Virus record (IMG/VR): IMGVR_UViG_3300031673_000182
Span: 1-40,100 of that record
DNA length: 40,100 bases
Direction: 5' to 3' (one strand)
Source of the DNA: a virus
Position numbers and translations under genes: made by a program. The first letter of the stretch is position 1, and each line of letters opens with the position of its first letter. Below the pieces are notes generated by a model. That model worked only from the letters and a program-made list of their open reading frames with translations, was not told the origin of the DNA and did no database searches. Shown here in pieces: positions 1-40,100 of this stretch.

Positions 1-259
1 ATGGTTGGTTAGATTTACATTCATCACAGATTTGAGGTATTGGAAATGCTTCTTTACTCCAGAATGGAGTATGGCAATAAGTACAATTCAGATGATACTC
101 ATGTTCCTTCTCATCAGGCAGAGTGGAGAGGTAGTCGTCAACAATTTTACTTTCTGAATCTACATCGAATTTCCAATATGCCATTCTGGTAATTCCACTT
201 GTTATTTCAGACCCTTTTCTGGCTATTTGTACTAACTTTATCAGTTCTTTTCTTTTCAT
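1..259 (-). CDS. Zinc-ribbon-like hypothetical protein, 3' end cut by window edge
   Basis: An open frame starts with ATG at 259 and runs off the left edge without a stop, giving 86 visible residues. The N-terminus is basic (MKRKELIKL). Near residues 64-83 there are two CxxC pairs (CTYC and CDEC) about 17 residues apart, which suggests a zinc ribbon or zinc finger. The start overlaps the stop of the preceding gene in an ATGA junction, typical of translational coupling in a phage operon. It lies just downstream of the replication initiator and its partner, so a DNA- or RNA-binding role is conceivable, but I do not recognise the family. Confidence 0.65.
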   Translation of the reverse strand, partial: MKRKELIKLVQIARKGSEITSGITRMAYWKFDVDSESKIVDDYLSTLPDEKEHEYHLNCTYCHTPFWSKEAFPIPQICDECKSNQP

Positions 260-636
260 ATCAATTCGTATTTACCTGATTCAAATATCCTGTCAGCTAT
301 ATCGATATTGCATGCCTTGCTTTCACGGGCCCGGCTGTATACAACTTCCCGGAATACTTCCGAATATTCAGCTTTAACACCGTGTTTTGCCTCAAGGATA
401 CACAACACTTCAGTAGTGTCAATTTCGTTGCGCAGATCCATCAAATGAGCATACAGCCCGTTTTTGTTGCAGTATTCCATCCAGTCAACACAGAGATACT
501 TTTTAAGGTACGCAGTTTTATTATCCCACTTGAGCTTGTTGTCGTTAAACTCAAACTCATTCATAAATCGGTTGTATAGCCGAGCTTTGAAGTTGCTTGC
601 TCTGGATTGTTTGTTTATGTTAAATAATCTTCTCAT
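256..636 (-). CDS. Hypothetical protein, 126 aa
   Basis: The protein is small, charged and probably soluble and mostly helical. I see no membrane segment and no motif that names a family. Its start at 636 is preceded by the leader AAAACAGAGAAACC, a member of the CAGAGA-type leaders found before many small genes of this phage, which supports this ATG. About 90 bases separate it from the upstream gene, the largest gap in this part of the operon. Its stop overlaps the start of the next gene by ATGA. Function unknown; position suggests an early gene linked to replication. Confidence 0.7.
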   Translation of the reverse strand: MRRLFNINKQSRASNFKARLYNRFMNEFEFNDNKLKWDNKTAYLKKYLCVDWMEYCNKNGLYAHLMDLRNEIDTTEVLCILEAKHGVKAEYSEVFREVVYSRARESKACNIDIADRIFESGKYELI

Positions 637-728
637 GGTTTCTCTGTTTTATGCAAGTTAGTCAATAGTTTTCAATTGTAACGAATTATTCATGTGTTTA
701 AAAACACCATTTCACCGATAGTTCTTTG

Positions 729-1184
729 TTATTTCCTTTCTACCAACAAATGTTTTATTAAGTGATGCTCAGTAGCTTTAACCCAAAAATGCCGATCACC
801 CCAAAATATTAACTCAAAGTCATCCCATACACCACCCTTGTCCATATAGTCGCAAACTTCTTTATAAGTATAAAATTTAACCCTTTTATCAAAACTTATA
901 ATATCAGCTATCGAAGGTACCGGATATTTGAAAGTGTCTATCAGATCATCAACAGCCGCCCGGAGCCTGTCATCAGTAAATCCGTTCGCCTTTACTCTCT
1001 CCATCAAAATATCGTACATCGAAGCAGGAGAATTAGGAAATGCCGCTTTGAGCCGCTTTACCTGGTCAATTATACATTGAGTAGTTAAATTTCCTTCATA
1101 TACAGAAACACTATTCTGCGAAATGTTTGGCAACAATTGCCGCAAGCTCGGCGTCAGTTGCTCCTTTTTGTCTTTTATTTCCAT
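729..1184 (-). CDS. Hypothetical protein next to replication initiator, possible helicase-loader-like
   Basis: The 151-residue product has an extended polar N-terminus, then a predicted helical domain from about residue 35 onward (LTTQCIIDQVKRLKAAF, DRLRAAVDDLIDTF) and a segment PVPSIADIISFDKRVKFYTY. Proteins of this appearance often follow the initiator gene in Bacteroidales phages. The gene overlaps the 3' end of the initiator gene by 74 bases, which implies close co-expression. Phage initiators are commonly followed by a helicase loader, and this is the basis of the guess; there is no Walker A motif, so it is not a DnaC-type ATPase. Function is inference from position only. Confidence 0.65.
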   Translation of the reverse strand: MEIKDKKEQLTPSLRQLLPNISQNSVSVYEGNLTTQCIIDQVKRLKAAFPNSPASMYDILMERVKANGFTDDRLRAAVDDLIDTFKYPVPSIADIISFDKRVKFYTYKEVCDYMDKGGVWDDFELIFWGDRHFWVKATEHHLIKHLLVERK

Positions 1185-1845
1185 GTCTTAATATTGTGTT
1201 TATCTCGTTAAACTTATTTAAAATTATAGGAAGGCTCATATTAGTATATATCCAGTTGTCATCTATACCGACACATCCATCAAAATATCTGCGCAAGTCT
1301 GCAAGTGTCTCATCCGAACTTTTGCCCGAAATACGCTTTTTATATATGCCTAATAATTTACCGGCTGCCGAACGCTCCTTCCCTTTGTTTGTAATTTCAT
1401 ATTCTACTCCCCTATTTTGTTTATACGCTTCCTTAAATTCGTGCAAAATCTTCGCAATAAAATCTTCTTTAATTATACTTATATCTTTATTTATATTTAT
1501 ATTTTCATCTTCATTTTCCATACGTTTATCATATGTTTTACATATGTTATCCTCTTTTTTAGTCCTGTTTTTCCTTCTGCTTTCGGTATAAAGTACTCTT
1601 TTTTCGCGCTCAATTTGCATCCTTTTTTGGTAATAATTGCCATTTTCATCAACTAATAATTTTTCTTTTATTGCGTCCGGTATAGTATCTGTTTTGCAAA
1701 TTCTCAACAACTTTTTCCCGCTTAAAGCTCCTTTGTCGGCCTGGTGGCAAAGTATGCGTATATATTGTCCTACTTCCTCATCGGTCATGAATTCTGTGCC
1801 GACTAAAAAGTCCTGGAAGTAGAAGAGAACGGCAGGATCTTTCAT
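1111..1845 (-). CDS. Replisome organiser / replication initiation protein (DUF1376-like N-terminus)
   Basis: The first 80 residues (MKDPAVLFYFQDFLVG, TDEEVGQYIRILCHQADKG, then KRMQIEREKR) have the arrangement of phage replisome-organiser N-terminal winged-helix domains. A lysine-, asparagine- and glutamate-rich linker follows at about residues 85-125. A C-terminal helical domain of the DnaD or organiser type comes next. The linker-coding DNA carries three 8-bp iteron-like repeats at an 11-bp period beside an AT-rich tract, a layout known from phages whose origin lies inside the initiator gene. It would bind the origin and recruit the replicative helicase. The family call rests on pattern recognition only. 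Confidence 0.65.
   Translation of the reverse strand: MKDPAVLFYFQDFLVGTEFMTDEEVGQYIRILCHQADKGALSGKKLLRICKTDTIPDAIKEKLLVDENGNYYQKRMQIEREKRVLYTESRRKNRTKKEDNICKTYDKRMENEDENININKDISIIKEDFIAKILHEFKEAYKQNRGVEYEITNKGKERSAAGKLLGIYKKRISGKSSDETLADLRRYFDGCVGIDDNWIYTNMSLPIILNKFNEINTILRHGNKRQKGATDAELAAIVAKHFAE
1519..1548. repeat. Three iteron-like 8-bp repeats, candidate replication origin
   Basis: On the plus strand CATACGTT (1519-1526), CATATGTT (1530-1537) and CATATGTT (1541-1548) recur with exact 11-bp spacing, about one helical turn, so a protein would meet them on the same face. A strongly AT-rich tract of about 60 bases lies next to them (1455-1518). Both sit in the linker part of the replication initiator gene. 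Iterons plus an unwinding-prone tract inside an initiator gene is the classic phage origin design; calling it the origin is inference. Confidence 0.5.
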
Positions 1846-2427
1846 CTAATGCAATTTATGTGGATTAAGTTCGTGGGTTTGAATATATAAATTACCTGTT
1901 TTAAAAGCAGGATAATCACATTTAACTTGTATTTTCTGATCCATGACAACAAGAATATCTGTACCTTGAATATCTATTTTAACATTATCAGTTTGTTTAG
2001 TTTCAAGCCAAAATGGGAATCTTCCTATTTTTATTAATTCTATTACGCATCTAATAGCCCATTTTCCTTTTTCTGTTGTAGTCCATTTTTCATTAAAATT
2101 CCATTCATTCCATGTCATAAAATTAAGTTCTCTTATATCTTTTATCATTTTGGGTTTTACTAATTTGCCTTTTGCAGTTGGCTCATCATAATTTGGCTGA
2201 TATGCTATTGCTTCAGGAAGTTCATTTCCTTTCAAAAGCAATAAATTAATTAATTCTTTCGTTTTAAATACAAATACTTTCTGATATGTAACATGTGCCC
2301 TAATATCGCTTTTTTCTTCAAATATTCCATATTTAATTAAGTTGTAACTAATTTCTAAAGTATTATCTTTAAAGTCTAAAACACCTTGTGAATATATATT
2401 TCCAATTGTCATAATTTTAAATTTCAT
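1846..2427 (-). CDS. PD-(D/E)XK nuclease-like protein, possible restriction-type partner of the methyltransferase
   Basis: From the ATG at 2427 (MKFKIMTIGNIYS) the product is about 193 residues; ATG at 2412 is an alternative. The upstream part of the open frame overlaps the methyltransferase and is discarded. The C-terminal third reads like a PD-(D/E)XK core: a helix with a conserved glutamate (TEKGKWAIRCVIELIKIG), then DIQGTDILVV, then IQVKCDYPA giving the D and QxK signature. This pattern occurs in Hjc-like resolvases, very short patch repair and restriction nucleases. It sits immediately downstream of an MT-A70 methyltransferase with an 11-base overlap, which suggests a restriction-modification-like or repair function. 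The nuclease call is from motif reading alone. Confidence 0.55.
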   Translation of the reverse strand: MKFKIMTIGNIYSQGVLDFKDNTLEISYNLIKYGIFEEKSDIRAHVTYQKVFVFKTKELINLLLLKGNELPEAIAYQPNYDEPTAKGKLVKPKMIKDIRELNFMTWNEWNFNEKWTTTEKGKWAIRCVIELIKIGRFPFWLETKQTDNVKIDIQGTDILVVMDQKIQVKCDYPAFKTGNLYIQTHELNPHKLH

Positions 2428-3433
2428 CACCAAATGAATCCCATCCTTCATGTTCTTCTCTTGGAAATAATTCTTTTTTTCTTCCCTTTGAATACATTTC
2501 CTCAATTATTTCCCTGAATTTTTCAGGTTTTTCACTATGTTCATCTGATCTTTTTATACTTTGTACACTATCTATCAACTTTTTAGATTGTGGCAAATAC
2601 GATCCTTTTGTACATATCAAAAGAAGTTCATGCCTTACAGAATTATAATGACCATAATTATGATCCTGTTTATCCCATATAAAGGATGTTTTATATTCAA
2701 ATCCCCACGCTGTTATAACATCAAAAGATTCTTCGAGTAATGGAGAAGTGACCCATATAAACAAAACCGCATTATCGGCAGCAATTGCTTTAATAGGCAA
2801 GGCACAAAGTTCAGATATTGACATTGTTCTATAATGATGCGTTGCTGCTCCATATTCTTTTATAAGTTCATCATTATATTTCCAGGGAGGATCAGCATAA
2901 AAGACATCAAACATTTCAGGAGAATTATGTAATGCGAATTCTCTTTCTTTATCCTGTTTATATATATCAACTTGTTCTTTTAATTCTCTTACAGACCATT
3001 CTTTTGTTTCCGCTTTATTCAAAAATTCCTGCATTTTATCCATATCAGGTTCTTTGCTCCATTGCATCCTGCCCTGTTTGAGTTTTTTGTCTTTTACTAT
3101 TTCTATTTCTTTTATTGAAGTGACTTGCTTATGATGATTATAACTGAGATTTACGTTACGTAACGTAAATTCAAATTTTTCAGAAATATTTTTAAAATCT
3201 TCAAGTGTTCTATTATCATATCCAATTATTAATGCAGCTTCTTTATAAAGACCATCTCCATAATGAGTTTTCCCATCTATAAGCCAATCTCCGATTGCCC
3301 ACTGTTTTGCCTCATCAACACATTTAAGAATTATACCATAGTTATTCCATTCTTCTTTTGTTGATTGTCTTAAAATTTCTGTACCCTTATAAGTTGTGCG
3401 ATAAGCACCTGTTTGTAATTGGAGTTCATTCAT
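2417..3433 (-). CDS. MT-A70 family adenine-N6 DNA methyltransferase with N-terminal HTH-like region
   Basis: The catalytic motif DPPW is at residues 181-184, preceded by FDVFYA, and later segments (LFIWVTSPL, FIWDKQDHNYGHY, HELLLICTKG, SEKPEKFREIIEEMYS, ELFPREEHEGWDSFGDE) match the MT-A70 fold, which transfers a methyl group from S-adenosylmethionine to adenine N6. The N-terminal 150 residues resemble the ParB/KorB-like region seen in other phage MT-A70 proteins (AIGDWLIDGKTHYGD, NLSYNHHKQVTS, EWSVRELKEQV), probably DNA binding. The gene has its own Bacteroidota-type promoter and a structured leader upstream. It may protect phage DNA from host restriction. A 22-bp perfect palindrome lies inside its coding sequence. 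Confidence 0.88.
   Translation of the reverse strand: MNELQLQTGAYRTTYKGTEILRQSTKEEWNNYGIILKCVDEAKQWAIGDWLIDGKTHYGDGLYKEAALIIGYDNRTLEDFKNISEKFEFTLRNVNLSYNHHKQVTSIKEIEIVKDKKLKQGRMQWSKEPDMDKMQEFLNKAETKEWSVRELKEQVDIYKQDKEREFALHNSPEMFDVFYADPPWKYNDELIKEYGAATHHYRTMSISELCALPIKAIAADNAVLFIWVTSPLLEESFDVITAWGFEYKTSFIWDKQDHNYGHYNSVRHELLLICTKGSYLPQSKKLIDSVQSIKRSDEHSEKPEKFREIIEEMYSKGRKKELFPREEHEGWDSFGDEI
3149..3170. repeat. 22-bp perfect palindrome inside the methyltransferase gene
   Basis: The sequence from 3149 to 3170 equals its own reverse complement with no loop; the half site is ATTTACGTTAC. It encodes residues 89-95 (FTLRNVN) of the methyltransferase. A perfect 22-bp palindrome is rarely expected by chance in 40 kb, so it may bind a dimeric protein or be a methylation or nicking target. 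Confidence 0.6.
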
Positions 3434-3549
3434 ACGCTAAATATAAAAGCCCCCAGACAAAAAAACCAGGAGGTAAGCGTAACCGAACCTATCCTGGTAA
3501 ATTTTGCCCGGAGGCAGTATTTTAAGTTAATATTAAGACAATTTTTCAT
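3430..3549 (-). CDS. 39-codon leader ORF upstream of the methyltransferase
   Basis: ATG at 3549 opens a 39-residue frame whose TGA overlaps the ATG of the methyltransferase gene (ATGA junction), so the two could be translationally coupled. The product starts MKNCLNINLKYCLRAKF and ends with a hydrophobic stretch (SWFFCLGAFIFSV) that could enter a membrane. The frame passes straight through a terminator-like hairpin and its T-run, which encodes the two phenylalanines. It could be a true small protein or a leader peptide whose translation controls the hairpin. No family recognised; the overlap is the main support. Confidence 0.35.
   Translation of the reverse strand: MKNCLNINLKYCLRAKFTRIGSVTLTSWFFCLGAFIFSV
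3459..3498 (-). terminator. Intrinsic terminator / attenuator in the methyltransferase leader
   Basis: Read on the minus strand, ACCAGGA (3498-3492) pairs perfectly with TCCTGGT (3471-3465), enclosing 20 bases, and is followed by a run of seven T. It lies between a promoter (3570-3601) and the methyltransferase start (3433), so it would end transcripts before the gene unless overridden. A 9-nt loop segment (minus strand GTTACGCTT, 3483-3475) is complementary to AAGCGTAAC at 3558-3550 in the same leader, offering an alternative or pseudoknot pairing. A further short hairpin TGCC-TCCG-GGCA lies between them. Confidence 0.6.
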
Positions 3550-3569
3550 GTTACGCTTTTTTCTAAGCA

Positions 3570-3601
3570 CAAATATAAGCATATTATTTCAATCCACCAA
3601 A
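3570..3601 (-). promoter_or_regulatory. Bacteroidota-type promoter for the methyltransferase unit
   Basis: On the minus strand TTTG (3601-3598), a 20-base spacer and TATATTTG (3577-3570) match the consensus TTTG / TAnnTTTG used by the Bacteroidota primary sigma factor. It lies at the 3' end of the NUMOD-like gene and would start RNA near 3563, about 130 bases before the methyltransferase ATG. Confidence 0.7.
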
Positions 3602-4011
3602 TGTTTATATTTCTCAATTGCAACAGAGAAAAACCATTGATAACCGCCAGCCCGTTTGCGTACATATTGATACTTACCAAATGTTTGAAGTTTTTCATTA
3701 CATACACAGTTGATATTTCTTGCACTTATACGCACCCCTTTAGCTCTTAATATTTTTTCAGCATCCACAGCACTTTTGAAAGCCGTCAGCTTACCGTCTT
3801 TAATACCTACTATCTCTTTTTTGTTTGATCCTGCAAGGTCTTGATTACCTGTTTTTCGACCTATCTCTAAGCATTTCAGCACCTTTTTAATCTTGCGGCC
3901 ATCCATCCATTCTCTCATTGGAATATTACGGTTAAAAGGTACATGTCCTTTCTGGAAACATCCGTTTTTCCTTACAGGAGGATCGGCAATATGCAATTCA
4001 TAATTTTCCAT
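3589..4011 (-). CDS. NUMOD-like DNA-binding protein (homing endonuclease-associated modules)
   Basis: The 140-residue product has CFQKGHVPFNRN near residues 18-29, resembling the KGH-P-N motif of NUMOD3-like modules, and from about residue 65 a segment KEIVGIKDGKLTAFKSAVDAEKI followed by ISARNINCVCNEK and a GGYQWFF ending, which resembles a NUMOD1 DNA-binding module. Such modules normally accompany HNH or GIY-YIG homing endonucleases, but no catalytic motif is present here. It may be a stand-alone DNA-binding protein or a remnant of a homing endonuclease. Its start overlaps the end of the upstream gene by one base, and its end holds the promoter of the methyltransferase. Confidence 0.6.
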   Translation of the reverse strand: MENYELHIADPPVRKNGCFQKGHVPFNRNIPMREWMDGRKIKKVLKCLEIGRKTGNQDLAGSNKKEIVGIKDGKLTAFKSAVDAEKILRAKGVRISARNINCVCNEKLQTFGKYQYVRKRAGGYQWFFSVAIEKYKHLVD

Positions 4012-4391
4012 TATTTCAATAAATCAATTAATTCATAAACTTTATGATCCTCTAAAATTTCATCCATTGCGAATGGAAAACATAATTGATTATCCGGTAT
4101 CGGGTCAGGCTTCTTTGGAGGAGTCCAGAATCGATCATCATCATCATTGTCGTTACTCCAATTATAAAACACATATTTTGTACAGCAAGGTTTGTCAAGC
4201 CCATCGTAAGTCCATTCACTTGGATATTCGGGATCATTAAGATCATAAATCATTGTATTGGAAAGTATTTCACACTTCAAGTCATCATCGTTATTAGTAT
4301 GCACAAATTTTTCATGGATACACTGATCACAGAATGACTCTATAAATGACATTCCTTCAGTTCCATTACTTGGTCTATATTTCTTGTCCAT
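4011..4391 (-). CDS. Cys-containing hypothetical phage protein
   Basis: ATG at 4391 (MDKKYRPSNGTEG) is preferred to an upstream TTG. The 126-residue product carries CDQC near residue 21, a further single Cys, and CC near residue 70 in the context YDGLDKPCC, which together could bind a metal. The middle is acidic (SNDNDDDD) and the end is helical. The opening YRPSNGTEG and the spacing of cysteines recall a widespread uncharacterised phage family. It sits between the DnaA-like and NUMOD-like genes in the early operon. Function unknown. Confidence 0.7.
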   Translation of the reverse strand: MDKKYRPSNGTEGMSFIESFCDQCIHEKFVHTNNDDDLKCEILSNTMIYDLNDPEYPSEWTYDGLDKPCCTKYVFYNWSNDNDDDDRFWTPPKKPDPIPDNQLCFPFAMDEILEDHKVYELIDLLK

Positions 4392-4406
4392 AATAAATAG
4401 CAACTT

Positions 4407-4850
4407 TCAAAGTTTAATTGACAATTTCTCCGAAAGGTTATAAACATCCTGCCGGATATTTTTGTTAGTATCTATAAGGTTGTTAATTGTCTTAATTCCA
4501 TGTATAGAATTTGCATGGTTAAAAGCAAACGGTTTGCTCAATGCCTTCCATGTAATGGTCGTTTTAAAATACTTCTTTGCAAAAAACATGCACATTTGCC
4601 GTGCCTGGACTATCTCTCTTTTGCGTATTTTAGCTTTAATTTGATCAGGTTTCAAATTGTAATATAAACACACTATGTTAATAATTTCCTCATATTTATC
4701 AACATCTAAATCCTCTTTTGGTATCATATCATTTCCTCCTGCAATATAAGCTCTGTAAGCGGTTATTAATGCATTAACATCGTGTCGTATTTCATCGGGC
4801 AGCGTCTGGCAATATTGTATTGCCATATCTTCACGAGTTTGTTTTTTCAT
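4407..4850 (-). CDS. Stand-alone DnaA domain IV-like DNA-binding protein
   Basis: Residues from about 55 to the end match the C-terminal, DnaA-box-binding domain of DnaA: IVCLYYNLKPDQIKAKIRKREIVQARQ (read in parts), then MCMFFAKKYF, then FNHANSIHGIKTINN in place of the usual RDHSTVLHA signature. There is no AAA+ ATPase domain; the protein is only 147 residues with a helical N-terminal extension. The family in phages is taken to bind DNA at or near origins or to compete with host DnaA; the substituted signature suggests changed sequence specificity. Its ATG overlaps the stop of the upstream gene. Confidence 0.75.
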   Translation of the reverse strand: MKKQTREDMAIQYCQTLPDEIRHDVNALITAYRAYIAGGNDMIPKEDLDVDKYEEIINIVCLYYNLKPDQIKAKIRKREIVQARQMCMFFAKKYFKTTITWKALSKPFAFNHANSIHGIKTINNLIDTNKNIRQDVYNLSEKLSIKL

Positions 4851-5038
4851 TGTTTTTCAAGTTCATTGTCCATTATAAAAATATGTCCATACTTTTTATG
4901 GATATTTTCAAACATCTCTGGCACGTTGTCCAATCTCACAGCATACCGGCGGCTAAAAATGCCTGTATCACCTTCTTTGCTTATAATAGTGCCATTGCCA
5001 AATTTCGTCTTTACTATATCGCCGGGGTTGTATTTCAT
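4847..5038 (-). CDS. Small SH3-like hypothetical protein, 63 aa
   Basis: A short basic protein beginning MKYNPGDIVKTKFGNGTI, a pattern of short beta strands (GDIV, GTIISKEGDTG, RYAVRLDN) that resembles small SH3-like barrels. It overlaps the DnaA-like gene by four bases (ATGA) and may be coexpressed with it. No specific family recognised. It could be a small nucleic-acid-binding or inhibitor protein. Confidence 0.6.
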   Translation of the reverse strand: MKYNPGDIVKTKFGNGTIISKEGDTGIFSRRYAVRLDNVPEMFENIHKKYGHIFIMDNELEKQ

Positions 5039-5041
5039 CTC

Positions 5042-5254
5042 TCAGGTTTTAACAGGCAGTCCAAACAAATCCTCAATAGTGTAATATTCAGGATCAGGAT
5101 CAGGCTCATCGGAATTATCCGGGCGATCAATCAATTTAACAATCGTGTCCGGCGGATAGGTAGTATGCAAATACGCCTTTACTGCCTTCTCCTGTTTAGG
5201 GTCATCTTTTAGCCAGACCCGTGAATCGTTGTTGTTTATGATTAGTATTATCAT
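5042..5254 (-). CDS. Hypothetical protein, 70 aa
   Basis: The product begins with a beta-strand-like MIILIINNNDSRVWL and continues with a helix, then an acidic proline-rich stretch (PDNSDEPDPDPEYY). No motif is recognised. It overlaps the stop of the YopX-like gene and precedes the SH3-like gene by three bases, so it is a real operon member by spacing. Confidence 0.6.
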   Translation of the reverse strand: MIILIINNNDSRVWLKDDPKQEKAVKAYLHTTYPPDTIVKLIDRPDNSDEPDPDPEYYTIEDLFGLPVKT

Positions 5255-5619
5255 AATAGTTCGGGATTTTCGTAGATGTTGCCGATGACTTCAACTGATT
5301 TGTCAAATAGAGGTTCGTTATATCCGTCACAGAATATAAACATAGCCCTTTCATTATGATATTCAACAATCCCTCTATTATCCCTGGGATTTGTATATAA
5401 AGGGTATAAAGTTTTCACTATATCCCCTTCATATATCTCGACTCCGTTTTTGTCGAATAGTCCGGTGAATTGTTGATCTTCTTTATGAGAGCATAAATTA
5501 TTGTATGGTGGTGACAAAAATGTTGTATCTCCTAATCCGACACCCCAAATACCAAAATGACTGAATACATTAGGGTAATCAATTTTAAAAAATGGTCTGC
5601 GAAATTTTATTGTTTTCAT
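5251..5619 (-). CDS. yopX: YopX family phage protein
   Basis: The sequence QFTGLFDKNGVEIYEGDIVKT at about residues 50-70 (read in parts) and the closing VIGNIYENPELL are hallmark segments of the YopX family, common in phages of Firmicutes and Bacteroidota; function is unknown, with a beta-barrel-like fold. The length of 122 residues is usual. The N-terminus MKTIKF and its DNA are shared exactly over 18 bases with the start of the small gene at 10622-10831, part of a repeated leader/start cassette. Preceded by AACAGAGTTATG. Confidence 0.85.
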   Translation of the reverse strand: MKTIKFRRPFFKIDYPNVFSHFGIWGVGLGDTTFLSPPYNNLCSHKEDQQFTGLFDKNGVEIYEGDIVKTLYPLYTNPRDNRGIVEYHNERAMFIFCDGYNEPLFDKSVEVIGNIYENPELL

Positions 5620-5626
5620 AACTCTG

Positions 5627-5920
5627 TTACTTTATATAATTATTTTGTATTGCCATATGTTTTTCCATCCAAAGCAAGCGGTAACGGCGAACCCAGGGAG
5701 CCCAGAAATAATCATTATCAAAGAGATTTTTAGGCTTATTTTTATACAGGTACTCTTCTGCAATATCACTCTCTTCTATGGTTATTTTACCATACCACCA
5801 CAGAGTCCATAGAACATTACATAACCCAGAATGGTTTAATGTTTCTGCAGGATAATCAGGATTAATATCTTTAACGTACTCCCGGTACATCAAAGTTAGT
5901 ATTTCATGGATTGTTCTCAT
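5627..5920 (-). CDS. Hypothetical protein, 97 aa
   Basis: A tryptophan- and tyrosine-rich small soluble protein; the first half contains HEILTLMYREYVKD and HSGLCNVLWTLWW, the second half FWAPWVRRYRLLWMEKH. Preceded by AACAGAGTTATGA, the same leader as the next gene downstream, which supports the start. Lies between HNH and YopX genes. No family recognised. Confidence 0.65.
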   Translation of the reverse strand: MRTIHEILTLMYREYVKDINPDYPAETLNHSGLCNVLWTLWWYGKITIEESDIAEEYLYKNKPKNLFDNDYFWAPWVRRYRLLWMEKHMAIQNNYIK

Positions 5921-5927
5921 AACTCTG

Positions 5928-6191
5928 TTATTTTATAAATTGTTTGCGTGATCCTGCTAAAAAATATCTGTGTATTAATAGTAAATCCGACTCCTTTAAT
6001 GTCTCATTATGTGCTAAATCATGGCACTTGCGGCATAATCCGATCAGGTTCTCAATTTCATCCGTGCCTCCCCTTGACTTGTATTTGATATGGTGAAGAT
6101 CAACTGCCGGACAGCTACAAGCCTCACACAAAATTACATCCTGTTCTCCATATTTGAAATGCTTCAGGTATATTTTAGTGTGCGGCTTCAT
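5928..6191 (-). CDS. HNH endonuclease-like protein
   Basis: An 87-residue HNH protein: Cys22 and Cys25 (CEAC), the catalytic DLHH at 31-34, SRGGTDEIENLIGLC with Asn48, then Cys53, Cys56-His57 and His61. This is the complete betabetaalpha-metal core with a structural zinc site. It lies in the early gene cluster between DUF1367 and small genes, unlike HNH proteins that sit beside the terminase and help packaging, so a role in recombination or DNA degradation fits better. The small size leaves almost no room for another domain. The ATG overlaps the end of the DUF1367 gene. Confidence 0.85.
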   Translation of the reverse strand: MKPHTKIYLKHFKYGEQDVILCEACSCPAVDLHHIKYKSRGGTDEIENLIGLCRKCHDLAHNETLKESDLLLIHRYFLAGSRKQFIK

Positions 6192-6595
6192 GCGAATTCA
6201 ATTAATGCCCTTTCAATATCTTCTGACGTAGCCCCGATATCCTTGATGATAACATCCAGGACACGGCTGTAAAGCTCCTCAAAAGTCACCTGATCCATGC
6301 TTGCAAACGATATGCTTTCAGCTTCGATAAGCGTTCCTTTTGGCGTGTAATAAGTTTTAAAGTAACCGGCTTTCATCGTAACATACCGGCGGTAAGTATC
6401 GAAAGGCATTTCTAATTTAGTGTTTTCGTGGCCTAAATTAACAAGTTTGAAAAAACGCCTGTGATATCCAATATTCCTGGGTAGCTTAATTTCACATTCG
6501 TAATCGGTTCCCAACTTGAGTTTTCGCTTTTTATCAAGATCGGCAGGATATAAAGGCACAAGCCCGGAGATGGTATTCCTTACGTATATTTTCAT
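6188..6595 (-). CDS. DUF1367 family protein
   Basis: ATG at 6595 is chosen because it overlaps the SSB stop (TGATG type junction); an upstream TTG is less likely. The product, 135 residues, begins MKIYVRNTISGLVPLYPAD and contains NIGYHRRFFKLVNLGHENT, which fits DUF1367, a family found in phage recombination and replication regions and related in context to lambda NinB-type genes. Its biochemical role is not established. Neighbours (SSB, YqaJ exonuclease, HNH) place it in the DNA recombination module. Confidence 0.75.
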   Translation of the reverse strand: MKIYVRNTISGLVPLYPADLDKKRKLKLGTDYECEIKLPRNIGYHRRFFKLVNLGHENTKLEMPFDTYRRYVTMKAGYFKTYYTPKGTLIEAESISFASMDQVTFEELYSRVLDVIIKDIGATSEDIERALIEFA

Positions 6596-7014
6596 CAAAA
6601 TGGCATATCATCAATCCCCGGAGGCGGAGCTTCTTGCCCGATAGCCTCGTAGTCGTTTGTCTTTGGCTCCTTGCTTTCAGGTTTTTCAACCTTACCACCT
6701 AACATCTGCATCCGGTCACAAATTATCTCTGTAATATACCGCTTATTGCCTTCTTTGTCCTCATAACTCCTGGTCTTTACTTTGCCCTCTAAGAAAAGAA
6801 GATCGCCTTTGTGGACGTATTTCTCCACTACTTCAGCAAGTTTTCTGTAAATGACAATATTATGCCATTCGGTTTCCTCAACTTTGTCACCGGCTTTATT
6901 GGTATATTTCTCACTTGTGGCAAAGCTGAATTTAGCTACTTTCGTGCCACTTTCAAATTCATGGATCACCGGCTCATCGCCGGCCCGTCCAACAAGAGTT
7001 AATCGATTAATCAT
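6595..7014 (-). CDS. ssb: Single-stranded DNA-binding protein
   Basis: The OB fold is clear: MINRLTLVGRAGDEPV, KVAKFSFATSEKY, TEWHNIVIYRKLAEVVEKYVHKGD (read in parts), LFLEGKVKTRSYED and YITEIICDRMQML. The C-terminus is the acidic tip DDMPF used to bind partner proteins. From ATG 7014 the protein has 139 residues, the normal length; upstream in-frame ATGs would add residues not found in the family. It binds and protects single-stranded DNA in replication and recombination. The start lies within the last bases of the YqaJ exonuclease gene. Confidence 0.95.
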   Translation of the reverse strand: MINRLTLVGRAGDEPVIHEFESGTKVAKFSFATSEKYTNKAGDKVEETEWHNIVIYRKLAEVVEKYVHKGDLLFLEGKVKTRSYEDKEGNKRYITEIICDRMQMLGGKVEKPESKEPKTNDYEAIGQEAPPPGIDDMPF

Positions 7015-7627
7015 AATAGTCATATTGTTTATAAGCGTCAAGCTCTGTTTTTACATCTTCTATCAATTTATCAAGTCTCTCTTTAAAGGTTTCAAAAAGT
7101 TCAGGTTCGGGATCAACTTTGATAATAAAGGGTTTCATTCCCGGCACGAAACTCATAAAATCGCAATAAGATAGTCCGGTTACAAATAATTGCCCTTGTA
7201 CCTGGTAACGGTAATCTGAAGGTAATTTGCCCTTTGTGATATATCCCAGATGGGTTTTCATCTTTGGACATTTTATCTCAATCATGCCGTCCGGGGTCAG
7301 TCCATCAGGAGAAATACCAATCCAGTTGTGATATTTGTGATCTTCGTCAGGAATAATAAACCCAACTTCATCAACTTTAATACCAGTGATATTTTCATAT
7401 TCCTTCCGTGCTTCCGGTTCGGTCTCAAGGCCGTGTTCCATGATGGCATTAGAGTAGGTTTCCTCCATGCGTCCGGTGATTATCTCACAAACAATATCCC
7501 CTACAAGGTCTTTATATGCCTGAGTTGAATCACCTGCCACAAGTGATTTAAAGCGTGTGCCTGTAACCCTTCCGCATTTAGCCTCAAACCAGGCTTCCGA
7601 CAATTGTTCTATTTCGTACCGTATCAT
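7007..7627 (-). CDS. YqaJ-type viral recombinase / lambda-like exonuclease
   Basis: The 206-residue protein has the YqaJ layout: EAWFEAKCGRVTGTRF at 11-26, GLETEPEAR at 67-75, ISPDGL at 105-110 with Asp108, IEIKCP at 116-121 (Glu-x-Lys, the metal site) and the helix YQVQGQL at 141-147. These are the catalytic residues of a 5'-3' double-strand exonuclease used for phage recombination. It overlaps the upstream OB-like gene by an ATGA junction and the SSB gene downstream, so the three form a recombination set. No classical annealase such as RecT or Erf is visible in the window. Confidence 0.9.
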   Translation of the reverse strand: MIRYEIEQLSEAWFEAKCGRVTGTRFKSLVAGDSTQAYKDLVGDIVCEIITGRMEETYSNAIMEHGLETEPEARKEYENITGIKVDEVGFIIPDEDHKYHNWIGISPDGLTPDGMIEIKCPKMKTHLGYITKGKLPSDYRYQVQGQLFVTGLSYCDFMSFVPGMKPFIIKVDPEPELFETFKERLDKLIEDVKTELDAYKQYDYYD

Positions 7628-8025
7628 GATGTTATCTCCTTATCCTTAGCAACCATCCATTCAAACATACATTCCGCTTCAGCATACATTTGTTCGATAG
7701 GAATAATTTTATCCTTTACAAGATCCTTCGCATAGCTCATTGCAAACCCGGAATATTTAGATTGTTCGACCTTGAGCCTTTTCCCGAAATTGGATTGTCC
7801 CTGGTTGTAGATAGGCTTAATAATAAAATAAGAGCCTTTACTTGACACCCTTTCCTCTTCAGTAAATTCCGCCTCTTGTCCTGCAATGAACTTTTTTTGA
7901 TCCCTGTATTTAGCGCTGTAATAGGCTTGTTTTCCATCATATTTGACAATATGACTATAAAGAGTATCACCTCGCTTTGATTGATATTCCTCATTGAAGG
8001 TTACGCTGGTAATTAATGCTTTCAT
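7624..8025 (-). CDS. Putative recombination-associated protein, OB-like N-terminus
   Basis: The first 80 residues form alternating beta-strand-like segments (MKALITSVTFNEEY, TLYSHIVKYDGKQAYYSAKY, QEAEFTEEERV, SYFIIKPIY) compatible with an OB fold. A short basic linker leads to a helical C-terminal part (GFAMSYAKDLVKDKIIPIEQM). Its position directly before the exonuclease, with an ATGA overlap, is where phages keep a recombinase or SSB-like partner, so it may be a ssDNA-binding or annealing factor; this is inference. It has a promoter-like TAATTTTG 25 bases upstream and the CAGAGA-type leader before the ATG. Confidence 0.6.
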   Translation of the reverse strand: MKALITSVTFNEEYQSKRGDTLYSHIVKYDGKQAYYSAKYRDQKKFIAGQEAEFTEEERVSSKGSYFIIKPIYNQGQSNFGKRLKVEQSKYSGFAMSYAKDLVKDKIIPIEQMYAEAECMFEWMVAKDKEITS

Positions 8026-8049
8026 TGTCTCTGTTTTTATGTAAATTTA

Positions 8050-8057
8050 CAAAATTA
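8050..8057 (-). promoter_or_regulatory. Promoter -7 element upstream of the recombination module
   Basis: TAATTTTG on the minus strand matches TAnnTTTG exactly and lies about 25 bases before the ATG at 8025. No TTTG is found at the right distance upstream (nearest is too far), so the -33 box is weak and the call is tentative. Confidence 0.35.
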
Positions 8058-8085
8058 TATCCTTCTGTTTGTGAAAATTGATGTG

Positions 8086-8280
8086 TTACAAAACAGGTTT
8101 ACAAGTTTGTATAAAGCGTTCATAATCTGCTCTGCCGGGATGCGGATCATCCGGCCGGTCACGAGCTATCTTGCGACATTCTAACTGCCAGCGCAAACCA
8201 TCTTCAGGCGACAATTTAAACATTGTCCTGCCTCCGTATGACCGGTAAGTGTAATCCTCTGTTCTACGTAGTTTGATCAT
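8086..8280 (-). CDS. Small hypothetical protein, 64 aa
   Basis: ATG at 8280 (MIKLRRTEDYTY) is preferred because earlier in-frame residues overlap the upstream gene deeply. The product is basic and hydrophilic (GRTMFKLSPEDGLRWQLECRKIARDRPDDPHPGRADYERF in pieces) and ends KPVL. Its first 17 bases lie inside the end of the previous gene. The DNA ACGTAGAACAGAGG at its start recurs in an 11-codon ORF at 8525-8560. No family recognised. Confidence 0.55.
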   Translation of the reverse strand: MIKLRRTEDYTYRSYGGRTMFKLSPEDGLRWQLECRKIARDRPDDPHPGRADYERFIQTCKPVL

Positions 8281-8488
8281 TCCATTTATTATTAAGTGCA
8301 TTCCAATAGAAGAAATCTTCATCAGGTGGAGTTAATCCCCAATTAAATGCACTGGTAATGGCTCTATCCCAAATTCCATCTATGCTGCAATATTCATCAA
8401 AACTCATATTTCTTTCAAATTTAATATTGCGCACAAACTTTTCGTAAGCCCTGTTGTCTATCAGGAATTTCTTAAACTTTGCTTTCAT
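8264..8488 (-). CDS. Small hypothetical protein, 74 aa
   Basis: A soluble protein beginning MKAKFKKFLIDNRAYEKF, with an acidic/aromatic C-terminal part (WDRAITSAFNWGLTPPDEDFFYW). This general appearance is common among small early phage proteins. It is introduced by the leader TATTAACTAACAACAGAGAGATG, nearly the same as those before 8560 and 8793, which supports the start. Function unknown. Confidence 0.65.
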   Translation of the reverse strand: MKAKFKKFLIDNRAYEKFVRNIKFERNMSFDEYCSIDGIWDRAITSAFNWGLTPPDEDFFYWNALNNKWNDQTT

Positions 8489-8524
8489 CTCTCTGTTGTT
8501 AGTTAATATTCATTATTTGACTTG

Positions 8525-8560
8525 TCAAAAAACGCCCTCTGTTCTACGTGGCTTTGGCAT
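8525..8560 (-). other. 11-codon ORF, vestige of a gene start
   Basis: The peptide MPKPRRTEGVF shares the pattern M-x-K-x-R-R-T-E and 14 identical bases with the start of the gene at 8280 (MIKLRRTEDY). It has its own leader of the TTAACTAACAA-AGAG type. The simplest reading is a decayed duplicate of that gene's 5' end with its leader; it may also be a translated micro-ORF. Confidence 0.35.
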
Positions 8561-8574
8561 GTCTCTATTGTTAG

Positions 8575-8793
8575 TTAATAATCATTAACTTCCTCACAAT
8601 GTGAAATTGTAGCAGGAAACGAAAGTTGTTTTAATTGTTCTTCTACTTCAGAAATTGCTTCTTCTGCAGATTTGCCACTTGCCCACACCCATACCATAAC
8701 ATCAAATTTCTTAGGGTAATTATCTACCATCTTAATAGTTTCTAAGGCTTTTTTTCTTAAAGTCTCACGTTGCTCAACGTTTAGTTTTTCCAT
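8575..8793 (-). CDS. Small helical hypothetical protein, 72 aa
   Basis: Begins MEKLNVEQRETLRKKALETI and contains SAEEAISEVEEQLKQL, so it is mostly amphipathic helix with a short hydrophobic VMVWVWASG in the middle. It follows a leader TTAACTAACAACAAAGAG directly before ATG. Probably a small regulatory or binding protein; no family recognised. Confidence 0.65.
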   Translation of the reverse strand: MEKLNVEQRETLRKKALETIKMVDNYPKKFDVMVWVWASGKSAEEAISEVEEQLKQLSFPATISHCEEVNDY

Positions 8794-8841
8794 CTCTTTG
8801 TTGTTAGTTAATATTAAATAGCCTTCTCATGGATTCAATTA

Positions 8842-8928
8842 TCATTTAATTTTTCGGCTCCATAACCTTCGCCATTCTTTCAGCTCTTCAACTGGTATTA
8901 CATACTTATTTTCATTACGATTTTTCAT
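8842..8928 (-). CDS. Micro-protein, 28 aa, basic
   Basis: ATG at 8928 follows TTAATTAAAACAGAGAAATT, the same leader used by the annotated genes at 9586 and elsewhere. The peptide begins MKNRNENKYVIPVEEL and ends with a basic tail WRRLWSRKIK. The leader and its good spacing are the evidence that it is translated; there is no homology that I can name. Confidence 0.45.
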   Translation of the reverse strand: MKNRNENKYVIPVEELKEWRRLWSRKIK

Positions 8929-9063
8929 AATTTCTCTGTTTTAATTAATATTCAAAACAACTTTTATCGGTGATTCTCCGCTATTGCCAAATTAAAGCAT
9001 TTAGCACTCAGGATTGAAACAGCCTTTATCGGTATAAGGTCAGCTTTGAATCAATAATATCAC

Positions 9064-9279
9064 CTACCAAGTTTTCAAGTTGTCAGAAAGAGCCTGGATT
9101 TTGTTATCGTCGCTGAGTTTCGTATCCTGCACTGTTTTGGATTCTGCCTTGATGTAATCAGGCAATGGGAAAAACTGAGATAAAACCCTATGTGTGACTG
9201 AGCCGGTACAATCAGCATGCAAAGGCAGGTGATTAACCCAGCCACAACATAGAGCATAAAAAGTGATTCGCTTTATCAT
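9064..9279 (-). CDS. Small hypothetical protein, possibly exported; frame uncertain
   Basis: From ATG 9279 the 71-residue product starts MIKRITFYALCCGW and ends with a convincing helical tail (YIKAESKTVQDTKLSDDN, then KIQALSDNLKTW). In the +1 frame over 9180-9257 another ORF reads MLYVVAGLITCLCMLIVPAQ, a textbook signal or membrane segment that the annotated frame lacks. A natural protein might combine that segment with this tail, joined near CAGTTTTTCCC by a -1 shift. The gene may therefore be frameshifted, use a programmed shift, or contain sequence errors. No CAGAGA-type leader is present. Confidence 0.4.
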   Translation of the reverse strand: MIKRITFYALCCGWVNHLPLHADCTGSVTHRVLSQFFPLPDYIKAESKTVQDTKLSDDNKIQALSDNLKTW

Positions 9280-9352
9280 ACTAATTGTACCTTCAATCAG
9301 CATGCAAGTTACAAAACACAATTGACAATTCAAAACGTTAAAGAACTATTTT

Positions 9353-9586
9353 TTAATGTAATTTTTCAGATACATAAGCCTCATCATATAAAAGTCCATT
9401 ATCCAAACGCCATTGAAGTAGAAAGTTTTTTTTCAAAAACCCCATTTCTCCAAAATCTTTGGTAAACTTATCAGATAAAGCTCCATGCATACCATCATCA
9501 AGGTATAAGTCTCCTTTTTTAGCTTTGCTTTTTGCAGCACATAAAGCAACCCATCGAAAGTTACTAAGTCTTAATCTTATTGCCAT
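9353..9586 (-). CDS. Small hypothetical protein, 77 aa
   Basis: Begins MAIRLRLSNFRWVALC and contains DLYLDDGMHGALSDKFTKDF, a segment that resembles a recurring family of small phage proteins of unknown role. Introduced by TTAATTAAAACAGAGAAATT immediately before ATG, the conserved leader of this region. No membrane segment. Confidence 0.65.
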   Translation of the reverse strand: MAIRLRLSNFRWVALCAAKSKAKKGDLYLDDGMHGALSDKFTKDFGEMGFLKKNFLLQWRLDNGLLYDEAYVSEKLH

Positions 9587-9602
9587 AATTTCTCTGTTTT
9601 AA

Positions 9603-9701
9603 TTAAATAAATTTCATCCAAATAAATTTCATCACAGCCACAAAGGCCAGGATCAGGATAATTACAGTCAATACTTCAGACCAGTGGAGTCGCTTTTTCA
9701 T
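9603..9701 (-). CDS. Single-pass membrane micro-protein, 32 aa
   Basis: ATG at 9701 overlaps the stop of the upstream zinc-ribbon gene (ATGA). The peptide has a basic start MKKRLHWSEV, one hydrophobic segment LTVIILILAFVAVM and a short basic end. The last codons arise from a tandem direct repeat of about 15 bases (AAATAAATTTCATCC on the plus strand). Small membrane proteins of this kind occur in phage early regions; function unknown. Confidence 0.55.
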   Translation of the reverse strand: MKKRLHWSEVLTVIILILAFVAVMKFIWMKFI

Positions 9702-9982
9702 GGCTTCAATGTTTCAAATTGATCTAAAATACTATCCTTGATATTACCCTCTTTGAGCTCTGATTTGTAGCAATCTTCACAAAAAAGTTGAGGCTCGTAA
9801 TTTTTTGTACCTGGCTGCCGGACAAGACAATTGACAAAATGAGTATCTTCGTTAAGATCGTGTTCGCCGCACCAGTCACAGGTACTTGAGCAGAAAACGC
9901 ACCCTTTGGCAGTCATGTCGTGCTCAACAATCTCCTCCTGGCAGTTAGGGCAGTACATTGGTTTAGCTTCGGCTGGGTTCAT
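9698..9982 (-). CDS. Zinc-ribbon-like protein, 94 aa
   Basis: Several CxxC pairs are visible: CPNC at 11-14, CVFC at 28-31, CDWC at 35-38 and CEDC near 69-72, with histidines nearby, so two zinc-binding modules are likely. Its first codons (MNPAEAKPM) are duplicated 360 bases upstream at 10342. It is followed by a membrane micro-protein in ATGA overlap. Possible nucleic-acid or protein binding; function not known. Confidence 0.7.
   Translation of the reverse strand: MNPAEAKPMYCPNCQEEIVEHDMTAKGCVFCSSTCDWCGEHDLNEDTHFVNCLVRQPGTKNYEPQLFCEDCYKSELKEGNIKDSILDQFETLKP
9957..9982. repeat. 26-bp direct repeat, copy 1 (copy 2 at 10317-10342)
   Basis: The 26 bases covering the start of the zinc-ribbon gene recur exactly 360 bp away at 10317-10342 with a single C/T difference. 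Copy 2 would encode MNPAETKPI and runs into the leader of the gene at 10302, so it looks like the remains of a duplicated gene start. Confidence 0.75.
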
Positions 9983-10302
9983 TCTGTTGCTTTTTTAATT
10001 GCTTCTTCGTGAGCGTTCATAGCCTTATTCCATTGATCTCTCACGTCACCAAAATCCTTATAATTTATCATTCTGGCCAGTTTTTTGCAAAGATCATACA
10101 ACAATATACTTGCTTCCTGTTGGTTTGGACTTGCAGCAATGAGTTTGGCATTGGCTTCTTCTTCGATATTAGCTGCTAAATTATATCTATCATAAGAATT
10201 CAATTTACAAATAATCTTAGTCCCTTGCAGTACTCTCCACGGTTTAACTGATATGTGAATATCTGTTTGTTCTGCCGTCCATTTTCCTTTAGTGTGTTTC
10301 AT
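9979..10302 (-). CDS. Hypothetical phage protein with EANAKLIAASPN motif
   Basis: The 107-residue protein contains the segment EANAKLIAASPNQQEA at about residues 49-64, typical of a widespread family of phage proteins of unknown function (often beginning with a GPW or GKW motif, here HTKGKWTAE). The C-terminal half is helical. Leader TAAAACAGAGAAAAT precedes ATG. The gene overlaps the zinc-ribbon gene by four bases. Confidence 0.75.
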   Translation of the reverse strand: MKHTKGKWTAEQTDIHISVKPWRVLQGTKIICKLNSYDRYNLAANIEEEANAKLIAASPNQQEASILLYDLCKKLARMINYKDFGDVRDQWNKAMNAHEEAIKKATE

Positions 10303-10316
10303 ATTTTCTCTGTTTT

Positions 10317-10342
10317 ATTGGTTTAGTTTCGGCTGGGTTCAT
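10317..10342. repeat. 26-bp direct repeat, copy 2
   Basis: Second copy of the repeat at 9957-9982, one mismatch. It overlaps the end of the membrane micro-protein gene 10323-10481, whose last residues (HEPSRN) are encoded by the repeat in another frame. Confidence 0.75.
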
Positions 10343-10481
10343 GGAAGGCTGCTATTAAATTGGCTATCCCAAGTACACCATAAAATATTATACTATTTGT
10401 ATCATCTTTAACATAATAAATCATAAAGAGAATAAAACAAATAATAAAAAGAATAATAGAAAATGTGTTTGATTTTTTCAT
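10323..10481 (-). CDS. Small membrane protein, 52 aa, two hydrophobic segments
   Basis: ATG at 10481 follows AAAACAGGAATT, a variant of the local leader. The peptide starts MKKSNTFS, then IILFIICFILFMIYYV, a short polar turn KDDTNS and a second hydrophobic stretch IIFYGVLGIANLIAAF. Its end reads through the 26-bp repeat, so the original C-terminus may have been replaced. Function unknown; membrane location inferred. Confidence 0.55.
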   Translation of the reverse strand: MKKSNTFSIILFIICFILFMIYYVKDDTNSIIFYGVLGIANLIAAFHEPSRN

Positions 10482-10491
10482 AATTCCTGTT

Positions 10492-10629
10492 TTATTTTTT
10501 AACTGCTAAGATAAAATGTCCGCAACAATTACTTATTGCATATCCTATCATTCCGTTTTCGTTATAGATAGTAAAATAATCTCTGCCTGATCCAACAAAA
10601 ATTTTGCTTTCATCAAGAATATTATTCAA
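10492..10629 (-). CDS. Possible 45-aa protein with TTG start
   Basis: The frame LNNILDESKIFVGSGR to ISNCCGHFILAVKK is protein-like, with strand-turn-strand character, and ends just before the leader of the next small gene. There is no ATG at its beginning; an in-frame stop just upstream leaves TTG at 10629, overlapping the previous gene's end, as the only start for the full length. It may instead be the tail of a gene that has lost its start. Low confidence. Confidence 0.35.
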   Translation of the reverse strand: MNNILDESKIFVGSGRDYFTIYNENGMIGYAISNCCGHFILAVKK

Positions 10630-10831
10630 ATATTATAAATAATCTTTCATTTTTTTGATTAGCACACCAAACATGAGATCCACCAAAGCCTATTTTAAAT
10701 TCTTTCGGCAATATGTCTGATAATCTATTTACCACTTCTTGTTTTGTATTTGCTGTTTTAGTGATGTATTCAATAGTTGTTTTTACTCTTGAAACTTCTT
10801 TGTTTCTTTTTTCAAATTTTATTGTTTTCAT
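10622..10831 (-). CDS. Small hypothetical protein, 69 aa
   Basis: Starts MKTIKFEKRNKEVSRVKTT and continues with a helix-loop pattern TANTKQEVVNRLSDILP and a C-terminal strand region FGGSHVWCANQKNERLFIIF. Its leader CTAAAACGCAAAGAG and first codons belong to the repeated cassette; 18 bases of its start are identical to the YopX gene start. No family recognised. Confidence 0.6.
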   Translation of the reverse strand: MKTIKFEKRNKEVSRVKTTIEYITKTANTKQEVVNRLSDILPKEFKIGFGGSHVWCANQKNERLFIIFE

Positions 10832-10853
10832 CTCTTTGCGTTTTAGAAAAGTA

Positions 10854-11012
10854 TTATTTAACTATAAGCGTTTTTTTGCCTCCTAATGTGCAAGTGTAAA
10901 ATCCCTTTGAACTTATCACTGCTCTCGCAAGATTGCCAAGTAGTGAGTTATTGCCAATATCTGACAACTTAACTTTTTGGTCGTAGTTGGTAGGTAAAAT
11001 TTGTGTTTTCAT
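10854..11012 (-). CDS. Small hypothetical protein, 52 aa
   Basis: ATG at 11012 with the repeated leader CTAAAAGCAAAGAG. The product begins MKTQILPTNYDQKVKLSDIG and ends CTLGGKKTLIVK. It looks like a small mixed alpha/beta protein. Leader and clean gap to the next gene are the evidence that it is real. Function unknown. Confidence 0.5.
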   Translation of the reverse strand: MKTQILPTNYDQKVKLSDIGNNSLLGNLARAVISSKGFYTCTLGGKKTLIVK

Positions 11013-11034
11013 CTCTTTGCTTTTAGGTTAATTA

Positions 11035-11235
11035 CTAAATTAAGCTCCAATTATCACCATCCCATTTTTCTATTCTCTCCATAATCTTATCAAATCTACA
11101 AACTTCAATTCCTAAATTCAGGGCTTCAATAACTCTAGCCTTTGTTTTATAAGGCTTTAACCCTATTGAAAAATACTTGTAGAATTTAAGTGATCCCCTT
11201 CCTGGTTCTATTTGATAATCGTGTGCTGTTTTCAT
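11035..11235 (-). CDS. Small hypothetical protein, 66 aa
   Basis: Begins MKTAHDYQIEPGRGS and has a helical C-terminal half (KARVIEALNLGIEVCRFDKI, then MERIEKW). Leader CTAACCGCAAAGAG. Possibly a small DNA- or protein-binding protein; nothing diagnostic is seen. Confidence 0.6.
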   Translation of the reverse strand: MKTAHDYQIEPGRGSLKFYKYFSIGLKPYKTKARVIEALNLGIEVCRFDKIMERIEKWDGDNWSLI

Positions 11236-11245
11236 CTCTTTGCGG

Positions 11246-11419
11246 TTAGGTTAATTTTTTAAATTCCCAATAGCCAAAATGACCCCTTTTAACATCAAAT
11301 GTTTTTCTCAAATCGGCTAATTGACTCTCTGATAATACTCCCAGACAAATCGAAATGTTATTACTATCCAGGCGGTGCATGGATTGTTTGACACTTTTGA
11401 TTATAGCTGCTGTTTTCAT
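11246..11419 (-). CDS. Small hypothetical protein, 57 aa
   Basis: ATG at 11419 with leader CTAAAAGCAAAGAG. The product starts MKTAAIIKSVKQSMHRLDSN and ends GHFGYWEFKKLT. It is the first gene of the run of leader-repeat genes and lies just downstream of a promoter-like sequence at 11447-11478. Function unknown. Confidence 0.5.
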   Translation of the reverse strand: MKTAAIIKSVKQSMHRLDSNNISICLGVLSESQLADLRKTFDVKRGHFGYWEFKKLT

Positions 11420-11446
11420 CTCTTTGCTTTTAGATTAATTCAATAT

Positions 11447-11478
11447 TAAAGGTAGGCCTTGCAGAATTAAAAAACAAC
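11447..11478 (-). promoter_or_regulatory. Candidate promoter for the small early genes
   Basis: On the minus strand GTTG (11478-11475), 20 bases, then TACCTTTA (11454-11447) resemble TTTG / TAnnTTTG with one mismatch in each box. It lies between the terminator at 11528-11554 and the first small gene at 11419, where a new start is needed. Confidence 0.4.
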
Positions 11479-11527
11479 GGTTTTTGCATGTTTCTGCGCT
11501 TTTTGTGTTGTTAAACATGTTATCAAT

Positions 11528-11554
11528 GAAAAAGCCCTCTTCGATTGAGGGCTT
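11528..11554 (-). terminator. Intrinsic terminator after the moron gene
   Basis: Minus-strand stem AAGCCCTC / GAGGGCTT (8 bp) with a 7-base loop, continuing into T residues (GGGCTTTTTC). It lies 76 bases after the stop of the gene at 11630-11953 and ends that single-gene unit. Confidence 0.8.
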
Positions 11555-11629
11555 AATGTTTCTCACAAGTGAAGTTTGGCGTCCATTATATAATATGGAA
11601 ATAAAAATAGACCGCAAAGCCTTTTTTAA

Positions 11630-11953
11630 TTAAACAATAATTTTATCAACAGTTTTGCCGTTCTGCATAATGTAGATTACGGCTGTATTGTAAACAACGG
11701 CGTGTTGATAATCGCCATTGTTATTAAAAAAACCTAACACCACCATCCCCCTTGGGTCATCTTGATGTAGCGGGCAAAAATGTTCTCCAACATCTTTGTG
11801 CAATATATCGAACGCATTTGCTATAGGGTCGCCCTTCCCCTCCAGTTTATACCATTTATAATTGATATTTTGCGCTTCCAAATAATGGGTGGAATACGGC
11901 ATTTCTGTTGCGGGGCCACCCTCTTTCCAAACTTGAATTTTAATTGTGTACAT
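11630..11953 (-). CDS. Moron-like hypothetical protein, 107 aa
   Basis: The protein starts MYTIKIQVWKEGGPATEM and has a mixed strand/helix pattern with HFCPLHQDDPRGMVVLGFF near the middle and strand-rich end (HAVVYNTAVIYIMQNGKTV). No known domain is recognised. The gene is alone between the lysis-operon terminator and its own terminator, with a perfect promoter 34 bases upstream of ATG, unlike every other gene in the window. That isolated organisation is the mark of phage morons, which often encode host-altering or anti-defence proteins; a specific role cannot be assigned. Confidence 0.7.
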   Translation of the reverse strand: MYTIKIQVWKEGGPATEMPYSTHYLEAQNINYKWYKLEGKGDPIANAFDILHKDVGEHFCPLHQDDPRGMVVLGFFNNNGDYQHAVVYNTAVIYIMQNGKTVDKIIV

Positions 11954-11986
11954 TTCTTCGATCTCCTATATCTCTGCGGTCTATTG

Positions 11987-12018
11987 CAAATGTATAAAAT
12001 AATTCAATACCATGCAAA
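11987..12018 (-). promoter_or_regulatory. Bacteroidota-type promoter for the moron gene
   Basis: On the minus strand TTTG (12018-12015), 20-base spacer, TACATTTG (11994-11987): both boxes match the consensus exactly. The TTTG box lies within the T-rich tail of the upstream terminator, so termination and re-initiation are packed together. Confidence 0.75.
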
Positions 12019-12047
12019 TAAAAAGGGCAGCCCCGAAGAGCTACCCT
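12019..12047 (-). terminator. Intrinsic terminator ending the late/lysis operon
   Basis: Minus-strand stem AGGGTAGC / GCTGCCCT (8 bp with one G-T pair), loop TCTTCGGG, followed by TTTTTATTT. It begins 19 bases after the stop of the spanin-like gene, the last gene of the late unit. Confidence 0.85.
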
Positions 12048-12065
12048 CCAACAGAGAGATGAAAA

Positions 12066-12749
12066 CTATCTCAGATAATGCGAAGCTACAACCCCTCCGG
12101 CAAAGCCGATACCAACCTTGAACCAAGTCTTGTTGTAAAACCTGTCCGGACTAACCACCTGTACACTTGAAATATTGATAGCCGAAATATACGGATAAGT
12201 AGTCATGGCCGATATAACCGGCTGCTTTTTCTTCATGCCGATAGTAAGGTCAATATCAATATCCGGCAAAACAAGCGAATAATACATGGTGCCCTTAACA
12301 TCGAAAGTGCCGTCAAGTTTTATCCATCGGTCATATTTTTGAAACGTGAAAGGTAGAAGTATTGCAGGACGCTCCGCATGGGTCACGGGATCGGGCACGG
12401 AAACAATCACCCCCGTATGTGAAAGGCTGTCCTTGAGGATTGATATTTCAATGGTCAGATCAGCGACATGCGAAATTGAATTAAGGTACAATTTCCTGTA
12501 ACGCTCTTTTTCAAGGTAGCCGGTTTTAATAGCTTCGTTTTTAGTAAGGATCATCTGCTCTTTTTCGTATACCTGGCGTTTCAAACCGCCTATCTCGACC
12601 TCGTAGCTGTCGATAACGAGTAAATTGTCAATTCTGGCTACTGCAAGCGCATGAGTTAAACGATCAGCCTTTTTCCGGGCAGATACTCCACCAGCGAAAT
12701 AAATGCCGCAAATGGCAATTAAAACGATAAAAACGATGTACTTTTTCAT
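12066..12749 (-). CDS. Spanin-like membrane-anchored protein, 227 aa
   Basis: Residues 5-22 form a membrane segment (IVFIVLIAICGIYFAGGV) with the charged remainder outside. A long helical, probably coiled-coil stretch follows (about 25-110, with IGGLKRQVYEKEQMILTKNE), then a beta-rich domain, and a glycine-rich hydrophobic C-terminus (FKVGIGFAGGVVAS). Having hydrophobic segments at both ends would let it reach from the inner to the outer membrane, as unimolecular spanins do. It is the last gene before the late terminator, directly after holin and DUF5675 genes, which fits a lysis role. The spanin call is inference from topology and place. Confidence 0.5.
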   Translation of the reverse strand: MKKYIVFIVLIAICGIYFAGGVSARKKADRLTHALAVARIDNLLVIDSYEVEIGGLKRQVYEKEQMILTKNEAIKTGYLEKERYRKLYLNSISHVADLTIEISILKDSLSHTGVIVSVPDPVTHAERPAILLPFTFQKYDRWIKLDGTFDVKGTMYYSLVLPDIDIDLTIGMKKKQPVISAMTTYPYISAINISSVQVVSPDRFYNKTWFKVGIGFAGGVVASHYLR

Positions 12750-12949
12750 TCTGCTGTGAATTTAGAGATGGTTTTTGCACCAACCAGAATAACAGAAAGC
12801 AAAAAGTTGATCCATAGTTTCCAATCTTCTGAAATAGGAGCAGCCATAACAGCGGTAAGAAATAGCGGTAATGAATAGATACAAATATCACCTATCAGTT
12901 TCCATTTCTTATTGCTCGGTTTTGTCCAGTTGTTAATTTGTAAATTCAT
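12746..12949 (-). CDS. Putative holin, 67 aa
   Basis: Two hydrophobic segments (about 18-38, IGDICIYSLPLFLTAVMAAP, and 46-60, LWINFLLSVILVGAK) separated by a short polar loop, with a basic N-terminus (NNWTKPSNKKWK). Size and topology match small two-membrane-span holins that open the inner membrane at lysis. It overlaps the DUF5675 gene and the spanin-like gene by four bases each, placing it in a compact lysis cassette. Confidence 0.65.
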   Translation of the reverse strand: MNLQINNWTKPSNKKWKLIGDICIYSLPLFLTAVMAAPISEDWKLWINFLLSVILVGAKTISKFTAE

Positions 12950-13377
12950 AATATTTCGATTTCAATTTCTTCACCGAGCAAAATGGCCCGTCTCATAATA
13001 TCAACAAGTTTTGTCTCATAAAATGTGGAGTTGATCACTCCGCCCTTTATTTTGTTTTCACCCGGGATAATACATCCGTGACTATCCTGTGCGGTATTTC
13101 CTTTGTGAATCCTTATCCCGGTAAAATGTTTCACGTCAAGAATCAAAGGTAACATTCTTTTGAACTTTGGCGACATGCTCAATTCAATTTTATACTTCCC
13201 ATAAGGGATAGCCGTTTCACCATATACTTTAGTCTCTCCTTCATCCAGAAGATCGCCGTCTTTGTTTGCGTCCCGAACTTTATCCTCTACCGCATCGCTG
13301 AAATATTCACCATTGACAAATAGCTTGCCAATAGTGTAATCCTCATGCAAATATACCCTGTTGAGCAATAACTTCAT
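12946..13377 (-). CDS. DUF5675 family protein, candidate cell-wall hydrolase
   Basis: The sequence LSMSPKFKRMLPLILDV, then GIRIHKGNTAQDSHGCIIPG with His91, His100 and Cys102 fits DUF5675, whose H-x-G...SHGC arrangement resembles the active site of L,D-transpeptidase-like (YkuD) enzymes. DUF5675 genes are frequent beside holins in Bacteroidota phages, where no standard endolysin is found. It may act on peptidoglycan cross-links, either as the lytic enzyme or at virion level. There is no signal peptide, so a holin would be needed for release. The enzymatic role is inference. Confidence 0.7.
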   Translation of the reverse strand: MKLLLNRVYLHEDYTIGKLFVNGEYFSDAVEDKVRDANKDGDLLDEGETKVYGETAIPYGKYKIELSMSPKFKRMLPLILDVKHFTGIRIHKGNTAQDSHGCIIPGENKIKGGVINSTFYETKLVDIMRRAILLGEEIEIEIL

Positions 13378-13742
13378 TTTCTTTTACCGTTTATTGATCT
13401 TAATATTTCTTTTATGTCCTTTTGAACAGTGCCAATATCCCTGCGAAGCAAGTCAAAATGCTCTTTTACGTTATCTTTATTATCAGATATTTTATCCTCA
13501 ATATCCTCAATCGTATCAGTAAATAATAGCATATCAACTTTTTTAACCTCAATCCTGTCGATCTTTGTCGTTAATGTAGTCTCCACTTTTTCAATCTTTT
13601 CAGTAGTATCCTTTTTACTTGCCCGCAAAATACTGCTCGCACCGAAAAATATTGATGCTGCAATGCCCAATCCTGTCAATCCTATACCCCATAAAGGTAT
13701 ATTTATCTGTGTAAATTCTTGTAAATATAATATAGCAGACAT
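13374..13742 (-). CDS. Membrane-anchored coiled-coil protein, possible holin or lysis accessory
   Basis: One membrane segment lies at about residues 16-36 (PLWGIGLTGLGIAASIFFGA), then a long charged coiled coil (about 42-118: KDTTEKIEKVETTLTTKIDR and onward). The short N-terminus and single span recall antiholin or XhlA-like proteins in reversed orientation. It overlaps DUF5675 by four bases and is next to a multi-span membrane gene, so a role in lysis timing is plausible but not shown. Confidence 0.55.
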   Translation of the reverse strand: MSAILYLQEFTQINIPLWGIGLTGLGIAASIFFGASSILRASKKDTTEKIEKVETTLTTKIDRIEVKKVDMLLFTDTIEDIEDKISDNKDNVKEHFDLLRRDIGTVQKDIKEILRSINGKRK

Positions 13743-14077
13743 AGCATAGTTGTTAATATCATACTTAAAATCACTTTGTTAATGTCAATCATCACATCAA
13801 TAAATAAATCAGTCACATAAAGCAATGCCAAAAAGCCAAAAAACCAACTGACAGGATAATAAAACAAATGCTTTATTAACCGCTCTTCCCGGATCCCCAT
13901 CCCGAAAAAAACAAGCGATATTCCTATCATGTTTGGCAGCCAATAAAGAATGTCTGCTGCTTCTTTATTAACAACCTTAAGTTCGACCCAATAATAAGTA
14001 ATGAAACTTATTACTAATATTAAGCCTCCTGTTATTTTAAACACCCGGCCCGCCCGGAGGATTGCTTTCATCATCAT
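13703..14077 (-). CDS. Multi-span membrane protein, possible holin
   Basis: Three tandem ATG codons (14077, 14074, 14071) open a 124-residue frame; an ATG at 14146 gives a longer form but lies deep inside the preceding small gene. At least three hydrophobic segments are seen: ITGGLILVISFITYYWV, LPNMIGISLVFFGMGI, and YPVSWFFGFLALLYVT, then INKVILSMILTTMLCLLYYI. It lies at the beginning of the lysis cassette, so a holin or a membrane-potential-altering role fits. No family recognised. Confidence 0.55.
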   Translation of the reverse strand: MMMKAILRAGRVFKITGGLILVISFITYYWVELKVVNKEAADILYWLPNMIGISLVFFGMGIREERLIKHLFYYPVSWFFGFLALLYVTDLFIDVMIDINKVILSMILTTMLCLLYYIYKNLHR

Positions 14078-14192
14078 CTGGTTCACCCGGAGGCAATTTT
14101 TCGCAACTCGAAGGCTGCTGCTCCAAAGGGCAGTCCGTGTACTCATGTGTGCAAGCCCCTCCTAAATCCGGACACATAACTGGTTCACTCAT
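14037..14192 (-). CDS. 51-aa Cys/Pro-rich acidic protein
   Basis: ATG at 14192 is 15 bases after the stop of the tail fibre gene. The product begins MSEPVMCPDLGGACTHEY, has four cysteines (7, 14, 21, 30) and an acidic, proline-glycine tail (GEPDDDESNPPGGPG). It has no membrane segment. The cysteine spacing could bind a metal or form disulfides. Its end overlaps the following membrane-protein gene, whose tandem ATGs read from the GATGATGATG coding for its Asp-Asp-Asp. Function unknown. Confidence 0.5.
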   Translation of the reverse strand: MSEPVMCPDLGGACTHEYTDCPLEQQPSSCEKLPPGEPDDDESNPPGGPGV

Positions 14193-14207
14193 TTTGTTTT
14201 TATTTAT

Positions 14208-16631
14208 TTATCTATATTTCATAAATTGCAAGGCTTCGCCAGGTGTTACAAAATCTATCTCATTTGCTACAACATAATCAATAATTTCGGCATAATCTAC
14301 GAGTAAGTCTGCTGTTGGTGAATGAACATATATTATAGCAAGTCTATTTTCTGCTTTTGCAATATCTAATTGTGCCTTAACTGCGGCTTTCCCTATTGCT
14401 CTATTAGCTCCAACAAAAGAAAAAGGATAATCATCTCCTGCATCACCATCAGTACGCATAGCCGATAAATTCCAAAGATCAACATGCAGTGGATTTGCAC
14501 CTTCAGGAGCTAAATATGCGCCAACATGGTTTGTTAAAAAATATTTTTGCGCAATATATCTTACGGCTAAATTAGACTGTCCAAATCTATTCGGACAAAA
14601 ATGTTTTATATCAATTCCGGTTCTGAGTTTTATCAAAGCCATAATTGCAAGAAGATTGGTTTCTACTTCTTCCGGGGTTAGAAGCGGGGCGCTCATAGAT
14701 TCATCATCAAGACTTGACCCGCTTATATCCCAACCCTCATTATACCATTGAAACACAGTTGCCCACGGGAGTAAGCCTTTTGTAACTACCGGGTCAAAGC
14801 CGCACGTTATATTCATTGTTGGTTTTAATCCATATAAATCAAATAAAGCATGCCATGCTTCGTAACCGGTCATACCATCATCTAACCGTATCATAAACAT
14901 TGGCTTGGTTGTAGATAATATACCCAATTTAACATAATTATTTTCGTAGGTGACATTGTTATTCTCATCAAGCACAGCAGCCTTTAAATCTCCGGTATAT
15001 GTTAATACTTTTTTATTGTTGAGTAATGTTTTGTCTGAATTATACAATATAATTTCATCCAATGAAACTTTATATATATCCTCCACTGAGGCGTAGTAAT
15101 CCTCTTTTAAATAAGATGCACATTTATTATAAAACCTCCCGGCATATCCACTATTAAGATATGACATTAAAATTCTTTGATTAAGTTCGTCAAAATGAAA
15201 TACTTTTGGATCAGTGTTATCATAATGCCCCCATGTTGTAGCTACTCCATCAAGGGTTAGAATAACATTTGTTATTGATAATTCTGTTATTGTCACTCCC
15301 TCATCAGTCTCAATTAGTAAAGCATTATTACTTGGATAAATATTAATCCCTATGGCTTTATAATCTAATATACAAGCAGTGGCAAAATTAATTGCAGTTG
15401 TTATAAGTTCAGTGGAAAATGTTGCAGTATTAGCCAAATTATTAATAGAAATGGTGGCAGTGCCAGACGTACCAGTTAAATATATTTTCCCAAATGTAAC
15501 TGCCCTTGCTGCATCATTCCATATAGTACTATTTGACCTATCAAAAAAATCTTGCTGAAATCTGATTCTGCAATCATTAACATTTAACTTATCACTAATA
15601 CCAGCAATATCATTTATATATTGCCAGTAATTTAAAGTAGTACCATTTTGTGTTCTTTTTGTACCAATTCTTAGTAATGGAACATATCTATCTTTATATG
15701 GTATTGATTGTGTATAAACTCTCTGGTATCTTGAATATCCATTATTAATGTTATATAAAGAACCATATTCTGAATATTTCAGGAGTATGCTTCTTTGATA
15801 AAGTGACATTTTTTGATTTATATCTGAAATAGTATTAAAAAATACATTAGTCCCGGCAGGATCATTACAGGCAATATATTCACCAATACATGAAGATAAT
15901 AGACCTGCATTAATGTCACGAGTTAAATAATTAGATTGAGCATAAGATTCTATATTTGTTAATATATCAGCCGAAACTGTATCACCAAAATCGTATGTCC
16001 TATAATATGCTAATTGCACATTATTTGTACCTGCATCGCTAAATAACGTATGGGTTGTGCTGTTTGTTATTGATTCTAAATAGTGAGCAGAAATATCCAA
16101 ACTGAAAGTTTGAACTCCATTTCTATAAACAATCAGATCATCTTTTCTATTTACAAAAATAAATATATGAACCCATCCCTGCCCTATCACGTTAATCAAT
16201 GGATTTGCATTAACAAATTGTATCACATTTGACGCTAATCTAATATGAGTACGTCCTATCTCATAACCAGGACTGGCAGTTGTTCCATTACCTTGTCTTA
16301 CAATGACTTTAGTGTGATCATCCTCCATATTTAGAACAAATTCAATAGCAAATGAATTAGTTGTAAATATGTGGGATGGACTAATACTAAGCATTTGAAG
16401 ATTATCAATACATGCTACCTGAGTTAAAATCGTAGCATTATTACCATAATCATCTATAAAAATATTTCCGCTTCTCGACTTTATCCACAAAGCTAAATCA
16501 TCCTGACCGAATAAATGCGAAGCCCAGTAGGCATCCCAATCGAACCCACTTTGAATCTTTATATTATCTATGCCAATTCGTAAGCCCGTGATATTGCTCT
16601 TTATTTTATTATATATAACATCTACTTTCAC
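14208..16631 (-). CDS. Tail fibre with LamG-like lectin domain and polysaccharide deacetylase-like domain
   Basis: 807 residues. The N-terminal 40 residues start MKVDVIYNKIKSNITGLRIG; a LamG/concanavalin-like beta region follows (about 60-240, with ALWIKSRSGN and IFIFVNRKDDLIVYRNGVQ). From about residue 574 the sequence follows the NodB deacetylase order: RLDDGM (DD at 584-585), GWDISGSS (633-640), CPNRFG (679-684) and IYVHSP (near 768-772). The second motif lacks the usual H-S/T-x-x-H metal ligands, so catalysis may be altered or lost. It is likely a receptor-binding fibre that recognises or de-acetylates surface glycans. It is followed by the lysis cassette and preceded by the small beta-rich gene. 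Confidence 0.75.
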   Translation of the reverse strand: MKVDVIYNKIKSNITGLRIGIDNIKIQSGFDWDAYWASHLFGQDDLALWIKSRSGNIFIDDYGNNATILTQVACIDNLQMLSISPSHIFTTNSFAIEFVLNMEDDHTKVIVRQGNGTTASPGYEIGRTHIRLASNVIQFVNANPLINVIGQGWVHIFIFVNRKDDLIVYRNGVQTFSLDISAHYLESITNSTTHTLFSDAGTNNVQLAYYRTYDFGDTVSADILTNIESYAQSNYLTRDINAGLLSSCIGEYIACNDPAGTNVFFNTISDINQKMSLYQRSILLKYSEYGSLYNINNGYSRYQRVYTQSIPYKDRYVPLLRIGTKRTQNGTTLNYWQYINDIAGISDKLNVNDCRIRFQQDFFDRSNSTIWNDAARAVTFGKIYLTGTSGTATISINNLANTATFSTELITTAINFATACILDYKAIGINIYPSNNALLIETDEGVTITELSITNVILTLDGVATTWGHYDNTDPKVFHFDELNQRILMSYLNSGYAGRFYNKCASYLKEDYYASVEDIYKVSLDEIILYNSDKTLLNNKKVLTYTGDLKAAVLDENNNVTYENNYVKLGILSTTKPMFMIRLDDGMTGYEAWHALFDLYGLKPTMNITCGFDPVVTKGLLPWATVFQWYNEGWDISGSSLDDESMSAPLLTPEEVETNLLAIMALIKLRTGIDIKHFCPNRFGQSNLAVRYIAQKYFLTNHVGAYLAPEGANPLHVDLWNLSAMRTDGDAGDDYPFSFVGANRAIGKAAVKAQLDIAKAENRLAIIYVHSPTADLLVDYAEIIDYVVANEIDFVTPGEALQFMKYR

Positions 16632-16987
16632 ACCAATCTTCTTGTTACAACAGGAACGACAGCAACATCAAAGGTTTGAGTATTTGTGAAATCGGCAGGA
16701 TCGGTATATACCCTAATATCTGCCTTATATTCCTTTGTTGGGACAAGGGTCTCGGCTGCTGTTTGTCCCCATATAGTTACTCCATTTGCCGGATCAACGT
16801 GAACCGTGATTTTTGCACTCATCAGGGCGGTAGTATCATCAAGTGTATAATCATTTTTTTCCTTAACAGATATGAAAACTGTCTTACCTGTTATAACAAG
16901 AGGCACGGCCGGATCAATTGAATCATCCGTAAGATAAACCAATGCGTTAAAAGGTACTCCTTGTTGTATTTGAACTGGCTCAATCAT
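16628..16987 (-). CDS. Ig-like/BppU-type baseplate or fibre accessory protein
   Basis: 119 residues, all beta by appearance: QIQQGVPFNALVYLTDD, then GKTVFISVKEKNDYTLDDTT (in parts), ITVHVDPANGVTIWG, YKADIRVYTDP and a final VVPVVTRRLV. This pattern is that of the N-terminal Ig-like domain of BppU-type baseplate proteins in other siphophages. It sits between the two lectin-like fibre genes with a four-base overlap, so it probably forms part of the host-recognition apparatus. Not a definite family assignment. Confidence 0.55.
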   Translation of the reverse strand: MIEPVQIQQGVPFNALVYLTDDSIDPAVPLVITGKTVFISVKEKNDYTLDDTTALMSAKITVHVDPANGVTIWGQTAAETLVPTKEYKADIRVYTDPADFTNTQTFDVAVVPVVTRRLV

Positions 16988-16996
16988 ACTTCATAT

Positions 16997-17695
16997 TTAA
17001 ATACTATATTTTGCTGCTAAGTATGTGTAAATCTCTGTTTCTCCATCAACTGAACTTCTGTTTATTATTTCTTTTACCTGGATGTTAGAATATAAACTAG
17101 CAGTATCACCCCTTGTTGCTAATGTGAAACCACCCATATTATTTACACCACAATTCCATAATGTGGGTGCAGTTTCATTGACTATCAGCTTACTCGATGC
17201 GCCATTAAATAATACTCTAATTATACCCCAAGTATTTACTGCTAAATTATCATTTTGTATAGACATTGTTCCTGCATAAGCCTTTATTCCCGGTGTTAAT
17301 GCATCTTGTCTTGCCATACCCTTATTGTTTGTATCACCATCAAAGAAATATTCGGTTATAGTCCATGTTACTTGTCTCATAACCATATAAATAAACTCTG
17401 GCTGATTCCATGTGAAAGCAACGCATTTCATATAATCTCCATTAACCACTGCCCCATCGAACAGTACTCCATCGGCACTCCAAACGGGTTTAATAGCATC
17501 TGCTCCTGTTTGTAGAAGGTGATTTGCACCTATTATACTATTCCATGCAGATACTAAATTAGCACCATCCATTGTTACTCCTAAAAGATAATCGTAGAAT
17601 CCTACCGTGTTGCCGTCAAGTAAAACATCAGGATAGGGTAAACCCCCTGCACCTTGAATCCTTAAATTAGTCCCTATGCCAATTCGCAAGCTCAT
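16997..17695 (-). CDS. Concanavalin/LamG-like fibre protein, 232 aa
   Basis: It opens MSLRIGIGTNLRIQG, the same style as the N-terminus of the large fibre (GLRIGIDNIKIQ), then PDVLLDGNTVGFYDYLLG and a lectin-like core (SAWNSIIGANHLLQTGADAI, WSADGVLFDGAV, VNTWGIIRVLFNGASSK, TLATRGDTASLYSNIQVKEI) closing with VDGETEIYTYLAAKY. This motif order is that of phage LamG-type fibre modules. Probably binds carbohydrates on the cell surface. One-base overlap with the 93-residue gene upstream. Confidence 0.6.
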   Translation of the reverse strand: MSLRIGIGTNLRIQGAGGLPYPDVLLDGNTVGFYDYLLGVTMDGANLVSAWNSIIGANHLLQTGADAIKPVWSADGVLFDGAVVNGDYMKCVAFTWNQPEFIYMVMRQVTWTITEYFFDGDTNNKGMARQDALTPGIKAYAGTMSIQNDNLAVNTWGIIRVLFNGASSKLIVNETAPTLWNCGVNNMGGFTLATRGDTASLYSNIQVKEIINRSSVDGETEIYTYLAAKYSI

Positions 17696-17976
17696 TATAC
17701 TCCGTATCCCACGTAAATATTTGTTGCCAACTCTTGCTGACTTCCTGCCGACAAATCTTTAAATATTTTTCTGCAAAGAACAGGGTCAATAAAGATATTC
17801 GAGCCTTCAAATTCTTTTTCTATTAATTCCCCATCAGTCTTATTATTCATGGGACAAAATCTTAAATACCCCGTTGTTCCGGCTCTAATAAAAAAGCCAT
17901 TTTCATCAACAAAATCATCTGTAAGATTAACCGGGACAACCCGGAGAATATTACCTAATGCAAATCCTTGTGCCAT
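17695..17976 (-). CDS. Small virion-associated hypothetical protein, 93 aa
   Basis: Begins MAQGFALGNILRVVPVNLTD, contains short strands and a single helix (DPVLCRKIFKDLSAGSQQEL), and ends NIYVGYGV. It lies between the connector candidate and the fibre genes, five bases after the former, in the head-tail region. It may decorate the capsid or join fibre to virion; no recognised family. Confidence 0.6.
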   Translation of the reverse strand: MAQGFALGNILRVVPVNLTDDFVDENGFFIRAGTTGYLRFCPMNNKTDGELIEKEFEGSNIFIDPVLCRKIFKDLSAGSQQELATNIYVGYGV

Positions 17977-17980
17977 AATT

Positions 17981-18526
17981 TTAGTCTCCTATTACTTTAA
18001 ATGGTCTATTGTCTGTGCAATAGCTTCCGCATCCATAGCTCGAATTAGCCCATAGCGGATAGCTTGTTTTATTCCTGTTTAAAAATGTTATTACCTCACA
18101 CATAATAGCATCTGCCGTCAATCTTGCCTCTGTCTCAAGCCTCTGAATGTGTTTATCACTTGCCGGAGTTGAATAATCTGAATCCTTTAATACTATCCCG
18201 GCAGCAGTATAGTTGAATGAAGTCCTATTCGTAAACCTGCCAAATGCGTAGTATATGATAGCTGCCTTTAATCCCTGGAATACATAATCCCTAGATAAAT
18301 ATGTGTAAGTTCCTCCGTCAAGCAGCTTTTTATTAGCTGCGGAAACAGTTGTTGGAAGGGTTGATAATTGTGTGGTCAATTCAATAAATAGCCCGTCACT
18401 TATTTGTCTCTTGATATCAAGCAGTTGAGCCTCCGATACAAACTGTGGCCATGAGGTCGAATTCTTTACTGAATCAGCCACGTACTTATAATTATCCAAA
18501 TCCGTTTTCGTTACAAAAGTTATCAT
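17981..18526 (-). CDS. Putative head-tail connector (DUF6712-like)
   Basis: 181 residues, largely helical: it begins MITFVTKTDLDNYKYVADSV and has IKRQISDGLFIELTTQL, then YLSRDYVFQGLKAAIIYYAFGRF, which resembles the helical adaptor proteins coded after portals in Bacteroidota phages (DUF6712-type). Such proteins form the ring below the portal. It starts four bases inside the portal stop, supporting this. The short Cys pair near the end (YGCGSYC) is unusual. Confidence 0.6.
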   Translation of the reverse strand: MITFVTKTDLDNYKYVADSVKNSTSWPQFVSEAQLLDIKRQISDGLFIELTTQLSTLPTTVSAANKKLLDGGTYTYLSRDYVFQGLKAAIIYYAFGRFTNRTSFNYTAAGIVLKDSDYSTPASDKHIQRLETEARLTADAIMCEVITFLNRNKTSYPLWANSSYGCGSYCTDNRPFKVIGD

Positions 18527-19683
18527 GGCTCAGTTATTTGTGTAGTCTCTTCCGCTACATATTTGATCGGGGATACCACAAAGTTAGTAAACTTCACCGA
18601 ATAATTCATTAGAATATCCTGAAAAACTACTTCAATCATGCGCCTCTCATTATCGGTCACTGAGTTCATAAACGAATAAGCATTAGTCATCAGATCAGCC
18701 CCGAAACCTGCTCCGATATCTACTCCCCGGAGTATAGGAGGTATCATAAACATCCTCCCTATATTCTCCTGTACGGTTTTTTCAGTCAGTTCATATTGCT
18801 TGTCATAATTCTTTGAATCAAACTCGATAAACTCCGGTTTCTCCTCATCAGCGTCAATATCAACAACCCATATTTTTGAGGTGTTCATATCTCCTTGCAT
18901 CCTCTTTATCATCTCCGCACTCTGCTGCATCTCCATATTATAAGCACTTTGAGGATCAATAGTTCCGTCATCTAATGTTTTTGGCTTAATTCCTTTACGA
19001 AGCAGAATCCCGGCAGGAAGAAAATTGAACTTAGCGTTACGATGTTTAACAGTTGAAACAGATTCTTCAGTGAGCATATCTGTAATGACAGGATCAAAAG
19101 GGCTAATAGGATATTCCCAGTCACCATCAGCCGTAAAATACATAATCTGCCCTATATAGTTTTCAGGCCCCCCGGCATCAAGCATCTCCTCGATTACTTT
19201 CAAGGGATCGTACTTGGGAATGAACTTGACCTTTTTCATATCGAATTGCTGCCCTAACAGGTTTGTCCAATCAGGATAAACCGCAACCTTTCCGGTATAT
19301 GCTTTTTTAAGATCAACCTCAAGTCGGCAATGCTCGAATGGAATATTGAAATAACCGATTGGCATTCCCAACCCATCATATTTGACAAGAAAGGCAAACC
19401 CGTTAAAATTCTTGAGATCCTTCGCTGCTTTGCGTAAAAGTGAATTTGCTCTTTCTCCTTTTTCATTCAGGATTTGATCGGCAAGTGTCTGATCCTGAAA
19501 ACCTGCTCCCTCAACGAACTTAACATATATATCCATGCAAGTCCTGCCAGTACCAGAACTATTAATTATCTCTAATACTTTTTGAGGGTAATCGTTATCA
19601 GTGCCGTAGCCTTTTATCCGCTTTGAAGTGATATAGATGTTCCGCTCAACTCGTGGGGCTGTTTTCGCAGCGGATACTCTCAT
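18523..19683 (-). CDS. Portal protein
   Basis: 386 residues. The segments NDYPQKVLEIINSSGTGRTC, NFNGFAFLVKYDGLGMPIGY, HCRLEVDLKKAYTGKVAVYP, EYPISPFDPVI, and ENIGRMFMIPPILRGVDIGAG match the order of phage portal proteins (wing, stem, then crown; the ENIGRMF..P pattern is the well-conserved part). It forms the dodecameric vertex through which DNA enters and leaves. It lies after the major capsid gene, which is unusual as portals normally come before the protease and capsid. Somewhat shorter than the usual 420-500 residues. Confidence 0.8.
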   Translation of the reverse strand: MRVSAAKTAPRVERNIYITSKRIKGYGTDNDYPQKVLEIINSSGTGRTCMDIYVKFVEGAGFQDQTLADQILNEKGERANSLLRKAAKDLKNFNGFAFLVKYDGLGMPIGYFNIPFEHCRLEVDLKKAYTGKVAVYPDWTNLLGQQFDMKKVKFIPKYDPLKVIEEMLDAGGPENYIGQIMYFTADGDWEYPISPFDPVITDMLTEESVSTVKHRNAKFNFLPAGILLRKGIKPKTLDDGTIDPQSAYNMEMQQSAEMIKRMQGDMNTSKIWVVDIDADEEKPEFIEFDSKNYDKQYELTEKTVQENIGRMFMIPPILRGVDIGAGFGADLMTNAYSFMNSVTDNERRMIEVVFQDILMNYSVKFTNFVVSPIKYVAEETTQITEP

Positions 19684-20276
19684 TATTCAGGCAGATTAAC
19701 GGCATCAGCCAGTAGTTTTCTGAGTTTTACAACCCCGGTTGCCGGGTGATATTTTATATTTAATTCATCAAGACTTGCTCGAAGCTTAGTCCTTTCATCT
19801 ACTTCCTCTGATCCTTCCCCAGTGATATTACCGAGCGTTTCCTCAAGGATATTTTTGGGCTTGATAATCTTAATCTTTGGTTTGGTTCCCGGCTTAATTA
19901 TCTTAATTCCGGGTGGTATAACTGCTTTTCCGGGTATCCTTTCAAAGTAGATAATCCGTGCAGGATATTGCCTTAAATATTCGGCAGCAAGTTCATCAGT
20001 CATCTGATCATTGGAAAATGCCTTGATTCCTTTGAACGCAATAGCGAATTGAGCGATGTAACCTTTTTTTAGCCTGTAATTAAATGTTGCCATTTTAGTA
20101 TTATTTATAATGTGTAATAAGGCTTCGATAAAACAAGTTGAACATGAGGTTTCGATTATTTTGCCTGTCAGTATCTTATACGCCTCAATAATTTTTATCT
20201 TTCTCCATGTTGTCCGTGTCCGTTTATCAGTGATGAACTCACGGGCGAAGGAGTGAATCTCTTCAAACAATTTCAT
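19683..20276 (-). CDS. Hypothetical protein with HeH/LEM-like C-terminal domain
   Basis: 197 residues. The N-terminal helical part carries a CSTCFIEALLHIINN motif; the middle is basic and proline-rich with repeats of IKIIKPGTKPKIKIIKP. The last 35 residues (LRASLDELNIKYHPATGVVK, then LRKLLADAV) resemble an HeH/LEM helix-extension-helix motif, often found in small phage head proteins. It lies between the tail-tube candidate and the portal and abuts both. Could bind DNA or other virion parts. Function unknown. Confidence 0.6.
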   Translation of the reverse strand: MKLFEEIHSFAREFITDKRTRTTWRKIKIIEAYKILTGKIIETSCSTCFIEALLHIINNTKMATFNYRLKKGYIAQFAIAFKGIKAFSNDQMTDELAAEYLRQYPARIIYFERIPGKAVIPPGIKIIKPGTKPKIKIIKPKNILEETLGNITGEGSEEVDERTKLRASLDELNIKYHPATGVVKLRKLLADAVNLPE

Positions 20277-20284
20277 ATTAAAGA

Positions 20285-20302
20285 GTGCGGATTTCTCCGC
20301 AC
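20285..20302 (-). terminator. Hairpin downstream of the tail-tube gene, likely partial attenuator
   Basis: Minus-strand GTGCGGA-GAAA-TCCGCAC makes a 7-bp stem with a GNRA-type GAAA loop. It is followed by TCTTTAATATG rather than a long T-run. It sits seven bases after the stop of the tail-tube candidate and before the next ATG, so it may reduce read-through or stabilise the upstream highly expressed virion messages. Confidence 0.5.
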
Positions 20303-20308
20303 CTTATT

Positions 20309-20935
20309 CTAATCGCAACACGGAGCAAGCATATCGGCTATCGCAGCTCTTGTGAGCGTAAGTGATCCGCCCACAAACAGCGTGCGTGGAATGCTGGATT
20401 CTTTCAGCGTGTCAGAACATCCTGCTGTCAATACCCATCCACCGAGCATCTCTGCATCATTTACGTCTCTCATTGCAGCATTGAGTTCCAATCCAAAATC
20501 CCATCCAAGAACCTCAAAGACAGTCCTCCCGGTTGGTAATATTCCATCAATATCAACCTTGTTATAATTGTTCTCAATAATAACCATGAAACGGCTGTCC
20601 TTGGCATTCTCAATCCAGAGTTTATCTTCGGGAGTATTATCGAATATCCTGAAAATAAAGTTATGATCCCAATTCTTCTGATACTTGGTTTTCACCATCG
20701 CAACTGTATGCTCATTGGAGAAATTATATCCCTCAAGACAATACGCATAGCATTCCGGGGAGAGAGTTTTCAATACAAGTTGAGTGAGTAGTAAAGGATT
20801 AGAAGGGTCAAATGCGCTTAAGTCTTTATCAACACAATCGTAATTGATAAAGTAAGCCAAGTCCTTAATCGCCGGAACGAGATTCGCACAGTTTTTAAGG
20901 ACGCAGTCTACTATTTGATTGCAACCTATTGTCAT
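20309..20935 (-). CDS. Putative major tail (tube) protein
   Basis: 208 residues, directly after the major capsid gene. The beta-rich core contains FIFRIFDNTPEDKLWIENAK, RFMVIIENNYN, TVFEVLGWDFGLELNAAMRD and DAEMLGGWVLTAGCSDTL followed by KESSIPRTLFVG, which is the general pattern (EVxGxxxGLEL, then a W-V-L-T strand) of tail-tube proteins. Alternative: a capsid decoration or cement protein. It lies before a stable hairpin that suggests high expression. Ends in a Cys pair. Confidence 0.55.
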   Translation of the reverse strand: MTIGCNQIVDCVLKNCANLVPAIKDLAYFINYDCVDKDLSAFDPSNPLLLTQLVLKTLSPECYAYCLEGYNFSNEHTVAMVKTKYQKNWDHNFIFRIFDNTPEDKLWIENAKDSRFMVIIENNYNKVDIDGILPTGRTVFEVLGWDFGLELNAAMRDVNDAEMLGGWVLTAGCSDTLKESSIPRTLFVGGSLTLTRAAIADMLAPCCD

Positions 20936-20945
20936 ATTATGAGTT

Positions 20946-22034
20946 TTAGCGTCCTACCATCAAAAGTCTGTCATCAAAAATCTTGGCATCAAAAGCATCA
21001 ATTGCTTCGATCCTGTTATAACGGCTTCTTTGATCGTAGAACGTGTTAATATTATCAAATAGAGAAGTACAAGCCATACCGATAGCGAGATTCGCCTTGG
21101 TGGTATAAACTGCCCTGTGAGGATCATTCCATCTTCCGGTAACAGTATCATTCTCATATGTGCGGATTATCTGATCCCACAGAGGGATTGAATAAAGAGG
21201 TATTCCATCCCATGAGGCAAACTCAAGACCATTAATCATCAGTTTGTAATCCTGAAAAGCTGTACCAAGCGCTTGTAATTGCCTGCGAAGCCTGTCCATT
21301 ACCGATTTGGTTACTAATAGAATTCTATCAGACTGAGCAGCAAGTTCAGGAATTGCTCCGTCTATCAGCGCATTTACAGCGTTGTAGGTAAGTAGAGGCG
21401 TGGCAACTGTACCTTGAAGGGCATAAGTTAACTGAACATTACCCGGCATTGCCTGAACCTGAAGCGGATTGACTGCGTAAATAGCTGCGAACTGCTGCCA
21501 GAATCCATTAATGATATTGAAGAAGGTTACATCATAACCGGGAGTAATTACCCCGGCAGGGACATTGGCTGCATTCTGATCACCAAACCAAGCATTTCTG
21601 AAAACCATCTTAGGAATATCTTTTGTAAGAATATCCAGGATGAATGCAAAAATCTGTGTTTTGGTCAGATCATAAGGATTTGTGCAATCAATATACATCT
21701 TCATTAAAGATGATTCGACCTCGTCAATACACATATCAATTATAACCTCTAGATATTTCGGTTCCCATGTTTTCTCAATAGCAGTATCTTCATAACATTG
21801 AGGCACAGGATTGCAAGCTTGTGCAGCCTTACCGATCAAGCCGAATGTACCCGGTATGATTCCAATTCTCTTGTCGTTTTTGATTCCTGTTACAAGGGTA
21901 TGAAATTCCGATATAGAGGGAGCTTCAAGAACGGCAGTAACGACCAATTCATTCAGCGAGCGGAGTTCGTCGGCTGTGAAGTGAAGTGCGTCAAGATTAA
22001 GCGTATTACCGCATGATGGTGAAGTCAATGACAT
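20946..22034 (-). CDS. Major capsid protein (HK97-like fold)
   Basis: 362 residues. The order is that of a major capsid: N-terminal SLTSPSCGNTLNLDALHFTA, RIGIIPGTFGLIGKAAQACN, KYLEVIIDMCIDEVESSLMK, then the domain with LLTYNAVNALIDGAIPELAA, DRILLVTKSVMDRLRRQLQA, and the later LEFASWDGIPLYSIPLWDQI and FYDQRSRYNRIEAIDAFDAK. It follows a ClpP-type protease with three bases between stop and ATG, the usual gene pair. It forms the icosahedral shell. The assignment rests on context and length. Confidence 0.75.
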   Translation of the reverse strand: MSLTSPSCGNTLNLDALHFTADELRSLNELVVTAVLEAPSISEFHTLVTGIKNDKRIGIIPGTFGLIGKAAQACNPVPQCYEDTAIEKTWEPKYLEVIIDMCIDEVESSLMKMYIDCTNPYDLTKTQIFAFILDILTKDIPKMVFRNAWFGDQNAANVPAGVITPGYDVTFFNIINGFWQQFAAIYAVNPLQVQAMPGNVQLTYALQGTVATPLLTYNAVNALIDGAIPELAAQSDRILLVTKSVMDRLRRQLQALGTAFQDYKLMINGLEFASWDGIPLYSIPLWDQIIRTYENDTVTGRWNDPHRAVYTTKANLAIGMACTSLFDNINTFYDQRSRYNRIEAIDAFDAKIFDDRLLMVGR

Positions 22035-22036
22035 AA

Positions 22037-23143
22037 TTATTCTTTTTTAGATTTGTTTTTAATAATTTCTTTAACACGGGCAAGATCAATTTCGCCGACT
22101 TTCTCAACAGAACTGAACTTGGTTCTGCCCTCGGGGTTCCAGTCGTTCTTAAGTGCTTTCAGTTCCTTAACGATATTCATGGCTTCCGTTTCCTTTGCCA
22201 CGAGTTCAGCTTCTTTGGCCTCAAGATCCGGCTTTTCAGCTTTCATCTGGGCTATTTCGGCTTCGAGTTGGATGATCTTCTCTTTGGCCTGATCCAGTTC
22301 CGTAGGATCACTAGATTCTGTAATCTTCGAGATCACTCCTTCAGCAATGACAATAGTCTTGCCATCTGTCATCACAAATGTTCCATCCGGTGTGGCTTTG
22401 TCGCCTACTGCCGGACTTCCTTCTTCCTTGTCAAGAGTGAATTCCTTGCCGTCCTTGTCTTTTAATGTAAGATCAGTAGGAGCTACCCGAGACAGATTTT
22501 TCAGCTTTTCCAAGATAGTATCTATCTTTTGACCGAATGTTTTGAATTCTTTTTCGTCCATTATAAATTTATTTATAGGTTTTATATATGCGTAAGCCTT
22601 AACCGGCTCAACAATTTTAGTGGCAAATCCGAGTGAAAGCATATCCTCGGCTGATAGTTTCGTGTCCTTGCTCATATAGTCAGCGAGCGTGGCTTCGTCA
22701 GCACCCGTTTTTTCAACATAGAAATCAAGTATTTTAGCCTCCTCCTGACGAAGTGCATCTGCAATTTTCTCAAGATCATCGGCCTCGTATTTATCTGCAA
22801 GGGTATATTCAGGAATATAAGGGTTATGAATCTGCCCGTCAGCATTCTTCATCATCTCCCTTTCCTCGCCTGCAAGGAATACAATTGTAGCAATTGAGTA
22901 AACTTTCCCTTCTCCTACCGTTTTGATTTTCTTGCCTGAGTTGGTAAGTAGATCATAAATAGCCCATCCTTCCTGAACATCTCCCCCCCTAGAATTGATT
23001 TTAACCGTTAGTTCAGTAGCATCTTTATTTTCATCAAGGAATTCAGATATTTTCTTGGAAGAAATAGATTCTTCAACTCCCATAAGAAGAGCCATTTCAT
23101 TTGACTCTCCTATATCACCGTAGATTTTGAGTGTGGCTTCCAT
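22037..23143 (-). CDS. ClpP/S14-type head maturation protease with C-terminal scaffold
   Basis: Residues 1-185 are a ClpP-like serine protease: NSRGGDVQEGWAIYDLL, VYSIATIVFLAG with Ser83, QIHNP with His106 and SKDTKLSAEDMLSLGFA with Asp160, the S-H-D triad. From about 195 on, the protein is hydrophilic and mostly coiled coil (about 280-345, AKEKIIQLEAEIAQMKAEK), the shape of a scaffolding domain. An internal ATG at 22561 (MDEKEFKTFG, residue 195) would give a separate scaffold, as in lambda Nu3. The protease cleaves scaffold and capsid N-termini during head maturation. Next gene is the major capsid. Confidence 0.9.
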   Translation of the reverse strand: MEATLKIYGDIGESNEMALLMGVEESISSKKISEFLDENKDATELTVKINSRGGDVQEGWAIYDLLTNSGKKIKTVGEGKVYSIATIVFLAGEEREMMKNADGQIHNPYIPEYTLADKYEADDLEKIADALRQEEAKILDFYVEKTGADEATLADYMSKDTKLSAEDMLSLGFATKIVEPVKAYAYIKPINKFIMDEKEFKTFGQKIDTILEKLKNLSRVAPTDLTLKDKDGKEFTLDKEEGSPAVGDKATPDGTFVMTDGKTIVIAEGVISKITESSDPTELDQAKEKIIQLEAEIAQMKAEKPDLEAKEAELVAKETEAMNIVKELKALKNDWNPEGRTKFSSVEKVGEIDLARVKEIIKNKSKKE

Positions 23144-23144
23144 A

Positions 23145-23294
23145 TTACAAGCCTACTGCGGCACAATATACAGGATTGCATTCAAATAACTGACAATAAG
23201 GAAAGTCGGAAATTATTTGATCCCATGAATTGTCCATAATGCCCCAGGTGGCAGCATCTACATAAGCCCACATCGGGCAACAAGTTTGTCCCAT
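23145..23294 (-). CDS. Small Cys-rich hypothetical protein, 49 aa
   Basis: ATG at 23294 (MGQTCCPMWAYVDAATWG) is preferred over an earlier in-frame codon that would add an unlikely N-terminus. The product has five cysteines and many aromatic residues (SDFPYCQLFECNPVYCAAVG). It lies just before the head protease gene, with one base between. Possibly a small virion or assembly protein. No family recognised. Confidence 0.5.
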   Translation of the reverse strand: MGQTCCPMWAYVDAATWGIMDNSWDQIISDFPYCQLFECNPVYCAAVGL

Positions 23295-23371
23295 AACTAT
23301 ATTTTTTATCTTATCATGGATACAAATATAAATCAACCCTTATGTATTAACAAATATTCTGCTGAACCTGA

Positions 23372-23893
23372 TTATTCAGTAAGGATTCCATTACCGTGAA
23401 TGATCATCTTACATCCCTTCTTTTCCAGAGCTGCTGCCAGATTCTTAAAATGAGTCTTTATTTTGAAACACAATTTCCCGTTAAGGTGAGGATGGTTAGT
23501 CATATCAATCCCGAATAGATGAATTTCGGTTGCCCCGTAATACCAGAATCCGACCTGGCAGGCTACAAATGGGCTGCAATAAGACTTAGCCATTGCGTTA
23601 CGATCAAGAATACATATCTTCTCCGGGTATCCCTCCTTAATATTGATCTTTACAAAATCATCTCTTTTATCCCAATTGACTACCTGACTATAAAAAGCTT
23701 CCGGTTTACTTTCATTGATTACTTTCAGCCTCTCAGGAGTAAATGCCTTTTCCCTGTCAAGGCATACAATCACATCGGTTTTATAGAATCGCCAAATATC
23801 ATTGACTCCAATTATCTTATCGAATCCTTCAGGCTTAAATAGATCCCGTGAAGAGCCAAGCCCGACTACAGCTATTATATTTTTTTTATTCAT
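23372..23893 (-). CDS. Sialyltransferase/DUF115-like glycosyltransferase-related protein
   Basis: 173 residues from ATG at 23893; an ATG at 23914 adds seven. The Rossmann-like N-terminus IIAVVGLGSSRDLFK, then GVNDIWRFYKTDVIVCLDRE, and later ATEIHLFGIDMTNH follow the order seen in DUF115/MptE-like proteins and GT-42-like sialyltransferases (a G-x-S start and a final LFGxD motif). It lies downstream of the terminator that ends the sugar cassette, so it is transcribed with the head genes. It could move or add a sugar to virion protein or surface glycans. Family is a guess. Confidence 0.45.
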   Translation of the reverse strand: MNKKNIIAVVGLGSSRDLFKPEGFDKIIGVNDIWRFYKTDVIVCLDREKAFTPERLKVINESKPEAFYSQVVNWDKRDDFVKINIKEGYPEKICILDRNAMAKSYCSPFVACQVGFWYYGATEIHLFGIDMTNHPHLNGKLCFKIKTHFKNLAAALEKKGCKMIIHGNGILTE

Positions 23894-24054
23894 TAATTTA
23901 TTATACCTTCGCAATAATTAGATTGTGATGAGCTTGATAACTCAAAATCAATTTAGTAAACGCAGGACAAAATTTAACAGGCTTTTACCTGCATGAAGAC
24001 TTAATATCTGAACATTAAATATTTTGATAGTATACATGGATAAATATTTAATGG

Positions 24055-24082
24055 AAAAAAAGGAATATCAACCCTTGATATT
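24055..24082 (-). terminator. Intrinsic terminator ending the tail/sugar operon
   Basis: Minus-strand AATATCAA-GGG-TTGATATT is an 8-bp stem with a three-base loop, followed by CC and a run of seven T. It lies 20 bases after the stop of the last sugar gene and about 160 bases before the next gene, dividing the structural region into two transcription units. No clear consensus promoter was found in the gap; a TTAAATTTTG stretch near 23970 is the best -7 candidate. Confidence 0.8.
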
Positions 24083-24102
24083 AAGTCTTTAGAGGTCTGT
24101 AG

Positions 24103-24798
24103 CTATAATTCCCATCCCTGCTCAATTTCTTGTTTGCCTTTCCTTCTCCTGTCCTTACGAGTTCCTGCTGTATCGTGTTTTATCCATTCCCCGGGAACTG
24201 CTGACCATACAAAACCTTTTCCGTGAGTATGACCAAGTCCTGGGAATCGTTTTATTATTTTACCCGTTAATCCTTGTTTGTGTATATCAAGTGCAGCCTT
24301 GAAACATGGTGCCCCATGATGAACATACCTATGAAACTTAAAATAATTCTTTACCTGTAACAGATGAAAAAACGGGTGTAGCATATACATATAGGGCTGA
24401 TTCCTGTGTTGAGGCTTTGCTCCGTATTCATATCCATCATAAGCTGATTTTTCCAAGTAACCTACTCCATAAGTATCATCCTCCATCATTTCTAACATAA
24501 ACTGAACGGGACTTTTCAGCATGACTATATCTGAATCAAAAAGCAGGGCGAATCTGGTCTTTACTTGTCTTATCGCTAAATCCATACCACGCCCATGTCC
24601 AACATTTGTTTCACAAAGCATAAGCATAGTATATTGAGAAGATAAACTTTCAACATAAGAACGACATGGATCATAGGAATCAGAGCCATCTATAATAATT
24701 ATCATCATTTTTGGATGAAACTTCCTTACTGACTCATAAGCGTTTCGCAGCAAATCGACTGTGTTGTGACTGACCACGATCCCGGTAATATCCTTCAT
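24103..24798 (-). CDS. GT2-like glycosyltransferase
   Basis: From ATG 24798 (MKDITGIVVSHNTVDLLRNA) the product has the GT-A fold marks: the strand ITGIVVSHNT, the second strand MMIIIIDGSDSYDP, TNVGHGRGMDLAIRQVKTRF and the DxD motif in LLFDSDIVML that holds the sugar nucleotide via a metal ion. It would transfer a sugar from a nucleotide donor. The gene overlaps the end of the preceding transferase by 65 bases and closes the cassette before a strong terminator. No membrane segment; the C-terminus is basic (RKDRRRKGKQE). Confidence 0.75.
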   Translation of the reverse strand: MKDITGIVVSHNTVDLLRNAYESVRKFHPKMMIIIIDGSDSYDPCRSYVESLSSQYTMLMLCETNVGHGRGMDLAIRQVKTRFALLFDSDIVMLKSPVQFMLEMMEDDTYGVGYLEKSAYDGYEYGAKPQHRNQPYMYMLHPFFHLLQVKNYFKFHRYVHHGAPCFKAALDIHKQGLTGKIIKRFPGLGHTHGKGFVWSAVPGEWIKHDTAGTRKDRRRKGKQEIEQGWEL

Positions 24799-25492
24799 AG
24801 AATTTTGCATCATTGCCTATATGTTTTTGTAAGAATTTCATTCCAATATCATTTGACATTGCCATAGCCAAATGATGCCCTGCTCCTATTCCACCCCTTC
24901 CCGGCATACCCTTCATTCCTAATGAGAGAAAGCCGTCAAAGAACAAAAATTTATTAGGACATTGTTGCCACATTTTAGCATCAATAAATTTGTCCCTATA
25001 ACTGGCTTCTAAAATCGGAATAGCATCCCAGGTAAACGCTGTCTGAAACAGGCTTGCATGGTGACGGTTAGGATTAGTGACAAACCGTCGCCATTGAACA
25101 TTGTAATATATCGTATTCGTTTCTCCGAGCAGCCAATGATTACCAAACTTACCCATCATCCGTTCCAGATAAACAGGTTTGTAATAATCATCATCCTCTA
25201 TAATGAAAATGGCCTCGATCTGCTTTTTCTTATAGGTATCTTTCAGCCAATCAATCCCGGCTTTGATATTTCGTGCCTGAGTATTATTTCCTGCCCACTG
25301 AGGACGGGGATAAATCTTTACTATCGTCCATCTTCCGGGAAAATTATAAGTACCGTTATCAATGGTAATAGGTACAGCATCATCAACTACAATCCAGACA
25401 ACTTCACCCTTATAGGTCTGTCTATTCATCCACCTTTTACATAGTTCAAATTGTCTTTTCCTTGCCCCTGTTGGTGTAATTAAAACTATCAT
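24734..25492 (-). CDS. GT-A family glycosyltransferase
   Basis: 252 residues. MIVLITPTGARKRQFELCKR is the first strand-helix of a GT-A fold; VWIVVDDA the second; NNTQARNIKAGIDWL the donor-side helix; and IFIIEDDDYY with Asp100-102 is the DxD metal-binding motif. The remainder (MPGRGGIGAGHHLAMAMSND and following) should hold the acceptor site. It overlaps the epimerase gene upstream by four bases and the next transferase downstream. A cytoplasmic soluble enzyme of unknown sugar specificity. Confidence 0.72.
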   Translation of the reverse strand: MIVLITPTGARKRQFELCKRWMNRQTYKGEVVWIVVDDAVPITIDNGTYNFPGRWTIVKIYPRPQWAGNNTQARNIKAGIDWLKDTYKKKQIEAIFIIEDDDYYKPVYLERMMGKFGNHWLLGETNTIYYNVQWRRFVTNPNRHHASLFQTAFTWDAIPILEASYRDKFIDAKMWQQCPNKFLFFDGFLSLGMKGMPGRGGIGAGHHLAMAMSNDIGMKFLQKHIGNDAKFYEGYYRDRGQSQHSRFAAKRL

Positions 25493-26442
25493 AATAATTT
25501 AGTTTGCCATTCTATTGTTTTTTTTAAACCATCTATAATAGAATACGATGGTTTAAAACCCAACATATCTGTTATTTTATCTATGTTTGGTATTTTTGAC
25601 ATTACATCTTCATACTTGCCAAAATCAGAATATGGGATATATATTATTGGTACAATCTTTCCTGTCAATTCACAAATAATATTTGCCAATTCATTTATGG
25701 TTATTGCCGTTAATGGATTACCAATATTAAAAACCTCATTTGTGGATCTCTTATTAAAGATACATCGCATAATCCCATCTATCGTATCTTCAATATAGGT
25801 GAAACATCTCGATTGCATTCCGGTACCATGTATATCTATTGGTTTTCCTTCAAGACAATTCTGAATAAATAATCCTTGTGGCCCTCCCCACCATGTTATA
25901 TTTTGGTTCTCACCATAAACACTAAATAACCTCATTATCGTATATTCTAACCCAAACTCTTCAGAACATGCTATGATATAATGCTCACCATATATCTTTG
26001 ATACAGCATAAGACCACCTTTTAATATCAGTTCTTCCTAATACTAATTCCGATTCTTCCGAAAAAGGGATATTCATATTCTTTCCATATACATCAGATGT
26101 AGATGCGAAAAGAAGTCTGGCTTCATTTTCTAAACATGCATTAACAATATTTTTTAACATCTTCTCATTGTCTGATAGTGTAGCATAAGAATTATCATAC
26201 CTGGGAATCTTCTGAGTAGCCAAATGTATTGCAATATCAAAATTTATTCCCTTAATATTTTCTTCTAATGTTATATCCATTTCATAAAAAATAAATAATG
26301 AATTATTCCAAATATCTTTTATATTTCTCCTACATCCATGAGAGAAGATATCTATTCCTATTACAGTATGTCCTCCATCGATTAATGTACTGGCAAGGTT
26401 TGATCCTATAAAACCGGCAACTCCTGTTATTAAAATTCTCAT
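25489..26442 (-). CDS. NAD-dependent sugar epimerase/dehydratase (extended SDR)
   Basis: 317 residues. The cofactor-binding GxxGxxG motif is at 7-13 (TGVAGFIG), Asp31 follows the second strand (IGIDIF), STS at 114-116 and YAVSK at 145-149 give the catalytic S/T-Y-K set. These are the hallmarks of GalE/RmlB-like enzymes that convert UDP- or dTDP-sugars at C4 or C5. The cassette also holds several glycosyltransferases, for which it could provide the donor. The DNA here is more AT-rich than in neighbouring virion genes, suggesting recent acquisition. Confidence 0.9.
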   Translation of the reverse strand: MRILITGVAGFIGSNLASTLIDGGHTVIGIDIFSHGCRRNIKDIWNNSLFIFYEMDITLEENIKGINFDIAIHLATQKIPRYDNSYATLSDNEKMLKNIVNACLENEARLLFASTSDVYGKNMNIPFSEESELVLGRTDIKRWSYAVSKIYGEHYIIACSEEFGLEYTIMRLFSVYGENQNITWWGGPQGLFIQNCLEGKPIDIHGTGMQSRCFTYIEDTIDGIMRCIFNKRSTNEVFNIGNPLTAITINELANIICELTGKIVPIIYIPYSDFGKYEDVMSKIPNIDKITDMLGFKPSYSIIDGLKKTIEWQTKLL

Positions 26443-26444
26443 GC

Positions 26445-27263
26445 TTATAAATTATTTATAATATCAGAAATCATTTTTGATCTTATCTTGTGGGTATGCT
26501 TTAATTCTGTAATATATCTAAGCTCCTTTTGTATTTCTATATTTGGGCGGAACCTCTTTATTATCTCTTTCAGATTATCTACTGTATCAAAATATGTGAT
26601 CAGTTCATCAGGATAATAATAATTCATATTCTCTGTTCGGTTGGAAATTATTTGCGTTCCACATGAAGCAAATTCCAATATTTTTGCACGTACCTTATTT
26701 ACTATTTCAGAAACAGTATGAATCGCTGCTCCACTGTTTTGTAATAATCTTATATAATCATCACCAATACATTCTATATGATTCATTATTTTGCTAATCT
26801 CCATCCGCAAAGGATATGCCTTAGATATAGTACAACAAAATGCTATTCCTTTGCCGCCATATTTTGCTGTAAACCTATTTGTATTAACACTCCAGGGCAA
26901 CCATTGTGAATTTTTACTTGGTGTATTTCCATTCTTATCAAGGCAACGATAAAATATAAAATCTATATTATCATAAAGTGGATCATTAAATGAATTATAG
27001 CAACTATCAGATTCAAATAATACTATTCTCGCTTTGCTGTCTTTCATTTTATTAATAACATCCATATTCTCAGGTTGTTTTGAATATCTATTTATGGGAA
27101 TGCTGAATATTATATCATATTTATCAAAATAACTTTTATTATATTTTTTCAATTCACCCCTGAGAATCCTATCCCCATCAAATAAATCCCAAAGATCCAT
27201 AGCAATCCTTCGTTTTTCGGTTTGCCGTAAAGTACCCTCTTGGTATATTTTTAATATTTTCAC
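26445..27263 (-). CDS. CgeB-like glycosyltransferase
   Basis: GTG at 27263 (MKILKIYQEGTLRQ) is preferred; an upstream TTG would overlap the previous gene. The middle (IVLFESDSCYNSFNDP, FIFYRCLDKNG, WLPWSVNTNRF) and the C-terminal segment VNKVRAKILEFASCGTQIIS and YFDTVDNLKEIIKRF resemble CgeB/Glyco_trans_1_2 proteins, where the E-x-x-A-x-G stretch contacts the nucleotide sugar. It is AT-rich like its neighbour. It probably transfers a sugar to a growing glycan or protein. Confidence 0.65.
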   Translation of the reverse strand: MKILKIYQEGTLRQTEKRRIAMDLWDLFDGDRILRGELKKYNKSYFDKYDIIFSIPINRYSKQPENMDVINKMKDSKARIVLFESDSCYNSFNDPLYDNIDFIFYRCLDKNGNTPSKNSQWLPWSVNTNRFTAKYGGKGIAFCCTISKAYPLRMEISKIMNHIECIGDDYIRLLQNSGAAIHTVSEIVNKVRAKILEFASCGTQIISNRTENMNYYYPDELITYFDTVDNLKEIIKRFRPNIEIQKELRYITELKHTHKIRSKMISDIINNL

Positions 27264-27264
27264 T

Positions 27265-27990
27265 TTACAAGACAATTTTTTGTATGTATTTATATTCAGG
27301 TATCGTTCTCATATCAATCAATTCATTCTTATTCCAAATCCAGCCTTTTTTATGTCCTTCAAGATAATGAACTCCATAGTTACGATCAAGCCCTGCATCC
27401 CAAGCCCTTGACCTCCTTCTGAATGTATGTTCCCGCTCTGCTTTGGGTTTACAATTGCCATAATTAATTAAAATGCCATCAACATTTAAAACTTTTCTCC
27501 TTTTTATAATAATTGAATCTGCATTAAAGCTGAATGGCTCCTGATATTTAGCTATCATATACAGCATGTTCCCTTTCCTGGCATAGAAGAAATGATCTTT
27601 ATTTGGAATTACAAATCGCTCCCCGGTATTGTGCATATTAAAATGTCTTACACCAATTATATTGTATCCTTCCTTATCAGCCTTCTCAATAGTCTCCCTT
27701 ATTGTACCATCAAAGGAATAGATAATATCTATCCCTGTATAAACTACCCAATCTGGTTTGATCTCCTTAATCGCTTTTATTAATCCGGCCTGTAATTGGA
27801 GTAAATGAAACAACCCTCCTGTCTTGCAGATGCTAGTTCTTACCTTATTTTTTGCAAGCCATTCTTTTGTACCATCTATTGAATGATTGTCAAGAATGAA
27901 TATGTCACATCCTTGATCCCGGTAATATTTTACCATGTCAGCAATGTATTTGATCTCATTATAAGCAAATGCAACCGCCAGTATCTTCAT
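27265..27990 (-). CDS. GT2/GT-A-like glycosyltransferase
   Basis: 241 residues. FAYNEIKYIADMVKYYRDQG, then CDIFILDNHSIDGTKEWL is the typical N-terminus of Glyco_tranf_2_4 proteins. The expected DxD strand reads DWVVYTGIDIIYSF, where only the second Asp is kept, so metal binding may differ. The C-terminal third is basic and aromatic (RRSRAWDAGLDRNYGVHYLE). The gene overlaps neighbours by a few bases on both sides in the sugar cassette. Confidence 0.65.
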   Translation of the reverse strand: MKILAVAFAYNEIKYIADMVKYYRDQGCDIFILDNHSIDGTKEWLAKNKVRTSICKTGGLFHLLQLQAGLIKAIKEIKPDWVVYTGIDIIYSFDGTIRETIEKADKEGYNIIGVRHFNMHNTGERFVIPNKDHFFYARKGNMLYMIAKYQEPFSFNADSIIIKRRKVLNVDGILINYGNCKPKAEREHTFRRRSRAWDAGLDRNYGVHYLEGHKKGWIWNKNELIDMRTIPEYKYIQKIVL

Positions 27991-28811
27991 ATAGCATCCA
28001 GTATTTTCTTTGCCATTATTTCAGGGCTGAGATTTTCTGCTGCCCACTCATTTTGGCGTTTAACTATTCTCCCAACTTTTTCCCGATCATTTATTAAGCC
28101 AATCAAATCGTTCTCAAATCTTTTTTTATCAGTCCATAATATAGGAGGGAGATTATCTCCTTTAGGTTTTATTCCTGATATGACAGCACAATCAAGTAGC
28201 ATTGCTTCCAGTCCTGATTTGCCAAGCCCTCTGTGAATCTGGTCAATAAAGATACTAAAATATGCTTTTATCCTGATCGTATCCAGCCAGCTTTTATTCA
28301 TTATAACAGTTAAAGGTATATTGTTCTTTGCACAAATAGATTGGATATGAGGCGTTCCTTTCTCTTTAAGTTTTGAGGCATGAAATGGGCTATGACATAT
28401 AAGCCCTGTTTTTTTCTTATCAACATCAGGTATAATGAAAGGCTGATAATAGATATTCTTGGTGCCACATAAAGGAGCAAGATCAGGCATGGCAAATACA
28501 TTCCACTTATGTTTTGCTATGATATTGTTATAGGTTCCGGGATCTTTTAAGTATGTACTGTCAGTAAGAATTATGGTAACTCCTTTATCCCATAGATGCC
28601 GGGGAAAATTGCGTAATGATATTGCTCCTATTATAATATAGTGATCACACAAGGGAGTGATAGTACCAATAATACAATCAGTTTGAGAGTACATCCCCTT
28701 AATATCTTTACTTCTGAATACAGTAGTAATGTCAACGAATTTTTTAAACCCTTCGGCAAGTGCTGCTCCATTACCGTATGTTGCATCATTTGATATCAGT
28801 CCTATCTTCAT
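27987..28811 (-). CDS. GT-B-like glycosyltransferase
   Basis: ATG at 28811 (MKIGLISNDATYGNGAALAE) replaces an upstream TTG. The product (274 residues) has a Rossmann-like start with a glycine-rich turn and a C-terminal half with FIDQIHRGLGKSGLEAMLLD and CAVISGIKPKGDNLP, matching the nucleotide-sugar site of GT4-type transferases (an E-x7-E-like pattern). It overlaps the upstream gene by 26 bases. Probably one of a set of enzymes building a glycan. Confidence 0.65.
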   Translation of the reverse strand: MKIGLISNDATYGNGAALAEGFKKFVDITTVFRSKDIKGMYSQTDCIIGTITPLCDHYIIIGAISLRNFPRHLWDKGVTIILTDSTYLKDPGTYNNIIAKHKWNVFAMPDLAPLCGTKNIYYQPFIIPDVDKKKTGLICHSPFHASKLKEKGTPHIQSICAKNNIPLTVIMNKSWLDTIRIKAYFSIFIDQIHRGLGKSGLEAMLLDCAVISGIKPKGDNLPPILWTDKKRFENDLIGLINDREKVGRIVKRQNEWAAENLSPEIMAKKILDAI

Positions 28812-29550
28812 ATTCAAGCCATTCAGTTCCTATGTTAATAAAGTTTTTGATTTTCCACGATACTTCGTGAATATTCTCATGTGATCTGTTCTTATTGATA
28901 TTGGTGATACTTGAAATTACATCATCTATATTTCGCCACCTGATTGAGGACGGGATGCCTCCGTTATAGATGCTCTTTCTTCCCATCATCCCCATCTCTA
29001 GAACCGTATTAGGAAGTCCATCATGCTTGGTAAGTCGTAAACCTATGAAACATTTACGATACACTTCAAGTAATTGATCCTTTGTGTAAGTGTCTTTCGT
29101 AGTCCTGTATATTTTTAATCCGGTTGCCTTCTCGATTTTGTTTAAGTGTTTATGGCCGTAGAAGTCACTCTGCCCGTAATGGAAAATGCAATCTCCCAAT
29201 GGTAATGGCTTTATATCATACTGCTGCCACGATACAGGTAGTATCTTATGAGGGATTCCAAATTTCTTAAGATCATCACTCATAAATTCGCTCTTTACAA
29301 TATGTGTTGCAGGAACTTGTTTTAGGATTTTAGCCCTCTCCGAGGTTATCATTAACGCATCAGTACCGCACCAAACCACAACTATTTTATTATTGAATCT
29401 CCTTAATGCCGAATAGTCAGAATCATCGTACATACCGAAAAAGACAACTGGTTTATATATATTATAGCAATCTAAAAGATTGAACTTAGAAAGATATGAG
29501 CTTTTAAATGTAGCTATGCTATTACTGATCCGTGCCTGTGTTATTTTCAT
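28786..29550 (-). CDS. GT4-like (GT-B) glycosyltransferase
   Basis: 254 residues. The N-terminal half has strand-helix units (PVVFFGMYDDSDYSALRRFN, IVVVWCGTDALMI). The C-terminal half contains IFHYGQSDFYG and the donor-site motif FIGLRLTKHDGLPNTVLEMG, MMGRKSIYNG, the clearest GT-B signature in this cassette. It follows the ATP-grasp gene with an ATGA overlap. A cytoplasmic transferase; substrate unknown. Confidence 0.75.
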   Translation of the reverse strand: MKITQARISNSIATFKSSYLSKFNLLDCYNIYKPVVFFGMYDDSDYSALRRFNNKIVVVWCGTDALMITSERAKILKQVPATHIVKSEFMSDDLKKFGIPHKILPVSWQQYDIKPLPLGDCIFHYGQSDFYGHKHLNKIEKATGLKIYRTTKDTYTKDQLLEVYRKCFIGLRLTKHDGLPNTVLEMGMMGRKSIYNGGIPSSIRWRNIDDVISSITNINKNRSHENIHEVSWKIKNFINIGTEWLEYEDRTDIK

Positions 29551-30311
29551 AGTAGAGATTGTAAAAATATAGCTAGGTCATTTTCAACCTCCTTACCATT
29601 AGGGAGATAATCAAAGACGTTCCCACCGGGGATATTATTAACATCTATAATGTAAAGATTCCCGGTACTGTTATCCCGGATCGTATCTAATTCACCAATA
29701 TCAAGTCCTATGGTTTTACAAAATTGCTGAATGTTATGGATGTCTTGTACTGATAGATAATTCTCCGGCTTATCAACCCAATATTTCTTTTTCTTGGATA
29801 GTGTATTCTCAAATGTACCTTCAATAGTTTTGGCTTTCAGGAATACAAGAGGTATTTCTCCTAAAAATATAGGCACTCTCAAGTCGCAAATCATATTAAT
29901 AGCAATACGATTGTCAAGCAATAACTGATAAACATATCCCGGTTCTTTCTTACATGGCATTCTTATAATTTTACCATCATGTGCTGATTGCCTGTCTGTC
30001 TTTCTTACGCAATAACCGAATGAGTTTGTGTTTGCTAAACTGCTATACCCAAATACAGTTGTGAACACTTTATCTACATTTGTCTTGGTAACATCTGTAA
30101 GTCTCATATTCAGGATCGGCCTATTATCATCAAGGAATATTTCAGGAATCTTATTTACATCATTATAATTCCAATGAACACCAATGATCCAATCAGAAGA
30201 TATATCGTTCGTTAGCTTATATCCTAATATCTGAAAATATCTTATTGATTTACTTAATGAATGTCCGGTCATTTGGACAGGCGGGTCGGGATAAAAGAGG
30301 ACTTTATTCAT
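29547..30311 (-). CDS. ATP-grasp-like enzyme
   Basis: 254 residues. The N-terminal part looks like a pre-ATP-grasp domain (MNKVLFYPDPPVQMTGHSLS, ending near ILNMRLTDVTKTNVDKVF). The C-terminal motif GLDIGELDTIRD (Asp204, Glu207, Asp209) followed by IIDVNNIPGGNVFDYLP (Asp223, Asn225) is the D...E.N-type metal and ATP site of ATP-grasp ligases. Such enzymes join a carboxylate to an amine or thiol. Next to sugar genes it may attach an amino acid or similar group to a glycan; that is inference. Overlaps its neighbours by four bases. Confidence 0.65.
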   Translation of the reverse strand: MNKVLFYPDPPVQMTGHSLSKSIRYFQILGYKLTNDISSDWIIGVHWNYNDVNKIPEIFLDDNRPILNMRLTDVTKTNVDKVFTTVFGYSSLANTNSFGYCVRKTDRQSAHDGKIIRMPCKKEPGYVYQLLLDNRIAINMICDLRVPIFLGEIPLVFLKAKTIEGTFENTLSKKKKYWVDKPENYLSVQDIHNIQQFCKTIGLDIGELDTIRDNSTGNLYIIDVNNIPGGNVFDYLPNGKEVENDLAIFLQSLL

Positions 30312-30538
30312 ATTCCGGCCTCCATTTTTTTAATAATATCATATACCAATCTCATTGAAACTTTAAAATCCTGTCCGACAAACTTTACAGCCTTGTTTAC
30401 TAACTCTCCTGTTTTCCTGTAATAGTCATATCTCGAATAGATAAGCCAATGCTTTATGACGCAATAAGAGGTAATCCCAATCTTGACATCTGTCTTTATC
30501 CTGTCAATATTTTCGCCTATGTAAGTGAATAAATTCAT
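30308..30538 (-). CDS. Small HTH-like hypothetical protein, 76 aa
   Basis: 76 residues. The N-terminal helix begins MNLFTYIGENIDRIKTDVKI. The C-terminal stretch NKAVKFVGQDFKVSMRLVYD then IIKKME has the spacing of a helix-turn-helix, as in other small phage proteins ending in a VSxRTVYRxxKxM-like helix. It follows the tape measure gene with an ATGA overlap and opens towards the sugar cassette. Might bind DNA; not certain. Confidence 0.5.
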   Translation of the reverse strand: MNLFTYIGENIDRIKTDVKIGITSYCVIKHWLIYSRYDYYRKTGELVNKAVKFVGQDFKVSMRLVYDIIKKMEAGI

Positions 30539-32751
30539 ATAGTTGCCCTGACTTCAACTTTCCTTTTACTCTCCGCTTTTGCGTTAATATCTTCAACAGT
30601 CACTATCGGTGGAGGAAGATTCATTATGGCTTCTGCGATATCTGCTGCTGTTAATAGATTGCCCTGTTGAGCTGCATTAAGTTCTGTTTGTGTTAATTGC
30701 TGCTGAGTGATAAATGATGATGCCACCGGAGTAGCAAAGGTTCGCTGTGCCATAGGAGTTGTTGTAATCGCTGTCGGGATACTCCCTCCTCCCCCTGTGT
30801 CTCCCGGAAGGCCGGACTTAACAGCTAATATCTTTTTAACGCTTGCCACACCTGTTGCTATTGCTGCTGCCATTGATATCCCTGCTGCAATCTGTCCGAT
30901 TAATGGAAGGCCTGCCATAGATTTGTATGCCTGCATAGCAGCCTCATAGGTGGCGATTGTTGTAGCTGCTATTGCGGCAGCCTTCCCAACGGCTGACGAC
31001 TTGCCAAAAATAATAGCAAGATTAGCAGCCATCCCTCTCCATAAAGCGAGTTTTGCATCCTTCTCCTCCTCATCAAGAAGCTTCTTATATTCAACATATT
31101 TTTGATTGATAAGCAAAATATCCGCCCCGGTTTTTTCAGCAAATTCAAGTTCGAGCAATCTCTCATTATCGAGCCTTTCACGTTCAAGAGCAAAGATATT
31201 CTCATTTTGCATCTCCCGGACTGCCAGATCGTTCTCAAAATCAATCTGTTTCCTGTTGCGCTCCCAATCGGCAAGATCCTCTGCATCCTTTTTCTTCTTA
31301 GTAATGGCATCAGCATCCTCCTTCTGCATCTCCTCGATCATCTTTGCCTCTTCGAGGAGTTGCTTAATCAATTCAGCTCTTGCTTTTTCAGCTTCCTTCA
31401 ATGCCTCATCGGCCGCCTTCTTGGCTTCATCTAACTTCTTTTTCTTATCATCTGCTACAGCTTTCTGCTGCTGTAATTCAAAGCTCGATAATTTAGCAAC
31501 GTTCCTTTTCTGCTCTGTGAAAAATTTAGTATCCAGATCAAGCCAATTAGCATAAAGATTTTCGAGTTCAACGGCTTTATCCTCATTATTATCCCTCCAT
31601 GTTTTAAGGGCTTCGCTTGCATTAGCCTGCTCCGCATCGGTCATGCGTGTAAATGCAATCAACTCCTTCGTTGTCAATCCATTAATCTTCGCCTGGGCAA
31701 CCACTGCTGCCGTGAATCTGTCCTGTGCAAATTTCTTCTGTGCTTCAAGTTCTTCCTCTCCAATTTTTATTGCCAATTGAAGCGCTGCTTTTCTCCTCGC
31801 AACGGGGATAGTGAGATCTTGTGCCATGAGTTCAAGCCGAGCAATTTCCTTCCTGTTCTCTGCCGATTCAGATATATAATTCTGTTCTGCATTAGATATT
31901 GTGTCAAGCATTTGAATATAATCATAGGCAGCTTGAGTTGCTTCTTTTATTTGTTTACCCATCCCTCCGAATGAGTCTGCCATCTTATTTCTAAGTGTCT
32001 CCCAATCAAGGTTTATCAGTGCTTTTATCCCGTCTATAAATGCTAATACTCGCTGCCTTATCACATCAAGTATTACCCGGAGTTGCTCCATCCGGGCAGC
32101 CATCTCCGTTGCTCCCGAATCTGTTGTTTTAATAATCTTCAACAATCCGGCTAATGCTGCTGTAATACCAGCTATGATTAGAATTATAGGATTGGCGAGC
32201 AGGAGTTTTGAATATCTTGATATTGCCTGCCCTGCCCTGCCTATCGGCCCCGGTATGGCTTGAAACTGTGCTGCCGATCCTTCGATAGCTTCCGAATATA
32301 GTCCAACAGACGAGCGACCATCCAACTGCGCCTTATCGTATTCTATGATAGCATTTTTTGTTTCTTTAATTCGTTTTGTCTGCTCAATATATAGAGGGTT
32401 TAGTTTCCTCAGTCCCTTCTCATCCTGAATATATGCATTACCAAGTTTCCCAAGTGCCTGTTGTTGCAGCCGAAGGACTTCCCCTAATTGTTTGCGGCTA
32501 CCTGTCTCTGAATTAAGTGCAGAAGTGTAAACATCCAGCACCTTTTTTGAATCTGTATATTCCTTTTTGGCTACACGAATAGCCGCTGCGCTTTTCTGAA
32601 GTTCCTCATTTGATGCCTTGCCACTACCTTTTAGCCTGATATGTGCTGCGGTAAGTTCATCAACATTCTTCCCGGCCTCCTCCGCTTCTTTGGCATATTG
32701 ATCGAGGTTGCTCTCGACATTTACCAGATATGTTTTTTTCTCGTCAGGCAT
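30535..32751 (-). CDS. Tape measure protein
   Basis: 738 residues. Long coiled-coil stretches (about 15-130 and 290-560, rich in A, E, K and Q, e.g. KKLDEAKKAADEALKEAEKA) flank a hydrophobic region LLLANPIILIIAGITAALAG at about 185-205, and the C-terminal third is Ala/Ile-rich with AGISMAAAIATGVASVKKIL. These are the features of siphovirus tail length-determining proteins, placed before the hub gene in the tail order. At about 1.5 angstrom per residue the tail would be near 110 nm. Gene ends four bases inside the following gene. Confidence 0.9.
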   Translation of the reverse strand: MPDEKKTYLVNVESNLDQYAKEAEEAGKNVDELTAAHIRLKGSGKASNEELQKSAAAIRVAKKEYTDSKKVLDVYTSALNSETGSRKQLGEVLRLQQQALGKLGNAYIQDEKGLRKLNPLYIEQTKRIKETKNAIIEYDKAQLDGRSSVGLYSEAIEGSAAQFQAIPGPIGRAGQAISRYSKLLLANPIILIIAGITAALAGLLKIIKTTDSGATEMAARMEQLRVILDVIRQRVLAFIDGIKALINLDWETLRNKMADSFGGMGKQIKEATQAAYDYIQMLDTISNAEQNYISESAENRKEIARLELMAQDLTIPVARRKAALQLAIKIGEEELEAQKKFAQDRFTAAVVAQAKINGLTTKELIAFTRMTDAEQANASEALKTWRDNNEDKAVELENLYANWLDLDTKFFTEQKRNVAKLSSFELQQQKAVADDKKKKLDEAKKAADEALKEAEKARAELIKQLLEEAKMIEEMQKEDADAITKKKKDAEDLADWERNRKQIDFENDLAVREMQNENIFALERERLDNERLLELEFAEKTGADILLINQKYVEYKKLLDEEEKDAKLALWRGMAANLAIIFGKSSAVGKAAAIAATTIATYEAAMQAYKSMAGLPLIGQIAAGISMAAAIATGVASVKKILAVKSGLPGDTGGGGSIPTAITTTPMAQRTFATPVASSFITQQQLTQTELNAAQQGNLLTAADIAEAIMNLPPPIVTVEDINAKAESKRKVEVRATI

Positions 32752-32753
32752 AG

Positions 32754-35027
32754 CTATAATTTTATTAGATCAATAGTGCACAATTTTCCCGGCACGTAGT
32801 TGTTAATTTTATTAACATAAAAGTAAGCCTTATATTGGCTCAGATAGATAGGGATGTCGTGTTTCAGTCCTGCCACCTCGTAAACAGGGAGATTAAATTT
32901 TGCCCTGCGTAGGTTTGTCTTTGTCAATAGCCGGGATAGGGCTGCATAATTGACCACAAGATTCGAAAATGATACTTCAAGTGATGCTGCCTGCCGGGGA
33001 TCATTAATCGTCACGCTCCCCCCTGTCATTGCCTCGTCATCCCATACCTTAAATATCCTGCCCATTGCCCGTTTAATAAATACTATACGTGGATCAATAG
33101 ATTCATTCTGTATGTAAGCGCTCGTCTTTTCATCCCATTTATTGAAGTCAATACGTGATACTGTTGTCGGGATTGTTGTATCAATTATCACTTCATCACA
33201 GGTTGAAACAGGAAGTTGAACAACGTCCTTTTCTTCTGTTAATGTCTCATCATCAATTTGCATTATCCCCGAACCATTATCCAATATCACATCATCAGAA
33301 TCTTTATATCTTAACCAGTTATTTTGAGCATAGTCCCCGAATTTGAATTCCGTTTCGTCATCCCTCTCCGACAGGTAAGCGCTCCAATCCCGGGCAATAG
33401 CCATATTATCATACAGCTCAGAATAATTCCAGAACCGTATCTTTCTATCCCTCGGGACAGCCTCGGGAATAAGCCCGAACAGATTACATATCATCTTGAT
33501 AAACTCTGTTTGTGAGAGTTTAGGCAAATGAAGTGCCGGGACAACTGTTGAACCGTACCCTATGGATGCATCCCTTATCTCTGTTACCGCAAATGAATAA
33601 TAGTAATAAGTATGTGCCGATGTCAATACCCTGATCAGATCGTCCGGGTCGCCTGTAAATTCATATTCAAATACCTTATAAACCAATCCTATACTAACTA
33701 CTACCATGTCTCCCAGATAAGCTGCCCCTCTGTAAACAGCAAGTGTTGGAGGCCACCCAAATGCATAATTAACGGTAAGCGTTATCTTGTAAGTCCCCGT
33801 GAAGGGAAGATAAAAATATCCCTGCCGGAACGGCTCAGTCCCATTTATAAGCACCGCCCCAGGAAATCCTATCCTTGTATTAATTCCCACTGTCAATGCC
33901 CCTTGCCACCAGGCCGAATAGAGGTATTTATCCGAGTGAGCCTTTGTGATCTTGACGCTCGATACAGGCATATACATCCCATCGAAATAATAATTGGAAA
34001 GAAAATCACCTTCTGCCTCGTATCCTGCCTCGGTAAAGATGGCATTCCATATTGTCTCTACCCTGATAAACGGCCATATATATCCTCCATACATCTCAAC
34101 CGTATTCCCTGCAAGCCTTATCGGTGCTATCCCTGCATCATCTGACGGCTCGCACAGTGGATAAACATAATCAGGCTCAGGGCTTCCCACGTGACTGGCT
34201 TCTATATCTGTAATATCCCATTCGTGATCTTCCAATGTCAGATCAGTTATTTTCAGGTTCCCAATATCCTTGAAAAAATTATGATTGCCCGAAAGAAGGG
34301 ATACATAATAATACTGATCATCCACCATGTCAAGTATCATTTCCCCGTTAGTAATCATCTCTACGGATTCCTGAATCAGGCGGCATGATTGCTTCTCATA
34401 AGGAAAGGTAGTATTAGCCCCGACCTCGCCGGAAAGTTCAAACAGGGTCCGCATTGCCCGTGTCTTGCGTATCCTGAATTGTGCAGTGAAGTCCGATTGC
34501 CTGTCCTGCATCTCTGCAATATTATTCACCTGTTTGTTTATCGGGATCACTTCGTCATCGTCAAGATCGCATAAAATATCCCCTATATACAGAAGGATAG
34601 TCTTTTGCAGAACAGTTGAAGTGTAAGGAAGTTCCCTGCGTGTTATCTCAAAATCAAATATGTAACTATCTGTATCCGGGTTCTTAATAAGATGACTCCC
34701 CCGAGTAATCTCTACCTCGTACCATTTCCCTCCTTCGTATTGCTCAACTTTTTCGGCCATAAGCAGGCCGGTAAATCCCGGGATATTTTCAGACGTTATA
34801 CCCGATAGTGTTACTTTATATGAATATTCAGCTTTGAGTTTTGTCGGTCTTTCGATCTTGGATATTACCGAGAACATTCGTGTAACCTGCATGTCCATTG
34901 ATTCGGAGCGCATAGTAATCTCGTACCCGTTCTGAAAATTGAAATAGTGCCAACCGTTGAACCACCATCGAAGGTAGATTCCTGCGGTGCAATTCGAGAT
35001 CAATATGTTTATCGCTCCTACTTTCAT
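32754..35027 (-). CDS. Tail hub/tip protein (baseplate), 757 aa
   Basis: The N-terminal 60 residues (MKVGAINILISNC, then AGIYLRWWFNGWHYFNFQNG) share a strong pattern with the adhesin gene upstream. The central and C-terminal parts carry many beta segments and hub-like fragments such as QTEFIKMICNLFGLIPEAVP, RDRKIRFWNYSELYDNMAI and YLSQYKAYFYVNKINNYVPG. This arrangement, and the position beside the tape measure, fit the tail tip/hub protein of Bacteroidota siphophages. It probably contacts the host surface together with the adhesin. No enzymatic domain is obvious. Confidence 0.65.
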   Translation of the reverse strand: MKVGAINILISNCTAGIYLRWWFNGWHYFNFQNGYEITMRSESMDMQVTRMFSVISKIERPTKLKAEYSYKVTLSGITSENIPGFTGLLMAEKVEQYEGGKWYEVEITRGSHLIKNPDTDSYIFDFEITRRELPYTSTVLQKTILLYIGDILCDLDDDEVIPINKQVNNIAEMQDRQSDFTAQFRIRKTRAMRTLFELSGEVGANTTFPYEKQSCRLIQESVEMITNGEMILDMVDDQYYYVSLLSGNHNFFKDIGNLKITDLTLEDHEWDITDIEASHVGSPEPDYVYPLCEPSDDAGIAPIRLAGNTVEMYGGYIWPFIRVETIWNAIFTEAGYEAEGDFLSNYYFDGMYMPVSSVKITKAHSDKYLYSAWWQGALTVGINTRIGFPGAVLINGTEPFRQGYFYLPFTGTYKITLTVNYAFGWPPTLAVYRGAAYLGDMVVVSIGLVYKVFEYEFTGDPDDLIRVLTSAHTYYYYSFAVTEIRDASIGYGSTVVPALHLPKLSQTEFIKMICNLFGLIPEAVPRDRKIRFWNYSELYDNMAIARDWSAYLSERDDETEFKFGDYAQNNWLRYKDSDDVILDNGSGIMQIDDETLTEEKDVVQLPVSTCDEVIIDTTIPTTVSRIDFNKWDEKTSAYIQNESIDPRIVFIKRAMGRIFKVWDDEAMTGGSVTINDPRQAASLEVSFSNLVVNYAALSRLLTKTNLRRAKFNLPVYEVAGLKHDIPIYLSQYKAYFYVNKINNYVPGKLCTIDLIKL

Positions 35028-35302
35028 ATCTTAAGCCATTGATAAAGTTTGTTCCAGACCATTGAAGCGAATATCCCTGCCGAAACAAAGAACAGTAATT
35101 CCACAATATCGAAAGGTTTGGTAAAGATGAAATACCATAGACATACTTGCCCTGTAAAGCACATGAAGCATCCACCCAAAGGACGGCAAAGCCATTCAGG
35201 CAGTCGGCATATCAGCTTGCGGTAAAAGTGGAATATCTTACCCTTCTCCCCAAGTGCTGAGAACATATAACAGATAAGCGATATTTTGAGTATCTCTATC
35301 AT
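35024..35302 (-). CDS. Small membrane protein with Cys-rich loop, 92 aa
   Basis: ATG at 35302 (MIEILKISLICYMFSALGEK) overlaps the adhesin stop by ATGA; earlier in-frame codons lie inside the adhesin gene. The sequence CRLPEWLCRPLGGCFMCFTG with closely spaced cysteines is followed by two hydrophobic segments (VCLWYFIFTKPF, ELLFFVSAGIFASMVW). This resembles small DUF1360-like membrane proteins. Its place between two tail genes is odd for a membrane protein; perhaps a tail-assembly or superinfection-exclusion factor. Confidence 0.6.
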   Translation of the reverse strand: MIEILKISLICYMFSALGEKGKIFHFYRKLICRLPEWLCRPLGGCFMCFTGQVCLWYFIFTKPFDIVELLFFVSAGIFASMVWNKLYQWLKI

Positions 35303-36729
35303 AACTCGTAATCTAAACAGGTTTTTGCTGTACTCCATATATGCCCCGGCTGTGCTATCATAAGCTGATTGTTTGCTAATCCTGTTCCAACCGCCGTCCC
35401 TGTGCCTCCAACTGCTAAGGCTTGTATATTGCTCCATTGATTCTGGAATCCCGGTAAACGTGTTAAGTCAACCGGACCCGCCTCATAATAAGTCGTCCCT
35501 ACAATATGAAATATCCAACCTCCCGAAGGACCAATATCTCTTAAAGCATAAGACCCAACTCCTGCTGTGAAATGTCTTACTGGCCTCACATACCATAAAT
35601 TAGCTTTAGGTTGTGATGAGTGTATTCCTCCTATGTGCATTACAACTACCCATGAGTTTGTTGCCGATACCTCACTTGACGACCAGTAATTAGCAGCCTG
35701 TATATTACCAACTGCGTGAACATATAGATTGCTATATATGAAATCAAGCAAATCTAACTCAGGTAAGTACCAATCATCAAAATCACCGGCAGGAGTATCT
35801 TTTATCAGCCTTACCGAAATATAGTTATTCATTAACTGTCCAATAGGATAGGCATTATCATTTGTATTTGTCATAATAATAGCATTGGCATATCCGCTTG
35901 GGAGTTCATCACTTGTCCAAAACCATCCTTCATATCCTATTAACTCATATACTTTTGTAATATTATTATAGCGCCCTCCCCCGACTGCTGCAAATCCGTA
36001 TGTATCTACTGCCCCTGTATTTGGAAATAACCAACGGGCAAACCCCGCCTCCTTCAATTCCCCTCCGGCAACTCCGCTTCCCCCAACAAAAGCTATAAGC
36101 GTCTGCCATTCTGCAAGGGTAGGGACGTGCCATCCGGGAGGAACAAAGCCTGATGCCATTACCTGATTATAAGTATAAAGCCCTCCGAATAAATCCCTGA
36201 AATATTCATCATCAACATAAACCCTGGAACCAGGATAATCGGAATCGTAATTTTTACAAGCCCAGACCTGAGAGCCTATAATCCGTTCACACGCTCCGGG
36301 ATCAGGGATAGGATCAACTACCGGGATAATAGGAACAGGGGTGTAGCCTGTTTCATAGGAAATTTCCTTGCTGCCTATTATCATTACAAATTCCATCTCG
36401 TAACCATTGACCATGTTCTCAAGGGTAATAACAGATGACGGCTCGACCCTGATGTTCTTCCATCCATCGGCAGTAAGTAAATATATCTCACGGGTAAGAA
36501 GGATTGTCCTGATCGCCTGTGCCTGAGGATATGTGAGCTGTCCCGATCCTATTGATATTTTCCTTGTACCTGTTGTCCGGTATGCCTCCCCGACCGTTTC
36601 CATATTCATCTCTCCGGGAAGGAAGAACCAATAATGCCAGCCGTTGTAATACCAGCGAAGGTAATATCCTTTGCACGGTTTGCGTATAGGGATGCGCTGA
36701 ATGATGCTATCAAGATATCCTACTTTCAT
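35299..36729 (-). CDS. Adhesin with two C-type-lectin-like modules (FISUMP/DUF1566-like)
   Basis: 476 residues. The N-terminal 130 residues contain the shared tail-anchor motif CKGYYLRWYYNGWHYWFFLP. Residues about 150-310 resemble a FISUMP module (WHVPTLAEWQTL at 200-211, YGFAAVGGGRY at 244-254, GWFWTSDE at 268-275, ISVRLIKD at 304-311). Residues about 318-385 resemble DUF1566 (DWYLPELDLLDF, NYWSSSE at 347-353, WYVRPVR at 379-385). A last segment has GPSGGWIFHIV and repeats of GTG. C-type-lectin-like modules bind host surface molecules; this fold is also the usual target of diversity-generating retroelements, though no reverse transcriptase is in the window. Confidence 0.7.
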   Translation of the reverse strand: MKVGYLDSIIQRIPIRKPCKGYYLRWYYNGWHYWFFLPGEMNMETVGEAYRTTGTRKISIGSGQLTYPQAQAIRTILLTREIYLLTADGWKNIRVEPSSVITLENMVNGYEMEFVMIIGSKEISYETGYTPVPIIPVVDPIPDPGACERIIGSQVWACKNYDSDYPGSRVYVDDEYFRDLFGGLYTYNQVMASGFVPPGWHVPTLAEWQTLIAFVGGSGVAGGELKEAGFARWLFPNTGAVDTYGFAAVGGGRYNNITKVYELIGYEGWFWTSDELPSGYANAIIMTNTNDNAYPIGQLMNNYISVRLIKDTPAGDFDDWYLPELDLLDFIYSNLYVHAVGNIQAANYWSSSEVSATNSWVVVMHIGGIHSSQPKANLWYVRPVRHFTAGVGSYALRDIGPSGGWIFHIVGTTYYEAGPVDLTRLPGFQNQWSNIQALAVGGTGTAVGTGLANNQLMIAQPGHIWSTAKTCLDYEL

Positions 36730-37706
36730 TCCGGTATCTCTATTTCTGCGGTCATGTGATGCGCTAATGCCGGGATGGTAGTCTCATCAATATTCAATGA
36801 ATTTATGAATCCTTCAAGTTCATCTGCTGGAACATAGGAGACAATATCAGCCCCGAGCTGCGTATTTGCTGCGTTGTATATCCTTAGTGTGACTATCAGT
36901 TCAGAGGCCGGGGAAACGTCTGCAAACTCAGGCAGGATAAAAGACAAGTCAAAAGGCAGTCCAAGAAAGTAAACAGGCTCAGTAAACAAATTCAGGAATG
37001 GCGCATCGGCCAATGTGGTCGGAACATATTCATGCAGGTTTGTACCCTGCTCCTCACTTCTCACACATTCACCATAATACCATGTATTTGCAATCGGGGG
37101 TGATGTGATCGGTTCTTCATCATCTGCGCCTGTCCAATCTTCATCACTCCCATACCAACAGCCCCGGTATTCAAAAGAGAAGTTCCCTGATTTGGTAGGC
37201 TCCTTCATTATCTGATCCGTATAGTCTCCTGTTTTACCCAATGAGGTATGTATCCTGAGTATCCCGGAAACATCAAGGTCGGCATATCCAAATGTATCAG
37301 GCGAAGCTATCACGGTAAGCGTTTCCTCAACCCCGTTAATAGTCAGCCGTCCCTCAAAGTAATATCCTGCATACAGGGTGTTGTCGTTCATGTATCGCAT
37401 ATCCATTCCTACAACCCAATCTATATCCGTTGAGATCAGATCGGCGACTACGTTGGTAATTACTCCCACATACATTGAATCGGTATCGAAATCATAAACC
37501 GATATTGCATCCCCTATCTCTCCCGGGAAAGCCCCGACAATATCAATGGTAATATCCAGTTTCCCTGCGTTGTCTGCCGATAGGATCACTGTCCAGTCGT
37601 TGCGAAATAAACGGAAATTAACAGGGCTTTCCGTTGCAACCCAACGGGATATTATAGTAGGATCAAGCGGCTCATAATATGCCGGGGTGCTGATTAAAGT
37701 TATCAT
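36726..37706 (-). CDS. Putative tail protein, 326 aa
   Basis: The protein is beta-rich and acidic. The opening SPVNFRLFRNDWTVILSADN, then VGVITNVVADLISTDIDWVV and YYFEGRLTINGVEETLTVIA match the style of tail proteins found between neck and tip genes in Bacteroidota phages. It overlaps the adhesin gene by four bases. Likely role: part of the tail tip, distal tail or an upper baseplate; no specific family recognised. Confidence 0.6.
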   Translation of the reverse strand: MITLISTPAYYEPLDPTIISRWVATESPVNFRLFRNDWTVILSADNAGKLDITIDIVGAFPGEIGDAISVYDFDTDSMYVGVITNVVADLISTDIDWVVGMDMRYMNDNTLYAGYYFEGRLTINGVEETLTVIASPDTFGYADLDVSGILRIHTSLGKTGDYTDQIMKEPTKSGNFSFEYRGCWYGSDEDWTGADDEEPITSPPIANTWYYGECVRSEEQGTNLHEYVPTTLADAPFLNLFTEPVYFLGLPFDLSFILPEFADVSPASELIVTLRIYNAANTQLGADIVSYVPADELEGFINSLNIDETTIPALAHHMTAEIEIPE

Positions 37707-38152
37707 ATTACATCCATTGTTATTTTACTGATTGTCTTTTCTATTTTTGAATCAATTTTAGCTATCGTTTTCTTGCGTTCGCTCTCGTAAATATCTACAA
37801 AGGTCTTGCTGCGAAATTGCTTATTACCATACTTGTTAATATAGAGAGTCATAAACCTTGCCTCATTCATTTTCCCCTTTGCTGTTGCCGACCGGAACAT
37901 CCCGTTCTTCTCCATCCACTTGTAAATGATCTTTATCAGACCTGCGCTTTTTGTGCTGCGCCTCGGCCCCCGTCCTCTCTGTAACACTCCTATCCAATAT
38001 GGTACAATTATTCCAGCACCATCCGAACGTTCCTCAATGACGAATAGTTTCATCACCGAGTCAGGTATCCTATTTCCATAGAACATATTCTTTTGACTGA
38101 TATTATTTATCAGTTCCTCAAGGTCGGGCTTTATGTCTTTGGCTACAGACAC
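37703..38152 (-). CDS. Putative tail completion/neck protein (HK97 gp10-like)
   Basis: 149 residues. The segment IGVLQRGRGPRRSTKSAGLI then IYKWMEKNGMFRSATAKGKM and MTLYINKYGNKQFRSKTFVD has the order of gp10/Ne1-like tail-completion proteins (a GRGPG-like turn followed by a WxxxKG helix). The C-terminus is a basic helix (KKTIAKIDSKIEKTISKI). It lies between the 146-residue gene and a tail protein, a usual place for a neck protein. Sequence similarity is low. Confidence 0.5.
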   Translation of the reverse strand: MSVAKDIKPDLEELINNISQKNMFYGNRIPDSVMKLFVIEERSDGAGIIVPYWIGVLQRGRGPRRSTKSAGLIKIIYKWMEKNGMFRSATAKGKMNEARFMTLYINKYGNKQFRSKTFVDIYESERKKTIAKIDSKIEKTISKITMDVI

Positions 38153-38583
38153 GGCTCACGAATTTCATTCAAAAGATAGTACAAGTCAAGGGTCATAACC
38201 CAGCCGATCACATTGGCATCATATTTCGTTTCGAGAATCTTCTCAACAGGGACAGGCTTGAGACTCTTAAATTCAGCATCGGCTATTATCCTGACTATTA
38301 TCTGTTTGCAGATATTGAGTAATGCTTGCAATTTTATCTCATTGTTATCAGCAGCATCTTCGAGTTTAACCTGTTGTGATACCTCAATATACAGGGGTGC
38401 ATAATGTTCATGAATAGCATTTGCCCGGACTTCCAGAGTCATGCTGTTGAGCTGGGTAATCAATCCTATTATGTCGTTCTGATCGCTCTGGTCAGTATAT
38501 AGATTTGCCAGCCTGTCTTGTTCATAGAGTACAAGAGTACATCCCGAAGCGGTTAATATTGTTTTAAGTTTTGCTGTTATCAT
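38143..38583 (-). CDS. Putative tail terminator or neck protein
   Basis: 146 residues with helical N-terminus (MITAKLKTILTASGCTLVLY) and a later mixed segment (EVSQQVKLEDAADNNEIKLQ, LLNICKQIIVRIIADAEF, VIGWVMTLDLYYLLN). Size and place immediately before the gp10-like gene suggest a head-tail or tail-end component. No family recognised. Confidence 0.5.
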   Translation of the reverse strand: MITAKLKTILTASGCTLVLYEQDRLANLYTDQSDQNDIIGLITQLNSMTLEVRANAIHEHYAPLYIEVSQQVKLEDAADNNEIKLQALLNICKQIIVRIIADAEFKSLKPVPVEKILETKYDANVIGWVMTLDLYYLLNEIREPCL

Positions 38584-39230
38584 TTCTTATATTTTGGTTT
38601 TGCTGTAGCTTCCTCTTTTATCAGTTCAAAGTACCGCTCCTGAAAAGCAGCCATTTCCTTTGCATTCATAAACCTTACCAAGCATTCATTGTAAGGAGTC
38701 AAAATAACTTCAGGTATTGATATCTTCATATTATCTCTCAAAAAATCCAGTGACATCATCTCCGAAAAGACATTTAACTTCTCTATCCCTGCCGCAAGTT
38801 CAATCTTGGAAGGCTCACGGTGCAGCAGTTTTATTTCCCTATCCGCAAGTTCACTTACAAGTTTAATTAAATGCATGGCAACAGGATATAATTCTTTGAC
38901 TTTGCAAGGTAAGATTTTATTTCCAAATAGCAACGCTTTTTCCTCATCCCATTTTTTACCAGTCACAACGGGATAATAATAACCGTCCATCATACGGGTA
39001 ATCAATCCTATATCATTGGGCTCTTCACGAACCAAAAATAGACGCTGACCATAACATATATTCCTGGCAAACTCTTCCATTGTGGGAGGGATTTCGTATC
39101 TCTTTCTGCCTATCTGTATCTTACCGGGCAGGGGCAATTCGATCAATCCGTCAGGCAGTCCTGAATACAGATCAAGATGAGTCATCATCTCTCTGAACGT
39201 CAATTGTTCGATATCTTTTATGCGTGCCAT
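38580..39230 (-). CDS. Hypothetical protein after the terminase, 216 aa
   Basis: Begins MARIKDIEQLTFREMMTHLD and has RKRYEIPPTMEEFARNICYG, then a helix-rich region (VAMHLIKLVSELADREIKLL, IELAAGIEKLNVFSEMM). It overlaps the end of the terminase gene by 13 bases. Neither a portal nor a protease motif is present, so the classical next genes are missing at this place. May be a structural or assembly protein. Function unknown. Confidence 0.6.
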   Translation of the reverse strand: MARIKDIEQLTFREMMTHLDLYSGLPDGLIELPLPGKIQIGRKRYEIPPTMEEFARNICYGQRLFLVREEPNDIGLITRMMDGYYYPVVTGKKWDEEKALLFGNKILPCKVKELYPVAMHLIKLVSELADREIKLLHREPSKIELAAGIEKLNVFSEMMSLDFLRDNMKISIPEVILTPYNECLVRFMNAKEMAAFQERYFELIKEEATAKPKYKK

Positions 39231-40100
39231 ACCTGAGCGCCTTCCGATCTTAATGTATCCTGAAACTTATATCTACCGGCATCAATAAGATGATTGAAAG
39301 CATCAATTGGTATGCCCGCCTTCCGGTCGCTCCATATATAGTTGTTAAATTCTTTGGCAAGATTATGACTTTCTTCTGTGATTATATTTTCGTATCCCTG
39401 CATAATCTTCACTCCTTCAGCTACTGTCCATTTAGCTTTGTCTGTTGGCCTAATATTATAATATTTTCTTAATTGTGCTATCATCCTGGCATCAGCACTA
39501 TCGGCTGTTATGGCATCATTGCGGTTACAATGAATGCCTATAAGTTTAGACAGATCATCAAAACTATTACCTGATTTGTATATCTTTTCATCCCAGTATA
39601 TCTCTTTGCGCTTATGATCAACAGCAATCTTTACCATAGCATCAGGAGCGTTGAACCCAAAGTCAAGACCATACCCATGCGGAAGGTTAGTGTTAAACTT
39701 CCCGTACCGCCAGTTAGTGAATATAGCCCCTTCAAGTGTTCCCAGCTCACCCATCCCGTACACTGTCCACCAGTTCTCAAACCCCGGCTTGTCACGCTTC
39801 ATCAGGATATTTTGAAGCTCATTGTCCGGCAAATAAGGATTGTCAAGAAAATTGCTCTTTATAAGCACATGCGGAAAGTTAGGGATCACTTTGTCATGCA
39901 GCCAGAAGGATTGATCAGGGTTAAAATCCAGGAAAACAATATTACTACGTGAAAACAAATGATCGAAAACCTTGTAGGATATTTTACGGTTACACTCGTT
40001 AATGAAGAGTATATCCCTTCTGGGGCCGTGTGCCATTGCCAGGTTACCCTCCACTCCGTAACAATTAATCTCTGATTTGCCAATCTTGTAAACAGGTTGA
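39218..40100 (-). CDS. terL: Terminase large subunit, C-terminal part (5' end beyond window)
   Basis: The frame is open to position 40100 and continues beyond it, so at least the N-terminal ATPase part is missing. The visible part begins after Walker A. A Walker B-like LFINECN, a coupling segment LDFNPDQSF and the RNase H-like nuclease with YGLDFGFNAPDAM, AITADSADARMIAQLR and PIDAFNHLIDAGRYKF give the three acidic clusters. The enzyme pumps DNA into the head and cuts concatemers. The portal is not next to it, unlike most phages; it lies 20 kb downstream. Confidence 0.9.
   Translation of the reverse strand, partial: QPVYKIGKSEINCYGVEGNLAMAHGPRRDILFINECNRKISYKVFDHLFSRSNIVFLDFNPDQSFWLHDKVIPNFPHVLIKSNFLDNPYLPDNELQNILMKRDKPGFENWWTVYGMGELGTLEGAIFTNWRYGKFNTNLPHGYGLDFGFNAPDAMVKIAVDHKRKEIYWDEKIYKSGNSFDDLSKLIGIHCNRNDAITADSADARMIAQLRKYYNIRPTDKAKWTVAEGVKIMQGYENIITEESHNLAKEFNNYIWSDRKAGIPIDAFNHLIDAGRYKFQDTLRSEGAQVWHA

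Follow-up and report, generated by a model that had tools for sequence, protein, structure and literature searches.

A sugar-gene cassette with a conserved core and a hypervariable part lies among the virion genes of an uncultivated phage and probably serves virion-protein glycosylation

The window analysed here is the virus record IMGVR_UViG_3300031673_000182 of IMG/VR, a stretch of 40,100 bases with one end inside TerL. Its virion genes follow each other on the minus strand in the order TerL, tail genes, tape measure, a 76-aa gene, a cassette of sugar-type genes, a ClpP-type protease, the major capsid protein (MCP) and the portal (Table 1). An initial annotation had described eight sugar-type genes at 24103-30311, and these are indeed present, co-directional on the minus strand and placed between the tape measure gene and the genes of the head protease and MCP. 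They were said to overlap throughout, which holds for every junction except that of the CgeB-like and SDR genes, where there is a 2-nt gap. The same annotation ended the unit at 24103 with a strong terminator, a feature that closer analysis did not confirm. The hairpin and T-run reach only -4.2 kcal/mol, no better than shuffled sequences, and simple promoter and terminator scans also gave nothing better than shuffles. They lie in a lineage-specific insertion of 189 bp common to the window and two relatives (L002 and L004). In most relatives, no such segment separates GT2a from the following gene, the two typically overlapping by 13 nt, and we therefore counted this gene, which the initial annotation had missed, as the ninth of the cassette. 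The sugar-type locus is thus a group of nine genes at 23372-30311.

Table 1. Genes and other features of the cassette and its flanks in the window (related loci are given by L numbers).
Feature	Coordinates	Strand	Evidence or remark
Tail tape measure protein	30535..32751	-	phrog_3336, E 4e-6; homologue of Bacteroides phage BS-TP3 gp60
76-aa Mor-domain-like protein	30308..30538	-	Left cassette boundary, not a sugar gene; 26% identity to BS-TP3 gp61 ('Mor domain')
Variable: putative ATP-grasp ligase	29547..30311	-	Sub-threshold ATP-grasp matches; homologs only in L003, L010, L060
Variable: GT-B-like by inspection	28786..29550	-	No profile match; homologs in L017, L048, L003
Variable: GT-B-like by inspection	27987..28817	-	No profile match; homologs in L010, L060, L058
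Variable: GT-A family 2 glycosyltransferase	27265..27990	-	PF00535, E 1.5e-8
Variable: CgeB-like glycosyltransferase	26445..27275	-	PF13524, E 1.1e-6; 29% GC
Variable: extended SDR nucleotide-sugar epimerase/dehydratase	25489..26442	-	PF01370, E 1e-42; phrog_540; 30% GC
Core: GTc, GT2-related glycosyltransferase	24734..25492	-	IEDDDYY and GIGAGH motifs
Core: GT2a, GT-A family 2 glycosyltransferase	24103..24813	-	PF00535, E 3.8e-12
Lineage-specific 189-bp insertion (former 'terminator')	23915..24102	-	13-nt inverted repeats 23996-24008 / 24077-24089
Core: Maf/CstII-like (GT42/PF01973 fold) glycosyltransferase, ninth gene	23372..23914	-	Predicted fold
Bacteroidota-type promoter match	23323..23354	-	TTTG-N20-TATATTTG; apparent start of head operon
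ClpP-type head maturation protease	22037..23143	-	Right cassette boundary; phrog_94, E 1.4e-37
Major capsid protein (MCP)	20946..22034	-	Match to a BS-TP3 protein with a structure-based annotation as phage major capsid

A search of IMG/VR with the window's MCP yielded 56 related loci. We counted core genes among those capsid-fetched relatives that reach far enough upstream, a set not biased towards the cassette, and compared full cassettes in 29 relatives and gene orders in 30 phages. The 76-aa gene stands to the left of the cassette in all 29 full relatives, as it must given how full cassettes were selected. In 28 of 28 relatives this gene overlaps the tape measure gene or is separated from it by a gap of at most 19 nt. 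Furthermore, of 215 junctions between neighbouring genes in the stretch that begins with the 76-aa gene and ends with the Maf-like gene, 203 are overlaps or gaps of at most 10 nt. The glycosyltransferase genes are therefore placed for co-expression with virion genes, in a series of overlapping genes continuous with the tape measure, which suggests that the cassette is the distal part of the tail operon and is expressed late. The initial annotation had named an occurrence only outside virion operons as the finding that would speak against virion glycosylation; in the relatives the cassette lies inside such operons.

The gap between the Maf-like gene and the protease gene ranges from 19 to 1301 nt in 27 of 28 cases, and the head operon seems to start separately from the cassette. 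A promoter motif of the Bacteroidota type occurs in 7 of the 56 homologous intergenic regions between these two genes (0.4 expected). Together with a locus from a genome scan for GTc that belongs to a Bacteroidales MAG (L149), the motif points to Bacteroidota, which are probably the hosts of the window's virus family. Among isolates, the nearest one that shares the window's virion module is Bacteroides phage BS-TP3 (PQ571276), which has homologous tape measure, Mor-like, ClpP protease and MCP genes in the same order as the window. Its corresponding slot carries thioredoxin- and SusD-like genes and no annotated glycosyltransferase, indicating that the sugar slot is accessory; BS-TP3 also has an annotated integrase.

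The cassette divides into a 3' core that is conserved (GTc, GT2a and the Maf/CstII-like gene) and a hypervariable 5' part. That GTc and the Maf/CstII-like gene belong to a core had escaped the initial annotation. Among the capsid-fetched relatives long enough to show the gene concerned, GTc is kept in 18 of 18, GT2a in 22 of 23 and the Maf/CstII-like gene in 30 of 31. The window's GTc has no Pfam match of its own, but 15 of 26 relatives match PF00535 (best E 1.4e-6) and the acidic, DxD-type motif EDDD is invariant. GTc is, by these features, a divergent relative of the GT2 family. Two further ORFs of the window match PF00535 above the cut-off. A profile comparison of GT2a with GTc, made without the fused protein of L060, revealed no relation between the two.

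The ninth gene, whose conserved start is probably at 23893, has only sub-threshold matches in Pfam. Its AF2 model (pLDDT 93.6) aligns with Maf (5mu5) at a VIA-align Z of 12.8 over 161 residues (rmsd 3.2), with an archaeal HPPK at Z 11.3 and with the sialyltransferase CstII at Z 9.8 (Foldseek E 7e-4). Maf enzymes, whose central domain (PF01973) is known to be similar to CstII, are O-glycosyltransferases that act on serine and threonine residues of flagellin (PMC11339370). The modelled product has this Maf central-domain/CstII fold, which is the feature it has in common with these enzymes; it differs from Maf in being a single domain of ~170 aa that lacks the two flanking Maf domains. Likeness of fold is no proof of the same activity, and the role as a glycosyltransferase is a prediction from the model. 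NeuB and CMP-sugar synthetases were absent from 17 viral records, which suggests that the donor of the Maf-like enzyme is host-derived or not a nonulosonate.

Between the 76-aa gene and GTc, each cassette holds from 1 to 7 genes. The 130 variable ORFs of the relatives fall, with those of the window, into 45 families; among 30 phages they occur in 26 different orders, and 267 of the 435 phage pairs have no variable family in common. Profiles matched in this part include glycosyltransferases, SDR and RmlD proteins, methyltransferases (a C-methyltransferase among them), GNAT, DegT-type (aminotransferase), PglD-type hexapeptide, FAD-dependent and radical-SAM/B12 enzymes. Exchange is apparent even at close range. 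For example, the closest full relative of the window (L003, 90% capsid identity) has mostly other genes in its variable part. DNA homology between the two covers the flanks, GT2b and GTc-GT2a, and there is none over 30307-27992 and 27307-25495. As judged from this alignment, the difference is a replacement of alleles. The most foreign genes are AT-rich (CgeB 29% and SDR 30% GC versus 42% for the MCP). Some cassettes also contain ORFs that resemble homing endonucleases by inspection.

Assignments within the window's variable part differ in their support. The CgeB-like and extended-SDR calls of the initial annotation were confirmed by PF13524 and PF01370 matches above the Pfam cut-offs, whereas its two GT-B-like genes found no profile to back them. 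An NCBIfam search gave no useful match. The first gene of the cassette plausibly encodes an ATP-grasp enzyme, given sub-threshold matches of its C-terminal segment to ITPK and D-Ala-D-Ala ligase and conserved D/DxN motifs. Its predicted model is of low confidence (pLDDT 42), and a pattern search of IMG/VR recovered no relative. The gene is an accessory found in few relatives rather than a core member.

Searches of 50,697 deposited phage records gave no match to GTc and none to the GT42-like (Maf/CstII-like) family; in the same records, matches to CstII2 were confined to one uncultured phage and to distant jumbo phages of Caulobacter/Brevundimonas. Across 84,980 species genomes GTc occurred at 8 loci, and whole-genome searches detected it clearly in 1 of 393 genomes from the order of G015 and 1 of 369 from the class of G410. 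This near-absence makes a bacterial home for GTc unlikely. Profile searches of IMG/VR, on the other hand, returned 168 and 213 relatives, of which we analysed the best 80 of each. These sets contain GTc by construction, and loci were deduplicated by GTc sequence only; so defined, the 78 distinct loci among the best relatives divide into 49 in the window's module, 22 in a second module and 7 elsewhere.

The second module, recognised by profile from its portal, protease and MCP, begins with the MCP, small genes, a CstII2-like gene (phrog_4603 'sialyltransferase', E 3e-24), variable genes and GTc and continues with a sulfotransferase (PF13469), head-tail connectors and the tail tube. GTc is followed by the sulfotransferase in 21 of 22 loci and then by a connector in 18 of 22; one locus (L084) has the three fixed genes only. 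In proteobacterial-type modules (L152 and many others), Phage_capsid and a gp6-like connector enclose a CstII2-like gene and GTc, and additional sugar genes are often lacking. The locus in a Firmicutes MAG (L156) comprises TerL, a GT42-like gene, GTc, more GT-like genes and a tape measure, and in L060 GTc is fused to GT2a directly upstream of TerL, the portal and an SU10-like capsid gene. Thus, by gene order and profile, at least three virion modules besides that of the window contain GTc, which is usually accompanied by a partner resembling Maf/CstII or a sialyltransferase. A distance of less than 10 kb from virion genes is to be expected in 40-kb genomes, and the argument is instead one of direct adjacency, overlap and fixed order. 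Some of the two-gene cores beside capsid genes appear to lie in prophages of isolate genomes, judging from IMG/VR names only. We do not treat the GT42-like and CstII2 proteins as one family; a profile comparison of the former with the CstII2 of the second module did not link them, and their likeness is one of fold or label only.

The amino- and methyltransferases, the probable ATP-grasp ligase and the rSAM-B12 enzymes of the variable part, all in a set of soluble enzymes only, would also suit a cassette whose product is a small molecule carrying sugar, or whose target is a non-structural protein of host or phage. We consider this improbable, for glycosyltransferases dominate the cassettes, the core consists of glycosyltransferase-type folds only and the cassette sits in the virion operons of unrelated modules. 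Glycosylation of DNA bases, which the initial annotation had already disfavoured, is less probable still, to the point of being very unlikely. Phage glycosyltransferases can modify DNA, and the window has a DNA methyltransferase gene at 2417-3433. Yet a search directed at the thymidylate synthase/hydroxymethylase family (PF00303), as distinct from oxygenase-type hydroxylases, found no member in the 17 viral records, of which the window's is incomplete, and both the position in the tail operon and the glycan-type repertoire of enzymes argue against a DNA target.

The glycosyltransferases of phages are often taken to be directed against the host surface. Applied to this locus, that reading has the enzymes remodel host LPS or capsule and so block superinfection or re-adsorption of progeny. 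It is the published interpretation of similar islands: those of pelagimyophages (PMC7029224) and the sugar clusters of jumbo cyanophages (PMC7824862) have been interpreted as modifying the host O-antigen, and host-surface remodelling was proposed for Gratiaviridae glycosyltransferases (PMC8008677). Pelagi- and cyanomyophage islands (PMC7029224) and the jumbo cyanophage clusters (PMC7824862) are likewise polymorphic sets of glycosyltransferase and sugar genes, and pelagimyophage islands lie inside the structural region as the cassette does (PMC7029224). Variability of the O-antigen kind would fit too, since bacterial O-antigen and capsule loci also combine a conserved flank with exchangeable sugar genes of low GC. 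The pelagimyophage islands, however, are tens of kb long, include tail fibres and have been interpreted as modifying host LPS (PMC7029224), whereas the cassette is a compact operon of overlapping genes in which a core of three genes is fixed.

The cassette also differs from O-antigen and capsule loci in lacking an initiating enzyme for a lipid carrier, a flippase and a polymerase. No cassette encodes a flippase, polymerase or Gtr-type transferase, none of the 253 (130+123) cassette proteins is a multi-pass membrane protein by simple hydropathy (≥2 hydrophobic segments), and lipid-carrier initiating phosphoglycosyltransferases (PF02397) were absent from the 17 viral records. The absence of multi-pass proteins and of an initiating transferase argues against a self-contained pathway for surface polysaccharide. 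Furthermore, the 17 viral records, some of them incomplete, contained neither a tyrosine integrase nor a resolvase, which makes stable lysogenic conversion unlikely. The coupling to tape measure and connector genes suggests late expression, and unrelated virion modules retain the core, whereas close relatives differ in their variable parts. We therefore regard host-surface remodelling as unlikely, although a stronger contender than a small-molecule or DNA target.

Glycosylation of virion proteins, rather than of DNA, is the best-supported reading of the locus, as the initial annotation had proposed. It is consistent with the coupling to the tape measure in 28 of 28 relatives, the GTc core in unrelated virion modules and the lack of a thymidylate-synthase-type enzyme; the particle protein that would accept the sugar is our inference. 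All of this evidence is sequence or predicted structure, from which we put at roughly two in three the probability that the locus encodes a soluble pathway glycosylating virion proteins in the host cytoplasm, with serotype-like variation. The cassette would be expressed late in infection as the distal end of the tail operon. The first sugars on a particle protein would probably be added by the core (GTc, GT2a and the Maf/CstII-fold transferase), in which the Maf-like enzyme is the candidate for making the sugar-protein linkage, as Maf does on flagellin. The upstream variable enzymes would extend and modify the glycan from host nucleotide sugars, and recombination would exchange the variable part between phages and so give each its own type of virion glycan. 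Against this reading, adjacency to virion genes suggests co-expression and not a target, and transferases that are soluble could also modify lipid-linked glycans of the host at the inner face of the membrane. The published host-surface interpretation of similar islands, the single-domain form of the Maf-like enzyme, the absence of nonulosonate synthesis genes and the missing profile link between the GT42-like and CstII2 partners count against it as well.

The initial annotation had supposed that this combination of genes might be a new pathway of virion decoration; part of this, the glycosylation of phage particles as such, is already known. Phage-encoded glycosylation of capsid or tail-tube proteins has been described in the mycobacteriophages Che8, Corndog and Myrna (Freeman et al., 2023, as summarized in PMC12363180 and PMC11256854). 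According to these summaries, phage glycosyltransferases act there on capsid and tail proteins of the same infection, an activity demonstrated in mycobacteriophages and proposed for the window. In the same accounts each phage has one or a few named glycosyltransferases (close to the 3' genome end in Maravista), whereas the locus described here is a multi-enzyme cassette in a tail operon with a conserved core and exchangeable enzymes. Nothing in the whole collection of phage records matched GTc. Within the open-licence literature, the hypervariable architecture of the locus and the recurrence of its core across modules appear to be new.

More tentatively, GTc and the Maf/CstII-like gene may form a general core for O-glycosylation of virion proteins across unrelated tailed phages of several bacterial phyla. 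Exchangeable enzymes, joined in one module by a sulfotransferase, could then build serotype-like glycans with a variation like that of bacterial O-antigens, which might help, for instance, to adjust adsorption or to keep the particle from being recognised. The similar pairs of core genes that adjoin capsid genes, some of which seem to belong to prophages of isolates, are open to mass spectrometry. As a compact soluble pathway joined to a tail operon, the locus is a test case for a reading opposite to the one in which phage sugar enzymes are directed at the host surface. If true, virion surfaces would be diversified by the exchange of sugar genes and not only by protein mutation. This suggests that the particles of each virus may bear a sugar pattern of their own, comparable to the variation of surface sugars among bacteria.

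The place between tape measure and head protease genes that the sugar cassette fills in the window holds SusD-like and thioredoxin-like genes in the isolate Bacteroides phage BS-TP3 (L157/L158, PQ571276), so the slot takes cargo other than this cassette. The 76-aa Mor/HTH-like gene keeps a fixed place between tape measure and cassette across relatives, is present in BS-TP3 too, and possibly encodes a regulator or tail factor.

Within the window cassette, GT2a and the Maf-like gene are set apart by an insertion whose core folds strongly (-25 kcal/mol, z -4.5) and which resembles a mobile element or repeat of small size. The HNH/AP2-like ORF of relative locus L010 is inserted at this same junction, and GIY-YIG-like ORFs lie within or close to the cassettes of L020, L060 and L112. 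This suggests that homing nucleases help cassette genes move.

Among the variable cassette genes, a radical-SAM/B12-binding enzyme recurs (L040, L042, L044, L049 and L149; domains PF04055 with PF02310, tested in L042). A lone GTc gene (L151) has apparently ordinary chromosomal neighbours, with no phage genes nearby.

In the second virion module, a sulfotransferase immediately follows GTc in fixed position, which may point to sulfated glycans on the virion.

Features in the window and relative loci
Feature	Location	Strand	Remarks
Lineage-specific insertion	window 23915-24102		189 bp; 13-nt perfect inverted repeats
76-aa Mor/HTH-like protein	window 30308-30538		
HNH/AP2-like homing-endonuclease ORF	L010:7394-7849	minus	by inspection
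Lone GTc gene	L151:5899-6591		Bacteroidales MAG
Sulfotransferase (PF13469)	L116:10702-11367		plus 20 homologs
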